64,000 nt of DNA from Variovorax paradoxus (GTDB taxonomy: Bacteria > Pseudomonadota > Gammaproteobacteria > Burkholderiales > Burkholderiaceae_C): assembly GCA_016806145.1 (NCBI GenBank), contig CP063167.1:1298501-1362500 (forward strand). The letters are read 5' to 3'. Both the position numbers and the translations under genes were made by a program. The notes below the pieces were generated by a model, which was not told the DNA's origin, did not search any database, and saw only the letters and a list, made by a program, of their open reading frames with translations. This document shows positions 1-64,000 of this stretch, piece by piece. Each line of letters opens with the position of its first letter. Position 1 is the stretch's first letter.

Positions 1-2
1 CG

Positions 3-683
3 CAGCGCGACTTTGCCGCGGTCGCCGCCAAGAACTCGTTCCATGGGAGTCTCAACCCGAAGGCGCAGTTTCAGGAAGTCCTCACCATCGAGCAGGTACT
101 CGCTGCGCCTCTCATCGTGGATCCCATGACGCGGCCGATGTGTGCGCCGATCGGAGACGGCGCCGCGGCGCTCGTCCTGATGTCCGAAAGCGCGGTGAAG
201 AGGCTTGGCATCCAGGAAAGAGTTCGTGTTCTCTCCTCCGTGCTGGCCTCTGGCTGGGACTACACCGACGATGACCCTGCACGGCTGGCGCCGGCTGTCG
301 CGGCCCAGGCCTATGAATTGGCCGGTGTGGGGCCGGTCGATCTCGACCTCGTCGAGCTGCATGATGCCGGCGCCCCGGCCGAACTGATCTATTACGAGCA
401 CCTGGGGCTCGCGGCTTCGGGCGAAGCTGCTGCGTTGCTCGACAGCGGCGCGACGCGGCTGGGCGGCCGTGTCCCCGTGAACCCGTCGGGCGGGCTGCTG
501 CGCAAAGGCCATCCGATCGGCGCTTCGGGGTGCGCGCAGTTGGTCGAGCTCACCGACCAGTTGCGCGGGCGTTGCGGTGCGCGTCAGGTGATCGGTGCCC
601 GTACCGCGCTGGCGGAGAACGGCGGAGGCTGGATTGGCGACGATGCGGCGGCGATCGTCATCAGCGTGCTTCAGAAGGCGTGA
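3..683 (+). CDS. Thiolase, SCP2/lipid-transfer type (5' partial)
   Basis: The C-terminal 226 residues of a thiolase; the reading frame is already open at the window edge, so the N-terminus with the nucleophilic cysteine lies outside. The signature NPSGGLLRKGHPIGASG near base 485-535 is the C-terminal thiolase motif, with the active-site histidine in GHP. The first visible residues also fit the family (AAKNSFHGSLNPKAQ). Thiolases of this type cleave 3-ketoacyl-CoA with CoA to release acetyl- or propionyl-CoA. The stop lies 4 bases before the acyl-CoA ligase start, so the genes are co-transcribed. The family is clear; the substrate (fatty, sterol side chain or aromatic side chain) cannot be told. 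Confidence 0.88.
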   Translation, partial: QRDFAAVAAKNSFHGSLNPKAQFQEVLTIEQVLAAPLIVDPMTRPMCAPIGDGAAALVLMSESAVKRLGIQERVRVLSSVLASGWDYTDDDPARLAPAVAAQAYELAGVGPVDLDLVELHDAGAPAELIYYEHLGLAASGEAAALLDSGATRLGGRVPVNPSGGLLRKGHPIGASGCAQLVELTDQLRGRCGARQVIGARTALAENGGGWIGDDAAAIVISVLQKA

Positions 684-687
684 TGCA

Positions 688-2322
688 ATGAGCAGCAAGT
701 CCCACGTCAACCTGGCTTCGATCATTTCGGAGTTTGCCCGGTCGCAGCCGGAGCGCGAAGCGCTCGTGTTCGAATGCGGTGCGGCGCTGCCCGATGTCAC
801 GCGCACTTATGGCCAGCTATGGCGAAACGGCCAGGCCCTGGCGCGCGGCCTGCGTCGCCGCGGCGTGGGACCGGGCAGCGTGCTGGCGCTCCTGATGGCC
901 AACCACGCCGAATTCGTCGACCTGCTGGTCGCTGCATCGTTGCTGCGCGCGGTCCTGGTTCCGATCGATCCACGCACCAAGGGGGAGAAACTCGCCTTCA
1001 TGGTCGCCAATTCGAAGGCGACCGGACTGGTCGCGGCCGACTACGCGCTGCGTCACGTCGAAGATGCACTGGATGGCGCGGCCGAGGTGGCATGGGTCGC
1101 CGCGCTCCCCACCGACGAGGGCCCGGGCCGCGCCCTGTGGGCGCCGCGCGTCGAGTGCTACGCCGATCTTTGCCTGGACGCGGGTGAGGACCTGCCCCTT
1201 CCGGAGTCCAACGGCGCCGACAGGATGTTGATCCTTCACACCTCCGGCACCACGGGCGACCCCAAGGGCATCGTCATGACGCAGAGGCGCTTCTGCGAGA
1301 CCGCCGCTGCCGCGCTGAGGGGATTCGGCTACCAGGCGAGCGACCGACTCTATTCCGGACTGTCGTTGACCCATGCCAACGCGCTGCAGGTGACCCTGGC
1401 GCCGGCGCTCCTGGGCGGCCTGCCCGTGGTGTTCTCGCGTCGCTTCACGCGCTCCAGGTTGTGGGACCTCACGCGCAGATACGGATGCACGACCTTCACG
1501 GTGCTGGGTGGCATGCCGACCTCGATCTACGCCGAGCCGGCGAAGGCCGACGATGCGGACAACCCCGTGCGGCTCGTCGTCTCGGCGGGGATGCCTGCCA
1601 CCCTGTGGGAGCGGTTCGAGCGGCGCTTCGACGTACGGATCCTCGAGTTCTACGGATCGGCCGAAGGAGGCCTCGCGATCAAGCCATTGGGTGAAGGCCC
1701 CGTCGGCAGCATCGGCCGCATCGCGTCGCACTTCATCCATCGCATCGTCGACGACGCGGGCATGGATGTGTCGCAAGGCCATCCCGGCGAGCTCTGGCTG
1801 CGCCCTGCGGATGGCTCGCCCTTTCAGATCGAGTATGTCGGCGACCCCGAGGCTTCCGCTCGCAAGGGCGAAGGCGGGTGGCTGCACATGGGTGACGTGG
1901 TTCGTGAAGACGCCGACGGATGGCTGTTCTTCGAGTACCGCAAGGGCGGGGGCGTTCGCCGCAATGGCGACTTCATCAGCACCGCCTATGTCGAGAAGGC
2001 CATCGTCGATTCGGGCCTGGTCTGCGATGTGTTCGTGTATGGCATTCCGGCCGCCTCGGGTGCGGCCGGTGAAAAGGATGTCGTGGCTGCAGTCGTGTCG
2101 GCACCGGATGTGCAGCTCGACGTGCAGGCGCTCTTCCGATGCTGTCGCACGGCGCTCGAGGCGAACTTCGTGCCGAGCTTCATCCAGGTGGTATCGGAGA
2201 TCCCAAAGACGGCATCCGAAAAACCCCTGGAACGCCTGCTCGCTCAAGCCCTGGTCGATCGCCCCGAAAACGTTCACACCGAGCGCAAGGCGCTGACGGA
2301 CGGCGCGAGGGCGACGTCATGA
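688..2322 (+). CDS. Acyl-CoA ligase (AMP-forming, ANL superfamily)
   Basis: Activates a carboxylic acid to its CoA thioester through an acyl-adenylate. The 544-residue protein has the ATP-binding motif TSGTTGDPKG at about residues 184-193, the adenylate motif YGSAEGG near 321, and a HMGDVVREDADG hinge region. The C-terminal lysine motif is degenerate (IPKTASEKPLERLL). The frame is open upstream, but ATG 688 begins the normal N-terminus and lies just after the thiolase stop. Its last codon overlaps the next start (ATGA). It resembles the carnitine/crotonobetaine CoA ligase branch, but the operon (thiolase plus two dehydrogenases) suggests activation of an acid for beta-oxidation-like breakdown. 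The substrate is unknown. Confidence 0.88.
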   Translation: MSSKSHVNLASIISEFARSQPEREALVFECGAALPDVTRTYGQLWRNGQALARGLRRRGVGPGSVLALLMANHAEFVDLLVAASLLRAVLVPIDPRTKGEKLAFMVANSKATGLVAADYALRHVEDALDGAAEVAWVAALPTDEGPGRALWAPRVECYADLCLDAGEDLPLPESNGADRMLILHTSGTTGDPKGIVMTQRRFCETAAAALRGFGYQASDRLYSGLSLTHANALQVTLAPALLGGLPVVFSRRFTRSRLWDLTRRYGCTTFTVLGGMPTSIYAEPAKADDADNPVRLVVSAGMPATLWERFERRFDVRILEFYGSAEGGLAIKPLGEGPVGSIGRIASHFIHRIVDDAGMDVSQGHPGELWLRPADGSPFQIEYVGDPEASARKGEGGWLHMGDVVREDADGWLFFEYRKGGGVRRNGDFISTAYVEKAIVDSGLVCDVFVYGIPAASGAAGEKDVVAAVVSAPDVQLDVQALFRCCRTALEANFVPSFIQVVSEIPKTASEKPLERLLAQALVDRPENVHTERKALTDGARATS

Positions 2323-3101
2323 AGCTGGACAGAAATGTGTCGGCCATCGTGACCGGTGCGAGCAAGGGCCTGGGTGCGGCAACCGCCATTCGACTGGCAT
2401 CCTTGGGTGTCAAGGTGGCGCTGCTCGACCTGGACGTGGAGGCTGGAGAGTCACTGGCCCGCCAGATAGGGGGCGTCTTCTGCGATGCCGACGTGACGTC
2501 GGACGAAAGCGTCGAACGGGCGCTTGCTCGAGCCCGCCAGGCCAATGGCCAGGAACGCATCCTGGTCAACTGCGCGGGCGTCGTGCACGCCCACAAGGCC
2601 GCGGGACGCGACAAGCTCACCGGCGCTGTGCGGCACTACCCGATGGCCGAGTACGAGCGGGTGATTCAGGTCAACTTGCTCGGGACCTTTCGCTGCATCG
2701 CGAAGTCGGCGGCCGGCATGCTGGAACTGGACCGCTTGCCGAGCGGCGAGCGCGGCGCGATCGTCAACACCGCTTCGATCTCGGCGGACGAAGGCCAGAT
2801 GGGGCAGGCCGCTTACGCCGCATCGAAGGCAGGCGTCGCGGGCATGACCCTGCCCATTGCGAGGGACTTCGCGGGCGAGGGCATACGGGTCAACGCGATC
2901 AAGCCTGGCTTCTTCGACACGCCGATGCTGCGGACAGGACCCGAACATGTGAGGCGAGCACTGGAGGCCTCGGTGCCGTTTCCGAAGCGCGTCGGCGAGC
3001 CCGGGGAGTTCGCCCAGCTGGTCGAGTTTCTCTTGACCAATGACTACATGAATGGTGAATGCGTGCGCCTCGATGGCGCGGTAAGGATGAGCCCGAGATG
3101 A
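2319..3101 (+). CDS. SDR dehydrogenase, 3-hydroxyacyl-CoA dehydrogenase type II-like
   Basis: A 260-residue classical short-chain dehydrogenase. The nucleotide-binding motif TGASKGLG is at residues 12-19 and an acidic LLDLD follows the second strand, which favours NAD+. The catalytic pair is Tyr166 and Lys170 (YAASK). The long insertion with a QVNLLGTF helix and the GFFDTPML region resemble HSD10-type 3-hydroxyacyl-CoA dehydrogenases, which oxidise 3-hydroxyacyl-CoA to 3-ketoacyl-CoA, the substrate of the neighbouring thiolase. It starts inside the ligase stop (ATGA) and its stop overlaps the next start in the same way, so translation is probably coupled. Specificity is inferred from context. 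Confidence 0.85.
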   Translation: MKLDRNVSAIVTGASKGLGAATAIRLASLGVKVALLDLDVEAGESLARQIGGVFCDADVTSDESVERALARARQANGQERILVNCAGVVHAHKAAGRDKLTGAVRHYPMAEYERVIQVNLLGTFRCIAKSAAGMLELDRLPSGERGAIVNTASISADEGQMGQAAYAASKAGVAGMTLPIARDFAGEGIRVNAIKPGFFDTPMLRTGPEHVRRALEASVPFPKRVGEPGEFAQLVEFLLTNDYMNGECVRLDGAVRMSPR

Positions 3102-3919
3102 GCCAACCTCTACAGTCCAGAATCGCGCTGATCTTCGGCGCGGGTGCGGCCGAAAGCGGCCCCGGAAACGGCGCGGCGATCGCCATCAGAATGGCAAGCC
3201 AGGGCGCGGTGGTGTTCGCTGCCGACAGAGACCTGGAGGCCGCGCGCCGCACCCAGCGGCTGGCGCGCGAGCAAGGGGGCCTCTGTGAAGTGATCGAGGC
3301 CGACGTGTGCAGCGAGCCCGCGATTCGCGAAGCGGTGAGCCGGGCACAGGAAGTCAACGGGAGCATCGATATTCTCGTGAACAACGTCGGCGTCGTGATC
3401 CAGGGCGGGCCCGAGGAGCTCAGTGTCGAAGATTGGGACCGTTCGTTTGCGTTGAACGCGCGATCGGCCTTCTTGGCCCTCAAGCACGTGCTTCCGATCA
3501 TGAGCCGTGCGGGGCGAGGGGCCATCGTGCAGGTGTCGTCCATCGCGAGCACGCGCGCTGGCGTATCCGGCGCCTGCGCCTATCACGCGAGCAAGGCGGC
3601 GCTGAATGCGCTCGGGATGACCGTGGCGATGCACTATGCAGCCCGTGGCATCCGGTGCAACAACATCCTGCTCGGACTGATGGATACCGCGCTCGTGCGA
3701 GAGCAACTGGCGGGAGCCCATGCGCAAGGACTGGACCATCTGCTGAAGACGCGCAACGCGACTTGTCCGCCTGGCGCAATGGGCTCGCCGTGGGACGCCG
3801 CGGAAGCCGCGGCCTTCCTTGCGAGCGACGCGGCACGCTACATCAACGGCACGGACATCTTCGTGGATGGCGGACTGCACAACCAGATCGTCGCGCCGGT
3901 TTTCAAGTCCGGCGCCTGA
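3098..3919 (+). CDS. SDR family oxidoreductase
   Basis: A 273-residue classical SDR. The dinucleotide fold starts at residues 8-20, with an unusual glycine motif (GAGAAESGPGNG rather than TGxxxGxG). NNVGV lies near residue 90 and the catalytic Tyr162/Lys166 is in YHASK. The ATG overlaps the stop of the previous SDR gene (ATGA). The altered glycine loop, with an extra Pro-Gly, is seen in SDRs that act on larger CoA or cyclic substrates; that is a family impression only. Likely a second dehydrogenase or reductase step on the same pathway. The substrate cannot be told. Confidence 0.82.
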   Translation: MSQPLQSRIALIFGAGAAESGPGNGAAIAIRMASQGAVVFAADRDLEAARRTQRLAREQGGLCEVIEADVCSEPAIREAVSRAQEVNGSIDILVNNVGVVIQGGPEELSVEDWDRSFALNARSAFLALKHVLPIMSRAGRGAIVQVSSIASTRAGVSGACAYHASKAALNALGMTVAMHYAARGIRCNNILLGLMDTALVREQLAGAHAQGLDHLLKTRNATCPPGAMGSPWDAAEAAAFLASDAARYINGTDIFVDGGLHNQIVAPVFKSGA

Positions 3920-3972
3920 GCCGCGCAGGCATCGAGCCCGGCCATCGAGCGACAGAACGCAAGGATTCGACC

Positions 3973-4476
3973 ATGACATTCGCGACCGCGGATATTTCCG
4001 ATGACGACCCGCTTTCGTGCGAGCTCTGCGATGCCCCTTTCCGTGATTTCGGACGGCGGCGCACCTTCTGGGGTCAAGCGGTGACGCTCAAGGTCCGTGA
4101 TGACCACCGCGCCGGCGTCGAAGCCTGCCTCGAGCCTGGCCATGGAAGGATCCTGGTCATCGATGGCAGCGGCTCGCGTGCTGTCGCGCTGTTCGGCGGA
4201 ACCATGGCATCCATCGCCGTGCGAAACGGTTGGGCGGGCGCCATCGTCTTCGGGGCGATCCGTGACGCCGAGGAAATCGCTACCTACGATCTCGGCGTCA
4301 AGGCGCTGTGCACGACGCCACGCAGTTCGGCGGTGAGATCTCCCCATGAGCGCGACGTCGCGGTGTCTTTCGGCGAGGTCACGATCGAGCCGGGTGCATG
4401 GATCTACGCGGACGCTGACGGCGTGTTGGTGCGCCAGGCTCGGTACGAACCGCCTGTCATTGCTTATCAGGTTTGA
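3973..4476 (+). CDS. RraA-like protein (possible aldolase/decarboxylase)
   Basis: A 167-residue RraA-fold protein. Visible family blocks are TADISDDDP at the N-terminus, GQAVTLKV, GRILVIDGSGSRAVALFGG, NGWAGAIVFGAIRD and the C-terminal GAWIYADADGVLV. RraA itself inhibits RNase E, but catabolic-operon members of the fold are 4-hydroxy-4-methyl-2-oxoglutarate aldolases or oxaloacetate decarboxylases. The Gly-rich loop and the Arg-Asp of GAIRD are the places where those enzymes bind the keto-acid and metal. It follows the SDR genes after 53 bases, so it is probably the last gene of the operon. An enzymatic role is more likely here than RNase control, but this is inference. Confidence 0.8.
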   Translation: MTFATADISDDDPLSCELCDAPFRDFGRRRTFWGQAVTLKVRDDHRAGVEACLEPGHGRILVIDGSGSRAVALFGGTMASIAVRNGWAGAIVFGAIRDAEEIATYDLGVKALCTTPRSSAVRSPHERDVAVSFGEVTIEPGAWIYADADGVLVRQARYEPPVIAYQV

Positions 4477-4497
4477 CGGCGCTCAAAGGAGCGCGTC
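4475..4497. terminator. Hairpin at the end of the ligase/SDR operon
   Basis: GCGCTC (4479-4484) pairs with GAGCGC (4489-4494) around AAAG, extended by GAC/GTC with one bulge. It overlaps the RraA-like stop codon and lies between convergent genes. No T-run follows, so it is a weak terminator candidate or an mRNA 3' end structure. Confidence 0.35.
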
Positions 4498-4640
4498 GGC
4501 AAGAAACGACGAATTGCGTTAGTTCAGCTTCTGGAGAACTGCATCCGAGACAGAGGCTCACGGGCCTCGGATGCTGATTGCCGGAGTCGAACGTGCTCGC
4601 ACGGTGCCGGGTCGTGGATGCGCTGCACTCGCTCAGGAGT

Positions 4641-5234
4641 TCATGGTTCCAAAGCCTGCGAGATCGCCGCGCCGGCAAGTCTTGCGGTGGACAGCAAGCG
4701 GTCCAAGCCCTGACCGTGACGAGCGCTGGCCGACATGCCGGCCATGACAGTGCTCACGAAGTCCGTCAACCGGTCCGCTTCCAACGGGTGTTGCTTGGCA
4801 ATGTACTGGTGAATCAGATCTTGCGCCGCGACGTGGTAGCCACAGGCAGCCTCGCGCGCATCCTGGTCGTTGCAGTGGGTGCCTTCGAGCACAAGACAGC
4901 CAGTGGCGGCGGCATCGGCGGCGTACGCACGTGCGGCGCGGTCTAAAACCTCCGCAAGTGACACTGCCAGAGGCCGTTCAGTGCTCAAGATCTGGGTGAG
5001 CGGGATAGCGCCGGTGGTGGCATAGCGCTCAAGGACACGCGCGTACAGGCTGGCCTTGCTCCCGAACGCCGCATAGAAGCTGGGCGGGTTGATGCCCAGC
5101 GCCTTGGTGAGGTCCACCACGCCAACGGCATCGTAGCCCCGCTGATGAAACAGTCGTTGGGCTGTGGCGAGTGCTTCGTCCGGGTCGAAACGGCGCGGGC
5201 GACCTCGGGCGCGAGAAATATTTGTAGTCGTCAT
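4641..5234 (-). CDS. bdcR: TetR-family repressor BdcR-like
   Basis: A 197-residue TetR-family repressor. The helix-turn-helix lies at about residues 20-60 (DEALATAQRLFHQRGYDAV, then INPPSFYAAFGSKASLY). It has the C-terminal TetR_C_11 pattern seen in BdcR (GCLVLEGTHCNDQDAREAA). It is divergent from a BdcA-type SDR, the arrangement of the E. coli bdcR/bdcA pair, and the two proteins match that pair closely as I remember it. Its start codon lies inside an operator-like palindrome (5221-5240), so it probably represses itself. In E. coli this pair is linked to biofilm dispersal; the ligand is not evident here. Confidence 0.85.
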   Translation of the reverse strand: MTTTNISRARGRPRRFDPDEALATAQRLFHQRGYDAVGVVDLTKALGINPPSFYAAFGSKASLYARVLERYATTGAIPLTQILSTERPLAVSLAEVLDRAARAYAADAAATGCLVLEGTHCNDQDAREAACGYHVAAQDLIHQYIAKQHPLEADRLTDFVSTVMAGMSASARHGQGLDRLLSTARLAGAAISQALEP

Positions 5235-5240
5235 TACAAA
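5221..5240. promoter_or_regulatory. Operator-like palindrome 1 (bdcR start)
   Basis: TTTGTA-N8-TACAAA, a perfect 6-8-6 inverted repeat that covers the bdcR start codon. It has the same spacing and half-sites as the palindrome at 5265-5284. Confidence 0.6.
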
Positions 5241-5244
5241 ATCC

Positions 5245-5274
5245 TTGACTGCGCTGAAGTTGTTTTTGTATTCT
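5245..5274 (+). promoter_or_regulatory. Sigma-70-type promoter of bdcA
   Basis: TTGACT (5245-5250) and TATTCT (5269-5274) are separated by 18 bases. The -10 element overlaps operator-like palindrome 2, so a bound repressor would block the promoter. A good ribosome site AAGGAG (5291-5296) precedes the bdcA ATG. Confidence 0.5.
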
Positions 5275-5284
5275 CCACTACATT
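5265..5284. promoter_or_regulatory. Operator-like palindrome 2 (bdcA promoter)
   Basis: TTTGTA-N8-TACATT has the same 6-8-6 geometry as the site at 5221-5240, 44 bases away (about four helix turns). It overlaps the -10 element of bdcA. Confidence 0.55.
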
Positions 5285-5301
5285 AATGTGAAGGAGCAAT
5301 C

Positions 5302-6015
5302 ATGTCGGCGTTCGAGGGCAAATCTGTGTTGGTGCTTGGCGGCAGTCGGGGAATCGGGGCAGCGATCGTACGGCGCTTCGCCCGGGACGGCGCGCAGGTG
5401 ACATTCACCTACGCTGGCTCACCTGAGGCGGCACATTCTCTCGCCAGCGAAACAGGCAGCCGAGCATTCTTGGCTGACAGCGCTGACCGTGATGCGGTCA
5501 TCGAACGGGTCCGGGCCAGCGGCCCGCTGGATGTGCTCGTCGTGAATTCGGGCATTGCCCTGTTCGGCGATGCGCTGGAACAGGACCCCGATGCGGTGGA
5601 TCGCTTGTTCCGTATAAACGTCCACGCGCCGTACCACGCATCGGTGGAGGCGGCGCGGCGAATGCCCCAAGGCGGCCGGATCATCGTGATCGGATCGGTC
5701 AATGGCGACCGCATGCCGATCGCGGGCATGGCGTCGTATGCGCTGAGCAAGTCCGCGCTTCAAGGAATGGCTCGAGGGCTGGCGCGGGATTTCGGACCGC
5801 GTGGCATCACCATCAACATCGTGCAGCCGGGGCCGATCGACACGGAAGCTAACCCGGAGAACGGTCCAATGAAGGACCTGATGCACAGTTTCATGGCGAT
5901 CAAGCGCCATGGTCGCTCGGACGAGGTCGCAGGCATGGTCGCCTGGCTGGCCGGGCCGGAGGCCAGTTTCGTGACCGGTGCCATGCACACGATCGACGGC
6001 GCTTTTGGGGCCTGA
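5302..6015 (+). CDS. bdcA: SDR oxidoreductase BdcA-like
   Basis: A 237-residue SDR. The glycine motif GGSRGIG is at about residues 13-19, NSGIA is near 81, and the catalytic YALSK is near 148-152. The segment MPQGGRIIVIGSVNGDRMP and the C-terminus ASFVTGAMHTIDGAFGA are characteristic of E. coli BdcA, reported to bind cyclic di-GMP and promote biofilm dispersal. The start is set by AAGGAG five bases upstream of ATG 5302. It is divergent from bdcR, the expected repressor. Whether it is a working dehydrogenase or a nucleotide-binding regulator cannot be decided from sequence; the catalytic Tyr and Lys are present. Confidence 0.87.
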   Translation: MSAFEGKSVLVLGGSRGIGAAIVRRFARDGAQVTFTYAGSPEAAHSLASETGSRAFLADSADRDAVIERVRASGPLDVLVVNSGIALFGDALEQDPDAVDRLFRINVHAPYHASVEAARRMPQGGRIIVIGSVNGDRMPIAGMASYALSKSALQGMARGLARDFGPRGITINIVQPGPIDTEANPENGPMKDLMHSFMAIKRHGRSDEVAGMVAWLAGPEASFVTGAMHTIDGAFGA

Positions 6016-6352
6016 ACCGGCCGCTCCGCCCTCGCGCGCTTCATCCTGGACGCGGTCGGTCGAGCTGTCACACGCGCGTAGCGTCGGGCCCGACGCGTCC
6101 ACACGATGCTCGACTGTTGAGTTCCCTGGATTCCTGTCCCTCGGTCTCGCCGAGCTGTTCCATCAAGACCATCTTGCCGTGCATCGTCGATGCCGAGGAC
6201 CTGTAACACGTCCTTGGCCAAGTCAATGGGAATAGCCGTGATATTCATAACGACGCCCCGGTTCAGGCGGTGGGTGACACCGCCACTTTGTCAGGTTCTC
6301 TCAACTGCGGGTGGAGGGCGTACGTCCCATTGCTTATGATTAGACTACGGCC
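6016..6352. other. Intergenic stretch with insertion-sequence debris
   Basis: No intact gene. It holds a decayed IS110 transposase N-terminus on the minus strand (6150-6248). The 100 bases before the carbonic anhydrase should carry its promoter, but only a possible -10 (TATGAT, 6335-6340) is seen, without a convincing -35. Confidence 0.6.
6150..6248 (-). pseudogene. IS110-family transposase, N-terminal fragment
   Basis: Reading the minus strand from 6248 gives MNITAIPIDLAKDVLQVLG then IDDA, the conserved start of IS110-type transposases, whose catalytic DEDD fold begins with the Asp of IDLAK. After IDDA the match continues only in another frame (HGKMVLMEQL), so a frameshift is present, and the rest is missing. 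Remnant only, not functional. Confidence 0.65.
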
Positions 6353-6997
6353 ATGCAAGACATCATTGCCGGCTTTCTTCGCTTCCAGGCGGAAATATTC
6401 CCCACTCGTAAAGAGCTCTTCAGGGAGTTGGCAAAGAGCCAGACCCCAAAGGCGTTGTTCATCTCGTGTTCGGACAGTCGGATGGTGCCCGAGCTCGTTA
6501 CGCAACGGGAGCCGGGAGATCTGTTTGTCATGCGCAACGCAGGCAACATCGTTCCTTCATTCGGTCCAGAACCCGGAGGCGTCTCGGCAACCGTTGAGTT
6601 CGCCGTGTCAGCCTTGAAGGTCAGCGACATCGTCATCTGCGGGCATTCTGATTGTGGCGCCATGAAGGCGATTGCAACCTGTGCCTGCATGGACACGATG
6701 CCTGCTGTAAAGTCTTGGCTGCGCTACGCTGATGCCGCCCGCATGATCAATGAAGCGAAGCCTCACGCGGACGAACGCTCGCGCGTAGATGGCATGGTGC
6801 GGGAGAACGTACTCGCCCAATTGAACAACTTGCGAACGCACCCGTCTGTTGCGCTTGCAATTGCCCAGGGTACGCTGACTCTGCACGGCTGGGTCTACGA
6901 CATTGAGAGCGGATCGATCGAAGCGTTCGAGATAGGGGCGAATCGTTTTGTGCCGTTGGCGAATCATCCAGCGGCTAGAAAGCTGGATAAAGCCTGA
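6353..6997 (+). CDS. Beta-class carbonic anhydrase
   Basis: A 214-residue beta-carbonic anhydrase that interconverts CO2 and bicarbonate in the cytoplasm. Zinc ligands are visible: Cys39 of CSDSR, with the Asp41/Arg43 dyad, and His98 and Cys101 of GHSDCGAM. The RNAGN motif near residue 61 and the C-terminal GWVYDIESG block are typical. Length is normal. It stands alone among insertion-sequence debris, with no cyanase gene beside it, so a general role in supplying bicarbonate is likely, although the CynT subgroup is the closest in pattern. Confidence 0.93.
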
Positions 6998-7279
6998 TAG
7001 CGAGCCACCAAATCTCGTGTAGCAATGAATGGCACGCCTTTTATTCTGGAGCGATGGTGAGCCCAAGGCCGGACGCAGTCCGCAACCCGTGGCGGGGACC
7101 GCGGACTTCCTGAATGCCTTCGTCCGTGGATTGATGTTCGCGGCGCGTGGCCACTTCGGCGCCACGTATTACGTACCGATGGTGGTTGTCCCGCCACTAA
7201 AGATCGGCCACTTTTTCATCCCAGCGAAGCTCCGGGTGGGGCCGAAGTACGGAACACCGGCTCGAGCTCGAGTCATCGG

Positions 7280-7490
7280 CCGAAATCCCCGTCCTCGGCC
7301 ACCAGCGATGCCGAAGCAGATCGTCAGCCGTTGGCGAGTATGCGCGTGGATGCGCGTCAGCACGTTGCGGAAGTACACCCGCGGATCCCGGCCATTGAGC
7401 TCGGCAGCCTGCACCAGGCTCATCATTGCTGACGCTCACCCGCAGGCGAGTGGCCGTCCACGAACAGCCAATTCTTCGTGTCGACTTTCC
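7280..7490 (-). pseudogene. IS66-family transposase, C-terminal fragment
   Basis: On the minus strand three frames each carry part of the IS66 C-terminal domain: KNWLFVDGHSPAGERQQ, then MMSLVQAAELNGRDPRVYF (the conserved SLIxTAKLNGxDP block), then ADDLLRHRWWP (the ELLPHRW end). Reading them together needs at least two frameshifts, so the gene is dead. Upstream parts are absent. Confidence 0.7.
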
Positions 7491-7578
7491 AGGGCTTGAT
7501 CTGTCCGGTCGATCAGGTTTCCTTCGATGGACACCGCTCCATGCTGCAGGCGCTGTCAGGCGAGACAGCAAACTGCCC

Positions 7579-7610
7579 ACTTGGCGACTTGGCGACTTGG
7601 CGACTTGGGG
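7579..7610. repeat. Short tandem repeat, 8-bp unit x4
   Basis: Three exact copies of ACTTGGCG followed by ACTTGGGG. It lies in non-coding sequence next to the IS66 remnant; probably replication slippage without function. Confidence 0.8.
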
Positions 7611-7835
7611 AGTCAAGCCTCTTGCTGGCGGGAGGCCATATGCAGCCAGGAGTGATGGAATCAGGTCGCAGGACTCTTTCAGAGCCGCCTCGAGCGTAAA
7701 CAACAGCCGGTCGGCATTGTCGAGGCGGTAGCCCTCTTGCTTCAGCACGAAACGCAGAGCGTGGGGAAGTGACGGAGAGGACCCGCGCTCTTCGATCTTT
7801 TGAAGCCTGCTGTTGCCAATCTCTCCTCGTCAACT

Positions 7836-8249
7836 TTAATTCTGCGGCAGGTCTTCGTCAGCCGGATCCGGCAGCGAAAATACGGCCTGGGCCTCGATCA
7901 CCGCGCCGAGCGGCAGCGAAGCGACACCTACCGCGCTGCGCGCGGGGTAGGGCGCAGTGAAATGTCCGACCATCCATGCGTTGACTAGCGGCCAGATCGA
8001 CAGGTCGACGAGGTAGACGGTCAGCTGCACTGCATCGTCCAGACGTGATCCCGCGGCCTCCGCAATGGCCTGAAGGTTGCGAAACACCTGCTCGACCTGC
8101 CCCTCGGCGCTCTGGACCAGCGCCATCGTCCGAGGATCGATGCCGATCTGTCCAGCCGTGTGCACCATGCGTCCCGCGACGATGGCCTGTGAATAGGTTC
8201 CCATGGCGGCGGGCGCGTTCGGCGTGGCAATGGCGTGGCGGGCAGCCAT
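7836..8249 (-). CDS. RidA-family enamine/imine deaminase
   Basis: A 137-residue RidA (YjgF/YER057c/UK114) protein. RidA proteins hydrolyse reactive enamines and imines released by PLP enzymes, such as 2-aminoacrylate, to keto acids plus ammonia. Visible: the N-terminal GTYSQA block, GQIGIDP, the substrate-carboxylate arginine Arg104 in PARSAVGV, and Glu119 in IEAQAV, so the active site looks complete. It lies 3 bases after a SelA-like PLP enzyme gene and is last in an importer operon, which suggests a dedicated role in clearing that enzyme's enamine product. Confidence 0.88.
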   Translation of the reverse strand: MAARHAIATPNAPAAMGTYSQAIVAGRMVHTAGQIGIDPRTMALVQSAEGQVEQVFRNLQAIAEAAGSRLDDAVQLTVYLVDLSIWPLVNAWMVGHFTAPYPARSAVGVASLPLGAVIEAQAVFSLPDPADEDLPQN

Positions 8250-8252
8250 AAT

Positions 8253-9725
8253 TCACGCCTCCACCGGGGCCAGCGCATCGGCCCATTCGCGCAGCAGGCC
8301 CAGCGCGGTGAATAGTGCCTCGACCACGTGCCGCATGCGATCCTCGCGAAGCACCCCTTGGCGGTCCAGCGTGCCCAGGCCGGGCGTCAGCACGATGTTG
8401 CCGTCCTCGGACTGGATCAGCAGCACACCCATTCGCGCCATCATGTGGCTAAGCACGTGCGCGCCAGCGATACGGTCTTCGTTGCTGAAGATTGGAAGCC
8501 CGAAATCGGTCCCGCTCCAACTGCGCTCGTAGTTTATTTCGACGCCGCCGAGGTTATACGACTTGGTAATGAGAAAGCCGGGTCCCAACATGTTGGCATG
8601 ACGTTCATAGGCTTCGAGAACGATGCGATGCGTCGCGTCGATCGGGCCGCTCAGCCGCTCGGGCTCATCGCGTAACACGCGCAGGACCTGCACCAGTGCT
8701 GCCAGCGACAGCCTGCCAGGGTCGACCGACGCATACACGCCTTTTCCGTGCGCCGAGCCAGGACCGAAGCGCTCGCTGTGCACGCCCAAGGCGCGGCGGA
8801 CGTTCACCATGGCGTTTTCGCGACCGACAATCAGACCGCTGGTTGGCCCGCCCGCGACCTTGTCCATGCTGTAAAGCATCACGTCCGCACCGACGAGCCT
8901 CGGGTCAGTGCCCACAAACGGCACGCCCCATGCGTTGTCCACGATGTATGGCACTCCGAAATGCTGCGCGAGTTCGCCCACTGCCGCCTGGATCGCCGGC
9001 ACCCCGTGGGCGTTCTTGTCACCATATCCGTAGCCAGGGGTATCGTAGCCCAGGGTGACGAAGCCAGCGAGGTCGGCCGCATGGATGTCGGCTGCAACGC
9101 GCAACGTCTCGACCGCGCGCAACGAATCGGTTTCCAGGAGCAGCGGGCACGGCGTCATCTTGGGGCCGTGCGCGTCATAGCGCGCGCCGGCCATCGGGAC
9201 CATCACGATGTCTGTCTCCATGGCGCGACGCCCACCCAGGCCGAACTCGCCCGCAGTGGTGCCGCGGTCGGCGAAGATTTCCTTATAACGTGGAGGGAAG
9301 GGCCTTCCGTAGCTCAGGTGGTGCTCAGCATGCCGTTCGATAAGCCCGATACACCGCGCACGGTAGGGGGTGCCCCTGCCTAACTGCGGCGGAGTCAACA
9401 ACGCGTCGTAGGCCACGCTCAATGCCGCCTCGCAGCTGTTGGCGACCGCGGCGTCGTAGCCATCGCCGTAGACCGATTTGACGAGTCGTCGGATCTCGTC
9501 CCCCAACGCCTTGGGTGACACGAAGTCAGCGGACACCGAAGACATCGCTTCGAGCACGTCCTGCCGGATCGAGCCCGGCAACGCCGAACTGGCACCCGAG
9601 GTGCCAATCAGGCCCTTGAGCTCGGTCGGTATCTGAAGCCGAGCGCCGGCTTGCGCGGCCAAGCCGCACAGCACCTCCCTGTCCTCCAGCAAGCGCGCGT
9701 AGAGATCCATTCGATGGACGGTCAT
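8253..9725 (-). CDS. PLP-dependent enzyme, fold type I, SelA-like
   Basis: A 490-residue fold-type-I PLP enzyme. IVDNAWG carries Asp263, which should bind the pyridine nitrogen. SMDKVAGGPTSGLIVG carries Lys289, the likely Schiff-base lysine; this DKxxGGPxxGxIVG pattern is that of SelA and its relatives, including sugar-amino-acid ammonia lyases (DgaE type). It is clearly not SelA by context: no selB or selC is nearby. It stands in one operon with an ABC importer of the sulfonate/taurine kind and RidA. The likely job is elimination on, or deamination of, the imported amine, with RidA hydrolysing the enamine. The substrate is unknown. Confidence 0.75.
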   Translation of the reverse strand: MTVHRMDLYARLLEDREVLCGLAAQAGARLQIPTELKGLIGTSGASSALPGSIRQDVLEAMSSVSADFVSPKALGDEIRRLVKSVYGDGYDAAVANSCEAALSVAYDALLTPPQLGRGTPYRARCIGLIERHAEHHLSYGRPFPPRYKEIFADRGTTAGEFGLGGRRAMETDIVMVPMAGARYDAHGPKMTPCPLLLETDSLRAVETLRVAADIHAADLAGFVTLGYDTPGYGYGDKNAHGVPAIQAAVGELAQHFGVPYIVDNAWGVPFVGTDPRLVGADVMLYSMDKVAGGPTSGLIVGRENAMVNVRRALGVHSERFGPGSAHGKGVYASVDPGRLSLAALVQVLRVLRDEPERLSGPIDATHRIVLEAYERHANMLGPGFLITKSYNLGGVEINYERSWSGTDFGLPIFSNEDRIAGAHVLSHMMARMGVLLIQSEDGNIVLTPGLGTLDRQGVLREDRMRHVVEALFTALGLLREWADALAPVEA

Positions 9726-9764
9726 GGCTGTGTCTTTCCTTGATGTGGTTTTGCCACGCCGCGC

Positions 9765-10550
9765 TCAGCCGCGGATGGCTTGCAAGATGAATTGCTTGGC
9801 ACGGATGAAGCGCTCGTCGTGAATCAGCGTCTCGTAGCGTCGAGGCCGTTCGATCCCGACGTCGAGGCACTCCCTGATGCGACCCGGCCGTGCGCTCATG
9901 ACCACCACCTTGTCGGCCAGGAAGAGCGACTCGTCGATGTCGTGGGTGATGAAGAGCACTGTCGTGCGAAGCCGCTCCCAGACTTCGAGCAGTAGCTCCT
10001 GCATCTGCAGTCGGGTCTGCGCATCCAGCGCGCCGAAGGGCTCGTCCATCAGGATCAGCTTTGGCTCGTTGATCCAGGCGCGGGCGAGCGCCACGCGCTG
10101 CTGCATTCCGCCCGAGAGCTCGTAGGGGTAATGGTTCTCGAAGGCGGACAGGCCCATGAGCTCGATGTAGCGCTTGGCGCCCGGCAGGTAGCGATCTCTG
10201 GCTTGTCCCGCCATACGTGGCCCGAAGGTGATGTTGTCGATCACGGTGAGCCAGGGAAACAGCATGGGGCGCTGAAACACCATGCCACGTTCCGGCGACG
10301 GGCCGCGCACCGCCGCGCCATCGACTTCGATGCTGCCGGCGCTGACCTCTTCGAAACCCGCGACCATGTTCAGCACGGTCGACTTCCCGCATCCGCTCGG
10401 GCCCAGCAGGCAGATGAACTGGCCGTCCTGAATGTCGAGCGTGAAGTCTTCCACCGCGTGCGTGGTGCGGGCGCGTCTAGGATCCTCGTAGTTCTTTGCG
10501 ACACCGCGGAGTTTGACTTTGTCGCGCGATTTCAGAGCTTGGCTGTCCAT
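9765..10550 (-). CDS. ABC transporter ATPase, nitrate/sulfonate/taurine type
   Basis: A 261-residue ATPase that powers the importer made with the next two upstream genes. Walker A GPSGCGKST is at residues 50-58, the signature LSGGMQQR at 145-152, Walker B LILMDEP at 165-171 and the H-loop His in FITHDIDE near 199. The pattern and length match SsuB/TauB/NrtD. It begins 3 bases after the permease stop and is followed 39 bases later by the PLP enzyme gene. Confidence 0.9.
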   Translation of the reverse strand: MDSQALKSRDKVKLRGVAKNYEDPRRARTTHAVEDFTLDIQDGQFICLLGPSGCGKSTVLNMVAGFEEVSAGSIEVDGAAVRGPSPERGMVFQRPMLFPWLTVIDNITFGPRMAGQARDRYLPGAKRYIELMGLSAFENHYPYELSGGMQQRVALARAWINEPKLILMDEPFGALDAQTRLQMQELLLEVWERLRTTVLFITHDIDESLFLADKVVVMSARPGRIRECLDVGIERPRRYETLIHDERFIRAKQFILQAIRG

Positions 10551-10553
10551 GTC

Positions 10554-11324
10554 TTAACCCTTTCCGGACCAATGAACGCTCATGCGCTGCGCGGTCACCA
10601 GCGCCAGATCGAGCAGATAGCCAACGCCGCCGAGCAGCAGAATGCCGAGCAGCACCACGTCGGTCCGAAGGTAGGAGCTCGCGTTGATGACCATCCAGCC
10701 AAGGCCGGAGCTCGACGCGATCATCTCGGCGGCGATCAGCGTGGTCCAGCCGATGCCGATCGCCACGCGTACGCCGGTAAACAGTTCTGGCATCGCGCTG
10801 GGGAGGATCACGAAGCGAAACAATTGCGTGCGGCTCACGCCAAGGGACTGCGCTGCGCGAATCCTGTCTTCCTGGACGCCGGTCACCGCGGCCGCGGCGC
10901 TCACTACCACCGTGAGGAAAGTAGAGAGATAGATCAGCAGGAACTTGGAAAACTCGCCGATGCCGAACCAGACGATCACGAGCGGAATCAACGCGAGCTT
11001 CGGCAGCGGCCGCAGGAACTGCACGAAAGGGTCGAAGATGGCGTTGAGGGTGGCGAAGCGCCCCATCATCAGGCCCAGGGGAATGCCGGTGGCGGCCGCG
11101 GCGGCGAAGGCCGCCATGCCCCGCGCAAGGCTGACGAGCACGTGCTGCCACAGCGGGACCTGGCGATATCCGTCCGTGATCAGCGTCGTCGCTGTCTCGA
11201 ACACTTCGCGTGGACCGGGCAGAAGCAAGGGGTCGACGAGCTTGTTCTCGCCGACCACCAGCCATGCGAGGAAAACCGATCCCACGGCCACGGTACTGAC
11301 CAAGGTTTGTCTCGAGCGTCGCAT
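10554..11324 (-). CDS. ABC transporter permease, sulfonate/taurine type
   Basis: A 256-residue inner-membrane permease with about six hydrophobic segments and the cytoplasmic EAA loop (AAAAVTGVQEDRIRAAQSLGVSR, near residues 150-170) that contacts the ATPase. It resembles SsuC/TauC. It lies 11 bases after the binding-protein gene and 3 bases before the ATPase gene, which supports one transcript. Confidence 0.88.
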   Translation of the reverse strand: MRRSRQTLVSTVAVGSVFLAWLVVGENKLVDPLLLPGPREVFETATTLITDGYRQVPLWQHVLVSLARGMAAFAAAAATGIPLGLMMGRFATLNAIFDPFVQFLRPLPKLALIPLVIVWFGIGEFSKFLLIYLSTFLTVVVSAAAAVTGVQEDRIRAAQSLGVSRTQLFRFVILPSAMPELFTGVRVAIGIGWTTLIAAEMIASSSGLGWMVINASSYLRTDVVLLGILLLGGVGYLLDLALVTAQRMSVHWSGKG

Positions 11325-11335
11325 CTTGGCGCCTT

Positions 11336-12328
11336 CTATCTTCCCGACGCACGCTTCATGTACGTGGTGTTGAGCGCTGGCGCGAAGCTCGAGGGCAAAT
11401 CCGCCGAGCGGATTTCTCCGAGTTCGACCAAGAAGCGCCCGGTGTCCATCATGGCTGGCGCCACCTTGCCACCTTGGGCGAGCATTTCAAGCTGCTCGGC
11501 GTTGGGCGGCGTGTAAAGGCCCTCGAGCGTGGCGCGCACCTGCGACTCTTCCTGATTCAAATGCTTGGCCACAAGCTGTATCGCGGCGTCCTTGTCTTGC
11601 CTGTACGCATCGGCGGATTGGTCAAGCGCGCGAAGGAAGCCGACCACCTTGTCCGGATACCGCGCCGCGAACTCCCTGCGGACCACGAAGGTGTTGAAGA
11701 CGAAGTAGCCGTCCTTCTGCAGCTGGCGCGTGCTGAGGATTTCCTTTCCGCCGGCTGCCTCCATTGATTGCGTGAATGGTCCCCAGACATACGCTGCGTC
11801 GATGTCGCCGCGACGCCAGGCGGCCACCATCTCGGAAGGTGCCAGCGAAACGAGTGTCACGTCCTTGGGCGCGACTTTGTTGACCTTCAAGGCCGCCATC
11901 AGCGCGTAGTGCGCGGTCGAGCCTGGCGGATACGCGACGCGCTTGCCCTTCAAATCCGCGATGGACGAGATCGGAGCGCGGGCGATGAGTCGTTCGGACG
12001 TGGAGATGACTTCGGCAATGGCGATCACGTCGACGGGAAGCCCTCGCGCAATCCCGGCGACCGTGGGAGAGGAACCCATCCGCGCAATGTCGACCTGTTT
12101 GGACGCAAGCGCAGTCAGCGCCGCGGCACCGGAAGGAAACTGCGCCCATTCGACCTTGGCGGCCATGTTCTTTTCGAACAGGGCCGTAGCCTTTCCGATC
12201 ACCCACAACCGGGGCGCGCCGTACCAGCCGAGCCGCACAGGCTCATCAGCTGCCTGCGCCGGGGTTCCCAGGCCAACGAGGCCCGCGCAAGCCAGCGCCA
12301 GTGCAATCCATCTCGATCTCAAAATCAT
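11336..12328 (-). CDS. ABC transporter substrate-binding protein, taurine/sulfonate family
   Basis: A periplasmic receptor of 330 residues counted from ATG 12328. The frame is open for ten more codons, but a purine-rich AAGGA lies about 9 bases before ATG 12328 and MILRSRWIALALACAGLVG begins a normal Sec signal peptide cleaved after AQA. Family blocks: GYGAPRLWVIGKA-like N-terminus, LKGKRVAYPPGSTAHYAL, and AAWRRGDIDAAYVWGPF. First gene of the importer/PLP enzyme/RidA operon. Two AACTGC-N6-GCAGTT dyads lie 78-121 bases upstream of its start, well placed for control by the divergent GntR gene. The ligand is probably a small anionic amine or sulfonate, but this is not shown. Confidence 0.88.
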   Translation of the reverse strand: MILRSRWIALALACAGLVGLGTPAQAADEPVRLGWYGAPRLWVIGKATALFEKNMAAKVEWAQFPSGAAALTALASKQVDIARMGSSPTVAGIARGLPVDVIAIAEVISTSERLIARAPISSIADLKGKRVAYPPGSTAHYALMAALKVNKVAPKDVTLVSLAPSEMVAAWRRGDIDAAYVWGPFTQSMEAAGGKEILSTRQLQKDGYFVFNTFVVRREFAARYPDKVVGFLRALDQSADAYRQDKDAAIQLVAKHLNQEESQVRATLEGLYTPPNAEQLEMLAQGGKVAPAMMDTGRFLVELGEIRSADLPSSFAPALNTTYMKRASGR

Positions 12329-12405
12329 GTGGGATCCTTCGCGAGAAGTTGTGGGCAACGGTTCGTGGCAGACGCCGCCGACACAGAAACCTTGGCCTAA
12401 AGTAA

Positions 12406-12423
12406 AACTGCACTATAGCAGTT
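12406..12423. promoter_or_regulatory. GntR operator candidate 1
   Basis: AACTGC-ACTATA-GCAGTT, a perfect 6-6-6 dyad upstream of the importer operon. The centre is 26 bases from candidate 2. The inner ACTATA may also serve as part of a -10 element. Confidence 0.65.
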
Positions 12424-12431
12424 GGTCGGCG

Positions 12432-12449
12432 AACTGCAATACAGCAGTT
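12432..12449. promoter_or_regulatory. GntR operator candidate 2
   Basis: AACTGC-AATACA-GCAGTT, the same perfect half-sites and spacing as candidate 1. Confidence 0.65.
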
Positions 12450-12482
12450 GAACTCGTCGAGCCGAGGATCTCTGGCACTCAG

Positions 12483-12600
12483 CCGATGTGGTTTATGTCT
12501 ACCAGGAAGCGAACGTTGCGCAAGCGCTCGCCGAGAACGCGCTGCAGCGGGACCGAATCGTCGTCCACCGCGTTGCCACGCAGTCCCATTGCGGTCCAGG
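12483..12600 (-). pseudogene. Fossil 3' end of a second GntR/UTRA regulator gene
   Basis: The minus strand translates to LRGNAVDDDSVPLQRVLG and then ERLRNVRFLVDINHIG followed by a stop. This aligns with the end of the intact GntR protein encoded at 12912-13643 (LRSYAVDNRPVSLQRIYG, then EPFRNARFVMDTRRIG and stop), with the stop at the same residue. The upstream part has decayed. It points to an older regulator gene that was co-directional with the importer operon and has been replaced by, or duplicated into, the divergent copy. Confidence 0.6.
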
Positions 12601-12871
12601 GGCTGGCGGTCGGATGTCGGCGCGACGAAAGAACCGGTTGCAAGGAGGCATCGTTCGATGCGCAGCAGCGGATGTGGGTAATCGACGTCGTGTCAACGCG
12701 CGACCTTTGTACTCTCGAGCAAGCACATCGCGCAGTAGCGGCCGCCCTTTGCTTGGCGGCGTCGATGCAATCGAGACCCGATGAACCTGTCGCTCATCAT
12801 TGCGCTGGCGCTGGCATTACTTGAGCTCGAAATCAGCGACGCGCAGCCTCTCGTTGTACCGCGGCAAGTTA

Positions 12872-12889
12872 AACTGCTGTGTAGCGGTT
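12872..12889. promoter_or_regulatory. GntR operator candidate 3 (autoregulation)
   Basis: AACTGC-TGTGTA-GCGGTT, one mismatch from the other two dyads, 23 bases before the GntR start codon. Confidence 0.6.
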
Positions 12890-12911
12890 TCTTAACCATC
12901 CGGGATACGCC

Positions 12912-13643
12912 ATGCAGCAAGGGGACGTCGCGCAAGCTTCAACGACCAAGATCCAGCAGATCGTGAATTCGATCCTGGCCAGCATCGCTGCGGGTGAGTT
13001 GCAAGAGGGCGACCGCGTGACGTCGGAGCGCAAACTTGCCCTCGATTTTGATGTCAGCGTCGGCACTGTGCAGCGGGCGCTTCAGAAACTCGAGCATCGT
13101 GGCGTATTGATCCGAGAGCACGGCCGCGGCAGCTTCGTGCGCGGAATGGGCGCCGCACTTAATGCGCATTACGTCCGTTTCTGCGACGCGCGAGGAAATG
13201 ACTTGCCTTTGTATTGGCATGTTCTGGGGCACAAGAAGATCAAGCCCAAGCGAGACATCGTGGACTTCTTCGGCACTGACGAGGCATTGGTACGCATCGA
13301 CCGACGCGTTGATGTAAACGGTCAGTTCGTGCTACATGCGCAGTTTTATCTGTCGGAGCATGCCTATGCCTCACTACCTTCCGAAGTCACCGACAGCACC
13401 AACCTGCGCGAGTCGTTGAGCCAGGCGCTTTCGGTGCCGGTTCTGCGCGTAGAGCAACTTGTTGGTTTCGATGCAATGCCCGCAGATGTCGCCGCCTCTT
13501 TGGGCTGCGACCAGTCCAGCCCATGCTTCATGCTCGAGCTGCGCAGTTACGCGGTAGACAACCGACCGGTATCTCTTCAGCGCATCTATGGAGAACCATT
13601 CAGAAACGCCCGGTTTGTGATGGACACGCGACGCATCGGCTAA
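12912..13643 (+). CDS. GntR-family regulator, HutC/UTRA type
   Basis: A 243-residue transcription factor. The winged helix is at residues 10-75 (LQEGDRVTSERKLALDFDVS, GTVQRALQKLEHRGVLIREHGRGSFV). The C-terminal ligand-binding UTRA domain spans about 95-240, ending in the usual VSLQRIYGEPF block. Divergent from the importer/PLP enzyme operon. The dyad AACTGC-N6-GCRGTT occurs before both this gene and the operon, so it very likely controls both. UTRA regulators usually sense the imported substrate or a breakdown product. No strong ribosome site is seen before ATG 12912, but it gives the expected N-terminus. Confidence 0.88.
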   Translation: MQQGDVAQASTTKIQQIVNSILASIAAGELQEGDRVTSERKLALDFDVSVGTVQRALQKLEHRGVLIREHGRGSFVRGMGAALNAHYVRFCDARGNDLPLYWHVLGHKKIKPKRDIVDFFGTDEALVRIDRRVDVNGQFVLHAQFYLSEHAYASLPSEVTDSTNLRESLSQALSVPVLRVEQLVGFDAMPADVAASLGCDQSSPCFMLELRSYAVDNRPVSLQRIYGEPFRNARFVMDTRRIG

Positions 13644-14179
13644 CGGGTCTTCGAGGCCGGAGCCCTCTCGCGTGTTCGCTTTGTCGACGCCGCCTTAGCG
13701 TTGGGCGTGATCGCGGCGAGCTCGCACTGGCGGCCTTGTGTCGTGTTCTTTGCCAAGACGCTCTCAGGTGCACAGCCACCGGATGTCACGCTGTTCGAGT
13801 GTAGCTGCCGGCGTCCTCCTCGCTCGAGGCGAAGCCGGTTGCCGGCGATTGGCCAATCTTCCGCAGCAGGATCGACAATACGGCACTTAGTCAATATCGA
13901 CAGGGTGGAAGGGCCTGACGGCACCGTCGCCGAGCCATTCGAGCGAAAAATTGGCGTCCAGACCTCGGCCACAAGGCTGGAAGACTTCAGCATCGACAAG
14001 GTGCCGCACCGGTTCGGCTGGAGCAAGCTTTGAAGGTCCGCCACGGCCTGGGCTAGTGGCTCGCTCACTTCGATACGTTTCTCCACATCAAAGTTGAGCG
14101 TCAGGTTGAAGTCCTGCTTCCTTGCATCCGCATGTTGCTTCAAGCGGGCGCGGATCGAGGCTGCGATGTTGCGGCTCAC
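13640..14179 (-). pseudogene. AbiEii toxin gene with large internal deletion
   Basis: The frame starts at ATG 14179, overlapping the AbiEi stop (ATGA), with MSRNIAASIRARLKQHADAR and then KQDFNLTLN, the normal start of AbiEii nucleotidyltransferases. About 30 residues in, the sequence jumps to SEPLAQAVADLQSLLQP, which looks like the C-terminal end of the family. The nucleotidyltransferase core (the GSxxR/DxD region) is missing. The rest of the frame to 13640 has no recognisable domain. The toxin is almost certainly dead. Confidence 0.65.
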
Positions 14180-14787
14180 GTCGTGACGCTTTCGAGGTAG
14201 GGTCGCATCACATTGGATACGCGGTCGATCGTGGCGTAGTGCCAGAGTGCATCGATCGTCACCTTGCGTTGCGCCCAGCCGTCGCGCAGCGCTTCAAGCG
14301 CCACGTCAAGGCCGATCTTGTGGCGAAACTTGAAGCAGTCGGTAATGGTCTTGGCCGCGTTGAAGATTGGCACGCTGACACCGTCGATCTGCATGGGTTC
14401 GACGCCTTCGGACAGTGCGGGGCCGGACATGCGGATGGCGCGCAGCGCGGGCTGGTCGAGCCTGGGTGTTGGCGAGTTGCGGGGAATCGCGATCCACACT
14501 TCGAATGGTGCTTGCGTGCCGATCTCATGGACGCGCAGCGCCGACAGCAAGCAGACGATGCCCTGCGGCACGCGGAGTGCGACCTCTGCCAGCGAGCGGT
14601 GCTCGCTCAGTGGGCGCCCCGGCAGGCTGTAGACACCACGGGCGACCCGTTCGAGCTGGCCTGCGGCGACCAGCCGGCTGAGCACCATCGTTGGAAGGCC
14701 ATGCGTGGCGAGATCCCGCGCGCGCAGCAGCGGCCGCTGTTTGGCCAACGCCAGGACGGCTTGTTCGCGTGTCGAAGTCGAGAACAT
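14176..14787 (-). CDS. AbiEi-type antitoxin / transcriptional regulator
   Basis: A 203-residue AbiEi antitoxin of a type IV toxin-antitoxin system. The N-terminal winged helix is at about residues 8-60 (AVLALAKQRPLLRARDLATH, LVAAGQLERVARGVYSLPG). The C-terminal AbiEi_1 domain follows, with AAKTITDCFKFRHKIGLDVA near 150-170. AbiEi normally represses its own promoter and protects against AbiEii, which inactivates tRNA by adding nucleotides. Here the toxin gene that overlaps its stop is amputated, so only the antitoxin/regulator survives. Confidence 0.87.
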   Translation of the reverse strand: MFSTSTREQAVLALAKQRPLLRARDLATHGLPTMVLSRLVAAGQLERVARGVYSLPGRPLSEHRSLAEVALRVPQGIVCLLSALRVHEIGTQAPFEVWIAIPRNSPTPRLDQPALRAIRMSGPALSEGVEPMQIDGVSVPIFNAAKTITDCFKFRHKIGLDVALEALRDGWAQRKVTIDALWHYATIDRVSNVMRPYLESVTT

Positions 14788-15057
14788 GCTGGAGTTTGTT
14801 GCATTTGCTAGTTACTTGTCAGTAAAAAAAGAAGAAATGCAACGAAGGCGACTACGCATCACCCCAGCGAGGTGGGTTAAATCGCCAGTAGCGATCAGGT
14901 CCCAAACCGGAATCAATCGCTGCTGCTGGTCTGGTGTGCCCAACGGTGAGCCCGGTAACCACGACAGTCAGGGAAAAGCTAGTGTCGGCGCGGGTTGGGA
15001 GGTTTTTCGAGGCAGCCCCGGCCACCAAATTTCTCATTTGGATGAACAAGCGAGCCT

Positions 15058-15079
15058 GACTCGGACGAGTCGGTTTTTT
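15058..15079 (+). terminator. Rho-independent terminator
   Basis: GACTC-GGAC-GAGTC hairpin, then GG and six T residues. Confidence 0.55.
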
Positions 15080-15293
15080 GCTTGCCTCTTGTAGGCATCC
15101 GGGATGCGTGCCACTCGTTCTGTGCCGGGCCCGGTTCGCAACCCGGTAGAAGCCGCTGTCGCGGCCAGTGGCATCGGCCTTGGCGAGTCGACGCGTGCTT
15201 GAGATCCCGCGTTCGCACTAAGCGCCGCGTTGGAGAGCGAAGGGCGTGGGGCGGGGTGTGCGGTCTTGCTGGCACCTTCACCGTAGCACGGCG

Positions 15294-15423
15294 TTCTCGC
15301 CGTCAAGGGCTGCGCGCCGCTGTGCGGCGCTGGCGGCCTTCGGCCGTCATAGACCCCTGACCGCTGCGCTGCGCCGTGCGGGCCACGGTTTCGGGCAATC
15401 CCGCCCGACAACCGGAGATCATC
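15294..15423 (+). ncRNA. Structured 5' leader A (AATCCC-loop element)
   Basis: First of three related leaders. In order: TTCTCGC (15294-15300); basal stem TCAAGGG (15303-15309) with CCCCTGA (15354-15360, one mismatch) enclosing a GCGGCC-TTC-GGCCGT hairpin; the block GACCGCTGCGCT; a CCGTG/CACGG hairpin (15374-15388); and the CGGGC-AATCCC-GCCCG hairpin (15392-15407) seven bases before the GGAG ribosome site. Compare 16135-16275 and 26730-26857. Likely a cis-acting RNA. Confidence 0.65.
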
Positions 15424-15819
15424 ATGAATGAGAAATCGCACGTGTCGATGGAGCAGCATGTCTGCCTGGTGTGCGGCGTCAGTTTCGAAACCGGCCACCT
15501 GCTGCTCGATCGACGTCTGCGCGCGAGCATGGGGCGGCACACGCAGACAGGTTGGGGCCTGTGCGCCGAGCATCGCAAGATGTTCGACGCGGGGTTCGTT
15601 GCCTTGGTCGAATGCGATCCGCGACGCAGTGGAGCTGCGTCGGCCCAAGGCAACCTCCGTCCGGAGCAGGTGTATCGCACCGGTCAGATTGCGCACCTGA
15701 AGCGCGAAGTGTTCGATCGGCTGTTCGACGTCAGGCTGGCGGCTGACAAGCCTTGCGTGTTCGTGGAGCCTGGGCTGATCGCGCAGCTGCAGGCCATGGT
15801 CGGGCCGCAGCACGACTGA
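15424..15819 (+). CDS. Small Cys/His-rich protein of the accessory region
   Basis: A 131-residue protein of unknown function. ATG 15424 is chosen because GGAG lies 6 bases before it and the structured leader ends there; the frame is open for 16 more codons inside the leader. The N-terminal half has CLVCG near residues 14-18 and CAEH near 47-50, a plausible zinc-binding CxxC/CxxH pair, followed by KMFDAGFVALVECD. No membrane segment. Proteins like this are common as cargo of proteobacterial conjugative elements, and the gene shares its leader type with radC and the DUF2958 gene, which suggests joint regulation. Confidence 0.7.
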   Translation: MNEKSHVSMEQHVCLVCGVSFETGHLLLDRRLRASMGRHTQTGWGLCAEHRKMFDAGFVALVECDPRRSGAASAQGNLRPEQVYRTGQIAHLKREVFDRLFDVRLAADKPCVFVEPGLIAQLQAMVGPQHD

Positions 15820-16134
15820 AGCGCGGTCGGCGCTCGGAAGCGCATCGACGCGCATGGATGCGCCGGGCGCTTCTTCAGGGTCGCAACGCGACCCTCTTAC
15901 TCGGGGCGTGAAGCGTTGCTCAAGTGCCGTGCACTTGGGCGCGTGGCCGGAACGAGCGCTCGCGCGCTGCGTTACGCCGTGGGCAGCTTGATTGGCGCGT
16001 GTCTTGGTGCTTTGCGGCGCATGACGACATTGGGGCGCAGACGACCGCGACCGTGAGCGCAATGCTTCGAATCCCTTCGTTGGCGTTGGGGGGCTGGGGA
16101 GGGCTTGCCTGTGAGCCCTGAGGCTACCCCATCG
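15820..16134. other. Intergenic stretch after the Cys-rich gene
   Basis: No gene supported. It starts with a GC-rich hairpin that can act as terminator (15878-15898). The rest, up to the next structured leader, shows nothing recognisable. Confidence 0.5.
15878..15898 (+). terminator. Probable terminator
   Basis: GGGTCGC-AAC-GCGACCC hairpin followed by a short TCTT tract. Confidence 0.4.
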
Positions 16135-16275
16135 TTCTCGCGTTCAAGGCCCTGCGCGCGCTTCGCGTGCTCGGCGCGTGCCGCGCGCCTGCGGCGGTCT
16201 TGAGCGCTGCGCTGCGACGGGGTGGCGGGGTCTCGCAGGCAATCCCGCCTGTGTCATCCACAGGAGTTCTTCCTC
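16135..16275 (+). ncRNA. Structured 5' leader B (AATCCC-loop element, radC)
   Basis: Second copy of the leader, the most diverged. TTCTCG (16135-16140); basal stem TCAAG (16144-16148) with CTTGA (16199-16203); block GAGCGCTGCGCTGCG; and the CAGGC-AATCCC-GCCTG hairpin (16236-16251). The stem differs from copy A by a compensated pair change, while the loop is identical. The ribosome site CAGGAG is at 16261-16266. Confidence 0.65.
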
Positions 16276-16920
16276 ATGAACACACCCGCTTCCTCTGCAT
16301 CCGCTGGCGCGGAGTCGTCCGAATCCTTGGCGTCGTCCTTTATGGCCGTGCGCACCGAGTGTGAAGTGCTTGTAGCGTTGAATTCGCTACTTGGCGCTGA
16401 CGCGGTGCGGCTTTACGAGGCGCATGGGCGATCGCTACATCGGCTGGTCGGTGCCGCGCGGGATGCGTCGTTTCCCGGCGGAGAGTCGTTGCTGTGCGGT
16501 CTTCGAGTGGCGCGTGCGCTGCTTGTCGAGGAGATGCTGCCGGGCGAGACCTTTGGTTCGCCGAAGGCGGTGGCAGACTATCTGAAGCTGCACTTCGCAG
16601 GGCAGGGGCACGAAAGCTTTGCGGTGCTGTTTCTGAATGCGCAGCATGGGCTGATCGCGTTCGAGGACCTGTTTCGCGGCACGCTCACGCAGACCAGCGT
16701 CTATCCGCGCGAGGTGCTGCGTCGTGCGCTGCGGTACAACGCCGCGGCCGTCGTCCTGGCGCACAACCATCCATCGGGCATGGTCGAGCCGTCACGAGCG
16801 GACCTGGCGTTGACGGCGGCGCTGAAGGACGCACTGGCGTTCATCGATGTGCGGGTGCTGGATCACGTCGTCGTCGCTGGAAGTCGCACGGTGTCCATGG
16901 CCGAGCGCGGCCTCGTCTGA
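16276..16920 (+). CDS. radC: RadC-family JAB domain protein
   Basis: A 214-residue RadC-like protein. The JAMM metalloprotease signature is complete: Glu113, then HNHPSG with His163 and His165, Ser173 and Asp176. The N-terminal 90 residues are helical and lack a clear helix-hairpin-helix, as in mobile-element RadC copies rather than the chromosomal housekeeping form. Members on conjugative elements are usually carried as cargo; their molecular function is unsettled. ATG 16276 follows CAGGAG by nine bases, directly after the AATCCC-loop leader. A strong terminator follows the gene. Confidence 0.88.
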
Positions 16921-16928
16921 ACGAGGCC

Positions 16929-16952
16929 GGGGCGCTGCGCGCCCCATTTTTT
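16929..16952 (+). terminator. Rho-independent terminator after radC
   Basis: GGGGCGC-TGC-GCGCCCC hairpin followed by A and six T residues. Confidence 0.75.
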
Positions 16953-17303
16953 GAGACTGCGCCGCTGTAGCGGTTGCGCGCTTCGAGCCCGGCGGACGGA
17001 TGAAAGGCAAGCCTCGATGCTTTCGGTGGGCGGACGCCGTAGCGTCGCGCACGGCCTTGCCGTTCGGCGCTCGGTGAGCGCAGCGCGTCGCCATACACAA
17101 CAGCATCCAGCTCCAGCGCTTGGTCGGCGCCTCGAGACATGTCACTGGATTGCGCAGCACGCGTGCTGCGAGTCGAAAGTCTTCTCTCGTGAAGGCAAGG
17201 CGTCATCGGACGAGAAAGGGATGTCGTGCTACGCAGCGTGAGCGCGATGGAGGATGGCGAACCCCTTTGTGCCGTTCAGGGACTGCGCCAGCGCGCAGGC
17301 AAG

Positions 17304-17425
17304 TCACGACTTGACCCCGCCGGTCGGCCCGGTGATCAGCACGCTGTGTCTGGAGTCGATCCAGTCGCCCAGCGTCATGCTCATCACGGCCTGGCGGTCG
17401 ACGCCGCGGCCGGCGCGAGCGCCTC
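17304..17425 (-). pseudogene. IS21 helper ATPase IstB, truncated fragment
   Basis: The minus strand reads GRGVDRQAVMSMTLGDWID, then SRHSVLITGPTGGVKS and a stop. This is the segment of IstB running up to the Walker A motif (normally LITGPTGxGKS). The motif is altered (GGVKS) and the protein ends there, so the ATPase core is gone. Confidence 0.65.
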
Positions 17426-17633
17426 CGTCATCAATGGCTGCTCGCCAAGATTGATACCACGGCCAAGATGCACACCAGAGCCCAGGTTCGTGACGTGGCT
17501 CAGGGGCACACGAATTCAGAAACACATTCCTGCACTTTAGGCGAACGCATTTCCACGAATAGACGCCGTTTTCTCCAGTTACGCGGAAAAACCGCTTGAT
17601 GGCTATCGCCGTTAGCAAGCAAACGGCTGTGTC

Positions 17634-17662
17634 TTGACATTTGTGGCTTCGGTAGCTACATT
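17634..17662 (+). promoter_or_regulatory. Strong sigma-70-type promoter
   Basis: TTGACA (17634-17639), 17-base spacer, TACATT (17657-17662). It reads toward the decayed gene and the Phd/PIN module downstream. Confidence 0.6.
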
Positions 17663-17716
17663 TACTGTTTGGCGACCGCGGTCCCGCAGCATCGCTCGAT
17701 TTGGTCAAGGGCAGTC

Positions 17717-18269
17717 ATGAGTCTGCGCGAGGAATACGACATCGAGATGCCGGTCTGGCGCAGGTCGCTGCGGCTTGCCGGCGGGAGTCGGGGCACAGGA
17801 CGCCGCGCGTACTCGCGGATAGACCTGAGATTCAATCGCTTCTCGCAAGGGCACGTCGCATCTTCAACGACGGGGCTGCCAGGAGCGCTGGGCGCAGCGT
17901 CGCGCCACCGCGCGATCACTGGATCATGGAGCTCGACGGCTGGACCAATCTCACAACCGGCGAGAACCGGCGAGCAGGGAAGGCGTCTAACTTATCAGCC
18001 TGGACCCTTCGGGAGAAGCTCGCTGAGGTGCGAGCCGCAACGGCGATGTCTACAACTTTTACGTCAAGCTGCAGGCAATCGATCGGCGCGTGGGCGTGCC
18101 TTTTGGCTGGTATTTCTGCATGCTCGATGGCGACCGCGTTCATGCTGAATCGGGTGAGCACGCGCTGTAGGCGGCCGAAGACGTTCGGACTGTGCTGCAG
18201 GAATGCGACTATCAGGTGTTGAAGACCTGGAAACAACGGCCCTATAGGTTTCAGGAGAGATGGAAATGA
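17717..18269 (+). pseudogene. Decayed gene of unknown family
   Basis: A coherent protein seems to run across three frames: MSLREEYDIEMPVWRRSLR in the first, PPRDHWIMELDGWTNLTTG in the second, and YNFYVKLQAIDRRVGVPFG, WYFCMLDGDRVHAESGEHAL in the third, where an in-frame TAG (18168-18170) is followed by further coding-like sequence to a TGA inside the antitoxin start. At least two frameshifts and one nonsense codon are needed, so it is dead. I do not recognise the family. Its last codons overlap the Phd start, as if once the first gene of that operon. Confidence 0.4.
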
Positions 18270-18535
18270 ATGCCCCCCACGTGATCACGAGCCGCGAGTT
18301 CGGCCACAACGTCAGCAGCGCGAAGCACCTGGCCAAGGAAGGTCCGCTCTTTATCACCGACCACGGCGAACCTGCCTTCGTGCTCCTCAACATCGGCGAC
18401 TATCGAGCGCTCTCCCGAGGCGACGGCGATAGTACGGTTTCGCTGCTTGAGCTGATGGACAGCATGCCCGATACGTCGGAAGTCGAAGACTTCGAGATCA
18501 CTCCGACGGCCATCCAGCTGCGCCCCGAGGTCTAA
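18266..18535 (+). CDS. Phd/YefM-type antitoxin
   Basis: An 89-residue type II antitoxin. The N-terminal Phd/YefM fold is visible: VITSREFGHNVSSAKHLAKE, GPLFITDHGEPAFVLLNIGDY. The C-terminal acidic tail (DTSEVEDFEI) should wrap the toxin. ATG 18266 is preferred over ATG 18260 because AGGAGA at 18253-18258 is 7 bases from it but only 1 from the earlier codon. It is followed after 2 bases by the PIN toxin gene; such antitoxins repress their own promoter as a complex with toxin. Confidence 0.87.
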   Translation: MNAPHVITSREFGHNVSSAKHLAKEGPLFITDHGEPAFVLLNIGDYRALSRGDGDSTVSLLELMDSMPDTSEVEDFEITPTAIQLRPEV

Positions 18536-18537
18536 GG

Positions 18538-18954
18538 GTGTACCTGCTCGACTCCAATGTGCTGGCCGAACTGCGTCCAGGAAAGCTCGGCCAATCAGAA
18601 GAGGTCCGGCGCTGGGCTGGAACAGTTCCACAGAACCAGTTTTTCCTTTCGGCCATCACCATTCTCGAACAGGAGGAAGGCATTGTGCGCCTGGAGCGCC
18701 GTTCACCGCCCCAGGGACAAGCGCTGCGTCGGTGGGCCACGGCCGTCCATAAGGCATTCGCTGGGCGGATCCTAGCTTTCGGCGAGCGTGAGGCGCTGTT
18801 GTGCGCGCCCATGCATGTCCCCGATCCAAGAGCTCGACGCGATTCGATGATCGCCGCCACTGCGCTTTCGCACGGTTTCACTGTGGTCACCCGCAACACC
18901 AGCGATTTCGTCAGCATGCGAGGGCTGAAAGTGTTGGACCCCTGGAACGCATGA
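18538..18954 (+). CDS. PIN-domain toxin (VapC/FitB-like)
   Basis: A 138-residue PIN ribonuclease. The acidic catalytic residues are in place: Asp5 (LLDSNVLAE), Glu44 (TILEQEEG), Asp102 (DSMIAATA) and Asp123 (TSDF). It starts with GTG two bases after the antitoxin stop, so translation is likely coupled and weak. The VLAELRPG and IAATALSHG blocks are of the FitB type. VapC-like toxins usually cleave tRNA or rRNA; the target is not predictable. The module looks intact. Confidence 0.88.
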   Translation: MYLLDSNVLAELRPGKLGQSEEVRRWAGTVPQNQFFLSAITILEQEEGIVRLERRSPPQGQALRRWATAVHKAFAGRILAFGEREALLCAPMHVPDPRARRDSMIAATALSHGFTVVTRNTSDFVSMRGLKVLDPWNA

Positions 18955-19462
18955 AGCTCAATCAAGGATTTCGCCATACCTTGCAAGTCGCTGCGCGTAA
19001 AGCACTTCGCATTCATCCGAGTGATCGCACGGGAGGTGGACCCGCTCAAGAGCTGAGAATCTACTTGGGCCAGGAAAGCCAGAGCATCGACGCGCGCAAG
19101 GTCCCAACGGCCATTGCATGGATCTTCAGTGAATTTGCAGTTCTGTCCCGCGGCAAGCGTGCTCCGGCCACGCGCGCGTAGCAGCGCGATCTGTTTGGGT
19201 GTTGTTTTATGAGAGCGCAGATCTTCCGAGAGAGCCGACCAGCCGTTGTCGCCCGGAGACGGCGGTCTGAAGCCTGACCATTTTGGTGGTGCATGCTGGG
19301 CGCAACGCTTTGGGTTGAGCGGCAGCGTCGCCGTCGCTGAGGCGATGGAGGGTGTGCGCATGCGTCGGTGCGCAACCTTGGGCGCAGATAGCGCTACGCG
19401 CGGTGTATTGTTTGCGCGAAGCATTGCTCGCCTGGCGCGAATGCTCACGCCGACTTGAGCGC
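18955..19462. other. Stretch without a supported gene
   Basis: Both strands are partly open because of high GC, but no frame shows a start with ribosome site plus a recognisable domain. A minus-strand frame across 18498-19880 runs through the antisense of the toxin genes and is not believed. Confidence 0.5.
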
Positions 19463-19783
19463 TCAGCAGGTCAGAGCAGGATTCAACAGTTCGATGCCAG
19501 CACCCTTGCACTTGATCCAGGGGCCGCCAGGATGCCCCTTGCCATCCCAGGCGGCCAGTGCTTGGCGCGCCTCGTGTGCATGTTCGTAGCAGTAGCGGCG
19601 GTGATAGCCGACCGGGTCTACGCCGACGACCACGGCGGTGGTGAAGTTGAATCGGCGAATGCCGCATAACTGGCCTTCGCGCTCGCAGATGTCCGTGTAG
19701 CCGTCCGCTGCCAGCGCAGGCGCCCACGGGTGGTTGGCGAACTGCGAGGTGATAGGCGAGGGCGGCTGGATGCGCATGGTCAT
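19463..19783 (-). CDS. Hypothetical Cys/His-rich protein
   Basis: A 106-residue protein counted from ATG 19783; the frame is open upstream but that part is antisense to the next operon's promoter. Cysteines and histidines are spaced like a metal site: CEREGQLCG near residues 34-42, YHRRYCYEHAHE near 63-74 and IKCKG near 93. No family is recognised. It is divergent from the Phd/zeta module and may be mobile-element cargo. The start is uncertain by a few codons (MTM). Confidence 0.5.
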   Translation of the reverse strand: MTMRIQPPSPITSQFANHPWAPALAADGYTDICEREGQLCGIRRFNFTTAVVVGVDPVGYHRRYCYEHAHEARQALAAWDGKGHPGGPWIKCKGAGIELLNPALTC

Positions 19784-19902
19784 CGGGGGATTGTGGCTCC
19801 CCGATGCCAGCTTGGGCCGAAGCGCCTGCGGCAGTTTGGATGGTGCGATGGTGCGTGGTGCTCGCTCGCTCCTGATCCACCGGTGAGGTATGGTAGGAGG
19901 TG

Positions 19903-19932
19903 TTTTACCCAAAACCCATAAAATGGGTAAAA
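19903..19932. promoter_or_regulatory. Nested palindromic operator before Phd/zeta
   Basis: Outer repeat TTTTACCC (19903-19910) / GGGTAAAA (19925-19932) and inner repeat ACCCAT-AAA-ATGGGT (19914-19928) overlap. It lies 31 bases before the antitoxin start in an AT-rich patch and is the natural site for antitoxin binding. Confidence 0.6.
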
Positions 19933-19962
19933 TATAGAAACTCTGGTTTTGAAGGATCTTCC

Positions 19963-20349
19963 ATGGCTGCCGTTTCCGCGACCGTCGGCTCCTCCGACAT
20001 CGAGCGCTTGGCGCGCGATCTGCCGTCGTTTTCTGCGACGAAGCTGGCCTCGGGCATGCAGGCGGTCGCCAGCACGGTGATGGCGCGCGGCGCGGTGGTG
20101 ATCACGCGCCACGAGAAGCCCGCCATGGTGCTGATGTCGGTGGAGCGCTACCTGCAGATGGAGCAGGCGTCGGAGCCGGACCTCGAGGCCCTCACGCACC
20201 GCTTCGACGACATGTTTGCGCGCATGCAGGGCGAGGCGGCTGCACGCGCGATGGACGATGCATTTGCCATGAATTCTTCGGCGCTGGGTGAGGCGGCGGT
20301 CGCTGCGGCTGCCCCGGCTGCCCCGGCCGCGCCTGCTTCGCGCGGCTGA
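19963..20349 (+). CDS. Phd-like antitoxin of a zeta-toxin module
   Basis: A 128-residue protein with a Phd/YefM-like N-terminus: FSATKLASGMQAVASTVMAR, GAVVITRHEKPAMVLMSVERY. The C-terminus is a long acidic helix followed by an Ala/Pro-rich tail. GAAGGA lies 6 bases before ATG 19963, which decides the start (the frame is open to 19900). Its stop overlaps the toxin start (TGATG). Zeta toxins are classically paired with epsilon, which has a different fold, so this pairing is a hybrid. A nested palindrome upstream fits autorepression. Confidence 0.82.
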   Translation: MAAVSATVGSSDIERLARDLPSFSATKLASGMQAVASTVMARGAVVITRHEKPAMVLMSVERYLQMEQASEPDLEALTHRFDDMFARMQGEAAARAMDDAFAMNSSALGEAAVAAAAPAAPAAPASRG

Positions 20350-20987
20350 TGCCGGCAAGGATCTTTGTGCTGGCGGGCGTCAACGGCGCCGGCAAGAGCA
20401 GTGTGGGCGGCGCCGCGTTGCTCCAGAAAAAGGTCGACTACTTCAACCCCGACTTGGCAGCCCGCGTGGTGCTGGATGCCAATCCGGGCCTGACGGCCGA
20501 GGAGGCCAACGCCCGGGCCTGGGAGTTCGGACGCAAGGGTCTGGAGCGAGCCCTGGCGCAGGGATTCAACTTTGCCTTCGAGACAACCCTGGGCGCGAGG
20601 ACAATCCCTCAGATGCTCGCCGACGGGGCGCGCCAGGGCGCCCAGGTGCATCTTTGGTACGCCGGACTTTCCTCGCCCGAACTTCATGTTGCGCGCGTGC
20701 AGGGTCGGGTCGCTGCCGGTGGCCATGACATCCCGGAAGCAAAGATCCGAGAACGCTATGAGACAAGCCGCTCCAACCTGATCCGGTTGTTGCCGCTGCT
20801 GGCGAGCTTGCGGGTCTACGACAACAGCGCCGAAGGCGATCCCAAGGCAGGACGCAAACCGCAACCCCGGTTGCTGTTGCATATGGAAAACGGGCAGGTC
20901 GTTGGCCACGTTGCGCTGGACCAGGTGCCGCGATGGGCCAAGCCGATCATGGCCGCCGCGCTCATGCATCCCCACAGGGCAGGCTGA
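20349..20987 (+). CDS. Zeta-toxin-family kinase
   Basis: A 212-residue zeta-like P-loop kinase. Walker A is GVNGAGKSS at residues 10-18. YFNPDLAAR follows at about 31-39, the site where zeta proteins carry the substrate-contacting Asp/Asn. FAFETTLGARTI near 72-83 and LWYAGLSSPELHVARVQGRV follow. Zeta toxins phosphorylate UDP-N-acetylglucosamine and block cell-wall synthesis; some family members act on other sugars or nucleotides. Complete in length and motifs. Overlaps the antitoxin stop by one base. Confidence 0.87.
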   Translation: MPARIFVLAGVNGAGKSSVGGAALLQKKVDYFNPDLAARVVLDANPGLTAEEANARAWEFGRKGLERALAQGFNFAFETTLGARTIPQMLADGARQGAQVHLWYAGLSSPELHVARVQGRVAAGGHDIPEAKIRERYETSRSNLIRLLPLLASLRVYDNSAEGDPKAGRKPQPRLLLHMENGQVVGHVALDQVPRWAKPIMAAALMHPHRAG

Positions 20988-21419
20988 GCCCGAGCTTCGA
21001 CACTGTTGACGACATCGCGCAGCGCGTCTTTGCACGAGCTGATTGACGGCATACCCGGAGTGCGAGGCGGCTGACCGCCCGGATCTCCCAAGCGCAGAAG
21101 GCCTTCACGGAGCACCGGAACGCAGAAACCACCCTGGGCGCGCTCTACTTCGACCACGTCTGGAAGGCGGGGCCGACGGCGAGCACCTTCACAAGGTGTC
21201 CGGCGCCGGCCAATTGCCGAAGGACTTCGGGCCTTGGGAGGCCGCGCTCGAGAGAATCGCAAGCAGCCGCGCGGAGAAGAAGGCGGGAGCGCTCCGGGCG
21301 CGCGATCACTGGGCGCGGGAAGATGCGCACCTGCTTCAAGGCAATACCCGCGTGCTCGGCCAAAGCTACCGCCTTGTGGCGGGCGATCTCCAGCAGACGC
21401 GAGTCACCGGTGAGCTATC
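20988..21419. other. Stretch without a recognised gene
   Basis: Several frames carry protein-like fragments (for instance DHVWKAGP and LPKDFGPWEAALERI) that change frame repeatedly. It may be a decayed gene, but no family is recognised. Confidence 0.4.
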
Positions 21420-21960
21420 GTTTTCTTCTGCGCCGTGGTGTCAACGATCGGCCGCTAGAACTTGGCCGGCTCGATGGCGTTGCTGGTGACAGCCGGGTCG
21501 ATGGTGGCCTAGAGCAATTCCTCCACGCCAGCCTCGCCGATGGCCAATCGGAAGGACCCGCGCTGCGTGGCATCGCACGGCAGACGCACTCGTAGAACCG
21601 CATGCCGCTGAAGTGCTGCCCGACGATGTTCTCGGGCCAGCGCTGCACCAATTCCTCGTCGCTGAGGTGGTAGGCATGCTTGAAGTGCATCAGGCTGGCC
21701 CACCGACGCAGGGGAAGTTGCGGGCGCCCGGCGGCGGCAGCAACTGCGCTGGCGACCCGCACGCTGGGGCCTGACAAATCGCCCTGCGCAACGGTCCGGC
21801 CTTCGCATACCTGGCGGGCAAACTCCGGTACCAGCGCGGTCTCCATCTGCGCCCAGGGCAACTGGCTGGCCAGCATCACCAGCGGTGGCGTGCATCGATC
21901 ATCTCGGCCATCGGCTGCCGGAAGAAATCATATCGAGGTGCGTTGATTTTCAGGGGATCT
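21420..21960 (-). pseudogene. IS5-family transposase, N-terminal remnant
   Basis: On the minus strand: FRQPMAEMIDARH, then in another frame LASQLPWAQMETALVPEFARQ and RRWASLMHFKHAYHLSDEEL, VQRWPENIVGQHFSG, the standard N-terminal domain of IS5-type transposases. RLAIGEAGVEELL follows in a third frame. The catalytic DDE part is absent. At least two frameshifts; dead. Confidence 0.7.
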
Positions 21961-22177
21961 CACACCAAACTGCAGCCGCAGAAACCCAGTGCTCATGCGG
22001 GGTGGCAGGGTTTTGCATGGCCGACTGGCTACCTGCCCCGCCGCGGGCGGCGCGCTCTGACTTCGTTCAAAAAGCGCGCTGTCTGCGGGAGCTTGCTATC
22101 ACCAAGCGACTACCCCTTGGAAGGAACTTGACGTTTTACGTAATTCACGAAAATGGTGCTTCTACGGAGATTTCCTC

Positions 22178-22444
22178 ATGATTACTGTTTCCGCAAGCGA
22201 GTTCGCGAAGAATTTCGGCCACTACCGCGAGATGGTTCAAGCTGAATCTGTGGCAGTCACTAGCCATAACCGCGTGACTGGGTACTTTATTTCGAGAAAG
22301 GAGTTCGACGAGTTCGAACGCCTGAAGGCCCGCGCGACAAAGTCATATGAGGTCCAAGACCTGCCAGCTGAAGCGATTCAGGCGCTGTCAAGCAGCGCTA
22401 TGGATTCAAGTCACGATGCCTTGAACGCACTGCTGCGCGACTAA
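22178..22444 (+). CDS. Phd/YefM-like antitoxin (prevent-host-death family)
   Basis: An 88-residue antitoxin. MITVSASEFAKNFGHYREMV is the Phd N-terminus and SVAVTSHNRVTGYFISRKEF the strand pair that forms the DNA-binding fold. The C-terminal part (YEVQDLPAEAIQALSSS) is the toxin-binding tail. ATG 22178 opens directly after an AT-rich promoter-like region. The next gene, a PemK/MazF-like toxin, starts four bases after its stop. It looks intact. Confidence 0.83.
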   Translation: MITVSASEFAKNFGHYREMVQAESVAVTSHNRVTGYFISRKEFDEFERLKARATKSYEVQDLPAEAIQALSSSAMDSSHDALNALLRD

Positions 22445-22448
22445 GTGC

Positions 22449-22954
22449 ATGACTTTTCCGAAACCCGAGGTAGGTCTCGTCGTCTCGTTTGCCTACTTGT
22501 GGAATCACGAAAAAAAAAAGGGCAGACGGAGGGAGTTAAGAATCGACCTTGCGTCATCATCACAGCCGTCGAAGAAGTCGAAAATCGAGTCGTCGTCACT
22601 GTTTCTCGGATCACGCATTCACCCCCGGAAAGTACAAACCTCGGCATCGAAATGCCACCCCCCTTGAGCAATACAATAAAGCCTTGCGGTTTGAGATCCA
22701 TTTTGTATGGCATTCCCTATTCGCGAATAGCGAATAGCGCGGATCAGCTGGCCTTTGACAAGTGCAAGATGCCTGAACGTCAAAACGTCAGCGAAGCCTT
22801 GCCCGACCGTCCAGAGCCCCGGACCGCGATGGCTTCAAGGGTACAGCCGGTACATGCTCCGACAGTCCTCGGTCGCGGCCTCGTTGGAAGAACTCATGTA
22901 GTTCGCTCCGCGGGTAGACCGGGCTCAGGCACCTTGCGTTCGACGGTGTCCTAG
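22449..22954 (+). pseudogene. PemK/MazF-like toxin with A10 tract (-1 slippage site or frameshift)
   Basis: From ATG 22449 the frame reads MTFPKPEVGLVVSFAYLWNH and EKKK, the start of the PemK-like family paired with such antitoxins. An A10 run (22510-22519) follows; in the zero frame it forms the heptamer A-AAA-AAG (22514-22520). A -1 shift there continues as GQTEGVKNRPCVIITAVEEV and VTVSRITHSPPES, the conserved second half (GRKDRPCAIV, LPITHTPP in relatives). In the zero frame translation ends soon after. The C-terminal part of the -1 frame (to 22954) no longer matches the family, so either the toxin is dead or its end is replaced. Confidence 0.55.
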
Positions 22955-23744
22955 CCGATAAAAGGTACCGCGCAGGCTGTCGATCTTTAAATAGCTCGAG
23001 CTCAGCAACTGCAACTGCCAACAGCAGGCGGGTTCTTGCTTCTCCCTTTTGAGGTGCCGACATGTGGGTTGGCTAGTTTGCGCCTGCGCTGGGCGTGTGT
23101 GTCGCGTTGTCGTGTGTACCGTGTTGTGCCGGCGTTCGGTGGACAAAGCGCTCGCGGGTTGCTGGCGCCGGATGCGATCGGTGTTGCAGCGAGAACGCCA
23201 GCGCCATGGGTGAAGTCATGCAGGGCGCCCCAGCGGCTTCGCTGCTGTCGGGCTGCTCCAGGTTCGCGCCTTTGCGCTCATCCCCTGCGGGGACGGCTTG
23301 CAGCCGCCTTGCGCATCCCTGGCGCGGGGCCTGCGGCCCCAGATCCTCGATCAGACCTTTCTGCGGCAGGTGGGGGCGCTCGCCGCGCGGCGGTTCCGGT
23401 GCGCCCCGGCCCGGCGTCTGGGGGCTGCCGTCTTCCTGAGTGCTTCACCTTCTCGGCGACCGTGCACCCGCGCGGCCGGGCGACCGGCTGCGCCTGCAAG
23501 GGGGTGTTCATAACGCTGCGCGTTACGAATGCTTCCCCCTTGCTCTCCCGTCCGAGCGTGCGCGCTGTGTCACCGGGCGAAGAACTCAGGAAGACGGCGG
23601 CCAGGCTCGGCAGCTCGGCCGATGCGATCCGGAACCCTTTCACGAGGGGCTCTGAATCTAGGAATCCGGCAGGGCTTCGTCCATGCATCCATCCATCCAT
23701 TCATTCACTGATTCACGCACTGAAGCGATCGAAAGGAAACGCAC
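22955..23744. other. Long non-coding stretch upstream of the ParB-like gene
   Basis: No supported gene over 790 bases. It contains a long hairpin (23497-23542) and a run of ATCC/ATTC units (about 23687-23706) just before the ParB-like start. Other GC-rich inverted repeats lie at 23300-23470, but this leader lacks the AATCCC loop of the other three. Confidence 0.55.
23497..23542. repeat. Long imperfect hairpin
   Basis: CAAGGGGG (23497-23504) pairs with CCCCCTTG (23535-23542). Inside it TTCATAACG (23507-23515) pairs with CGTTACGAA (23521-23529, one mismatch) around CTGCG. It could be a terminator without T-run, a regulatory RNA or a partition-site candidate. Confidence 0.6.
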
Positions 23745-26051
23745 ATGACTGCCAGAGCGACTGCACGGACCCCTGCGGATACCACTGCGAGCACCGCCAC
23801 CGACCGGGCCAAGGTGGCGCCCGCCGCTGCCAGCGATGGTGCCGCCACGAAGGCGCCGCGGGTTGAAAGGCCCAAGCACGCCGGCGACACGACCCAGGCG
23901 CAGCCTTCGAAGGCTGCCCCGCCGCAAAATCCCACCCACGAGAAACCGGTTGCGAACGAGTCCGGTGCCATTGCCGCCGCGCCGGCGCGCGACATCGACG
24001 TGCCGCTGCATCAACTGGTGCTCGACGACGCCAATGTCCGCAAGGTCCGCAGCGCGGGTGGCGTGGAGGAACTCGCCGCGCTCATCGATGCGCAGGGCCT
24101 GTTGCATCGCCTTGCCGTGGTCGCCCTGGCCGATGGTCGGTTCGGCGTCATCGCCGGGGGGCGACGTCTGCTGGCATTGCACAAGCTCGCCAGCTACGGG
24201 CGATGGTCGGCTGCCAGGCCCGTGGAGTGCCGGCTGTACGACAACGCGCAAGCGGTGGAGATTTCGCTGGCGGAGAACTCGGGGCGCGAAGCGATGCACC
24301 CAGCCGACGAGGCCGAGGCCTTTCTGGCGCGGGTCGAAGCGGGCCAGAGCGTGGCCCAGATCGCTGTGCGCTTCGGCGTGGCACCGCTGACCGTCGAGCG
24401 CCGTCTCAAGCTCGCCCGGCTTGCGCCACGCTTCCTCGCGATGTACCGGGAAGGGAGCATCGCGTCGGACATGCTGCACGCGCTGGCACTGACCGACAAC
24501 CACAAGGCCCAGGAGGCCGTGTGGGACGGCCTGCCCACTTATCGACGGGACGCCTGGACCATCCGACGCCTCCTGACCGAAGGCGCAGCCACCGCGGAAA
24601 GCCAACTCGCGCGCTTCGTGGGCGTCGAGACCTACGAGGCACGAGGTGGCAAGGTCCGGCGCGACCTGTTCGCCAATGACGATAGCGGCCGCTCGGGCAT
24701 CTATCTGGAGGCACCGGGGCTGCTGCGCCAGCTCGCCACGGAGAAGCTGCAAGCGGCGGCCGAAGAGGTGCGCGCCGAGGGCTGGGCGTGGGTCGAAGGC
24801 TTGATCGATGCAGATCGGCTGGCTTTGCGCGCCTATGGGCAGCAGGCGCCGTCCGAACGTGCACCCAGCGACGCGGAGGCTGGCATGTTGGCCGCGCTGG
24901 AGACCGAGCGCGAGCGGCTCGACGCGGCCTACGATCAGAACGAGGCGAAGTCACTGCAGTTCGATGGCGATGGCGATGACGCCTACGAGGCCGAGGAAGT
25001 GCGGCTGTCGGGTCTGTTGAGTGACCTCGACGACCGGATCGATGCGGCGCGCGCCTCGCTGCGGGTCTGGACGCCCGAGCAGATGGGACGGTGTGGTGCG
25101 ATGCTGCGCATCGACAGCGACGGAACGCTCGTCGTGCATCGTGGGCTGCTTCGGCGCGAGCCCGCCCATGATGGAGCCTGCGGCGCTGGCACCGAAGACG
25201 GCGACGGGTTGGTCAGCAAGGCAGAGCGGGGCAGCGAGAGCGGTGAGGCGGCCGAGGCCGGCAAACGACGCGCCGTCTTCAGCGAGAAGCTGATGCGCGA
25301 CCTCACGGCCCATCGCACCGCCGCCTTGCAGGCCGCGCTCACGCAGGACGTCGACGTGGCACTCGCGACGCTGGTGCACCGCATGGTCGAGACGGTGTTC
25401 GATCTCTATGACCGGGGCAATGACATCGTGAGGGTGACGGTGCGGCCAACAGGAGACCTCGCGCTCGCCGAGCATGCGAGCGACTACGTCCATACACCCG
25501 CCGCCGCGCTGCTGGAGCGCGCCGCGAGCGATTGGGGCGAGCGCCTGCCTCGTGATCCGGCCGCGACCTTCCGTTGGCTGCTTTCGCAGGAGCGTCAGAC
25601 CTTGCTGCAGCTGCTGGCCTATTGCACGGCGCGCAGCATCGATGCGATCCAGGGCCGTGAACGCCGGCGCAACCAGAGCGATGCAATCGCCGAGGCGCTC
25701 GGCCTGGACATGGCCGACTGGTGGACGCCAAGTGCTGCGAACTACCTGCACAACGTGAGCAAGGCCAAGGCGGTAGAGGCGGTCAGGGAAGCCAGTGGCA
25801 TCGACTGCACCAAGGAAGTCGCCGCCATGAAGAAGTCCGAGGCCGCGGACTATTGCGCAGCCAAGCTCGAAGGCACGCGTTGGCTGCCTGTTCCGTTGCG
25901 GCCGCTGGTTGCCGGTACGTCGCGCGCCTGCGAGGACGCGCAAGCCGAGCAAGAGAAGAACGATGGGGGAGAAGAAGCCCTGAACCGGGCTGGGCCGGAT
26001 GGCGATCCGGTCTCGGACGCTGGTCGTGACCAACCGGACCATGAGGCCTAG
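23745..26051 (+). CDS. Large ParB-like partition/regulatory protein
   Basis: A 768-residue ParB/Spo0J-related protein. An Ala/Pro-rich tail of about 80 residues precedes the ParB N-terminal domain (about 84-190), with box I-like GRFGVIAGGRRLLALHKL and box II-like AENSGREAMHPADEAEAF. The helix-turn-helix follows (GQSVAQIAVRFGVAPLTVER near 205-225). The remaining 500 residues, rich in Glu and Arg, have no fold I recognise. ParB CTP-binding boxes are present, so CTPase activity is possible. It is typical in size of ParB-like proteins on integrative conjugative elements; no parA is nearby. AAAGGA before ATG 23745 sets the start. A strong terminator follows. Confidence 0.82.
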   Translation: MTARATARTPADTTASTATDRAKVAPAAASDGAATKAPRVERPKHAGDTTQAQPSKAAPPQNPTHEKPVANESGAIAAAPARDIDVPLHQLVLDDANVRKVRSAGGVEELAALIDAQGLLHRLAVVALADGRFGVIAGGRRLLALHKLASYGRWSAARPVECRLYDNAQAVEISLAENSGREAMHPADEAEAFLARVEAGQSVAQIAVRFGVAPLTVERRLKLARLAPRFLAMYREGSIASDMLHALALTDNHKAQEAVWDGLPTYRRDAWTIRRLLTEGAATAESQLARFVGVETYEARGGKVRRDLFANDDSGRSGIYLEAPGLLRQLATEKLQAAAEEVRAEGWAWVEGLIDADRLALRAYGQQAPSERAPSDAEAGMLAALETERERLDAAYDQNEAKSLQFDGDGDDAYEAEEVRLSGLLSDLDDRIDAARASLRVWTPEQMGRCGAMLRIDSDGTLVVHRGLLRREPAHDGACGAGTEDGDGLVSKAERGSESGEAAEAGKRRAVFSEKLMRDLTAHRTAALQAALTQDVDVALATLVHRMVETVFDLYDRGNDIVRVTVRPTGDLALAEHASDYVHTPAAALLERAASDWGERLPRDPAATFRWLLSQERQTLLQLLAYCTARSIDAIQGRERRRNQSDAIAEALGLDMADWWTPSAANYLHNVSKAKAVEAVREASGIDCTKEVAAMKKSEAADYCAAKLEGTRWLPVPLRPLVAGTSRACEDAQAEQEKNDGGEEALNRAGPDGDPVSDAGRDQPDHEA

Positions 26052-26098
26052 CCGGCTGGATTGATACCGAGCATCCAGCCCGCGCAGAGCGCGCCTGA

Positions 26099-26136
26099 GC
26101 CTGTCGCCCGTGAATGTGCGGGCGGCAGGCTTTTTT
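26099..26136 (+). terminator. Rho-independent terminator after parB-like gene
   Basis: GCCTGTCGCCCG pairs with CGGGCGGCAGGC around an 8-base loop, followed by six T residues. A second hairpin, GGCTGGAT/ATCCAGCC, lies just upstream (26054-26080). Confidence 0.85.
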
Positions 26137-26729
26137 GCCTGAGCTCGTGTTCTGACGCATGACGGACCGCGCGGATGCATGACCTCGCGAACAACGAGCG
26201 ATGGCATGTCGCTGCAGCAATCCGCTTCCACCAGCGTCGTGCGCAGCGGCGGTGGCTGGTTTTTTTAAGGGGGTGGCCAGCGCGCTGTGCGCGGGTCGCT
26301 GGTCAGCGCGGGCTTGGGCCCGCGGGTGTTGTTGTGTGGAGCGCACGACTCGCTTCGCCTCGTGCTGGCAGGGCACGACATGGCGTGGGGGAGGGCGTGT
26401 CGCGGTGGCGCGTTTTTTTTGGGCGGTGGCCAGCGCGCTGTGCGCGGGTTACTGGTCAGCGCGGGCTCTGGGCCCGCGGGTGTTGTTGTGTGGAGCGCAC
26501 GACTCGCTTCGCCTCGTGCTGGCAGGGCACGAAATGGCGTGGGGGGGCGTATCGCGGTGGCGCTTTTTTTTTGGGCGGTGGCCAGCGCGCTGTGCGCGGG
26601 TTACTGGTCAGCGCGGGCTTTGGGCCCGCGGGTCTTGTTGTGTGGAGCGCACGACTCGCTTCGCCTCGTGCTTGAGAGGCGTGGTGATGTGGCGGGGCTG
26701 GCTCGCATGACCGTGAGCGTGCCACGCCG
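26137..26729. other. Non-coding stretch with tandem array
   Basis: No gene supported. Most of it is the 152-bp tandem array (26269-26680). Frames that are open across the array only reflect its repetition and GC content. Confidence 0.65.
26269..26680. repeat. Tandem repeat, about 152-bp unit, 2.7 copies
   Basis: GGTGGCCAGCGCGCTGTGCG recurs at 26272, 26425 and 26577 (periods 153 and 152). Each copy carries a GCGGGC/GCCCGC hairpin and a GCACGA/TCGTGC hairpin. The copies are preceded by T-runs of 7 (26260-26266), 8 (26413-26420) and 9 (26564-26572). The last copy is cut after the second hairpin. Non-coding; possibly an array of terminators or of small RNAs. Confidence 0.8.
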
Positions 26730-26857
26730 TTCTCGCTGTCAAGGCCTGCGCGCGCTCTGCGCGCTGGCGGCCTGCGGCCGTCTTCGAGCCTTGACCGCTG
26801 CGCTTCGGCGTGACCGTGACGGTCCTGGGCAATCCCGCCCTTTTCTTGGAGCGTCAC
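26730..26857 (+). ncRNA. Structured 5' leader C (AATCCC-loop element)
   Basis: Third copy. TTCTCGC (26730-26736); basal stem TCAAGGC (26739-26745) with a perfect partner GCCTTGA (26788-26794) enclosing GCGGCC-TGC-GGCCGT; block GACCGCTGCGCT; a GACCG-TGA-CGGTC hairpin (26812-26824); and GGGC-AATCCC-GCCC (26827-26840) shortly before GGAG (26848-26851). Confidence 0.65.
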
Positions 26858-27226
26858 ATGACTTTCTCGTACTTCTTTTTGAGCGACGAACAGGTTCGGC
26901 GACTTGTCGCGAATGGCCGCGCATCGCGCGAATTTGAGGCGCGCGACGAACTCTTCGATCCGTCACCGGTGGTCAAGCTCTTCACGCCGGATGCCGGCGC
27001 GACGTGGTTGCTGAGCGAGATCGATCCCGACGATCCGACGATCGCCTTCGGCTTGTGCGATTTGGGTCAGGGCTATCCCGAGTTGGGATGCGTGAGTCTT
27101 GACACGCTGGCTTGCCTGAGGGGGCCGTTGCGCCTGCCGATCGAGCAGGACGTGGGATTCCAGGCGACGCGCCCGCTCAGTGCCTATGCAGTCGCGGCGC
27201 GCCTGGCGGGCCGGATCGAGGCCTGA
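26858..27226 (+). CDS. DUF2958 domain protein
   Basis: A 122-residue protein of the DUF2958 family, common on conjugative elements and genomic islands. Diagnostic blocks: VKLFTPDAGATWLLSEIDP (about residues 39-57), FGLCDLGQGYPELGCVSL (about 64-81) and the end PLSAYAVAARLAGRI. Function unknown. ATG 26858 follows GGAG by 6 bases and begins directly after the AATCCC-loop leader; the open frame upstream runs through that leader and is not counted. Confidence 0.82.
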   Translation: MTFSYFFLSDEQVRRLVANGRASREFEARDELFDPSPVVKLFTPDAGATWLLSEIDPDDPTIAFGLCDLGQGYPELGCVSLDTLACLRGPLRLPIEQDVGFQATRPLSAYAVAARLAGRIEA

Positions 27227-27618
27227 GCGGCCGGCCTGTGCCGGCAGCTGGGCTGCCGGCACTTGTTTGTGCTTCTTCCCTTCTCTTGTTCATTCATTCT
27301 TTCCTTCTTTCGTGCGAGGGGCGCTGCCTCTTGCGTCTTTGGAAGGACGGTCTGGGGGGCTCACCGGGGTGTCCGGCGCCGCCCTTGGGTCGCTGCCTGG
27401 TGGTCAGGCCGTTCCCGGGACCGCCTCTTTCCGACGCCTGGCTGCGGGCCTTGCGGGCGCCAGGGTGCGGCTGCGCCCCCGTCCTCACCCGGTCCCTGCG
27501 CTTTGCTGCGGGCTGCGGCTTGCGGGCGGGCCCTGGCGCCCGCGCGGTCCTCGCCGTCATGGCGTCGAGGCGGCTCCGCGGGAGCCGGCCCGTCACCTCA
27601 CAGAAAGGCAGACTCCCC
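27227..27618. other. GC-rich leader region of the next gene
   Basis: No gene supported over 392 bases. It starts with a CT-rich stretch with TTCATTCATTC-like runs and continues with strongly structured GC-rich sequence (for example GGCTCC-GC-GGGAGCC near 27572). It resembles the other island leaders in style, but the AATCCC hairpin is absent. Confidence 0.5.
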
Positions 27619-27993
27619 ATGGACAGCTCCGATCCCCGTACGCCATTCTCCCCACCCCCCGCCGTCGCAGGCGGCGCGCCTGGTGCCGGCGGTCCGCGCG
27701 AACCGCAGGCTTCGATCGTGTGGCGTTACGCGCTCAGCGTCGATCGTCACTGGGCCCTGGTTTTCGATGCGCAGGGGCGCAATCTTGGGGAAGTTCACCG
27801 TCCCGCCCTGGCCGCGGGGCCTGATGGCCGGCTCCTCACCTTCGAGCAAGTCGTGCGTCTGATGTGTGCGGCGCCGCGCATGCGCACGCTGCTGCAGGAG
27901 ATCGTTGCAGCTGGTGGCGCCGACGTGCCCGCGTCCCGCGCGCAAGATGGGTGCTTGGCCCGTGCCCGCGCCCTTTTGGCGGAGCTGGGCTAG
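27619..27993 (+). CDS. Hypothetical protein of the accessory region
   Basis: A 124-residue protein of unknown function. The first 30 residues are Pro/Gly/Ala-rich and probably disordered. A compact part follows (WRYALSVDRHWALVFDAQG near 35-53, RLLTFEQVVRLMCAAPRMR near 73-91). AAAGGCAG precedes ATG 27619. The frame is open far upstream through the GC-rich leader, which I discount. Last gene of the island-like region. Confidence 0.6.
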   Translation: MDSSDPRTPFSPPPAVAGGAPGAGGPREPQASIVWRYALSVDRHWALVFDAQGRNLGEVHRPALAAGPDGRLLTFEQVVRLMCAAPRMRTLLQEIVAAGGADVPASRAQDGCLARARALLAELG

Positions 27994-28006
27994 CTGTCCC
28001 GCCGGT

Positions 28007-28037
28007 GCGGCCGCCCTCGTGATTCGCTGGCGGCCGC
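28007..28037. terminator. GC-rich hairpin between convergent genes
   Basis: GCGGCCGCC (28007-28015) and GGCGGCCGC (28029-28037), a perfect 9-bp stem with a 13-base loop. It lacks a T-run. Confidence 0.4.
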
Positions 28038-28070
28038 GGGCCAATGCGATCGTATGCGGTCTCTCTTTGC

Positions 28071-28559
28071 TCAGGGAATCACGATCGATGTGTCGGTCTT
28101 CACGCGATCGAGCGCCACGAGCGAGCGAAAACTCTTGACGGCCTCGTTCTGCGCAAACAAGCGCCGCGTGAGACCTTCGTAACTGCGCATGTTGGGTGCG
28201 ACGATGATGAGCACACAGCTGACGCCACCCGTCACGTAGAAGCATTGTTGGACTTCGGGCGTGTCTCGAAAAAGCGCTTTGGCGCGATCCACCGTCGACG
28301 CTCGCTCGTCGACGAGTTGTACCTCGACGATGGACGTGATGGTGGCCGACACCGCCTCCGGGTCGACGATCGCCACGTTTCTTATGATCACGCCCGCCGC
28401 TTCCATCGCCGCGATGCGCCGCTGCACGGCTGCCGCGGACAGATGGACCTCCTCGGCGATCACCCGCTGCGGTGTCTTGTTGTCACGTTGCAGGATGCGC
28501 AGGATCTCGCGGTCCTGGCGGTCGAGCGCGAATTCGGTGGCCGAGGGCTTGGGTGCCAT
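28071..28559 (-). CDS. Lrp/AsnC-family regulator
   Basis: A 162-residue Lrp/AsnC protein. The helix-turn-helix is at about residues 12-60 (LDRQDREILRILQRDNKTPQ, HLSAAAVQRRIAAME). The C-terminal RAM domain follows (about 75-150), with VQQCFYVTGGVSCVLIIVA, where amino acids bind between subunits. It is divergent from an EamA exporter gene 72 bases away, a usual pairing in which the regulator senses an amino acid and switches on its exporter. The shared promoter region is AT-rich (GGGTGATTTAATCAGGG). Confidence 0.9.
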   Translation of the reverse strand: MAPKPSATEFALDRQDREILRILQRDNKTPQRVIAEEVHLSAAAVQRRIAAMEAAGVIIRNVAIVDPEAVSATITSIVEVQLVDERASTVDRAKALFRDTPEVQQCFYVTGGVSCVLIIVAPNMRSYEGLTRRLFAQNEAVKSFRSLVALDRVKTDTSIVIP

Positions 28560-28631
28560 GTCGAGTGAAAAGTGCGTCCGGGTGGTGATTTTCGGGTGAT
28601 TTAATCAGGGCGGCGAATATAAAGTGCGCGG

Positions 28632-29609
28632 ATGACCTCCATCTCCAACGCACGGCCTGTCGGCGCGGCCCCCTCCCACCCCCTCCTGGGGGTGGCCTGC
28701 GGCGCGGGTGCCGGCGCACTGTGGGGTCTGGTTTTTCTGGCACCGGCCTTGGTCAAGGACTTCGATCCGCTGCAATTGAGCATCGGTCGATACTTGTGCT
28801 ATGGCGTCCTCGCCGCGCTGATGCTTGCGCCGCGCTGGCGGCAGGTGACGACGAACTTGTCGCGATCGCACTGGTTCACCTTGTCCTGGCTCGCCCTGAC
28901 TGGGAACATCGTTTACTACATCTTGTTGTCGGGCGCGGTGCAGATGGGAGGCATCGCCATGACCTCGCTGGTGATCGGGTTCCTTCCGGTGGCCGTGACC
29001 GTCATCGGTAGTCGCGACACCGGCGCGGCGCCTTTCAAGGCGCTCGTGCCTTCGCTCCTGCTGAGTGGCGCCGGCACGCTTTGTATCGGTTGGGAGGCTT
29101 TGGCTACTTCGAACGCGGCGGCGTCCGGGTCAGGCGGGCTCGGGCTTGTGTGTGCCGTGGGGGCGCTGGCGTCCTGGACAGCGTTTGCGGTGGGCAATGC
29201 GCGCGCCCTGAAGCGGGTGCACGGTGTCTCTGGACACGACTGGAGCCTGTTGACGGGGATCGTCACAGGCGCGCAGAGTCTGGTTCTACTGCCACTGGCC
29301 CTGCTCCTGGCGACGACGCACTACGACGCGCATCAGTGGGTGCGATTTGCCTTGGTGTCGCTGACTCTGGCCCTGGTTGCTTCCATCGCAGGCAATGCCC
29401 TGTGGAACCGGATGAGTCGCCTGCTCCCCCTCACGGTGGTCGGGCAGATGATTCTTTTTGAGACCGTTTTCGCGCTCGTCTATGGCCTCGCATGGGAGCG
29501 CAGGCTGCCGAGCGTGTTCGAGACGCTCGCGCTCGTCTTCGTGATCTCGAGCGTGCTGGCTTGCCTCGCCGCGCATCGCCGCTTGCCCGAGAAAGGGAAG
29601 TTCGCTTAA
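28632..29609 (+). CDS. EamA/DMT-family exporter
   Basis: A 325-residue inner-membrane protein with about ten hydrophobic segments in two EamA halves (roughly residues 15-145 and 165-315). No signal peptide. DMT transporters of this length export amino acids or related metabolites by proton exchange. Divergent from the Lrp regulator, which probably controls it. Ends just before a palindrome at 29677-29698. The substrate is unknown. Confidence 0.85.
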   Translation: MTSISNARPVGAAPSHPLLGVACGAGAGALWGLVFLAPALVKDFDPLQLSIGRYLCYGVLAALMLAPRWRQVTTNLSRSHWFTLSWLALTGNIVYYILLSGAVQMGGIAMTSLVIGFLPVAVTVIGSRDTGAAPFKALVPSLLLSGAGTLCIGWEALATSNAAASGSGGLGLVCAVGALASWTAFAVGNARALKRVHGVSGHDWSLLTGIVTGAQSLVLLPLALLLATTHYDAHQWVRFALVSLTLALVASIAGNALWNRMSRLLPLTVVGQMILFETVFALVYGLAWERRLPSVFETLALVFVISSVLACLAAHRRLPEKGKFA

Positions 29610-29676
29610 GCGAGCGCTCGGACAGGGCGGGTGCGCGTCGCCTACTGGCGCCGTACCCCCGATCGACCTGATCGCG

Positions 29677-29698
29677 GGTGTTCGGCATGCCGAACACC
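29677..29698. repeat. Perfect 22-bp palindrome
   Basis: The half GGTGTTCGGCA is followed directly by its exact complement, with no spacer. It lies 68 bases after the EamA stop, in the gap before the convergent PCC-domain gene. Without a T-run it may be a terminator or a protein-binding site. Confidence 0.6.
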
Positions 29699-29890
29699 TG
29701 TCGAAAGGGGGGCGAGGGATTCGCCGCTGGCGAGGTCGGGCGCTCACATGCGCGTGGAAACCTGGTTTCCAGCGTTGCACGCCTCGCCTCCACGTTCCGT
29801 TGGCGGCTTCGTGTTGGCACCGGGAGGCCGTGTGACGGTGCCGCGTCCTCGGCTCCCGCCAGCCCCTGCCGTCGCGCGCCTGTTTCGCGT

Positions 29891-30418
29891 TTACTTCGCG
29901 CCCGGATGCAACCCCAGCACATTCGCCCCGATGGCAGGGTCGACGAAGCGCTCGAGCCGCTGCGGATGCAGGATCACCGTGATCTCGCACGAGCCCGTGC
30001 CCACCGTCAGGCCCAGCAGGTGGCCGCCCGCGCCGATGAAGCTGCCGTCGGTCACGATGCCGTGCGCATGGATCGAGGGCTTGCCTTCCTTCCAGGCGAT
30101 CGAGCCCGTGAGGTTGGCGAGCTCCACGTCCTTGAAGGTCTTCGGGTTGAAGACCTTCTTCGCGAAGTCGTAAAAGCCGAAGGTGGCCTCGCGCATGAAG
30201 CCGATGCCCACGATGCTGGCGCTCGGTATCTGCTCGACCACGGCGAGGCGCTCGAGGTGCGCGAGCACGTCGTCCCCGTTGCGCAGCACCATCAGGTAGC
30301 CGGTGGGCGTGCGCGTGACCTTGCCGGTCAGGTCCTGCGCGCTGGCCGAGGCGCTGAAGGCGAGCGAGGCACAGGCGGTGGCCAGTGCGAGGAGGGCGGA
30401 GGCGAGGGTCTTGAACAT
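29891..30418 (-). CDS. Exported PCC/DUF296-domain protein
   Basis: A 175-residue protein counted from ATG 30418, where MFKTLASALLALATACASLA begins a Sec signal peptide cleaved near ASA-QD (residues 26-28). The mature part is a PCC (DUF296) domain: GYLMVLRNGDDVLAHLERLA, ASIVGIGFMREATFGFYD, and IHAHGIVTDGSFIGAGGHLL with the conserved His-x-His. Most PCC proteins are cytoplasmic or AT-hook DNA-binding proteins, so a signal peptide is unusual. The role is unknown; a ligand-binding function in the periplasm is possible. Confidence 0.78.
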   Translation of the reverse strand: MFKTLASALLALATACASLAFSASASAQDLTGKVTRTPTGYLMVLRNGDDVLAHLERLAVVEQIPSASIVGIGFMREATFGFYDFAKKVFNPKTFKDVELANLTGSIAWKEGKPSIHAHGIVTDGSFIGAGGHLLGLTVGTGSCEITVILHPQRLERFVDPAIGANVLGLHPGAK

Positions 30419-30573
30419 CGGTCTGTCTCGTTTCTTTTTGAAGATGCAACCAGGTTGCGGGTTCGGCTTTGTTCGCCGCACGGGTGAGGAACAGCCGCAC
30501 GCCCGCACCGAAAGTGCTGGCGCGCCGCTGTCCGGCACGGGGCGCGGGCAATTGCCCGCGGAAGATCAGGCGT

Positions 30574-30984
30574 TCACGAGGCGTTCGCGCCCTGGGCGAC
30601 GGCCGCGTGCACCTTGGCGCGCAGCCGCGCGACGTCGACGACGAAGCGGCCGTGGGTGCCGCTCGCGACTTCCTTGTCGCCTTCGTGCACCGTGAACTCG
30701 AAGTCCACGCCGCGGCCGTCGACCGCGCGCACGCGCGCCTCGATGCGCACCGGCTGGCCCAGCAGCGTGGCGCCCACGTGCTTCAGCGCGATCGCGGTGC
30801 CGACCGAGGATTCGCCCGCGCCCACGTGATCGAGCAGGAAGTCGAGGCAGGTCTGCTCGACGTCGCGCACCAGCTCGGGCGTGGCATAGATGCGCAGGTC
30901 CTCGCCGAGGAAGTCGACGGTGCGCGGGCGGTCGATCACGAGTTCGCGGCGGGTGAGGGCGCCTGCGCGCAGTTCTGGGTTCAT
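30574..30984 (-). CDS. Hotdog-fold thioesterase, FlK-like
   Basis: A 136-residue single hotdog domain. The pattern ATPELVRDVEQTCLDFLLDH, SSVGTAIALKHVGATLLG and SGTHGRFVVD matches the fluoroacetyl-CoA thioesterase FlK group. His69 (LKH) corresponds to the catalytic histidine and Ser59/Ser60 occupy the position near the FlK threonine. It hydrolyses a short acyl-CoA, probably an inhibitory or pathway intermediate. ATG 30984 is chosen as the domain start; the upstream frame is antisense to the promoter of the divergent LysR gene. It shares a 16-bp promoter motif with the operons at 32-42 kb, so it probably belongs to that regulon. Confidence 0.8.
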   Translation of the reverse strand: MNPELRAGALTRRELVIDRPRTVDFLGEDLRIYATPELVRDVEQTCLDFLLDHVGAGESSVGTAIALKHVGATLLGQPVRIEARVRAVDGRGVDFEFTVHEGDKEVASGTHGRFVVDVARLRAKVHAAVAQGANAS

Positions 30985-31084
30985 GGGGCTTGGTCCGAAA
31001 GCGTTGAGCGTCAATTGACGTTGTCCCGACTGGCTGTGCGTCGGTGCGAAGGGCAGTCTAGGAAGCGCGGCGCGGCGCGGCAAA

Positions 31085-31100
31085 CGAGTTTTTCTCGAAG
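31085..31100. promoter_or_regulatory. Shared 16-bp motif in the LysR/thioesterase promoter
   Basis: CGAGTTTTTCTCGAAG. Its reverse complement recurs with one change at 36191-36206 between the two catabolic operons. Likely LysR-type binding site. Confidence 0.5.
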
Positions 31101-31169
31101 CATTGCGTAGAAAATATTGAAGGCCTCGCGCCCCCGCCCCGTGCCCGCTCCCGAAGGAATCCGTCCACC

Positions 31170-32096
31170 ATGTCGCGCCCCATTCCCCCGCTCAATCCGC
31201 TGCGTGCCTTCGAGGTCGCGGCGCGGCACCTGAGCTTCACGCGCGCGGCCGACGAGCTCTTCGTCACGCCCTCGGCCGTGAGCCACCAGATCAAGACGCT
31301 CGAGGAGAACCTCGGCATCGCGCTGTTCGTGCGCGACACCAAGTCGCTCGCGCTCACCGCGGCCGGCAAGGCCTACCTGCCGGGCATCCAGGAAGCCTTC
31401 AAGCAGGTGATGTACGCGACGCAGCAGCTGCGCCAGTCGCAGGGCACGCCCTCGCTCAAGATCAATCTGCCGCCGACCTTCGCGGTCAAGTGGCTGATCC
31501 CGCGCATGCGCCGCTTCATGCAGGCCTACCCCGACATCGACCTCGAGATCTCGACCTCCAAGCACATGGTCGACTTCACGCGCGAGGACTTCGACATGGC
31601 GGTGCGCTACGGCCGCGGCATCTACCCAGGCCTGCACTCCGAGCTGTGCCTGCCGGTCGAGGTGTTCCCGGTCTGCAGCCCCGCGCTGATGCAGGGCGAG
31701 CATCCGCTGCGCACGCCGGCCGACCTCCGGCACCACGTGCTGCTGCACGACAACAGCACCTACAGCGACGTGAGCAACCCCGACTGGGGCATGTGGCTCG
31801 AGCATGCGGGCGTGAGCGACGTGGACGTGACGCGCGGCCCCTCGTTCTGGCCCAGCCACCTGGTGATCGCCGCGGCGGTCGACGGGCTCGGCGTGGCGCT
31901 GGTGAAGAAGAACTGGGTGATGAAGGACCTGGCCGACGGCCTGCTGGTGCGGCCCTTCGACGTCACGCTGCCGGTGGAGTTCTCCTACTTCATGGTCTAT
32001 CCACAGGACCGCGCCGCCGATGCGCGCATCGCGGCCTTCGTGTCATGGGTGCACGAAGAGCGCGCGAAGGACGAGGCCGCGGCTCAGAGCCTGTAG
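31170..32096 (+). CDS. LysR-family regulator (GcvA-like)
   Basis: A 308-residue LysR regulator of the GcvA subgroup. The N-terminal helix-turn-helix is at about residues 10-60 (LRAFEVAARHLSFTRAADEL, VTPSAVSHQIKTLEENLG). The effector domain spans about 95-300 (KINLPPTFAVKWLIPRMRRF). It is divergent from the thioesterase, and its 3' end overlaps the 3' end of the convergent amidohydrolase by 13 bases. A motif in its own promoter recurs in the promoter region of the operons at 32-42 kb, so it is the best candidate regulator for all of them. Confidence 0.9.
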   Translation: MSRPIPPLNPLRAFEVAARHLSFTRAADELFVTPSAVSHQIKTLEENLGIALFVRDTKSLALTAAGKAYLPGIQEAFKQVMYATQQLRQSQGTPSLKINLPPTFAVKWLIPRMRRFMQAYPDIDLEISTSKHMVDFTREDFDMAVRYGRGIYPGLHSELCLPVEVFPVCSPALMQGEHPLRTPADLRHHVLLHDNSTYSDVSNPDWGMWLEHAGVSDVDVTRGPSFWPSHLVIAAAVDGLGVALVKKNWVMKDLADGLLVRPFDVTLPVEFSYFMVYPQDRAADARIAAFVSWVHEERAKDEAAAQSL

Positions 32097-32992
32097 AGCC
32101 GCACGGCGTTGTCGTGCAGCAGCTGCCGGCGTTCCGTGTCGGAGTGCCCGGCGATGGCCGCGAGGAAGCCGCGCAGGAGGGTCTCGTAGCTGGCCACGAG
32201 CCTGTCGACCGGGAAGTTGCTCGCGAACATGCAGCGCGACGCCCCGAAGATCGCGATCGCATCGCGCATCAGCGGCACGTTGGCTTCCTCGGTCCATGGC
32301 AGGCCGCGTTGGCCCAGGCCCGAGATCTTGATCGCGGTGTTCGGCGCATCGGCCAGACGCTCGAGCGCGCGGCGCCAGCCCGCGAGGCCCTCGGTGCTGC
32401 GGTCGGCGGGCAGGCCGCCGTGGTTGAGGATCAGCAGCGTGCGCGGAAAGTCGCGCGCGAGCTGCGCGGCCTGGTCGAGGTTCCACCACGGGGCCTGCAA
32501 ATCGAACGAGAGCCCGTGCGTTTCGAGCAGCGCATAGCCCGCGCGCCAGCGCGCATCGTCCATCGAGCCCGCCATGCCGCGCGCGGCCTCGGCGGCCGTC
32601 GGGGCGGTCACCGGCTTGTGGCGGATGCCGCGCACCAGCGCGAACGCGGCCTGCGCCGCGAGCACCTCGGCCACGTCGCCACGATCGAGCGCCGCATGCG
32701 CGACGATCGCCGAGGGCCGGCCTTCGGTGGCCGCGAGGCCGGTGAGCCAGCGGCTCTCGGCCACCGGGTCTGCGCGTTCCCATTCGGCCTCGATGTGCAC
32801 CGTGCGCGCCGGCGCGAAACCGCGCGTGTCGCGCGCGAGATCGGCCGGCAGGTAGTTGCGCTTCAGCGCCGAATAGTCGCCGTAGCGGAAGTTCGGCACC
32901 GTCTCGCCCTGCAGCCAGGGATAGGGATGCGCATCGAGGTTCCAGAAATGCTGGTGCGCGTCGACGAAGGGTTCGCTGAATTCGAAAGCCAT
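32084..32992 (-). CDS. Amidohydrolase-family lactonase (copy 1)
   Basis: A 302-residue amidohydrolase_2 protein. The metal motif DAHQHFWNL gives His13 and His15, followed by PYPWLQGE. RTVHIEAEW, FDLQAPWWNL, LNHGGLP and MFASNFPVD are the other conserved strands, and the last Asp is the expected metal ligand or base. The family hydrolyses lactones (fuconolactone, sulfomuconolactone, pyrone dicarboxylate). Last gene of the minus-strand operon with a Bug receptor, CoA-transferase and crotonase. A paralogue is encoded at 39566-40498 in the opposite operon. Confidence 0.85.
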   Translation of the reverse strand: MAFEFSEPFVDAHQHFWNLDAHPYPWLQGETVPNFRYGDYSALKRNYLPADLARDTRGFAPARTVHIEAEWERADPVAESRWLTGLAATEGRPSAIVAHAALDRGDVAEVLAAQAAFALVRGIRHKPVTAPTAAEAARGMAGSMDDARWRAGYALLETHGLSFDLQAPWWNLDQAAQLARDFPRTLLILNHGGLPADRSTEGLAGWRRALERLADAPNTAIKISGLGQRGLPWTEEANVPLMRDAIAIFGASRCMFASNFPVDRLVASYETLLRGFLAAIAGHSDTERRQLLHDNAVRLYRL

Positions 32993-33020
32993 CGCGCGAT
33001 TCTCGGCCGAGTGCCCGGCC

Positions 33021-34019
33021 TCAGCTCGAGAGGTTGATCTTGCCCGCGAGCGCCTTGAAGAACTCGCTCTCCCTGGCCATCACCGCCTCGAGCGCGGCAT
33101 CGTCGGCATAGGTGTCGGTGCTGAAGTGCAGCTTGGCCAGCGCCTCGAGCCAGGCGGGTTCCTTCACGGCCTTCGCGACCGCGCCCTTGAGCACCGCGAT
33201 CACGTCGTCGGGCGTGCCGCGCGGCGCCGACAGGCCGCGCCAGATGCCGATCGACAGGTCGATGTTGCGTTCCTTGAGTGTCGGGATCTTCTCGAAGCCG
33301 TCGGCCACGCGCCGGTCGGCCATCACGGCCAGCGCCTTGAGCTTGCCCGCGGCCACGTAGCTCGACACCTCGGCCGTGCTCACGGTCACCGCGTCGATGT
33401 GGCCGCCGAGCAGCGCCAGCACCGCGGGCGCGCCGCCGGCATAGGGGATGTGGTTGAACTTCGCGCCGGTCTTCTCGGCCAGCGCGGCGGCCGCCATGTG
33501 CCAGGTCGAGCCGTGGCCCGCATTGCCCACGCGGATGTTCGCGTCGCCCTTGCGCGCGGCCTCGAGGAACTGCTCGAGGGTGGCGTAGGGCGCGTCGGCG
33601 CGCACCACCACCGCGGCCGGGTCGGCATTGAGCCGCGCGATCGGGCGCAGGTCCTTGTACGAGAACTTGGCCAGGCCCAGGTGGTTGAGAAAGGTCAGCT
33701 CGGTCGACGACAGCACGATGCGGTAGCCGTCGGGCTTGGCATTGACCACGTCGCCCAGTCCGAGCACGCCGCTGGCGCCGGGCTTGTTGATCACGACCAC
33801 CGGCTGCGGCAGGTACTTGGCGACCGCCGCGCCGAAGGCCCGGCCCACCACGTCGGCGCCGCCGCCGGGCTGCCAGGGCACGACCAGCTCGATCGGCTTG
33901 TGCGGATAGGCGCCGCCCTGCGCCCGTGCGAAGCCGGGCGCGAGCAGCAGCGCCCCCGAGAGCGCGGGGATGGCGCCGAGCCAGCGGCGGCGCGAGAGGT
34001 CGATGGTGCTTTCTTGCAT
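33021..34019 (-). CDS. Bug-family periplasmic receptor (TTT) 1
   Basis: A 332-residue tripartite tricarboxylate receptor. A twin-arginine-like signal peptide (SRRRWLGAIPALSGALLLAP) ends at ARA-QG. Bug landmarks: YPHKPIELVVPWQPGGGADV, QPVVVINKPGASG and HIPYAGGAPAVLALLGGHID. These bind small carboxylates. No TctA or TctB membrane genes are in the window, which is normal for the expanded Bug families of Burkholderiales. It lies between the amidohydrolase and CoA-transferase genes and probably captures the operon's substrate. Confidence 0.9.
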   Translation of the reverse strand: MQESTIDLSRRRWLGAIPALSGALLLAPGFARAQGGAYPHKPIELVVPWQPGGGADVVGRAFGAAVAKYLPQPVVVINKPGASGVLGLGDVVNAKPDGYRIVLSSTELTFLNHLGLAKFSYKDLRPIARLNADPAAVVVRADAPYATLEQFLEAARKGDANIRVGNAGHGSTWHMAAAALAEKTGAKFNHIPYAGGAPAVLALLGGHIDAVTVSTAEVSSYVAAGKLKALAVMADRRVADGFEKIPTLKERNIDLSIGIWRGLSAPRGTPDDVIAVLKGAVAKAVKEPAWLEALAKLHFSTDTYADDAALEAVMARESEFFKALAGKINLSS

Positions 34020-34055
34020 GGTCTTGTCTCCGTCTCGTTGTTTTCTGTGTGTGCC

Positions 34056-35282
34056 TCAGTCCGCCGTCGCGTCGGCCGCGGCATGCGCCACGCCGAACGC
34101 GCCGCTGCTTCGCAGCGCCGCGATGTCCTCGGCCGTCATGCCGATCTCGCCGAGCACCTGCTCGGTGTGCTGGCCCAGCAGCGGCGCCGGATGCCGCACC
34201 TGCTGCGGCGTGCCGCCGAGTTTGACCGGAAAGCCCAGGGCGCGTGTCTCGCCCTCCACCGGGTGCTGGATCTTCAGCACCATGTTGCGCGCCACCGCCT
34301 GTTCGCTCGCCAGGGCCTCGGCGTAGTCGTAGATCGGCGCGGCCGGCACGCCCGCGGCCAGCAGCGCGTCGACCCATTCGGTGGCGGTGCGGCGCGCGAA
34401 CTCGCGCTCGAGTTCCTCGATCAGCACGACGCGGTTGCGGATGCGCAGCACGTTGTCGGTGAAGCGTGCGTCGCGCACCAGGTCCTCGCGCCCGATCACG
34501 CCGCACAGCGCGGTCCAGAGCTTGGGGTTGGCCGCGCCGATGACGAAGGGGCGGTCGGAGGCGCGCACCGCCTGGTAGGGCGCGCTCATGCGGTTGGCGC
34601 TGCCGATCGGCGTGGGCACCTGGCCCGTGCCCCAGTACTCGGCCGATTCCCACACCGACAGGCCCAGCGCGGTCTCGAACAGCGAGGCGTCTACGAACTG
34701 GCCCTCGCCCGTGAGGCCGCGGCCGATCACCGCGCTGAGGATGCCGTAGGCCGCGAACAGGCCCGCGCCCAGGTCGGCCAGCGGGATCGCCGACTTCACC
34801 GGCGGCTCGCCCGGATGGCCCATCACGCTCATCACGCCGGTCATGGCCTGCGCGATCAGGTCCAGGCCCGGGCGCTTGGCCCAGGGGCCGGTCTGGCCGA
34901 AGCCCGAGATGCTCGCGTACACCAGCCGCGGGTTGAGCTGGCGCAGGGTCTCGTAGTCGATCTTCAGCCGAGCCGCCACGCCGGGGCGGTTGTTCTCGAC
35001 CAGCACGTCGGCCTCCTTCACGAGCGCGTAGAAGGCCTCGAGGCCGGCCGGATTCTTGAGGTCGATCTCGATGCTGCGCTTGTTGCGGTTGAGCGCGAGG
35101 AAGCCGCCACTGTCGGCGCCCTTGAGGCGAAAGCCCATCGAGCGGCGGGTCTGGTCGCCGATGCCGGGCGTCTCGACCTTGATGACGTCCGCGCCCATGT
35201 CGCCGAGCAGCATGCAGCAGAAAGGGCCGGCCATGATCTGGCTGACGTCGAGGACCTTGATGCGGGAAAGGGGAAGGGTCAC
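34056..35282 (-). CDS. CaiB/BaiF family CoA-transferase
   Basis: A 408-residue class III CoA-transferase. It starts with GTG 35282; GGAG lies 8 bases upstream and the protein then opens with the family's TLPLSRIKVLDVSQIMAGPF. The catalytic aspartate is Asp170 in ADLGAGLFA. Other blocks: ADVIKVETP, RNKRSIEIDLK, ASISGFGQTGPW. It moves CoA from a donor such as succinyl-CoA to an acid. With the crotonase upstream it should activate and modify the imported acid. The much longer open frame upstream is antisense-like and runs through the crotonase gene. Confidence 0.88.
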   Translation of the reverse strand: MTLPLSRIKVLDVSQIMAGPFCCMLLGDMGADVIKVETPGIGDQTRRSMGFRLKGADSGGFLALNRNKRSIEIDLKNPAGLEAFYALVKEADVLVENNRPGVAARLKIDYETLRQLNPRLVYASISGFGQTGPWAKRPGLDLIAQAMTGVMSVMGHPGEPPVKSAIPLADLGAGLFAAYGILSAVIGRGLTGEGQFVDASLFETALGLSVWESAEYWGTGQVPTPIGSANRMSAPYQAVRASDRPFVIGAANPKLWTALCGVIGREDLVRDARFTDNVLRIRNRVVLIEELEREFARRTATEWVDALLAAGVPAAPIYDYAEALASEQAVARNMVLKIQHPVEGETRALGFPVKLGGTPQQVRHPAPLLGQHTEQVLGEIGMTAEDIAALRSSGAFGVAHAAADATAD

Positions 35283-35317
35283 GCGGGGGCTCCGGATCTG
35301 AAAAGAGGGTGGCGGGC

Positions 35318-36097
35318 TCAGCGGCCCGTGAAGACCGGCTTGCTCTTGGCCAGGAAGGCCTGGAAGCCGATGCGGAAGTCCTCGGTGTCGAAGCAGGCGT
35401 AGGCCTCGGCGTTCTCCTCGGCCGACAGCGGCGCGGGCTGCGCGAGCCGGCGCACGAACTTCTTGTGCCAGCGCGCCACCAGCGGCGCGCCATTGGCGAT
35501 GCGCCGCGCGGTCGCGTAGCCCTGTTCGAGCACCGCGGCGTCGTCGACCACGCGGTTCACCAGGCGCTTCTCGAAGGCCTCCTTGGCATCGAACACGCGG
35601 CCCTCGAGCACGATCTCGAGCGCGGTCGCGCCGCCGACCAGGTCGACCAGCCCGCCGAGCTCGCCGTACGACATCACCAGGCCGAGCTTGTTGACCGGCA
35701 CGCCGAAGCGGCTCGAGCTGCCGCAGATGCGCATGTCGCAGACGGTGGCGATCTCGAGCCCGCCGCCCACGCAGGCACCCTCGATCACCGCGAGCGTGGG
35801 GTGCTTGCTGGTGGCGATCGCATGCATGGCGCGGTGCGTGACCTCGGCATAGGCCGCGGCCTGCGCCGCGTTGGCGCGGCTGCGCTGGAACTCCTCGATG
35901 TCGGCGCCGGCCGAGAAGGCCTTGCCGCCGGCGCCCCGCAGCACCACGCAGCGCAGCTCGTCGTCGGCCGAGAGCTCGGCGAAGGCATCGGCCAGGCCCT
36001 GCCACATGACCTGGTCCATGGCGTTCATCTTGTCGGGCTTGTTGAGGGTCACGGTCGCGATGCGGTCGTCGCGCTCGACCAGGATGAGCGAGGTCAT
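35318..36097 (-). CDS. Enoyl-CoA hydratase/isomerase family protein
   Basis: A 259-residue crotonase. Oxyanion-hole segments are KAFSAGADIEEF (about residues 59-70) and GACVGGGLEIA (about 108-118). The box that carries the first catalytic Glu of hydratases (FGxPE) reads FGVPVN here, and the second region is MSYGELGGL, so it may be an isomerase, dehydratase or hydrolase rather than a plain hydratase. ATG 36097 fits the family start; codons further upstream lie in the divergent promoter region. First gene of the minus-strand operon, followed after 35 bases by the CoA-transferase. Confidence 0.86.
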   Translation of the reverse strand: MTSLILVERDDRIATVTLNKPDKMNAMDQVMWQGLADAFAELSADDELRCVVLRGAGGKAFSAGADIEEFQRSRANAAQAAAYAEVTHRAMHAIATSKHPTLAVIEGACVGGGLEIATVCDMRICGSSSRFGVPVNKLGLVMSYGELGGLVDLVGGATALEIVLEGRVFDAKEAFEKRLVNRVVDDAAVLEQGYATARRIANGAPLVARWHKKFVRRLAQPAPLSAEENAEAYACFDTEDFRIGFQAFLAKSKPVFTGR

Positions 36098-36190
36098 GTC
36101 GGCTTGTCTCTTTCGTAGGGGGCGGGTTGCGAACGGGCCGAAGTCTAGGGAGCGGTCCGCGCGCGGCCAAACGAAAAAAACTGGGGCGGT

Positions 36191-36242
36191 CTTCAAGAAA
36201 AACTCGCGCCCCGCAGGGCCCGCGGCTTGTGAATTTTTCTCG
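36191..36242. promoter_or_regulatory. Paired motif between divergent catabolic operons
   Basis: CTTCAAGAAAAACTCG (36191-36206) is the reverse complement of the motif at 31085-31100 with one change. GAATTTTTCTCG (36231-36242) is a second partial copy in the opposite orientation. Together they form a spaced inverted pair between the crotonase and alcohol dehydrogenase starts. Confidence 0.5.
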
Positions 36243-36370
36243 CCCGGACTTCAAGTAAATCCACGTTGCCGCTCCCGGCACGCGTTCCTAGACTCGCGGC
36301 CCACGACGACCGGTGCCGCTTCGAGCGAGACACCGGCACCCGGACCACCGCCGAGACAAGGAACCCGCGC

Positions 36371-37510
36371 ATGGCGCTCATCCACTACATCACCCAGATC
36401 CAGATCGACTTCGGCGCCGTGCAGCTGCTGGCGCAGGAGTGCGACCGCCTCGGCATCCGCCGTCCGCTGGTCGTGACCGACGCCGGCGTGCGCGCCGCGG
36501 GCGTGCTCGAGCGCGTGACGGCGCAGCTCGGCGCGGGCCGCGAATTCGTCGTGTTCGACGGCACGCCCTCCAACCCCACCGAGTGCGCGATGCGCGCGGC
36601 CGTGGCGCTCTATGCCGAGCACCGCTGCGACGGCATCGTCGCGGTCGGCGGCGGCTCGCCGATCGACCTCGCCAAGGGCGTGGCCGTGTGCGCCACGCAC
36701 GAGGGGCCGCTGAAGTCCTTCGCGGCCATCGAGGGCGGCGTGGCCCGCATCACCGCGGCCACCGCGCCGGTGATCGCCGTGCCCACCACGGCCGGCACCG
36801 GCAGCGAGGTCGGCCGCGGCGCGGTGCTGATCCTCGACGACGGCCGCAAGGTCGGCGTGCTCTCGCCGCACCTGGTGCCGCGCGTCGCGCTGTGCGATCC
36901 CGAACTCACGCTGGGCCTGCCGCCGGTGCTGACCGCCGCCACCGGCATGGATGCGATCGCGCACTGCATGGAGACCTTCATGGCGCCGGCCTTCAACCCG
37001 CCGGCCGACGGCATCGCGCTCGACGGCCTGCGGCGCGCCTGGCGCCACATCGAACGCGCCACCGCCACGCCCGGCGACCGCGCGGCGCGCCTGAACATGA
37101 TGAGCGCCTCGATGCAGGGCGCGCTCGCGTTCCAGAAGGGTCTGGGCTGCGTGCACAGCCTGAGCCATTCGCTCGGCGGCATCGCGCCGCGCCTGCACCA
37201 CGGCACGCTCAACGCGATCCTGCTGCCGGCCGTGATCCGCTTCAACGCGCAGGCCGAGTCGATGCGCAAGGACGAGCGCCTCGCGCGCATGGCGCAGGCC
37301 ATGGGGCTGGGCAGCGGCGACGAGGTGGCGCCGGCCGTCGCGGCCATGAGCGCGCGCCTCGGACTGCCCACGGGCCTGGCCGCGCTCGACGTCGCGCCCG
37401 ACCTGTTCCCGCGCGTGATCGAGGGCGCCCTCAAGGACCACTGCCACAAGACCAATCCGCGCGAAGCCAGCGTGGCCGACTACCAGGCCCTGCTGGCCGA
37501 GTCGATGTAA
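36371..37510 (+). CDS. Iron-containing alcohol dehydrogenase
   Basis: A 379-residue group III (Fe-type) alcohol dehydrogenase. The NAD-binding motif GGGSPID is at 93-99 and PTTAGTGSE at 138-145. Metal ligands are Asp194 and His198 (GMDAIAHCME) and histidines in VHSLSHSLGG (262/266) and LHHGT (276/277). Family members oxidise hydroxy acids or reduce maleylacetate and aldehydes. Start ATG 36371 is preferred because the upstream codons lie in the promoter region. First gene of the plus-strand operon; a hydroxy-acid or semialdehyde intermediate is the likely substrate. Confidence 0.88.
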   Translation: MALIHYITQIQIDFGAVQLLAQECDRLGIRRPLVVTDAGVRAAGVLERVTAQLGAGREFVVFDGTPSNPTECAMRAAVALYAEHRCDGIVAVGGGSPIDLAKGVAVCATHEGPLKSFAAIEGGVARITAATAPVIAVPTTAGTGSEVGRGAVLILDDGRKVGVLSPHLVPRVALCDPELTLGLPPVLTAATGMDAIAHCMETFMAPAFNPPADGIALDGLRRAWRHIERATATPGDRAARLNMMSASMQGALAFQKGLGCVHSLSHSLGGIAPRLHHGTLNAILLPAVIRFNAQAESMRKDERLARMAQAMGLGSGDEVAPAVAAMSARLGLPTGLAALDVAPDLFPRVIEGALKDHCHKTNPREASVADYQALLAESM

Positions 37511-37540
37511 GCCTCGAAAAGAACCGAAGGAGACAACGCC

Positions 37541-38518
37541 ATGCAACGCCGCCGCTTCATCGCATCGACACTGGCCGCCAGCGCGGCCCTGCCCTTCGCC
37601 ACCGTGCGCGCGCAGACCGCGCCGCTGCCCACCACGCCCGTGCGCATCGTCGTCGGCTTTCCGCCCGGCGGCGGCACCGACGTGATGGCGCGCGTGATGG
37701 CGCAGAAGCTCGCCACGCTGTGGGGCGTGCCGGTCACGGTCGAGAACAAGGCCGGCGCGGGCGGCGTGATCGCCGCCGAGTACGTCGCCAAGCAGCCGAA
37801 CAACGGCACCACGCTGCTGATGACCAACATCAGCAACCATGCGATCGCGCCCGCGCTCTACCCCACGCTGGGCTACGTGGTGGAGCGCGACTTCACGCCG
37901 CTGGTGCTGGTGGGCGTCACGCCGAACCTGCTGATCTGCAACCCCTCGAAGCCGGCGCGCACGGTCAAGGATCTGGTGGCGCTGTGCCGCGACAAGCCGG
38001 GCACCGTGACCTTCGGCTCCTCGGGCGCGGGCGCCTCGCAGCACCTGGCGATCGAACTCTTCAAGCTGCGCGCGGGCGTCGATGCGCTGCACGTGCCCTA
38101 CCGCGGCTCGGGCCCGATGCTCACCGACCTGATCGGCGGCCAGATCGACTACAGCTTCGAGACCATGACCTCGGCCACGCCGCACGTGGCCAGCGGCAAG
38201 CTGGTGGCGATCGCGCAGACGCGGCCGCGGCGCTCGAAGGCGCATCCCGAGGTGCCCACCGTGGCCGAGCTCGGCTACCCGGGCTTCGATGCCAGCACCT
38301 GGTACGGCCTGGTCGGGCCGGCGCAGATGAACGCCGCGATGGTGCAGCGCATGAACGAGGACTTCAACCGCGTGCTCGCCCTGCCCGACGTGGCGGAGAA
38401 GCTCGCGAGCTACGGCGCCGAGGACGGCGGCGGCAGCGCCGCGAAGTTCGCCGAGTTCATCGGCACCGAGAAGGACAAGTGGGCCAAGGTGGTCAAGGAA
38501 GCCAAGGTCACGGTCTGA
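37541..38518 (+). CDS. Bug-family periplasmic receptor (TTT) 2
   Basis: A 325-residue tripartite tricarboxylate receptor. The signal peptide (RRRFIASTLAASAALPFATV) has twin arginines and is cleaved near VRA-QT. Bug blocks: VRIVVGFPPGGGTDVMARVM, VTVENKAGAGG and HVPYRGSGPMLTDLIGGQID. It lies 30 bases after the alcohol dehydrogenase gene with AAGGAG before its ATG. It is followed by a complete TRAP transporter, so the operon encodes two unrelated kinds of carboxylate receptor. Confidence 0.9.
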   Translation: MQRRRFIASTLAASAALPFATVRAQTAPLPTTPVRIVVGFPPGGGTDVMARVMAQKLATLWGVPVTVENKAGAGGVIAAEYVAKQPNNGTTLLMTNISNHAIAPALYPTLGYVVERDFTPLVLVGVTPNLLICNPSKPARTVKDLVALCRDKPGTVTFGSSGAGASQHLAIELFKLRAGVDALHVPYRGSGPMLTDLIGGQIDYSFETMTSATPHVASGKLVAIAQTRPRRSKAHPEVPTVAELGYPGFDASTWYGLVGPAQMNAAMVQRMNEDFNRVLALPDVAEKLASYGAEDGGGSAAKFAEFIGTEKDKWAKVVKEAKVTV

Positions 38519-38576
38519 GCGGCGGCCCCGGAAGGCGCGCGCCTTCCCCGAATTTCAACGACAGGAGACGACAACC

Positions 38577-39569
38577 ATGCACAGGAATTTCAGGTCCCTG
38601 GCCGGCGCGCTGCTGGCCGCGCTGCTCGGCCTCGGCGCCGGCGGCGCCGCCGCGCAGGCGCCGGTCAAGCTGCGCTTCAGCCACACCGTGCCCGAGAGCG
38701 ATTCGCAGCACAAGGCCGCGCTCGAGTTCGCGAAGCGCGTGAAGGAGCGCACCGGCGGCGCGGTGGAGATCCAGGTCTTCGCCAACAGCCAGCTCGGCAA
38801 CGACGTGACGCTGGTGACCGGCGTGCGCAGCGGCACCATCGACATCGGCGCCACCGGCAACCCCTTCGTGACCGGCCTCGCGCCCAAGCTCAATGCGCTC
38901 GACCTGCCCTACCAGTTCGCCGATGCGCAGCAGGCCTACCGCACGCTCGACGGCCCGGTCGGCCGCTCGCTGCTCGACGAACTCGGCACGCACCAGATCA
39001 AGGGCCTGGCCTTCTGGGAGATCGGCTTTCGAAGCCTCGGCAACAACAAGCGGCCGATCAACGGCGCGGCCGACATCAAGGGCCTGAAGATCCGCACCAC
39101 GCCCAATCCCTCGCACCTCAAGGCCTTCCAGCTGCTGGGCGCGAACCCGCAGCCGATGCCCTTCGCCGAGGTGTTCGGCGCGCTCGAGTCGGGCGCGGTC
39201 GACGGGCAGGAGAACCCGCCCACGCTGATGCTGTCGTCGAAGATGTACGAGGTGCAGAAGTACCTCTCGCTCACGCGCCATGCCTACACGCCGCTGGTGG
39301 TGATCATGAACAAGGCGCGCTTCGATGCGCTCAAGCCCGAGTTCCAGAAGGCGATGCTCGAGGAGGCCGCGGCGGCCGCGAACTTCCAGCGCAAGCTCAA
39401 CAACGACGGCGAGAAGGACGCCATCGCCCAGCTGCGCGCCAAGGGCATGCAGATCAACGAGACGCCCGACGTCGCGAGCATCCGCCAGGTGGTGCGCGAG
39501 GAGACCCGCAGGATGTACGTCGAGAAGAACGGCGACGCGGTGCTCAAGGCGATGGACGCGCAGCCGTGA
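38577..39569 (+). CDS. TRAP transporter receptor DctP
   Basis: A 330-residue TRAP solute-binding protein. The signal peptide is residues 1-27 (AGGAAAQA). The family core is clear: LRFSHTVPESDSQHKAALEF, NSQLGNDVTLVTGVRSGTID, and the arginine of LKIRTTPNPSHL at the carboxylate-binding site. DctP receptors bind organic acids in the periplasm for Na+-driven import. Its stop overlaps the GTG start of the amidohydrolase gene (GTGA); the membrane subunits follow that gene. Confidence 0.92.
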   Translation: MHRNFRSLAGALLAALLGLGAGGAAAQAPVKLRFSHTVPESDSQHKAALEFAKRVKERTGGAVEIQVFANSQLGNDVTLVTGVRSGTIDIGATGNPFVTGLAPKLNALDLPYQFADAQQAYRTLDGPVGRSLLDELGTHQIKGLAFWEIGFRSLGNNKRPINGAADIKGLKIRTTPNPSHLKAFQLLGANPQPMPFAEVFGALESGAVDGQENPPTLMLSSKMYEVQKYLSLTRHAYTPLVVIMNKARFDALKPEFQKAMLEEAAAAANFQRKLNNDGEKDAIAQLRAKGMQINETPDVASIRQVVREETRRMYVEKNGDAVLKAMDAQP

Positions 39570-40498
39570 GCGCCGTGCTTCCCGCCGCCATCGTCGACGC
39601 GCACCACCATCTGTGGCACCTGGGCGAGGGGCACTTCCCCTGGCTGCAGGACGGCTACGACGCCGAGGCCTTCTTCCTCGGCGACTACGCGGTGCTGCGG
39701 CGCGACTTCGGCGTGGCCGACTACCGCGCCGCCACCGAGGGCCTGCCGGTGGTGGCCACGGTGCATGTGGAGGCCGAGCGCTCGCGCGCCGAGTCGCTGG
39801 CCGAGACGCGCTGGCTGCATGCGGTCCATGCGAAGCACGGCTTTCCGAGTGCCGTGGTGGCCAACGTCGAATTCCTCGCGAGCGACGCCGAAGCGCAGAT
39901 GCGCGCGCAGGCCGAATGGCCGCTGGTGCGCGGCGTGCGCTGCAAGCCGCGCATCTCGCGCGGCCCCGACCACCGCGTGCGTGGCGAGCCCGGCACCCTG
40001 CAGGACGAACGCTGGTGCGCGGGCCTGGGCCTCCTGCGCGACAACGGCCTGCTGTGGGACGTGCGCGTGCCCTACTGGCACCTGGAGGAAGCGGCGGAGG
40101 CGGTCGCACGCTTTCCGGGGCTGCGCGTGGCGATCGAGCATGCGGGCCTGCCCTGGGACCGCAGCGAATCCGGCCTCGCGCACTGGCGGCGCGGCATGCA
40201 GGCGCTCGCGGCGCTGCCCGAAGTGATGGTCAAGCTCTCGGAATTCGGCCTGCCCGATGCGCCCTGGAGCGCCAACAGCAACGTGCGCGTGGTGCGCGAG
40301 ACGGTCGAGATCTTCGGCGCCGGGCGCTGCATGTTCGCGAGCAACCTGCCGGTGTCGGGCCTGCGCGCGCCCATGGCCGAGGTGGTGCGCGCGGTGGCCG
40401 AGGGGCTGGACGGCCTCGACGACGCGGCGCGCGACGCGGTCTGGCGCGGCAACGCCCTGCGCTTCTACCGCATCGACCCGGCGGGCCCGGGTCGCTGA
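39566..40498 (+). CDS. Amidohydrolase-family lactonase (copy 2)
   Basis: A 310-residue amidohydrolase_2 protein, GTG start overlapping the dctP stop. The metal motif DAHHHLWHL gives His13 and His15, followed by HFPWLQDG. VATVHVEAERS, WDVRVPYWHL, IEHAGLPWD and MFASNLPVSG match copy 1 (32084-32992) strand by strand. In the last block the Asp of copy 1 (FPVD) is Ser (LPVSG), so the base or metal ligand at that point may differ between the copies. Its position inside the TRAP operon suggests it hydrolyses the imported compound, perhaps a lactone. Confidence 0.85.
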   Translation: MSAVLPAAIVDAHHHLWHLGEGHFPWLQDGYDAEAFFLGDYAVLRRDFGVADYRAATEGLPVVATVHVEAERSRAESLAETRWLHAVHAKHGFPSAVVANVEFLASDAEAQMRAQAEWPLVRGVRCKPRISRGPDHRVRGEPGTLQDERWCAGLGLLRDNGLLWDVRVPYWHLEEAAEAVARFPGLRVAIEHAGLPWDRSESGLAHWRRGMQALAALPEVMVKLSEFGLPDAPWSANSNVRVVRETVEIFGAGRCMFASNLPVSGLRAPMAEVVRAVAEGLDGLDDAARDAVWRGNALRFYRIDPAGPGR

Positions 40499-40539
40499 AG
40501 CGGCCGGGTGCAAGAACCGACTACAACAGGAGACTCCCC

Positions 40540-41043
40540 ATGCTTTCCCGCCTCTTCGAGCGCGGCGCCAACGTGTTGATAATCGCGATGATGGCCGTGA
40601 TGGTCGCGCTCGTGTTCGGCAACGTCGTGCTGCGCTACGCCTTCAACTCCGGCATCGTGTTCTCGGAGGAAGCCTCGCGCTTCGTCTTCATGTGGCTCAC
40701 GCTGGTCGGCGCGCTGCTGGTGATGAAGGACAACGCGCACCTGGGCATGTCGACCGTCGTCGCGCGGCTGGGCGAGCGCGGCCAGCGTTTCTGCCGCGGC
40801 GTGGCCGATCTCGGCGCGCTGGTCTGCTGCCTGCTGCTCGCGCATGGCAGCTGGAAGCTGGTGGTGATCGGCATGGACGACCGCGCACCGGTCACCGGCG
40901 TGCCGATCGGCCTGGTCTATGCCTGCCTGCTGGTCAGCAGCGTGGGCATGGCACTGATGCTGGTCGGCTCGCTGTGGCGCCTCTTCACGGGCCGCATGGC
41001 GCGCGAGGAACTGGTCAACGACACCGGCAGTGCGGGCGAGTGA
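40540..41043 (+). CDS. TRAP transporter small membrane subunit DctQ
   Basis: A 167-residue inner-membrane protein with four hydrophobic segments. The DctQ signature is FSEEASRFVFMWLTLVGALL (about residues 46-65), with RYAFNSG before it. ATG 40540 follows AGGAGA. It pairs with the large DctM subunit, whose start lies 28 bases after this stop. Confidence 0.9.
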   Translation: MLSRLFERGANVLIIAMMAVMVALVFGNVVLRYAFNSGIVFSEEASRFVFMWLTLVGALLVMKDNAHLGMSTVVARLGERGQRFCRGVADLGALVCCLLLAHGSWKLVVIGMDDRAPVTGVPIGLVYACLLVSSVGMALMLVGSLWRLFTGRMAREELVNDTGSAGE

Positions 41044-41071
41044 GCGCGAACGAAAAGAACACGGGACATCC

Positions 41072-42349
41072 ATGACCATCTTCGTCTTCATCGCCTCGCT
41101 GCTCGGGGCCATGGCCTTCGGCATGCCCATCGCCTTCGCGCTGCTCGTCTGCGGCGTCGCGCTGATGGTGCACCTGGGCAACTTCGACACCCAGATCCTC
41201 GCGCAGAACATGCTCGAGGGCGTCAACAACTATCCGCTGATGGCGGTGCCCTTCTTCATGCTCGCGGGCGAGCTGATGAACGCGGGCGGCCTGTCGGCGC
41301 GCATCGTCAAGGTGGCCGACGCGCTGGTCGGCCACGTGCGCGGCGGCCTGGGCTACGTGGCCATCATCGCGGCCACCGTCGTCGCGAGCATCTCGGGTTC
41401 GGCCGTGGCCGACACCGCCGCCGTTGCGGCGCTGCTGATCCCGATGATGCGCAAGGCCGGCTACGACGTGCCCCGTGCGGCCGGCCTGATCGCGGCCGGC
41501 GGCATCATCGCGCCGGTAATCCCGCCCTCGATCGCCATCGTGGTGTTCGGCGTGGTGGCGCAGATCTCGATCACCAAGCTGTTCCTCGCCGGCCTGTTCC
41601 CCGGGATCATGATGGCGCTGACGCTCACCGCCACCTGGTGGCTGTGCGCGAAGAAAGAGAAGAACGTCGCGGTGCGCAGCTTCAGCGCGGGCGGCCTGGG
41701 CCGCGCGCTGCTCGACGGCGTGTGGGCGCTGGTGCTGCCGCTGGTGATCATCGGCGGCATGAAGTTCGGCGTGTTCACGCCCACCGAGGCTGCCGTGGTG
41801 GCGGCGGTCTATGCCTTCGTGGTGGGCCGCTTCGTCTACCGCGAGCTCGAGATGCCGCGCCTGCCCGAGCTGGTGCTCAGCGCCGCCAAGACCTCGAGCA
41901 CCGTGCTGTTCCTCGTGGCCGCGGCGCTGGTGTCGGCCTGGCTCATCACCATCGCCAACATCCCGGCCCAGGTGGGCGAGCTGCTCGAGCCTTTCGTCGA
42001 CAACAAGATCCTGCTGATGTTCGTGATCATGGTGCTGGTGATCATCGTGGGCACCGCGCTCGACCTGATGCCCACCGTGCTGATCATGACACCGATCCTG
42101 ATGCCCGTGATCCACAAGGCCGGCATCGACCCCGTGTACTTCGGCGTGATGTTCATCATGAACAACGCCATCGGCCTGCTCACGCCGCCCGTGGGCACCG
42201 TGCTCAACGTGGTGGCCGGCACCTCGCGCGTGAGCCTCGACCAGGTGATCCGGGGCGTGTGGCCCTTCCTGCTGTCGCTCACCGGGCTGATGTTCCTGTT
42301 CGTGCTGTTCCCGCAGCTCATCACCGTGCCCGCCAGCTGGCTGCGCTGA
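41072..42349 (+). CDS. TRAP transporter large membrane subunit DctM
   Basis: A 425-residue permease with about 12 hydrophobic segments. Family blocks: MAVPFFMLAGELMNAGGLS, ISGSAVADTAAVAALLIPMM, GGIIAPVIPPSIAIVVFGV, and the C-terminal TPPVGTVLNVVAG. It uses the Na+ gradient to import the acid delivered by DctP. Ends 25 bases from the convergent LysR gene. Confidence 0.93.
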   Translation: MTIFVFIASLLGAMAFGMPIAFALLVCGVALMVHLGNFDTQILAQNMLEGVNNYPLMAVPFFMLAGELMNAGGLSARIVKVADALVGHVRGGLGYVAIIAATVVASISGSAVADTAAVAALLIPMMRKAGYDVPRAAGLIAAGGIIAPVIPPSIAIVVFGVVAQISITKLFLAGLFPGIMMALTLTATWWLCAKKEKNVAVRSFSAGGLGRALLDGVWALVLPLVIIGGMKFGVFTPTEAAVVAAVYAFVVGRFVYRELEMPRLPELVLSAAKTSSTVLFLVAAALVSAWLITIANIPAQVGELLEPFVDNKILLMFVIMVLVIIVGTALDLMPTVLIMTPILMPVIHKAGIDPVYFGVMFIMNNAIGLLTPPVGTVLNVVAGTSRVSLDQVIRGVWPFLLSLTGLMFLFVLFPQLITVPASWLR

Positions 42350-42374
42350 CAAGATGTGAGCGATAGGCCCTGGC

Positions 42375-43319
42375 TCAGGGTTCGGCCAGCGGCGCGATGC
42401 CCGCGAAAGCATCGGCCGCCGAGCGAAGCCATTGCGTGAACGCCGCGACCGCGGGCCGGTCGCCTGCGCCGCGCTGGCACAGCAGGTGGTAGCGGTACGG
42501 GCCGGGCAGATCGCCGGGCCAGGCCCGTGCCAGTTCGCCGCGCTGCAGCGCATCGCGCGCCAGCACGTCGGACGCGAGCGCCACGCCTTGTCCCGCGGCC
42601 GCGGCATCGAGCGCGAGATAGCTGTGCGAGAAGCGCAAGGCGGCCGCCGGTCGCAGCGATGCGCCGGATGCGACGCCCTGGGCCGCGAACCACGCCTCCC
42701 AGCTGATCTGCTCGGGAATGCGGGGCTCGAACTCGTCGTGCAGCAGCACCGTGTCGAGCAGATCGCGCGGCGACGCGGGCATGCCATGCCGTTCCAGCCA
42801 GCGCGGGCTCGCGACGGGATGGAAGGCCTCGCGCAGCAGCGGCCGTGCCTCCATGCCGGGGTAGGGGCCAGAGCCGAGCCGGATCGCCACGTCGACGCGA
42901 TCGCGCGCGAAGTCCACCGGGGCCACCGCGGCGAGCACGCGCACCTCGACCGCGGGATGCGCGGCGCGGAACTCGCCGAGCCGCGGCATCAGCCAGCGCG
43001 TCACGAACGAGGGCATGGCGCTGACCGTCACCTCGCTGGCGCCCTCCGCATGCTGGCGCCAGCGCATCGACACGCGTTCGAGTTCCTCGAGCAGCGGCGC
43101 GACGCCGCGCAGGTAGGCCTGCCCGGCGTCGGTGAGTTCGACCGAGCGCGGCGTGCGCAGGAACAGCGGCAGGCCGAGCCAGTCCTCGAGCTGCCGCACC
43201 TGATGGGCCACCGCGCCGGCCGAGACGAAGAGTTCCGACGCGGCCTTGGCGAAGCTGCCATGGCGCGCGGCGGCCTCGAACACGCGCACCGACGGCATGG
43301 GGGGAAGCTGGCGTGCCAT
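42375..43319 (-). CDS. LysR-family regulator (GcvA-like)
   Basis: A 314-residue LysR regulator. Helix-turn-helix at about 8-58 (VRVFEAAARHGSFAKAASEL, VSAGAVAHQVRQLEDWLG). The effector domain is at about 90-300. ATG 43319 gives the normal GcvA-type N-terminus (MARQLPPMPSVRVFE). It is divergent from the transaminase/BadI-like/ligase operon and presumably controls it. Dyads that could be its sites lie at 43352-43376 and 43399-43410. Confidence 0.9.
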   Translation of the reverse strand: MARQLPPMPSVRVFEAAARHGSFAKAASELFVSAGAVAHQVRQLEDWLGLPLFLRTPRSVELTDAGQAYLRGVAPLLEELERVSMRWRQHAEGASEVTVSAMPSFVTRWLMPRLGEFRAAHPAVEVRVLAAVAPVDFARDRVDVAIRLGSGPYPGMEARPLLREAFHPVASPRWLERHGMPASPRDLLDTVLLHDEFEPRIPEQISWEAWFAAQGVASGASLRPAAALRFSHSYLALDAAAAGQGVALASDVLARDALQRGELARAWPGDLPGPYRYHLLCQRGAGDRPAVAAFTQWLRSAADAFAGIAPLAEP

Positions 43320-43351
43320 GGCTATCGCTCCAGGTTCAGGGGAGGGGAAGA

Positions 43352-43376
43352 GCGCTCGGCGGGACATGCCGAGCGC
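43352..43376. promoter_or_regulatory. Dyad in the LysR/transaminase intergenic region
   Basis: GCGCTCGGC and GCCGAGCGC, a perfect 9-bp inverted repeat with a 7-base spacer, 33 bases before the LysR start. A second perfect palindrome, CCAAAGCTTTGG, lies at 43399-43410. Confidence 0.45.
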
Positions 43377-43495
43377 GAATTGCTTTGCGGCTCAGGCCCC
43401 AAAGCTTTGGTTTGTCCGCGTGGACCCGCATTCCTATGCTTCATCGCAGCGATCCGCTTCAACTTTTCTTCACGCAACAACACAGAGGACAGACG

Positions 43496-44842
43496 ATGGA
43501 CCTTCAGATCCATGGCCAGGCCAACGCGAGCCTGCCCGCCGCCTACCGGCAGGTGCTGGTGTCGTGGTCGGTACAGGGCGGGCTCAACCCGCCCGTGATC
43601 ACGCATGCCAAGGGCTGCCATTTCCACGACACGAACGGCAAGGCCTATCTCGACATGACCAGCGGCTATGTCGCGGTGCCGCTGGGCCACGGGCATCCGA
43701 AGGTGGTGCGCGCGATCCAGCAGCAGGCCGAACGGCTGTGCTGGGTGGCCTCGAGCTACTTCAACGACGTGCGCGCCGAATACGCCGAGTTGCTGAACCG
43801 CATCTCGCCGTGGAGCGAGGGGCTGCGCGTGCACTTCGCGAGCGGCGGCGGCGAGGCCAACGACGATGCGGTGAAGATCGCGCGCCTTGTCACGCGCCGC
43901 CCCAAGGTGCTGACCGCCTACCGCTCCTACCACGGCAGCACCATCGGCGGCAGCGCGCTGACGGGCGTGGACCGCTGGCGCGACCCGCTGCCGAACCTGC
44001 CGGGCATGGTGAAGTTCTTCACTCCCTATCCCTACCGCAGCCCGTTCCACACGCGCGAGCCGGCCGAGGAATCGCGGCGCGCGCTGCAGCATCTGGAGCA
44101 GGTGCTGTCGCACGAGGGCGCGCACAACGTCGCGGCCATCGTGCTCGAGCCGATGACGGGATCGAGCGGCATGGTGATCTATCCCGAGGGCTATCTGCAG
44201 GGCGTGCGCGCGCTGTGCGACCGCCACGGCATCCTGCTGGTGTACGACGAGGTGATGACCGGCTTCGGCCGGACCGGCGCCGCCTTCGCCGCGACGCGGC
44301 TCGGCGTGCTGCCCGACCTCATGTCCTTCGCCAAGGGCGCGAGCTCCTCGTACACGCCGCTGGGCGGGGTGCTGGTGCGCGAAGGCGTGGCGAGCCACTT
44401 CGACACCGAGCTGTTCGACGTGGGCCACACGCATGCGGGCCATGTGCTGGCCGTCGCGGGCGGCGTCGCCGCGCTGCGGGTCTACCTCGAGGAGGGCTTG
44501 TTCGAACGTGCCCTCGAGATCGAGGGCTGGCTGCGCGAGGGGCTCGGCGAACTGCAGCGCAGGCACCCGGTGGTGGGCGACGTGCGCGGGCTCGGCGCGC
44601 ATTTCGGTATCGAGCTGGTCAAGGACCGCGAGACGCGCGAGCCGCTGGTGGAATGGCACCATCCCGAGGGCTCGGCGCCGATGAAGCTGTTCTACGGCGA
44701 GCTGATGAAGCGCGGTGTCCATGCCTATGGACGGTACAACGTGGCGATGGTCTCGCCGCCGTTCGTGATCACGCGCGACGAACTGTCGCAGGGGCTGGAG
44801 GCCTTCGATGCCGCGCTGTCGGTGGTGGAGGCCGCGCTGTGA
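43496..44842 (+). CDS. Class III (omega/beta-amino acid) aminotransferase
   Basis: A 448-residue fold-type-I PLP transaminase. Asp251 in LVYDEVMTGFGRTG binds the pyridine nitrogen and Lys280 in SFAKGASSSYTPLGG forms the Schiff base. SYHGSTIGG and HTHAGHVLAVAGG are further class III blocks. This class includes omega- and beta-amino acid transaminases, among them a known beta-phenylalanine transaminase of Variovorax. ATG 43496 is chosen; the upstream frame passes through the promoter dyads. Its stop overlaps the next start (GTGA). Together with the BadI-like hydrolase and the ligase it suggests a cyclic beta-amino acid as substrate. Confidence 0.9.
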   Translation: MDLQIHGQANASLPAAYRQVLVSWSVQGGLNPPVITHAKGCHFHDTNGKAYLDMTSGYVAVPLGHGHPKVVRAIQQQAERLCWVASSYFNDVRAEYAELLNRISPWSEGLRVHFASGGGEANDDAVKIARLVTRRPKVLTAYRSYHGSTIGGSALTGVDRWRDPLPNLPGMVKFFTPYPYRSPFHTREPAEESRRALQHLEQVLSHEGAHNVAAIVLEPMTGSSGMVIYPEGYLQGVRALCDRHGILLVYDEVMTGFGRTGAAFAATRLGVLPDLMSFAKGASSSYTPLGGVLVREGVASHFDTELFDVGHTHAGHVLAVAGGVAALRVYLEEGLFERALEIEGWLREGLGELQRRHPVVGDVRGLGAHFGIELVKDRETREPLVEWHHPEGSAPMKLFYGELMKRGVHAYGRYNVAMVSPPFVITRDELSQGLEAFDAALSVVEAAL

Positions 44843-45651
44843 ACGACGCCTTCGACTACGAGGACATCCGCTATGAAGAGAAGGATGGCGTCGCGCGCAT
44901 CACCATCGATCGGCCCGCGCGCTACAACGCGCTGCGCGGCCGCACGGTGGAAGAGCTGCTGCACGCGATCGGCCGCGCCGGCTGGAATCGCGACATCGGC
45001 GCGGTCGTGCTCGCCGGTGCCGGCGACAAGGCCTTCTGCACGGGCGGCGACCAGTCCGACCATGGCGAAGGGCAAGGCGGCTACGGCGGGCGCGGCACCA
45101 TCGGCCTGCCGATGGACGAGCTGCAGAGCCTGATCCGCGACATCCCCAAGCCGGTGATCGCGCGCGTGCAGGGCTATGCGATCGGCGGTGGCAACGTGCT
45201 GGTCACGGTGTGCGACCTCGCCATCGCGAGCACCGACGCGGTCTTCGGCCAGGTCGGACCGAAGGTGGGCTCGGTCGATCCGGGCTTCGGCACCGCGTTG
45301 CTCGCGCGCGTGGCCGGCGAGAAGCGCGCGCGCGAGATGTGGTTCCTGTGCCGCCGCTACGGCGCCGACGAGGCGCTGGCGATGGGCCTGGTCAACCGCG
45401 TCGTTCCGCCCGACGAACTCGATGCGGAGGTGGCGCGCTGGTGTGCCGAGATCCTCGCGAAGAGCCCGACCGCCATCGCGATCGCGAAGCGCTCGTTCAA
45501 TGCGGACTCCGAGAACATCCGCGCCATCGGCGCGCTGGGTTTCGAGGCGCTGGCGCTCTACTACGGCACGGCGGAATCGCGCGAAGGCGTGGAAGCCTTT
45601 CTCGCAAAGCGCGCGCCCGATTTCCGTGCCGCGCGCCGGCGTGGCGGCTGA
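44839..45651 (+). CDS. badI: BadI-like 2-ketocyclohexanecarboxyl-CoA hydrolase
   Basis: A 270-residue crotonase of the MenB/BadI branch, GTG start overlapping the transaminase stop. CTGGDQSDH (67-75), QGYAIGGGNVL (111-121) and GQVGPKVGSVDPGFGT (137-152) match BadI; MenB has SFDGGYGS where this has SVDPGFGT. WFLCRRYGADEALAMGLVN follows as in both. BadI opens the ring of 2-ketocyclohexanecarboxyl-CoA by hydrolytic C-C cleavage to pimelyl-CoA. No menaquinone genes are present. The assignment to the BadI branch is firm; the exact ring is inferred and could be a relative such as a cyclopentane. Confidence 0.82.
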   Translation: MNDAFDYEDIRYEEKDGVARITIDRPARYNALRGRTVEELLHAIGRAGWNRDIGAVVLAGAGDKAFCTGGDQSDHGEGQGGYGGRGTIGLPMDELQSLIRDIPKPVIARVQGYAIGGGNVLVTVCDLAIASTDAVFGQVGPKVGSVDPGFGTALLARVAGEKRAREMWFLCRRYGADEALAMGLVNRVVPPDELDAEVARWCAEILAKSPTAIAIAKRSFNADSENIRAIGALGFEALALYYGTAESREGVEAFLAKRAPDFRAARRRGG

Positions 45652-45675
45652 GCCGGCAGGAACGGAGGACGGTAC

Positions 45676-47625
45676 ATGGAATTCCCCGATCTCACGCTCT
45701 GGCGGCCCGATGCCGAACGCATCGCCTCGGCGCCACTCACCGCGCTCGCCCATCGCATGGGCCTGGCGGGTTATGACGAACTGCACCGTGCCTCGGTGGA
45801 CGATCCGGCGGGCTACTGGCGCCACGTGCTGGCGCAGCTCGACATCGTCTGGGATGCGCCGTGGCAGCGCTTTCGCACCGACGCACCCGATGCCGCGCAT
45901 CCGCGCTGGTTCGACGGCGGCCGTCTCAACTGGGTACGCAGCGCCTTGCGCTGGTCCTGCGATCCCGAGCGCGCGACGCAGCCCGCGCTGATCGCGGAGA
46001 CCGAGGACGGTCGCGTCGAAAGGATCAGCCACGCGGAACTCGCGCTGCGCGTGCGCCGCTTCGCCGGCGGCCTGCGCGCGATGGGTATCGCGCCCGGCGA
46101 CCGCATCGGGCTGATGCTGCCGATGGGTGCGGAAGCAGCCATCGCTTTTCTCGCCATCGCCGCGCTCGGGGCCGTGTGCGTGCCGCTGTTCACCGGCTTC
46201 GGTGCCGAGGCCATCGTTTCGCGGCTCGAGCTCGCGCAGGCGCGCATGCTGATCGCGGCCGAAGGCTTCATGCGGCGCGGCCGCCGGGTGTCGGCGGCCG
46301 CGGCCGTCAGCGAGGCGCTGGGGCGCCTGCCCGTGCTCGCGCAGGTGGTGGTGCTCGGCGACCGCGATGCCATCGAAGGCGCCTGCGAGCGCCGCCCATG
46401 GGATGAGGTCGCCGGCGCCGAGCCGATCGCGGACTTCGTCTCGATGGATCCCAACGATCCCTTCATGATCGTGTTCACCTCGGGCACCACGGGCGCGCCC
46501 AAGGGCACGGTGCATGTGCATGGCGGCTTCCCGCTCAAGATCGCGCACGACAGCGCCTTCCATTTCGAGCTGCGGGCCGGCGACACCTGGTGCTGGCCTT
46601 CGGACATGGGCTGGATCGTCGGGCCGATCACGGTCATCGGCGCGCTGATCGCCGGCGCCACGCTGCTGTGCTACGACGGGGCGCCCGGCTTCCCCGACTG
46701 GTCGCGCTTCGCGTCGATGATCGAGCGGCATGGCGTGACGCATTTCGGCGCCTCGCCCACCTTGATCCGCAGCCTGGCGGCGCATGCGGACGCGGCCACG
46801 CGGGGTGACCTGCGCAGCCTGCGCATGCTTATGGCGGCCGGCGAGGTGCTCGATCCCGAGCACTTCGAGTGGTTCTTCCGCCGCTTCGGTCGCGGCGCGC
46901 TGCCGCTCATCAACTACACGGGCGGGACGGAGGCGTCGGGCGCCATCCTCGCCAACGTTCCGGTGCGGCCGATCAAGGCCTCGGGCTTCAACAGCGCCTC
47001 GCCGGGCGTGCAGGCCTTCGCGGCCGACGACACGGGCGCGCGGGTGGTCGGCGTGCCCGGCGAACTGACGATCGCGCAGCCCTTCGTGGGCATGACGCAG
47101 GGCTTCTGGCGCGACGACGCACGCTACCTCGAGGCCTACTGGCAGGCGGTGCCGGGTCGCTGGGTGCATGGTGACCTGGTCTACGAGGATGGCGAGGGCC
47201 ATTTCTTCGTGCTCGGCCGCTCGGACGACACGCTCAAGATCGCGGGCAAGCGGCTCGGGCCGGCCGAGGTCGAGGCCGTGCTGCTGGCCGCGCTCCCGTT
47301 GAAGGACGCCGCCGCGGTCGGCCTGCCCGATCCGGTGAAGGGACAGAAGCTGGTGCTGGTGCTGGTATCGCAGCCGGCGGGGGATGGGGCCCCGTACAGC
47401 GACGACCTGGCGGTGCGCGCGGCGGCCGCCATCGAAGCCGCTCTCGGCAAGCCTTTTCGGCCCGCGGTCGTGCATTGTGTCGACGATCTGCCGCGCACGC
47501 GCAATGGCAAGGCGATGCGCCGGCTCATCCGCCGCGTGCTCGCGGGGCAGCCACCGGGCGACCTCTCGGCGCTCGAAAATCCCGGCGCGGTCGAGGCGAT
47601 CCGGCGGCTCGCCGACACGCCTTGA
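45676..47625 (+). CDS. Acyl-CoA synthetase (acetyl-CoA synthetase-like)
   Basis: A 649-residue AMP-forming ligase with an Acs-type N-terminal domain (YDELHRASVDDPAGYW, residues 33-48). The P-loop TSGTTGAPKG starts at residue 268. NYTGGTEASG is near 413, the hinge GRSDDTLKIAGKRLGP near 515, and the catalytic lysine is Lys612 in RTRNGKAMRR. It should convert an acid to its CoA ester. It lies 24 bases after the BadI-like gene with GGAGGA before the ATG, so it likely supplies the CoA ester that BadI hydrolyses. Confidence 0.88.
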   Translation: MEFPDLTLWRPDAERIASAPLTALAHRMGLAGYDELHRASVDDPAGYWRHVLAQLDIVWDAPWQRFRTDAPDAAHPRWFDGGRLNWVRSALRWSCDPERATQPALIAETEDGRVERISHAELALRVRRFAGGLRAMGIAPGDRIGLMLPMGAEAAIAFLAIAALGAVCVPLFTGFGAEAIVSRLELAQARMLIAAEGFMRRGRRVSAAAAVSEALGRLPVLAQVVVLGDRDAIEGACERRPWDEVAGAEPIADFVSMDPNDPFMIVFTSGTTGAPKGTVHVHGGFPLKIAHDSAFHFELRAGDTWCWPSDMGWIVGPITVIGALIAGATLLCYDGAPGFPDWSRFASMIERHGVTHFGASPTLIRSLAAHADAATRGDLRSLRMLMAAGEVLDPEHFEWFFRRFGRGALPLINYTGGTEASGAILANVPVRPIKASGFNSASPGVQAFAADDTGARVVGVPGELTIAQPFVGMTQGFWRDDARYLEAYWQAVPGRWVHGDLVYEDGEGHFFVLGRSDDTLKIAGKRLGPAEVEAVLLAALPLKDAAAVGLPDPVKGQKLVLVLVSQPAGDGAPYSDDLAVRAAAAIEAALGKPFRPAVVHCVDDLPRTRNGKAMRRLIRRVLAGQPPGDLSALENPGAVEAIRRLADTP

Positions 47626-47638
47626 GGGCGGGGGCCGT

Positions 47639-48627
<989 letters not shown>

Positions 48628-48631
<4 letters not shown>

Positions 48632-49656
48632 GGGTGGGCGAGGGAAGGGTGGGGAAAGAGAGGGCTTGCCGCGGTGCGCGCATGCAGCCAGCAGGCGGCA
48701 TGCGTCGCGCCCGCGGCGATCAGTTCGGGCCGTTCCCGCGTGCAGCGCGCGAAGGCCTGGCCGCAGCGCGGATGGAAGGCGCAGCCGGAAGGAATCCGGT
48801 TCAGGCGCGGCATCGCGCCGTCGATCTGCGCGAGCCGCTCGGGCGACGAGTCCATGTCGGGAATCGAGGCCATCAGTCCGGCCGCGTAAGGATGGGCGGC
48901 GTGCCGCACCACGTCGTGCACCGGCCCGATCTCGGCCACGCGGCCGGCATAGAGCACGGCCACGCGGTCGCAGGCCTCGGCGATCACGCCCATGTCGTGG
49001 GTGATCAGCATCACGGCGGCGCCGCGCTCGCGGCAGATGCGCTGCAGCAGCGCGACGATCTGCGCCTGCACCGACACGTCGAGCGCGGTGGTCGGTTCGT
49101 CGGCCACGATCAGCACCGGCTCGGCCGCCAGCGCGAGCGCGATCACCACGCGCTGGCGCATGCCGCCCGAGAACTGGTGCGGGAAGTGATCGATGCGCTG
49201 CGCCGCGGCCGGAATGCCGGTCTCGTCGAGCAGCGCGATCGCGCGGGCGCGGGCCTTTCGGGGATCGAGCCGCAGATGGGTGCGGATGGCCTCGGTCAGT
49301 TGCTGGCCGACGGTGAACAGCGGATTGAGCGAGGTCAGCGGGTCCTGGAAGATCGAGCCGATGCGGCGGCCGCGGATGTGGCGCATGGCCTCGTGATCGA
49401 GCTGGTCGATGCGCTCGCCCTGCAGCCGGATGCGGCCGCCCGCGATGCGCCCGGGCGGTTCGAGCAGGCCGATGATCGAGGCGCCCGTCAGCGACTTGCC
49501 GGCGCCCGACTCGCCGACCACGCCGAGGATCTCGCCGGGTGCGATGGAGAAGCTGACCGCGTCGAGCGCGCGCAGGGTGCCGCGGCGCCCGGGAAATTCG
49601 ACCACCAGGTCTTCGACGTCGAGGATGTTCATGGAATCCGTTCCTGGCGTGCTCAT
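48628..49656 (-). CDS. Oligopeptide ABC transporter ATPase, DppD-like
   Basis: A 342-residue ATPase: Walker [10 protein letters not shown], signature [15 protein letters not shown], Walker [13 protein letters not shown], and the [14 protein letters not shown] cysteine motif at the C-terminus. ATG 49656 overlaps the permease stop (ATGA) and is preferred; ATG 49632 eight codons later ([11 protein letters not shown]) is an alternative. The long open frame further upstream is an out-of-frame shadow of the permease gene. Confidence 0.89.
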
Positions 49657-50564
49657 CGCAGCCTCGGGTTGAGCGCGTCGCGCAGCCAGTCGCCCAGCAG
49701 GTTCACGCTGAGCGCGACCGCGATCAGCATCAGGCCGGGGAAGAGCGCGATCCACCATTCGCCCGAGAACAGGTAGTTGTTGCCCACGCGGATCAAGGTG
49801 CCGAGCGAGGGCGAGGTCGGCGGCGCGCCCACGCCGAGGAAGGACAGGGTCGCCTCGGTCACGATGGCGGTCGAGACCTGGATGGTCGCGAGCACGAGCA
49901 CCGGCCCGAGCACGTTGGGCAGCACATGGCGCCGCATGATGCGAAAGGGCGCGACGCCCGTGACCTGCGCGGCCTGCACGTATTCCTTGTGGCGCTCGGA
50001 CAGCGTCGCGCCGCGCACGGTGCGCGCGTACTGCACCCAGCCGCTCAGCGAGATCGCGAGCACCAGCACGGCGAAAGCCACCGAGGCGTGGGCGTTCGGC
50101 AGCAGCGAGCGCGCCACCCCGGCGATCAGCAGCGCGGTGAGGATCGGCGGGAACGACAGCATGACGTCGCACACGCGCATGAGCAGCGCGTCGACCCAGC
50201 CGCCCGCGAAGCCGGCCAGCAATCCGAGCGCGACGCCGACCACGGCGGAGACCGCGACCGAGGCCAGGCCCACGACCAGCGAGATGCGCAGGCCGTGGAT
50301 CACGGCCGACAGCATGTCGCGTCCCTGGTCGTCGGTGCCCAGCGGGTAGTTGGCACTGCCTTCCGGCGCCCATGCCGGCGGTAGCCGCGCATCGAGCAGC
50401 TCGAGCCGGGTCAGGTCGAACGGGTCGTGCGGCGACACCCAGCCCGCGAAGACGGCCGCCAGCAGGCAGGCGAGTGCGACCAGCGCCGCCGCCATGGCGA
50501 CCGGCGAGCTGCGAAAGCTGTGGCCGACATCGCTGTCGAGCCATCGGGTCCAGAGCTGTTTCAT
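49653..50564 (-). CDS. Dipeptide-type ABC permease, DppC-like
   Basis: A 303-residue permease with an N-terminal OppC_N segment (SSPVAMAAALVALACLLAAV), the PLGTDDQGRDMLSAVIHGLR block and the EAA-type loop EYVQAAQVTGVAPFRIMRRH. Five further hydrophobic segments. ATG 50564 overlaps the M20 hydrolase stop (ATGA). Confidence 0.9.
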   Translation of the reverse strand: MKQLWTRWLDSDVGHSFRSSPVAMAAALVALACLLAAVFAGWVSPHDPFDLTRLELLDARLPPAWAPEGSANYPLGTDDQGRDMLSAVIHGLRISLVVGLASVAVSAVVGVALGLLAGFAGGWVDALLMRVCDVMLSFPPILTALLIAGVARSLLPNAHASVAFAVLVLAISLSGWVQYARTVRGATLSERHKEYVQAAQVTGVAPFRIMRRHVLPNVLGPVLVLATIQVSTAIVTEATLSFLGVGAPPTSPSLGTLIRVGNNYLFSGEWWIALFPGLMLIAVALSVNLLGDWLRDALNPRLR

Positions 50565-51757
50565 GGCGCGAGCAGGTCCTCGGCGAGTGCCGCGAACACG
50601 CCGCTGCCGACCGGGATGGTGGCGTCGTTGAAGTCGTAGCGCGGGTGATGCAGGAAGCGGCCGTCGGTCATGCCCTGGCCGAGCCGGAAGTAGGCGCCCG
50701 GCCGTTGCTGCAGCATGAAGGCGAAATCCTCCGATCCCATGCTGGGCTCCATGTCGCGGACCACGTGGGCCTCGCCGACCACCCGGCAGGCGACGCGCGC
50801 GAGCGCTTCGGCGGCCTCGGGGTGGTTGACGGTCGGTGGGTAGAGCTCCTCGTAGTGCACCTCGGCCTGGGCGCCGAAGGCCAGTGCCACGCGCTGCGCG
50901 GTCTCGATCAGGCGTTCGCGCAGCACGGCCTGCACCTGGGGCTTGAACCACTTGACCATGCCGTGCAGCTGCGCGTGGTCCGGAATGACCGACAGGGCCT
51001 CGGGCGCGCCCGACTGGAAGGACTGGAAGCTGATGACCGCCGCATCGACCGGATTGACGTTGCGGCTCACGATGGTGTGCACCGCCGAGACGATCCCGGA
51101 GGCCACGAGGATCGGATCGATGGCCTGCTGCGGATGGGCGCCGTGCCCGCCGCGACCCTGCACGCGGATCGAGAAGCGGTCGATCGCCGCCATCATCGGC
51201 CCGGGGTTCAGCGCGATGGTGCCCGCGGGCAGTGAGGGCCAGTTGTGCAGCGCGAACACCTGCTGCGCGGGGAAGCGCTCGAACAGGCCGTCGCGGATCA
51301 TCTCGCGCGCGCCGGCATGGCCTTCCTCGCCCGGCTGGAAGAAGAAGTAGACGGTGCCGTCGAAGTCGCGGGTCTGCGCCAGGTACTTCGCGGCGCCCAG
51401 CAGGATCGCGCAGTGCCCGTCGTGCCCGCAGCCGTGCATGCGGCCCGGGATGCACGAGCGATAGGCCGGATCGCCGAGTTCCTGGATCGGCAGTGCGTCC
51501 ATGTCGGCCCGCAGGCCGATGCTGCGCCCGCTGGCCGTGGAACGGCCGTGCAGCACGCCGACCACGCCGGTGCGGCCCACGTGGCGGTGCACCTCGATGC
51601 CGAGCGCCTGGAGGAAGGTGGCGATGCGCGCGGCGGTGCGTTCCTCCTCGAAGCCGAGCTCGGGGTGCGCGTGGAGGTCCTGGCGCAGCCGGGCCAGGTC
51701 GTCGTGGAACGCGCGCACCGCTTCGACGGTGCGCGCCATGGGAGGCGTGGGATTCAT
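50561..51757 (-). CDS. M20-family amidohydrolase (N-acyl-amino acid / hippurate hydrolase type)
   Basis: A 398-residue M20D metallopeptidase-like amidohydrolase without signal peptide. RADMDALPI, then GCGHDGH with Cys110 and His112 as metal ligands, then GEEGHAGA with Glu144/Glu145 as base and ligand. The dimerisation domain starts near residue 190 (RGGHGAHPQQAID). The family cleaves N-acyl or N-aminoacyl amides such as hippurate in the cytoplasm. The gene sits between the two permease genes, so the importer's cargo is probably its substrate. ATG 51757 fits; the open frame beyond it is a shadow of the DppB gene. Confidence 0.89.
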   Translation of the reverse strand: MNPTPPMARTVEAVRAFHDDLARLRQDLHAHPELGFEEERTAARIATFLQALGIEVHRHVGRTGVVGVLHGRSTASGRSIGLRADMDALPIQELGDPAYRSCIPGRMHGCGHDGHCAILLGAAKYLAQTRDFDGTVYFFFQPGEEGHAGAREMIRDGLFERFPAQQVFALHNWPSLPAGTIALNPGPMMAAIDRFSIRVQGRGGHGAHPQQAIDPILVASGIVSAVHTIVSRNVNPVDAAVISFQSFQSGAPEALSVIPDHAQLHGMVKWFKPQVQAVLRERLIETAQRVALAFGAQAEVHYEELYPPTVNHPEAAEALARVACRVVGEAHVVRDMEPSMGSEDFAFMLQQRPGAYFRLGQGMTDGRFLHHPRYDFNDATIPVGSGVFAALAEDLLAP

Positions 51758-51768
51758 GCGGGCCGCTT

Positions 51769-52734
51769 TCAGGCTGTCTCTAGACGGGGATCGATCGCGA
51801 CATAGAGGATGTCCACGACCAGGTTGATGCACACGTACATGGCCGCGACGAAGCACAGGTACGCGGCGATGACGGGCGTGTCGGCAAAGCCGATCGCATC
51901 GACGAACAGGGCGCCGAGGCCGGGCCACTGGAAGACGGTTTCGGTGACCACGGCGAAGGCGATGACCGCGCCCAGCTGCAGCCCCACGATCGTCACGACC
52001 GGCACCAGCGCGTTGCGCAGCGCATGGCGGTAGAGGATCGCGCGCTCGCGGATGCCGCGCGCGCGGGCGAAGCGGATGTAGTCGGCGCGAAGCACCTCCA
52101 TCATCTCGGCGCGCGCGAGCCGCACGATCAGGGCGAGCTGGAACAGCGCGAGCGTGACGGCCGGCATCGCGAGGTGCAGCCAGCCGTCGCGCGTGAGCAG
52201 CCCGCTCTTCCACCAGCCGATGGCCACCACCTCGCCGCGGCCGTAGGAGGGCAGGAGGCCGAGCGTGACGGAGAAGACCAGGATCAGCAGGATGCCGATC
52301 AGGAAGGTGGGCAGCGAGGCGCCGATCAGCGAGAGTGCCATGGTGCTGCGCGCGAACCAGCTCCGCGGGCGCACCGCGCACGCGACGCCCAGGAACAGGC
52401 CGGCCACCACCGAGACCACGGCGGCGACCAGGCTGAGCTCGAGCGTGGCCGGCAGGCGCTCGGCCAGCAGTTCGCGCACCGGCCGGCCCTGGCGCAGCGA
52501 CACGCCGAGGTCGCCTTGCGCGAGCCGCGCCGAGAAGCGTGCGAACTGCAACACGAAGGGGTCGTCCAGCCGCAGTTCCTGGCGCACGCGCGCGCGGTCG
52601 GCATCGCTTGCATCGGGCCCCAGCATCTGCGTGACCGGGTCGCCCACGTGCTTGAACAGGCCGAAGGCGATGAACGCGACGGTGGCCAGCACCCCGACGG
52701 CCGCCAGCAGTCGGCGGATGAAGAACGCGAGCAT
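51769..52734 (-). CDS. Dipeptide-type ABC permease, DppB-like
   Basis: A 321-residue permease. The N-terminal segment FFIRRLLAAVGVLATVAFIA is typical of OppB/DppB. LRLDDPFVLQFARFSARLAQ, DLGVSLRQGRPV and the EAA-loop-like DYIRFARARGIRERAILYRH follow. ATG 52734, 6 bases after the binding-protein stop. Confidence 0.9.
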   Translation of the reverse strand: MLAFFIRRLLAAVGVLATVAFIAFGLFKHVGDPVTQMLGPDASDADRARVRQELRLDDPFVLQFARFSARLAQGDLGVSLRQGRPVRELLAERLPATLELSLVAAVVSVVAGLFLGVACAVRPRSWFARSTMALSLIGASLPTFLIGILLILVFSVTLGLLPSYGRGEVVAIGWWKSGLLTRDGWLHLAMPAVTLALFQLALIVRLARAEMMEVLRADYIRFARARGIRERAILYRHALRNALVPVVTIVGLQLGAVIAFAVVTETVFQWPGLGALFVDAIGFADTPVIAAYLCFVAAMYVCINLVVDILYVAIDPRLETA

Positions 52735-52739
52735 CGGGC

Positions 52740-54314
52740 CTACCGGACGTTGATGAAGCGCAGGTTGACGCGGTTGTCGCTCTGCAGTGCCGCGTCGACG
52801 TTCTTGCGCATGCCCCAGGCCAGGCCCTGCTGGTAGAGCGGGATGTGGCCCACGTCGTTGCGGTGCAGGGTCATCGCCTGCGTGACCAGCCGCGTGCGCG
52901 CCTGCGGGTCCATCTCGGTCAGCACCTGGCCGATCAGCCGGTCGACCTCGGGATTGCTGTAGCGCCCGACGTTCCACTGGCCGGCCTTGCCGTCGCGCGT
53001 GGCCATCATCACGTTGAGGGTGTTGTAGGCGTCGAGGTTGACGGGCGTGTAGCCGAAGAAATTGAAGCTCGAGTCGCCCGCGCCCACCTTGGTGAAGAAG
53101 CGCGCGCCCGGCAGTGCGTTGACCGCCACCTTCACGCCGATGCGCGAAAGCATGCCGGCGATCGCGGTGCAGACCTGTTCGTCGTTGACGTAGCGGTCGT
53201 TGGTGCAGTCGAGCGTGACCTCGAAGCCGGTCGGATAGCCGGCGTCGGCGAGCAGCTTCTTCGCGGCCGCGAGGTCGTAGGGAAAGGGCCGCGCCACCAT
53301 GGCGGCGTCGACCGAGTTCACGCCGCGCGGCACGAGGATGCCGGTGGGCACCGCCGAGTCGCGCAGGATGCGCTTGCCGATCGCCTCGATGTCGATCGCC
53401 TGGTAGATCGCCAGCCGCACGCGGCGATCGGCGAAGGGATTCCTGCCCTTGACGCTCGCGTAGCGCAGCTCGGGGCTGGCCTGGTCCATCGAGAGGAACA
53501 GGTTGCGGATCTCGGGGCCCTGCAGCACCTTGTAGCCGGTCGAGGCCTCGACCCGCGGAATGTCCTGCAGCGGGATCGGGTAGGCGAAGTCGAGCTCGCC
53601 CGACAGCAGCGCCGCCACGCGGGTGGCGGCCGACGAGATCTTCACCATCGTCGCCTCGGTGATGTTGGTGCCGGGCTTGTCCCACCAGCCCGTGTGCGCC
53701 ACCAGCACCGTGCGCACGTCGGGTTCGCGCACCGAGAGCTTGAAGGGGCCGGTGCCGTTGGCGTTGCGGGTCGCGAAGTTCTCGCTCTTCTGCCGCATGT
53801 CGGCCGGGCGCAGCGCGCCGTTCTTCTCGGCCCAGGCCTTGGACATCACCTTGAGCTCGGGCAGCGACTGCAGCAGCGCCGCGTTGGGGAATTCGGTGAC
53901 GACGTCGACGGTCGTGGCGTCCACCGCCTTCACGTCGGCGATCGAGGCGGCGAACACCTTCATGTCCGATTCGGGCGTCATCGCGCGCTTGAGCGAGAAC
54001 ACCACGTCATCCGCCGTCAGCAAGCTGCCGTCGTGGAAGCGCACGCCCTCGCGCAGGCGGAAGCGCCAGACGGTCGGCGCCGGCTGGGTCCACGACTGCG
54101 CGAGCGCGGGCTCGATGCGCTGCTCGCGGTCGCGCCGCACCAGTCCCTCGTAGATGTGGCCGAGCACGGTCATGGTCGGCCCGTGGTTGAAGGCATCCGG
54201 GTCCATGGTCGCGGCGTCGTCCTGAGACGCCCACTTGAACGCAACGGCATGCGCGGAACAGCAAAGCACGAGGGCGAGAAGGCCGGCGAAGCGGCGAAGG
54301 GCCCGAGGCGGCAT
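52740..54314 (-). CDS. Dipeptide-type ABC substrate-binding protein, DppA-like
   Basis: A 524-residue periplasmic receptor of SBP family 5. The signal peptide is residues 1-25 (LLALVLCCSAHAVA). Family blocks: MDPDAFNHGPTMTVLGHIYEGL, WRFRLREGVRFHDGSLLTADDVVFSL (near residues 82-107) and NGTGPFKL near 188. First gene of the importer operon, with two TetR-type palindromes just upstream. Ligands of the family are peptides, glutathione and related amides; the M20 hydrolase in the operon suggests an N-acyl amino acid or small peptide. Confidence 0.9.
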   Translation of the reverse strand: MPPRALRRFAGLLALVLCCSAHAVAFKWASQDDAATMDPDAFNHGPTMTVLGHIYEGLVRRDREQRIEPALAQSWTQPAPTVWRFRLREGVRFHDGSLLTADDVVFSLKRAMTPESDMKVFAASIADVKAVDATTVDVVTEFPNAALLQSLPELKVMSKAWAEKNGALRPADMRQKSENFATRNANGTGPFKLSVREPDVRTVLVAHTGWWDKPGTNITEATMVKISSAATRVAALLSGELDFAYPIPLQDIPRVEASTGYKVLQGPEIRNLFLSMDQASPELRYASVKGRNPFADRRVRLAIYQAIDIEAIGKRILRDSAVPTGILVPRGVNSVDAAMVARPFPYDLAAAKKLLADAGYPTGFEVTLDCTNDRYVNDEQVCTAIAGMLSRIGVKVAVNALPGARFFTKVGAGDSSFNFFGYTPVNLDAYNTLNVMMATRDGKAGQWNVGRYSNPEVDRLIGQVLTEMDPQARTRLVTQAMTLHRNDVGHIPLYQQGLAWGMRKNVDAALQSDNRVNLRFINVR

Positions 54315-54329
54315 GATTGACTCCAGTAA

Positions 54330-54345
54330 ACGGTACGCACCGTAT
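54330..54345. promoter_or_regulatory. TetR operator candidate 1
   Basis: ACGGTACGCACCGTAT, a near-perfect palindrome (one mismatch in the core), 29 bases from candidate 2. It lies 16 bases before the importer operon start. Confidence 0.65.
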
Positions 54346-54358
54346 CTAAAACTTTAGA

Positions 54359-54374
54359 ACGGTACGTACCGTAT
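54359..54374. promoter_or_regulatory. TetR operator candidate 2
   Basis: ACGGTACGTACCGTAT, whose first 14 bases are a perfect palindrome. It lies 33 bases before the divergent TetR start, so it is placed to control both directions. Confidence 0.7.
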
Positions 54375-54406
54375 GTCAACAGGCATCGGAATGTCAGAAT
54401 CGCGCC

Positions 54407-55060
54407 ATGACCATGCAGGACACCCCCGACCAGAGTTCCGAGCCCGTGGAGCAGGGGCCGCGCGGCCGGCGCCGCCGGCAGCAGACGCACGACGCCATCC
54501 TCGAAGCCGCGCGCGAGGTGCTGCGCGTGCACGGCTACGCGCGCTTCGCGATGGAGCAGGTCGCGGCGCTGGCCGGCGTATCGAAGACCTCGATCTACCG
54601 CCGCTGGCCGAGCAAGGGCGCGCTGCTGATCGAGCTCTACATGGAGGGCCTGCCCGACACGGCCATCGTCGAGGACGCGGCCTCGCTCAAGAGCGAGTTG
54701 CGCCGCTACCTGGTGTCGACGGTCGAGCGCGTGCAGGACCGCGAATGGCGCACGATCCTCAGTTCGCTCGTGGCCGAGGCGCAGTACGACCAGGCCACCG
54801 CCACCTTGCTGCGCGACAAGGTGGTGCTGCCGCGCCGCGAATCGGGCCTGCGCCTGCTGCGCAAGGCCCAGGAGCGCGGCGAGATCGCGGCCGACGTCGA
54901 CCACGACATCGTGCTCGACCTGCTGTTCGGGCCGGTCTGGTATCGCCTGCTGTTCGAGCATGCGGAGCTCGATGCCGATTTCGCGAAGCGGCTGCTGGCG
55001 CAGGTCGAGAAGATGCTGTTCGTGCCGAAGGCCGCGGGCAAGGGCGCGCGGGGCGCCTAG
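54407..55060 (+). CDS. TetR-family repressor
   Basis: A 217-residue TetR protein. The helix-turn-helix spans about residues 25-70 (THDAILEAAREVLRVHGYAR, GVSKTSIYRRWPSKGALL). The C-terminal domain fits TetR_C_16-like regulators (VLDLLFGPVWYRLLFEH). Divergent from the peptide importer operon across two ACGGTACGYACCGTAT palindromes, so it very likely represses both. ATG 54407 has no good ribosome site; ATG 54413 two codons later is possible. Confidence 0.89.
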   Translation: MTMQDTPDQSSEPVEQGPRGRRRRQQTHDAILEAAREVLRVHGYARFAMEQVAALAGVSKTSIYRRWPSKGALLIELYMEGLPDTAIVEDAASLKSELRRYLVSTVERVQDREWRTILSSLVAEAQYDQATATLLRDKVVLPRRESGLRLLRKAQERGEIAADVDHDIVLDLLFGPVWYRLLFEHAELDADFAKRLLAQVEKMLFVPKAAGKGARGA

Positions 55061-55318
55061 GCTCCGCTTTCATCATCGCCTCGCGAGGCGAAGTTGCCGC
55101 TCACGCGCAGGGCGGCACGTCTCCGTGCCCATGCCATCGGCTTGCGCGCCGCGCGCCACATGATTGTTTTTGCCATCCGGATGCGGCCTTTCGCAATCGC
55201 TACGCGCGAACTCGCCACGTAGCATCCGCGGACTTTTCGCAACTGCCTTGCAAGTGGAAGGCACAGGTTGCGGCTAGTGCCGAGGTCGCATCAACAACTT
55301 CAACGGAGACAAAGATCC

Positions 55319-56995
55319 ATGCGGGGATTCAAGAAAAGACGCGTCTTGCCATTGCTGGCTGTCCTGCTTCTTCAAGCGTGCGGCGGCGGTGGAGGAGGCG
55401 GTGGCGCCATCCAGATCGATCCGTCGGCGGTCGCCACGACACAGCCGCCACCGTCGCCGCCTTCGGCGGGCACGGCATGCGCCGCACTTCGGGGTGCCAA
55501 GGTGGACGGGGCCGCGATCGGACTGCCGACCCAGGGCGCAACGGTCACCGAAGCAGCGCTCGTGCCGGGCACGGGCCAGGCGGGCGAGCATTGCATGGTC
55601 AAGGGCCGCATCGCTTCCGTCTCCGAAGGGGCACAGGACATCGTGTTCGCCCTCGCGCTCCCCACGAACTGGAACGGCCATGCGATGCACTTCGGTGGCG
55701 GCGGATTCGACGGCGTGGTTCCGGATCTCGTGACCACGCCGCTGACATCGGGCGCCAGCCCGCTGCAGCGCGGGTACGCCATCTTCGCCGGCGACTCGGG
55801 GCATCAGGCGCCTCCGACCGACCCCTTCCATACCGCCTTCGCATCGAACGGCGAAATGCTCCGGAACTACGCCGGCGATGCCTTGAAGAAGACGCGCGAC
55901 GCGGCGATGAAGCTGATCGGCCTGCGCTACGGGAAGGCGCCAGCCAAGACCTATTTCATGGGCGGCTCGAAGGGCGGTCACGAAGGCATGCAGGTGATGC
56001 AGAAATGGCCCGCCGACTACGACGGCGTGGTCACCTACTTCCCGGCCTATGCCTACATGCCGCAGATGATGACCATCCAGGTCGCAACGCGCGCGCTGTG
56101 GGGCAATGGCGGCGTCGGCTTCCTCGATCCGAAGAAGCTGCAGGCGCTGCGCACGGCCGAACTCGCGGCCTGCGATGCGCTCGATGGCGCCGCCGACGGC
56201 ATCGTCGGCAACCTCGCCGCATGCACGTTCAAGCCGCAGAGCCTGCGTTGCAAGGGCGGCGCGGATGCGGGAGACGATTGCCTGTCCGATGCCCAGATCA
56301 AGACGGTCGAGACGCTGCAATCGCGCACCGAGTTCTCCTATGCTTTCAAGAACGGCGCGACCGGCAACCCCGGCTTCCTGCCGTCCACCGACTACGCCTC
56401 GGTGCTCGGCGCGACCGCGACCTTTCCGGTGCCTCCGAATCCGCTGCTGCTGGGCGCCCTGGGTGCGTTGCCAGACGCCTTCATCCGCAATGCGGTGCTG
56501 ATGGATCCCTTGGGCCTGTCGATCGGCCTCGATGGCGCCTCACCGGGAAGCTACCTGCCGCGCATCCAGGAGCTGTCCGCGGTCATGGACGCCACGAGCA
56601 CGAACATCGAGCCCTTCGTCGCGCGTGGCGGCAAGTGGCTGCTGGTGCACGGGACCTCCGATCCGCTCATCACCTTCCAGGGTTCGGTCGACTACTACAA
56701 CGCGCTGCTGCTGAAGCTCGGCCGGCCCCAGGTCGATGCCTTCCTGCGCTTCTACCAGGTGCCGGGATACGGGCACGGCACCGGACACTTCAATGCGACC
56801 GGCGGCATTCCGGTGCTGGACGCGCTCGAGGGCTGGGTGGAGCAGGGCAAGGCGCCGGGGGAACTGGTGGCAACCGACGCCAACCCCGCGACGGCCGGAC
56901 GCACGCGGCCGCTTTGCATCTATCCGAGCTGGCCGAAGTACAACGGGTCCGGCGACTTGAATGCGGCGGGCAGCTATCGCTGCGCGACGAGCTGA
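55319..56995 (+). CDS. Tannase/feruloyl esterase family lipoprotein
   Basis: A 558-residue exported esterase of the tannase family. The signal peptide has a lipobox, LLQAC, with Cys21, followed by a run of eight glycines and a Pro/Ser linker, so it is probably anchored to the outer membrane. The catalytic serine is Ser217 in GGSKGGHEG. Asp in HGTSDPLI and His in GHGTGHFN complete the triad. Paired cysteines (CAAL, HCMV, ACDAL, AACTF, RCKGG, DDCLS) fit the disulfides of the family. It cleaves ester bonds of gallates, ferulates or similar. ATG 55319 is chosen; the upstream frame lacks a signal peptide. Confidence 0.87.
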   Translation: MRGFKKRRVLPLLAVLLLQACGGGGGGGGAIQIDPSAVATTQPPPSPPSAGTACAALRGAKVDGAAIGLPTQGATVTEAALVPGTGQAGEHCMVKGRIASVSEGAQDIVFALALPTNWNGHAMHFGGGGFDGVVPDLVTTPLTSGASPLQRGYAIFAGDSGHQAPPTDPFHTAFASNGEMLRNYAGDALKKTRDAAMKLIGLRYGKAPAKTYFMGGSKGGHEGMQVMQKWPADYDGVVTYFPAYAYMPQMMTIQVATRALWGNGGVGFLDPKKLQALRTAELAACDALDGAADGIVGNLAACTFKPQSLRCKGGADAGDDCLSDAQIKTVETLQSRTEFSYAFKNGATGNPGFLPSTDYASVLGATATFPVPPNPLLLGALGALPDAFIRNAVLMDPLGLSIGLDGASPGSYLPRIQELSAVMDATSTNIEPFVARGGKWLLVHGTSDPLITFQGSVDYYNALLLKLGRPQVDAFLRFYQVPGYGHGTGHFNATGGIPVLDALEGWVEQGKAPGELVATDANPATAGRTRPLCIYPSWPKYNGSGDLNAAGSYRCATS

Positions 56996-57026
56996 CGCAG
57001 TCCATCCGGTCGGCTTCTCCCGTTCC

Positions 57027-57929
57027 TCACGTCGACTTCTTCTTGCGCGGCAAGGAAGTCTCCAGCAGATCGATGAACGCCTTCGCGGCAGGGCCGGGAA
57101 GGCGCGAGGTCTGCCACACGAGATGGATGGGACGCTCGAGGCCTGGCGAAAGCACGGGCACCAGCGCGACCTTGCTCGCATCGAAGAACGGGACGGCGAT
57201 GCTGGGCACGACGCTGATGCCGAGGCCCGCCGCGACGAGGCCCGCGACGGTCGGCAGGTGCTCCACTTCCATCACCTCCTCGACGGCGATGCCGCGCATC
57301 GCGTGTTCCAGATGCTGTCCGATGCTGCCCGAGCGGGCGTAGCGGATCAGGGACGCACCTTCCAGGTCCCGCAGGTCGACCCGCTTTCGCGAGGCGAGCC
57401 GATGGTCCGCCGGGCATGCGAGCACGAACGACTCCTGCATCAGCACACGGTACTGAAGGCCCGCGAGCGGGCCCGGCGCGCTGAGGATCGCGAAATCGGC
57501 CTGCCGCTCGCGCACCAGCTCCATGCACTTCGGAGGCAGGTGGTCGAACAGATCGACGCGGATGCCCGGATAGCGGGCGCGGAAACGCGCGATCAGCGGC
57601 GGCAGCCAATGGGCCGCGAAGGGCGGTGAGGTGGCGACCGCGACCCGTCCCTTGTTCATGCCGGCGTGATCTCGCAGGTCGGCACCGATCTCGTCGAGCT
57701 CCGCGACGATTCGCCGCGCCGAGGCGACGAGTCGTTCGCCGTCGCCCGTCAGGCTGACACGGCGCCTGTCGCGGTCCACCAGCCGCAGGCCGACCTCGGC
57801 TTCGAGCTTCGCAATCATCTGACTGAACGCGGACTGCGTCACGTTGCATCGCTCCGCGGCCTGCGAGAAGTGCCGGAGCTCGTCCAGCGCGATCAGCGCA
57901 CGCAGCACGCGGGTGGAGACGTTGATCAA
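57027..57929 (-). CDS. LysR-family regulator
   Basis: A 300-residue LysR regulator. Helix-turn-helix at about 5-55 (LRALIALDELRHFSQAAERC, VTQSAFSQMIAKLEAEVG). Effector domain from about 90, with VAVATSPPFAAHWLPPLIAR. Divergent from the Bug receptor/amidohydrolase operon; the 91-base gap is AT-rich (ATCAATTTATC, AAAGAATTAATTTTAC), where its sites should be. Its 3' end faces the tannase gene 31 bases away. Confidence 0.9.
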   Translation of the reverse strand: MINVSTRVLRALIALDELRHFSQAAERCNVTQSAFSQMIAKLEAEVGLRLVDRDRRRVSLTGDGERLVASARRIVAELDEIGADLRDHAGMNKGRVAVATSPPFAAHWLPPLIARFRARYPGIRVDLFDHLPPKCMELVRERQADFAILSAPGPLAGLQYRVLMQESFVLACPADHRLASRKRVDLRDLEGASLIRYARSGSIGQHLEHAMRGIAVEEVMEVEHLPTVAGLVAAGLGISVVPSIAVPFFDASKVALVPVLSPGLERPIHLVWQTSRLPGPAAKAFIDLLETSLPRKKKST

Positions 57930-58020
57930 TTTATCTACTCACAGGACGCAAAGAATTAATTTTACTGAACGAAACCCGCTGCCTAGGATTCGCTCCACGA
58001 CAACGGCAAGGAGCCGAACC

Positions 58021-59016
58021 ATGAGACAAGACACACGACGCCACTTCTCCGCCGCGCTCGGCGCGGCCGCCTTCTGGGCGATATCGGGCATGTTCTCGCC
58101 GAGCGCGGGTGCGCAGCCTTATCCGAGCAAGCCCATCCGCCTCGTCATTCCCTGGCCCGCGGGCGGCAGCACCGACGTGCTGGGCCGTGCGCTCGGCGTC
58201 GAGCTGGGCAAGCAGCTCGGGCAGCCGGTCATCATCGACAACCGGGCGGGCGCGGCCGGGAAGATCGGCACCGCCATCGCGGCGAAGGCACCCGCCGACG
58301 GCTACACCATCTACCTGGGCACCGTCGCCAACTTCAGCGTGGCCGCGGCGTGGGAGCCCTCGCTGCAGTACGACCCGATCAAGGATTTCTCTCCCGTGGC
58401 CTACGTGGCCGACTCGCCGGCGATGCTCGCCGTCAGCAGCTCCCTGCCGATCCACGACATCAAGGAACTGCGCGACTACATCCGCCAGTCGGGGCGCCAG
58501 ATGTCCTATGCCAGCGCGGGCGAAGGCAGCGGCTACCACCTGATGGCCGAACTCTTCAAGCTGCAGGCCCGGCTCGACCTGCTCCATGTTCCGTTCCAGG
58601 GAACGCCGCCCGCGGCGACGGCGGTGGCTGCCGGCCAGGTCGACATGACCTTCGATGCCGCCGGGCTCAAGCCCTTCGTGGAATCGGGAAAGCTGCGGCC
58701 GATCGCCGTCACGGGCAACGAACGATGGGCCTTCGTGCCCGACGCCGCCACCTTCGCGTCGCAGGGCGTGAACAACCTCGAGGGCAACAGCTGGTTCGCG
58801 ATCTTCGCGCCCGCGGGCACGCCGGCCGATGCCATCGACAAGCTCAACGGCGCCATCAACAGGTCGCTCTCCTCGCCCGAGTTGCTGGCGGTGCTGAAGG
58901 CCAATGGCTACATCCCGGTGGGCGGCACGGCCGCAGCGCTGGGCAGCATGGTGGCGAAGGACATGGCCAAGTGGAAAGACGTCGTGCAGAAGGCCCATCT
59001 GCGCGCCGTGAAGTAG
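58021..59016 (+). CDS. Bug-family periplasmic receptor (TTT) 3
   Basis: A 331-residue receptor. The signal peptide (RRHFSAALGAAAFWAISGMF) is cleaved near AGA-QP. Bug blocks: YPSKPIRLVIPWPAGGSTDV, QPVIIDNRAGAAG and HVPFQGTPPAATAVAAGQVD. First gene of the operon divergent from LysR. AAGGAG precedes ATG 58021. It presumably presents the carboxylate that the following enzymes process; no membrane subunits are nearby. Confidence 0.9.
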   Translation: MRQDTRRHFSAALGAAAFWAISGMFSPSAGAQPYPSKPIRLVIPWPAGGSTDVLGRALGVELGKQLGQPVIIDNRAGAAGKIGTAIAAKAPADGYTIYLGTVANFSVAAAWEPSLQYDPIKDFSPVAYVADSPAMLAVSSSLPIHDIKELRDYIRQSGRQMSYASAGEGSGYHLMAELFKLQARLDLLHVPFQGTPPAATAVAAGQVDMTFDAAGLKPFVESGKLRPIAVTGNERWAFVPDAATFASQGVNNLEGNSWFAIFAPAGTPADAIDKLNGAINRSLSSPELLAVLKANGYIPVGGTAAALGSMVAKDMAKWKDVVQKAHLRAVK

Positions 59017-59030
59017 CAGGCGCGGGCGCG

Positions 59031-60467
59031 ATGAGAACGAAACGAACGCTGTTCAAGGGCGCGACCATCCTCACGATGGACGACGCGCTCGAGGACCTGG
59101 CTCCTGGCGATCTTCTGGTCGAGGACGATCGCATCGCCGCGATCGGGCCGTCGCTGGCGGTCGATGACGCCGAGATCGTCGATGCGAGCGGCATGGTGAT
59201 GTGCCCGGGCTTCGTCGACACGCACCGGCACACGTGGCAGACGCCGCTGCATGGCGTGCGCACGGACTGGAACCTGCTGGACTACATGACCTACATCCGG
59301 GGCATGTACTGCATCAGCTACGACCCCGAGGATGCCGAGCTCGCGAACCGGGTCGGCGCGCTGGAGGCACTGGATTCCGGGATCACGACGCTGGTCGACC
59401 ATTCGCACCTGCAGCTGTCGGAGGCCCATTCCGATGCGTTGGCGGAGGGCTTCCTGAGCTCGGGCATCCGTGGCATCCATTGCTACGGCACCTACCGCAA
59501 CCTGGCCTTCCGGCCCGGCGAGCCGGCGCAGCGGCTTCCCGAACTGCTCGGCGAAGTCAACGGGCCGCTGAACGAATGGCACCGGCGCAACGCGGCGCGG
59601 GTGCGGCAGAAGTACTTCGCCGACGACTCGGCGCGGGTTCGCTTCGGCATCGCCTCGCGCGAGTTCGAGACGCTCTCCGAAGCCGGTTCGATGCTCGACG
59701 AACTGCGCTGGGCGCGCACGCTGGCACCGGCGCGCATCAGCATCCACGTGGGCATGAGCGCCAATGAGCCGCTCGACGTGGTACGCGCGTTGCACGAGGC
59801 CGGAGAGATCGGCCCGGACCTGCTGTTCGTCCATGGCAACCATCTGCCCGACGAGGTACTGCGCATGGTCATCGACGGCGGCGCGTCGATCAGTTCCGCC
59901 ATCGAGATCGAGATGACCTACGGCGCCTGGCCCGTGGTCGAACGCTTCACGTCGATGGGCGGCCGGTCGAGCCTCGGCATCGATGCCACCATCGACTTCG
60001 GCGGCGACATGTTCGGCCAGATGCGCGCGCTGCTCAACACCTGGCGCCTGGAGCGGTCGCTGAGGAATCCGCTGCGGATGACCCGCAAGGTCCATCAGAA
60101 GAAGGTGCTGGAGATCGCCACCGTGCGAGCCGCCGAGGCGATCGGGCTCGGCGAGATCACGGGCAGTCTCGTGCCGGGCAAGAAGGCGGACCTGCTGCTG
60201 ATGCGCACAGACGGCATCGGGCAGGCGCCGATGTGGGATCCCTATGCGGCGATCGTGAGCTACGGGCATGCGAGCCTGGTCGACACCGTGATGGTCGACG
60301 GCCGCTTCGCCAAGCGCCGCGGCCAGCTGGTCGGGATCGACTGGCCCGCGGTTCGTGCCTCGCTGCAGCGCTCGAAGGAGAACATCCAGCGCCGGTTCTC
60401 GCTCGTTCCCGAGCAGCCCATTCGCGCGCGCTGGGCACAGGGCTTTCGCATCGAGATCGCGGACTGA
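59031..60467 (+). CDS. Amidohydrolase (TrzA/cytosine-deaminase-like)
   Basis: A 478-residue amidohydrolase superfamily protein. The metal motif is DTHRHTWQ, with His65 and His67. RISIHVGMSANEP, LFVHGNHL and LGIDATIDFGGDMFGQM carry the later metal and substrate positions. In the TrzA/SsnA group the third block is usually HxxE with a conserved Glu (HAAE); here it reads HVGMSANE. Members deaminate or dechlorinate ring compounds such as guanine analogues and triazines. It starts 14 bases after the Bug receptor stop. The substrate is probably a heterocycle, by family only. Confidence 0.85.
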   Translation: MRTKRTLFKGATILTMDDALEDLAPGDLLVEDDRIAAIGPSLAVDDAEIVDASGMVMCPGFVDTHRHTWQTPLHGVRTDWNLLDYMTYIRGMYCISYDPEDAELANRVGALEALDSGITTLVDHSHLQLSEAHSDALAEGFLSSGIRGIHCYGTYRNLAFRPGEPAQRLPELLGEVNGPLNEWHRRNAARVRQKYFADDSARVRFGIASREFETLSEAGSMLDELRWARTLAPARISIHVGMSANEPLDVVRALHEAGEIGPDLLFVHGNHLPDEVLRMVIDGGASISSAIEIEMTYGAWPVVERFTSMGGRSSLGIDATIDFGGDMFGQMRALLNTWRLERSLRNPLRMTRKVHQKKVLEIATVRAAEAIGLGEITGSLVPGKKADLLLMRTDGIGQAPMWDPYAAIVSYGHASLVDTVMVDGRFAKRRGQLVGIDWPAVRASLQRSKENIQRRFSLVPEQPIRARWAQGFRIEIAD

Positions 60468-60478
60468 GAGGTTGCGGA

Positions 60479-60922
60479 ATGCTCAAGACCCTGCCGCCGG
60501 CACTCACGCCCGACCTGCTCTGGATCCTCGCCGCGATGGGTCATGGCGATCGCCTGGTGCTGGCCAATGCGAACTACCCCGCCTATGCGTGGCATGCGCG
60601 GCATGCGCGCACCGTGCCCCTGCCCGGCGTGTCGCTGGTGGAGGCGACCCGGGCCATCGCGCAACTGATGCCCGTCGACGACCTGGCGGAAGCGCCGGTC
60701 CAGCACATGGTCGCGGATGACGAGCGGGACGAGTTGCTGGCCGTGCATCGCGATGTGCAGCAGGTTCTCGAGGCGGCCGAGCGCCGCCCCGTCGCCATGA
60801 AGCCGCTGTCGCGCGCGGAGTTCCTCGAACTGGCCGCCACGGCCTTCGCCACCGTGCACACCACCGACAACCGTCCCTATGGCTGCTTCGTCATCGCCAA
60901 GGGCGTGGTGCGCAACCCCTGA
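60479..60922 (+). CDS. RbsD/FucU-family protein
   Basis: A 147-residue member of the RbsD/FucU sugar mutarotase family. LWILAAMGHGDRLVLANANY (about 14-33) carries the conserved His22 and Asp24, and the C-terminal NRPYGCFVIAKGVV is the second signature, with the catalytic Tyr. These proteins interconvert anomers of ribose or fucose. No sugar transporter or kinase is nearby; it lies between an amidohydrolase and a SnoaL-like gene, so it may act on a cyclic hemiacetal or lactol formed in this pathway. Confidence 0.85.
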   Translation: MLKTLPPALTPDLLWILAAMGHGDRLVLANANYPAYAWHARHARTVPLPGVSLVEATRAIAQLMPVDDLAEAPVQHMVADDERDELLAVHRDVQQVLEAAERRPVAMKPLSRAEFLELAATAFATVHTTDNRPYGCFVIAKGVVRNP

Positions 60923-60943
60923 CTACTTTCCTTGGAGCCAAGA

Positions 60944-61456
60944 ATGTCCCTGAACGAAATGGCGGTGCTCGCAGCCCGCGTACAAGCGCTGGAAGATCGC
61001 AGCGCGATCCTCGAAACCCTGAACGAGTACGGGCAGGCACTCGACTATGGCGACGTCGAACGCCTGGTGGACTGCTTCACGCAGGACGCGGTGCGCGAGA
61101 CACGCCGCCCCGACGGCACCGTCAACCGATGGGAGGGCGCCGCGGGAACGCGGGAGTTCGCGACCACCCACACCCATGCGCCCGACAAGTACCACAAGCA
61201 CCTGGTGCTCAACAGCACGGTGAAGCTGCAAGGCGACACGGCGGACGTGGTGAGCTACATGTTCCGCTTCGACGCCGCCGCCAGCGACAAGTCCTATGTC
61301 TGGGGCATGGGCAAGTACGTCGACCGGATGCAGCGAGGCGCCGATGGCCGCTGGCGCATCGCGCTGCGCGTGACCTTCATCGAGGACGACTGGCCGGGCC
61401 GCTCGCGGCCCGCGACCGGACTGGTCCTGTCGGGTGCCGACACCGCGCGCGCCTGA
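60944..61456 (+). CDS. SnoaL-like (NTF2-fold) protein
   Basis: A 170-residue SnoaL_4-type protein with an NTF2-like fold: ALEDRSAILETLNEYGQALD, YGDVERLVDCFTQDAV and KHLVLNSTVKLQGDTADVVSY. The fold includes dehydratases, isomerases and ring-hydroxylating enzyme subunits, some using a His/Asp pair. GGAG at 60934-60937 sets ATG 60944 rather than the earlier TTG. In an operon with an amidohydrolase and a GMC oxidoreductase it is more likely an isomerase or dehydratase than a transport protein. Confidence 0.8.
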   Translation: MSLNEMAVLAARVQALEDRSAILETLNEYGQALDYGDVERLVDCFTQDAVRETRRPDGTVNRWEGAAGTREFATTHTHAPDKYHKHLVLNSTVKLQGDTADVVSYMFRFDAAASDKSYVWGMGKYVDRMQRGADGRWRIALRVTFIEDDWPGRSRPATGLVLSGADTARA

Positions 61457-61474
61457 ACCGCCATCGGAGACACC

Positions 61475-62491
61475 ATGAACATTCGATCCAGGGCGATCGG
61501 GAAGATCGTCCTTTGCGTGTCGGCCTGGGCGGCCCTGACCTCGCTTCTTTCCTCGGCCCATGCCCAGGAGGCGGCCTTTCCCGTCAAGCCGATCCGGCTC
61601 GTGATTCCGTTTCCGGCGGGCGGGCCGACCGATGCCCTCGGTCGCCGCATCGCGCAGACGCTCGGCGAGTCGCTCGGCCAGCCGGTCGTCGTCGACAACA
61701 AGCCAGGCGCCAGCGGCATCATCGGCAGTGCCGAAGTCGCCCGTGCACCGGCGGACGGCTACACGCTGCTCTTCTCCAATTCCGATGTCTTCATCAACGT
61801 GACGGGCATCGTGAAGAAGATGCCCTACGACCCCTTGCGCGATTTCGCGCCGGTGTCGCTGCTCGCGAGGTACGGCGTGGCGATGATGGTGCGGCCGGAC
61901 ATGCGGGATGCCGCGGGCGTGCCGGGCCTGCCGGGTGTGCTCAGGGCGATCCAGGCGAACCCCGGCAAGCTCAGCTACGGATCCTGGGGACCGGCCACCT
62001 ATCCGCACCTGATCGGCGAGGCGCTCGCCCGGCGCGCCGGCGCGCCGCTGGTGCACGTGCCCTACCGCGGCGCCTCGCCCGCGCTGCAGGACCTGCTGGG
62101 CGGCAGCATCGACATCGCCTTCCTCGGCACCGCCGTGGCCGCGGGCTATGCGCAGAAGGGACAGGTCAGGCTGGTGGCGGTGACGGGCGAGCGGCGCGAT
62201 CCGCTGGCGCCGGACGTTCCCACCTTCGCCGAGCAGGGCATGGCGGAGGCGCTGGTGCGCATGTCGCCCTGGATCGGCGTGGCGGCGCCCGCGCGCACCC
62301 CCGATGCCGTCGTGCACAAGCTGCAGCAGGCGCTGGTCGACGCCCTGGCCACGCAGGAGGTTCGCCGCACCCTGCGCGACCTCAGCATGGAGGCCGTCGG
62401 TTCCACGCCGCAGGCCTTCGGTGCGCAGCTGCGCAACGACTTCCCGTGGATGACCGACCTGATTCGAGCGGCCGGTGTCGTCGCCGAATAG
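61475..62491 (+). CDS. Bug-family periplasmic receptor (TTT) 4
   Basis: A 338-residue receptor. The signal peptide (LCVSAWAALTSLLSSAHA) ends at AHA-QE. Bug blocks: FPVKPIRLVIPFPAGGPTDA, QPVVVDNKPGASG and HVPYRGASPALQDLLGGSID. It is the second Bug gene of the same operon, 18 bases after the SnoaL-like stop and 22 bases before the GMC oxidoreductase start. Confidence 0.9.
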   Translation: MNIRSRAIGKIVLCVSAWAALTSLLSSAHAQEAAFPVKPIRLVIPFPAGGPTDALGRRIAQTLGESLGQPVVVDNKPGASGIIGSAEVARAPADGYTLLFSNSDVFINVTGIVKKMPYDPLRDFAPVSLLARYGVAMMVRPDMRDAAGVPGLPGVLRAIQANPGKLSYGSWGPATYPHLIGEALARRAGAPLVHVPYRGASPALQDLLGGSIDIAFLGTAVAAGYAQKGQVRLVAVTGERRDPLAPDVPTFAEQGMAEALVRMSPWIGVAAPARTPDAVVHKLQQALVDALATQEVRRTLRDLSMEAVGSTPQAFGAQLRNDFPWMTDLIRAAGVVAE

Positions 62492-62513
62492 CACGGGCCG
62501 CTCCCAGCCAACG

Positions 62514-64000
62514 ATGGATGACATGCAGAACGACTACCTGATCGTCGGCGGAGGAACCGCTGGCGCCGTGATCGCGGCCCGGCTCTCCGAAGACCCCGCC
62601 TGCCGCGTGGTGCTCATCGAGGCAGGCGACGACGTCGTCCCCGGCGACGAGCCGGCGGACATCCGCGATCCCTTTCCCGCGGCCACGCTCAACCCGCACT
62701 ATTTCTGGAGCGGGCTGACGGCAACCGCCTCCGACGGCGGCGCGCCGGCGCCCTATCCGCAGGCGCGCGTGATGGGCGGCGGCTCCAGCATCAACGGTCT
62801 CTATGCGCTGCGCGGCGTGCCCTCCGACTACGCACGCTGGGCCGAAGCGGGCGGCGGCGACTTCTCGTGGGATGGCGTGCTGCCGCGTTTCCGGGGCATC
62901 GAGAACGACCGCGACCGCCAGGACCAGCGGGCGGGCTGGCATGCCGTCTCGCGCACGCCGAAGGAGCAATGGCCGGACTTCGTCCGGGCGATGGAACAGG
63001 CGGCCGGACGCGACGGGCTGCCTTTCGTGCCGGACATCAACGAGCAACCCGGCGACGGCTTCTTCGCGATGCCGAATGCCATCGATGCCGAGGCGCGCGT
63101 GACGACCGCCGGCAGCGTCCTGACGCCCGAGGTCCGCGCGCGAGCGAACCTGCGGATCCTGCCGAACACCGTCGCGACCCGGCTGCGCACGCAGGCGGAT
63201 ACCGTCGTCGGCGTGGATGCGATCCAGAACGGCGCGACGATTCGACTGAGCGCCGATCGCGTGGTCGTATGCGCCGGTGCCATCCATTCGCCGACGTTGC
63301 TGCTGCGTTCCGGCATCGGCCCGGCGGACGAACTCGCGGCGCTCGGGATTCGACCGGTTCTCGACCGCGCCGGCGTGGGGCGCAATCTGCAGAACCATCC
63401 GTACATGTTCTTTGCGCTCACGCTGCCGCGCGGCAAGCGCGTGGCCCCGGACCTGCGGCGCTTCGCGCTGGCCGGTATCCGGTCGTCGTCGCGGATGCCG
63501 GACTGCCCGCCCAGCGACCTGTTCAACTTCATCATCGGGCGCGTGAGCGGCGAGTCGTACGGTCCCGATTTCGCGCTGGTGGGAAGCGCCCTGTATGCGC
63601 CGAAGTCCCGCGGATCGGTGCGGCTGCGAAGCGCCGATGAACGCGATGCGCCGGACGTCAACTTCCGCTTCCTCTCGGACCCCGCGGATGCGCCGCGGAT
63701 GGTCGCCGCCGCGCGCCAGGCGGAGCGCCTGCTTCGCGATTCGGCGGTGCTTGCCCAGTACCACGAGGCCTTCCTGCTGCCGGGCGCGCTGGCCATCAAG
63801 CAGTTCAACCGGCCCGGCCTGGCCGGCAAGGCGCTGGCGCTCGCGGCGCAGGCGGCCGCCAATTCGCCGGCCATGCTTCGCCGCCGGATCTTCGGGCGAG
63901 CGTTCAACAGCGGCCCGCCCGCGGTGCACCGCGGGGGTGGAAGGGCGATCGCGGATGCGCAGATCCTCTCGTCGATCAGTCCCATGGGACATCCGGCGGG
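62514..64000 (+). CDS. GMC-family FAD oxidoreductase (3' partial)
   Basis: A glucose-methanol-choline oxidoreductase, 495 residues visible before the window ends. The FAD motif DYLIVGGGTAGAVIAARL is at residues 7-24 and LIEAGDD follows. PYPQARVMGGGSSINGLYAL and GAIHSPTLLLRSGIGP are the two GMC signatures. The final visible SPMGHPAG contains the active-site histidine region, so little is missing. It oxidises an alcohol to aldehyde or ketone. Start ATG 62514; ATG 62523 (MQNDY) is possible. It probably acts on an alcohol produced by, or imported with, this operon. Confidence 0.9.
   Translation, partial: MDDMQNDYLIVGGGTAGAVIAARLSEDPACRVVLIEAGDDVVPGDEPADIRDPFPAATLNPHYFWSGLTATASDGGAPAPYPQARVMGGGSSINGLYALRGVPSDYARWAEAGGGDFSWDGVLPRFRGIENDRDRQDQRAGWHAVSRTPKEQWPDFVRAMEQAAGRDGLPFVPDINEQPGDGFFAMPNAIDAEARVTTAGSVLTPEVRARANLRILPNTVATRLRTQADTVVGVDAIQNGATIRLSADRVVVCAGAIHSPTLLLRSGIGPADELAALGIRPVLDRAGVGRNLQNHPYMFFALTLPRGKRVAPDLRRFALAGIRSSSRMPDCPPSDLFNFIIGRVSGESYGPDFALVGSALYAPKSRGSVRLRSADERDAPDVNFRFLSDPADAPRMVAAARQAERLLRDSAVLAQYHEAFLLPGALAIKQFNRPGLAGKALALAAQAAANSPAMLRRRIFGRAFNSGPPAVHRGGGRAIADAQILSSISPMGHPA

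Follow-up and report, generated by a model that had tools for sequence, protein, structure and literature searches.

The window, 64,000 nt of contig CP063167.1 of Variovorax paradoxus with coordinates counted from its start, carries three plus-strand genes that share a structured leader. These are a gene for a Cys-rich protein of 131 residues (15424..15819, start codon at 15424), radC (16276..16920; RadC-like JAB domain, PF04002, E = 3.5e-43) and a DUF2958 gene (26858..27226; PF11171, E = 1.6e-38). The earlier note had described such a leader before each gene, built of TTCTCGC, a TCAAG/CTTGA stem, GASCGCTGCGCT and a hairpin with an AATCCC loop ahead of the Shine–Dalgarno (SD) sequence; the leader was confirmed in all three copies and each block was found. 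The limits given for the element had to be moved. Using model R1, copy 1 spans 15283–15418 (131.7 bits, E = 2e-27), copy 2 spans 16124–16267 (75 bits, E = 6.3e-15) and copy 3 spans 26719–26852 (120.1 bits, E = 7.6e-25), all on the plus strand and closed by a helix, P1, that lies outside the stem taken to be basal. P1 had been missed and reads CACGSCG/CGSCGTG in copies 1 and 3. The last hairpin (P5) also has an outer helix that had been missed and that reaches the SD sequence in most copies of the family.

In the predicted fold of copy 1, the 5' strand of P1 (CACGGCG, 15287..15293) pairs with CGCCGTG (15372–15378). Within it, TCAAGGG (15303..15309) pairs with the CCCCTGA contained in GACCCCTGA (15352..15360) to form P2, which encloses the hairpins P3 (GCGCCGC/GCGGCGC, 15314..15330) and P4 (GGCGGCC/GGCCGTC, 15332..15348). 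P5 (15386..15417) consists of an outer helix, CGGTT/AACCG, and an inner hairpin, CGGGC-AATCCC-GCCCG, and enters the SD sequence GGAG at 15414–15417. In copy 3, P5 occupies 26817..26856, with TGACGGTCC (26817–26825) pairing at eight of nine positions with GGAGCGTCA (26848–26856), the arm that holds the SD sequence. Copy 2 has the hairpin CAGGC-AATCCC-GCCTG followed by CACAGG(AG) (16236..16266); its outer helix is poor in the P5 register used, and CCTGTG could instead pair with CACAGG to give an alternative SD hairpin. This hairpin was also flagged as terminator-like (one found, 1.0 expected). Upstream of P1 in copy 1, behind a G-rich tract, lies a TTGCTG block (15266..15271), recognized by alignment conservation and composition, the TTGC columns of which are more than 90% conserved in the family alignment. 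This conserved tract adds about 30 nt to the 137-position model. A further upstream block, CTGACGCCTCCGGCC...GGCCTGCGCGCTNCGCTTGCC, fits a strict search pattern in 54 of the 116 family copies and occurs as variants in several more; as it is not universal, it was left outside the element.

The three leaders share a pairwise global identity of 0.72–0.79, compared with 0.618 ± 0.026 (maximum 0.686) for 200 random pairs from the window, and fold with z-scores of −3.4, −4.3 and −3.7 for copies 1, 2 and 3, respectively. All three mismatch-free occurrences of CGTTCTCGCNNTCAAGG in the window lie at leaders, and allowing up to three mismatches gives eight matches against 3.1 expected. With up to two mismatches, neither the loop block alone (11 found, 14.6 expected) nor GACCGCTGCGCT alone (23 found, 27.4 expected) is enriched in the window, so it is the ordered co-occurrence of the blocks that counts. 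A covariance-model search of the whole genome gave no fourth copy below E = 0.1, the next match having E = 0.79.

The similarity of the three copies might suggest a recent duplication, and a nearly invariant TGA in P2 might suggest a leader-peptide attenuator in place of a structured switch. We consider both to be very improbable. The earlier note had taken equal similarity outside the paired regions as the mark of a duplication; instead, identity falls to 0.63–0.70 in the nearest 30 nt upstream and to 0.61–0.64, near background, in the flanks beyond 30 nt. The distance from TTCTCGC to the TGA falls into the three frames 45, 42 and 18 times (105 copies; a further 11 could not be measured), so no reading frame is kept, and the attenuator was rejected for want of a conserved upstream frame in these 105 copies.

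The Cys-rich protein has no family in Pfam, NCBIfam or PADLOC. It has 743 homologues, some of which are labelled 'ATPase' by their sources. Its structure model is modest (mean pLDDT of 70.3) and matches no PDB fold at E ≤ 0.001, and its sequence has no match in the PDB up to E = 1.

Fold and covariation in the leader family

Covariation was analysed with a MAFFT alignment of 42 copies and 500 shuffles, the structure being derived from the same alignment. Paired cells make up 93.8% of the total compared with 87.6% in the shuffles; sliding the structure along the alignment lowers the figure to 33–42%, a comparison that favours the structure as it was built from these sequences. Double changes are seen in 15 pairs (7.1 in the shuffles) and 67 cells (15.3 in the shuffles), and none of the 500 shuffles reached the observed value on any of five covariation measures. 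Across the conserved fold of the family, base changes thus compensate one another, as they do in cis-regulatory leader RNAs.

A stricter, structure-independent and tree-aware null (116 non-redundant copies, about 15 400 column pairs, 60 simulations) placed pairs of P2 and P3 in ranks 1–3. Column pair 57–101 of P2 covaries best of all, followed by the P3 pairs 66–72 and 65–73; E is 0 for the first two, which no simulation equalled, and 0.07 for the third. No more than these three pairs pass in the 116 copies; the best P1 pair has E = 4.6, and P4 has no covariation support because its stem varies little. The earlier note had rested its case on the stem of the AATCCC hairpin. This stem does change between copies, mainly in its outer two pairs, but it fails the tree-aware test; the strongest covariation lies in P2 and P3. 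Nor is the loop invariant as had been supposed: among the 116 copies it is AATTCC in 65 and AATCCC in 40, with four single variants and seven copies unmatched by the search pattern.

The claim of selection on RNA stands as far as the excess of double changes over the shuffles points to selection on the fold; the sense strand is not singled out. RNAalifold energies favour the antisense strand in 30 of 30 subsets, single-sequence folding energies favour the sense strand in 76 of 116 copies, and wobble-type cells are equally divided (32 G–U and 30 A–C). We infer that the leader acts as RNA. It could instead be a double-stranded DNA element, i.e. a promoter with an inverted-repeat operator bound by a regulator; operators can be inverted repeats, and the G-rich tract and TTGC block directly upstream of P1 are conserved. 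In P2, P3 and P5, however, pairing is kept while the sequence changes, which would not be expected of an operator read by its sequence, and the element stops at the SD sequence. We therefore regard an operator as improbable.

The last hairpin and the Shine–Dalgarno sequence

P1–P4 and P5 behave differently between gene classes. The identity of P1–P4 is 0.854 between classes and 0.848 within them, while that of the P5/SD region is 0.690 between classes and 0.802 within them; the P1–P4 domain is thus common to all gene classes and the SD hairpin is gene-specific. The outer helix of P5 was scored in 108 of the 116 copies and ensemble pairing in 107, because the pattern for the loop, the SD sequence or the start could not be matched in the others. 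Native arms score 12.8 compared with 9.9 for shuffled arms and 10.0 for arms taken from another class, and the helix reaches the SD sequence in 93 of 108 copies (86%) compared with 46% and 56%, respectively. Ensemble calculations are weaker and partly contrary to the helix score: pairing of the SD sequence with any partner is 0.660 for native, 0.650 for shuffled and 0.627 for swapped arms (107 copies), and in the Cys-rich class pairing of the SD sequence with its arm (0.459) is below that with swapped (0.604) and shuffled (0.538) arms. The loop, AAUYCC, is itself partly complementary to GGAG.

Distribution, downstream genes and strand

The model gave 201 matches (149 and 52, the 149 being drawn from 100 sources), of which 200 were used (L110 has no normal start) and 163 are unique. 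An open reading frame follows 157 of the 163 unique copies, and 147 of these 157 were assigned by BLAST: 79 to RadC, 43 to DUF2958 and 25 to the Cys-rich protein. Among the remaining ten, Pfam identifies L356 and L100 as DUF932 and L166 as a DUF3363 relaxase; L097, L147 and L331 have a RadC-like start by eye but, being short frames, no Pfam match. The others were left without an assignment, and at L142 the longest-frame rule possibly chose the wrong frame.

The leader is present in at least 98 of 399 genomes of the same family, about a quarter under strict filters and with few candidates scored per genome, and reaches at least eight copies in one genome. Leader-carrying plasmids are typed as conjugative in 256 of 277 cases and are recorded from Salmonella, Pseudomonas, Citrobacter, Klebsiella and Enterobacter. 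Of eight named plasmids scanned over the whole record, six have just one copy, and the backbones concerned are of several dissimilar kinds. The leader was found at four of 31 viral-contig loci scanned (hand-chosen from 120), and phage records gave four weak partial matches, none covering 80%. GC-rich hairpins in up to eight copies per genome and in a mobile setting could also be a selfish or passive repeat of the REP or MITE type that is copied beside these genes. The leader, however, lies directly before the start codon, three gene families stand behind most copies, P5 is gene-specific and the Variovorax genome has no other strong copy; a repeat is accordingly less probable still than an operator.

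At multi-copy loci the nearby copies are always on the same strand (42 of 42), and in 32 of the 42 adjoining genes each have their own leader, 669–841 nt apart. The leader genes and the relaxase gene also share a strand in three named elements, and seven of the eight named leader-bearing records are typed as conjugative. These observations would equally suit an element that works as single-stranded DNA during transfer, a promoter or priming site of the Frpo/ssi kind that activates leading-region genes before second-strand synthesis, and the strand tests are compatible with the opposite strand. Frpo promoters are folded and drive leading-region genes of conjugative plasmids, and the candidates are known by −35 and −10 elements within the fold (PMC11541004). 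The stems of the leader are G+C-rich, its fold includes the SD sequence and a linear scan of two stretches of the window showed no sigma-70-like site on the plus strand; around copies 1 and 2, the one such site detected belongs to the minus strand and is directed back across leader 1. Conservation extends to the SD sequence, and P5 is re-fitted to that of each gene class, which is more than a promoter alone would need. A single-stranded DNA element thus seems unlikely, although it is the strongest of the alternatives that we considered.

Relation to known systems and proposed function

The Rfam radC RNA motif (RF01754) is located upstream of radC and other DNA-handling genes. The leader family shares the position upstream of radC and is of similar length (137 model positions against 149), and the earlier note had offered this motif as a possible identity. 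The comparison refutes it, and membership of RF01754 is the least probable of all of the readings considered, to the point of being negligible. At the gathering score (40 bits) RF01754 has no match in the window or in 13 distinct relative loci, and none appeared in the leaders tested even at E values of up to 5–10. The model does detect members elsewhere, in four of 349 genomes that all four belong to a single genus, and these true members have a consensus and fold unlike those of the leader family; the RF01754 consensus hairpins, GCuGacGUuguCaGC and AGGcAGCC...GGCUgC, are absent from the leader consensus. The motif (Weinberg et al., 2010; PMC2864571) is a proteobacterial cis-regulatory candidate, and its order of helices also differs from that of the leader. 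The family matched none of the catalogued RNA families searched: PyrR209 (minus strand) and BTH_s1 were sub-threshold and at chance level. In the open-access PMC literature, no title or abstract opening that we found describes the leader.

The closest likeness in setting is to EGeRS1 of the pLS20-family plasmids, which are similar G+C-rich inverted-repeat regions that precede scattered establishment operons of conjugative plasmids and extend up to their ribosome-binding sites, by a mechanism that is still open (PMC8708921). As with EGeRS1, several genes of one element can have the same fold ending at the SD sequence (for example in W03), a feature that is absent from most single-copy plasmids. 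EGeRS1 are from Bacillus and span 400–600 bp; the leader is proteobacterial and about 137 nt long, and its covariation has been measured.

Translational riboswitches, those of preQ1-I geometry among them, and mRNA leaders bound by proteins join a conserved sensing domain to a variable hairpin by which the SD sequence is masked. The leader family may be arranged by analogy with these, differing in that its regulon lies on mobile elements. With moderate confidence, we take the leaders to be cis-acting structured RNAs that form a translational switch on establishment-type genes of conjugative elements. Each would take up about 137 nt of a 5' untranslated region, chiefly that of a radC, DUF2958 or Cys-rich small-protein gene. 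P1 would close a branched domain in which P2 bears the hairpins P3 and P4 and in which two strips, TTCTCGC and GCTTGCGCTG, are conserved. As P1–P4 are the same whatever gene follows, a common signal (a protein, an RNA or a small molecule) should be read there. P5, which has the loop AAUYCC and an outer helix that takes a new form in each gene class, would pair into the SD sequence, occlude it within the cell and keep translation down until the P1–P4 domain lets go.

In the window, the leader probably switches the three genes together, and one shared trans-acting factor for these scattered island genes, as had been proposed, is possible. RadC encoded by the element was rejected as an obligatory partner because it is missing from two of eight leader-carrying named plasmid records; the factor may be encoded by the host, and chromosomal RadC is one such candidate. 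The genes concerned would presumably serve establishment in a new host. As a broader and distinctly tentative suggestion, Burkholderiales and their neighbours may have, on their conjugative elements, a regulon at the RNA level, in which several establishment genes have one exchangeable sensing domain, each combined with its fitted SD hairpin, and a single signal encountered when a new cell is entered frees the translation of all these genes simultaneously, independently of promoters and of regulators of the element.

A radC gene can thus have a structured leader other than the radC RNA of Rfam. The timing of establishment genes in conjugative elements seems to be known for few systems, through single-stranded DNA promoters and repressor release. 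If the leader is a translational switch, it would give a direct handle on the timing of RadC, DUF2958 and the Cys-rich protein, which would then belong to one regulon.

Leader family and its anatomy

The three similar leaders claimed in an earlier note are present in the window as described, on the forward strand before the Cys-rich gene (15283-15418), radC (16124-16267) and the DUF2958 gene (26719-26852). Their pairwise global identities are 0.72, 0.79 and 0.72, compared with a background of 0.618 ± 0.026 (maximum 0.686) for 200 random pairs from the same G+C-rich window; beyond 30 nt the flanks are only 0.61-0.64 identical. A covariance model of the family (R1; 137 positions and 35 pairs, built from 42 copies) matches the Cys-rich, DUF2958 and radC leaders with E values of 2e-27, 7.6e-25 and 6.3e-15, respectively, which are not independent because the window copies sat in its alignment; the next match in the window has an E value of 0.046 and the fourth-best in the whole genome one of 0.79. 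Independent evidence comes from BLAST with single window copies as queries: the Cys-rich leader retrieved 277 plasmid records, the DUF2958 leader 181 (at a laxer limit) and the radC leader two.

The outermost stem, P1 (CACGSCG/CGSCGTG), closes the element. A TTCTCGC strip follows its 5' strand, P2 (TCAAGGG/CCCCTGA) bears the hairpins P3 and P4, and a strip reading GCTTGCGCTG or GCTGCGCT precedes the 3' strand of P1. The `basal' stem of the earlier note is real and is P2; the note had overlooked P1 and the outer P5 helix. The AATCCC loop that it reported is found in the window leaders and belongs to P5, which consists of an inner hairpin, with the loop given as AATYCC for the family, and an outer helix that extends into the Shine-Dalgarno sequence (SD). 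A pseudoknot of this loop (AAUYCC in RNA) with the partly complementary GGAG of the SD is conceivable; both are conserved and hence give no covariation signal for such pairing. The radC copy in the window has a poor P5 outer helix, and here CCTGTG is able to pair with CACAGG, adjoining the SD, instead of the loop hairpin forming; we infer that this alternative pairing is a switch. The same hairpin also scored as terminator-like, with one found and 1.0 expected by chance.

A conserved TTGC block, preceded by a G-rich tract, lies ~20 nt upstream of P1. The tract and block (TTGC/TCGC; 15240-15271, 16080-16111 and 26677-26709, just upstream of each leader) occur family-wide, with the TTGC columns >90% conserved; this stretch has no sigma-70-like -10 element on the leader strand and may be an unfamiliar type of promoter or operator. 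A second conserved block, CTGACGCCTCCGGCC..GGCCTGCGCGCTNCGCTTGCC, is seen ~50-110 nt upstream of P1 (in the relative loci L074, L162 and others); its strict pattern fits 54 of 116 copies, several further copies have variants of it, and it resembles parts of the leader itself.

Selection on the fold

In a MAFFT alignment of 42 copies, 93.8% of the cells of the named structure are paired, double changes occur in 15 of the 35 pairs (67 cells) and none of 500 shuffles matches the structure on any of five measures. When the partner is shifted by 1 to 3 columns, the paired cells fall to 33-42%, a control biased towards the named structure, which was derived from that very alignment. A tree-aware null, in which the substitutions of every column were replayed on the tree (60 simulations, custom script), was applied to 116 copies, no two above 95% identity and 75.5% identical on average, which give about 15,400 column pairs. 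The best-covarying pair is 57-101 in P2 (GC 70, TA 30, CG 8, AT 6; E = 0), followed by 66-72 and 65-73 in P3 (E = 0 and 0.07); the fourth-ranked pair is not a predicted one (E = 1.2) and the best pair of P1 ranks tenth (E = 4.6). P4 and the inner P5 stem vary little and are barely informative. The selection on a folded sequence proposed in the earlier note is supported, covariation being strongest in P2 and P3; the stem of the loop hairpin, in which the note saw it, changes chiefly in its two outer pairs and fails the tree-aware null.

The score for the P5 outer helix is that of the best helix joining its 5' arm to the sequence as far as the SD. The score is 12.8 for native arms, 9.9 for shuffled arms and 10.0 for arms from another gene class (p of about 1e-15, with copies that are not independent), and 93 of 108 copies have a helix that extends to the SD, against 46% when the arms are shuffled and 56% when they come from a foreign class. 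Weaker support comes from an ensemble calculation, made on 107 copies: SD-arm pairing is 0.608 with native, 0.510 with shuffled and 0.542 with swapped arms, the corresponding values for pairing of the SD to any partner are 0.660, 0.650 and 0.627, and the SD-arm effect has the opposite sign in the Cys-rich class.

Elements and genes that carry the leader

Among 399 genomes sampled from the same family, R1 matched at least 98, in 57 of 141 genera and with up to eight copies each; it matched at least five of 321 in the class and seven of 378 in the phylum, the window genome included. By DNA similarity the leader is found on plasmids of Salmonella, Pseudomonas, Citrobacter, Klebsiella, Enterobacter, Hydrogenophaga, Variovorax and others, and 256 of 277 leader-bearing plasmid records are typed as conjugative; in E. 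coli it occurs in two of 5,426 genomes, plasmid-borne both times, and phage records gave no convincing match by DNA similarity. The leader family is a genuine selected structured leader of conjugative elements.

Three annotated neighbourhoods contain an integrase, a PDDEXK nuclease, radC or the Cys-rich gene, DUF932, ParB, DUF2958, RepA and ParA, with an S26 peptidase and a relaxase in two of them, in the order typical of Tn4371-type elements. RadC-like ORFs behind the integrase of such elements are mentioned in PMC2789088. A single copy precedes radC on three more plasmids of different make-up. Eight named records hold 5, 1, 2, 1, 1, 1, 1 and 1 copies, and RadC is present in six of the eight. 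The Variovorax plasmid NZ_CP070344.1 (L142) has four leaders in 3 kb (17066-19962), one degenerate (43.6 bits), and a fifth, weak leader elsewhere.

An ORF lies immediately downstream of 157 of the 163 unique copies: RadC in 79, DUF2958 in 43, the Cys-rich protein in 25 and others in ten (BLAST to the window proteins). The ten include two DUF932 genes (behind L356 531-671 and L100 267-411) and a DUF3363 relaxase gene (behind L166 1501-1638), so the gene set is wider than three families. Conversely, the leader is immediately upstream in just 15 of 30 DUF2958 loci (one per genome having the family, from 150 genomes searched), and this gene therefore also occurs without it. For the database proteins P0001, P0030 and P0065 the start is called inside the leader, part of which is thus taken for the coding region of the N-terminus. 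At each of 42 distinct multi-copy loci, which are short stretches reaching 64 kb in the case of the window, all copies lie on one strand, and the BLAST-labelled order is RadC, Cys-rich, DUF2958 in 35, or in one more if an unlabelled third gene, DUF2958-like at its start, is counted; the window, with its Cys-rich gene first, is an exception.

Elsewhere in the island, ORF 20349-20987 has a Zeta-toxin/AAA_33 match (PF06414, E = 1.9e-6) and 23745-26051, between the radC and DUF2958 leaders, encodes a 768-aa ParB-like protein (TIGR03734 and TIGR00180 below cut-offs). Just upstream of the DUF2958 leader, a G+C-rich stretch of 132 nt is repeated head to tail in three imperfect copies (26235-26672; spacing about 153), the outer ones sharing 61% and 96% identity with that in the middle.

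Known systems and mode of action

The earlier note had proposed the radC RNA motif. The Rfam model of that RNA (RF01754) works as a positive control, matching in four of 349 genomes that all belong to one genus. The consensus and helices of these true members are unlike those of our leader throughout, which rules out the identity at the level of sequence and fold. The family fits none of the Rfam families tested, and no description of it was found in the open-access papers searched. Nearest in kind is EGeRS1 of pLS20 (PMC8708921): mutually similar folded G+C-rich regions that reach the ribosome-binding sites of establishment operons scattered over the plasmid.

The chief rival to an RNA is that the leader acts as single-stranded DNA during transfer. 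It shares its setting with the single-stranded DNA promoters termed Frpo (PMC11541004, PMC12826799), but not their parts, as far as tested. By RNAalifold energy the antisense strand is preferred in all 30 subsets, by single-sequence energy the sense strand in 76 of 116 copies; G-U and A-C cells are equally frequent (32 versus 30) and the antisense folds of the window copies have z-scores of -3.0, -2.0 and -4.6. Taken together, these computations single out neither strand. The sole sigma-70-like site found near the first two leaders (15448-15421, reverse strand; 0.1 expected) lies where the Cys-rich gene begins; transcription from it would run back over the leader of that gene, making an antisense transcript possible. 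The RNA reading is argued for by the position of P5 at the SD, by its re-fitting in each gene class and by the lack of forward-strand promoter hexamers in the window stretches scanned for sigma-70-like sites. On balance, we lean towards a translational mechanism.

In 32 of the 42 multi-copy loci, neighbouring genes 669-841 nt apart each have their own leader, which argues for cistron-by-cistron control. Among all unique labelled copies, the similarity of P1-P4 is 0.854 between gene classes and 0.848 within a class, and that of P5/SD is 0.690 and 0.802, making the latter gene-specific. In P1-P4, copies at the same locus resemble each other slightly more than do copies of the same classes from elsewhere (0.871 versus 0.855, the value being higher in 54 of 74 cases; p = 2e-4). 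This pattern is the trace expected of a common reading domain joined to an output hairpin fitted to each gene.
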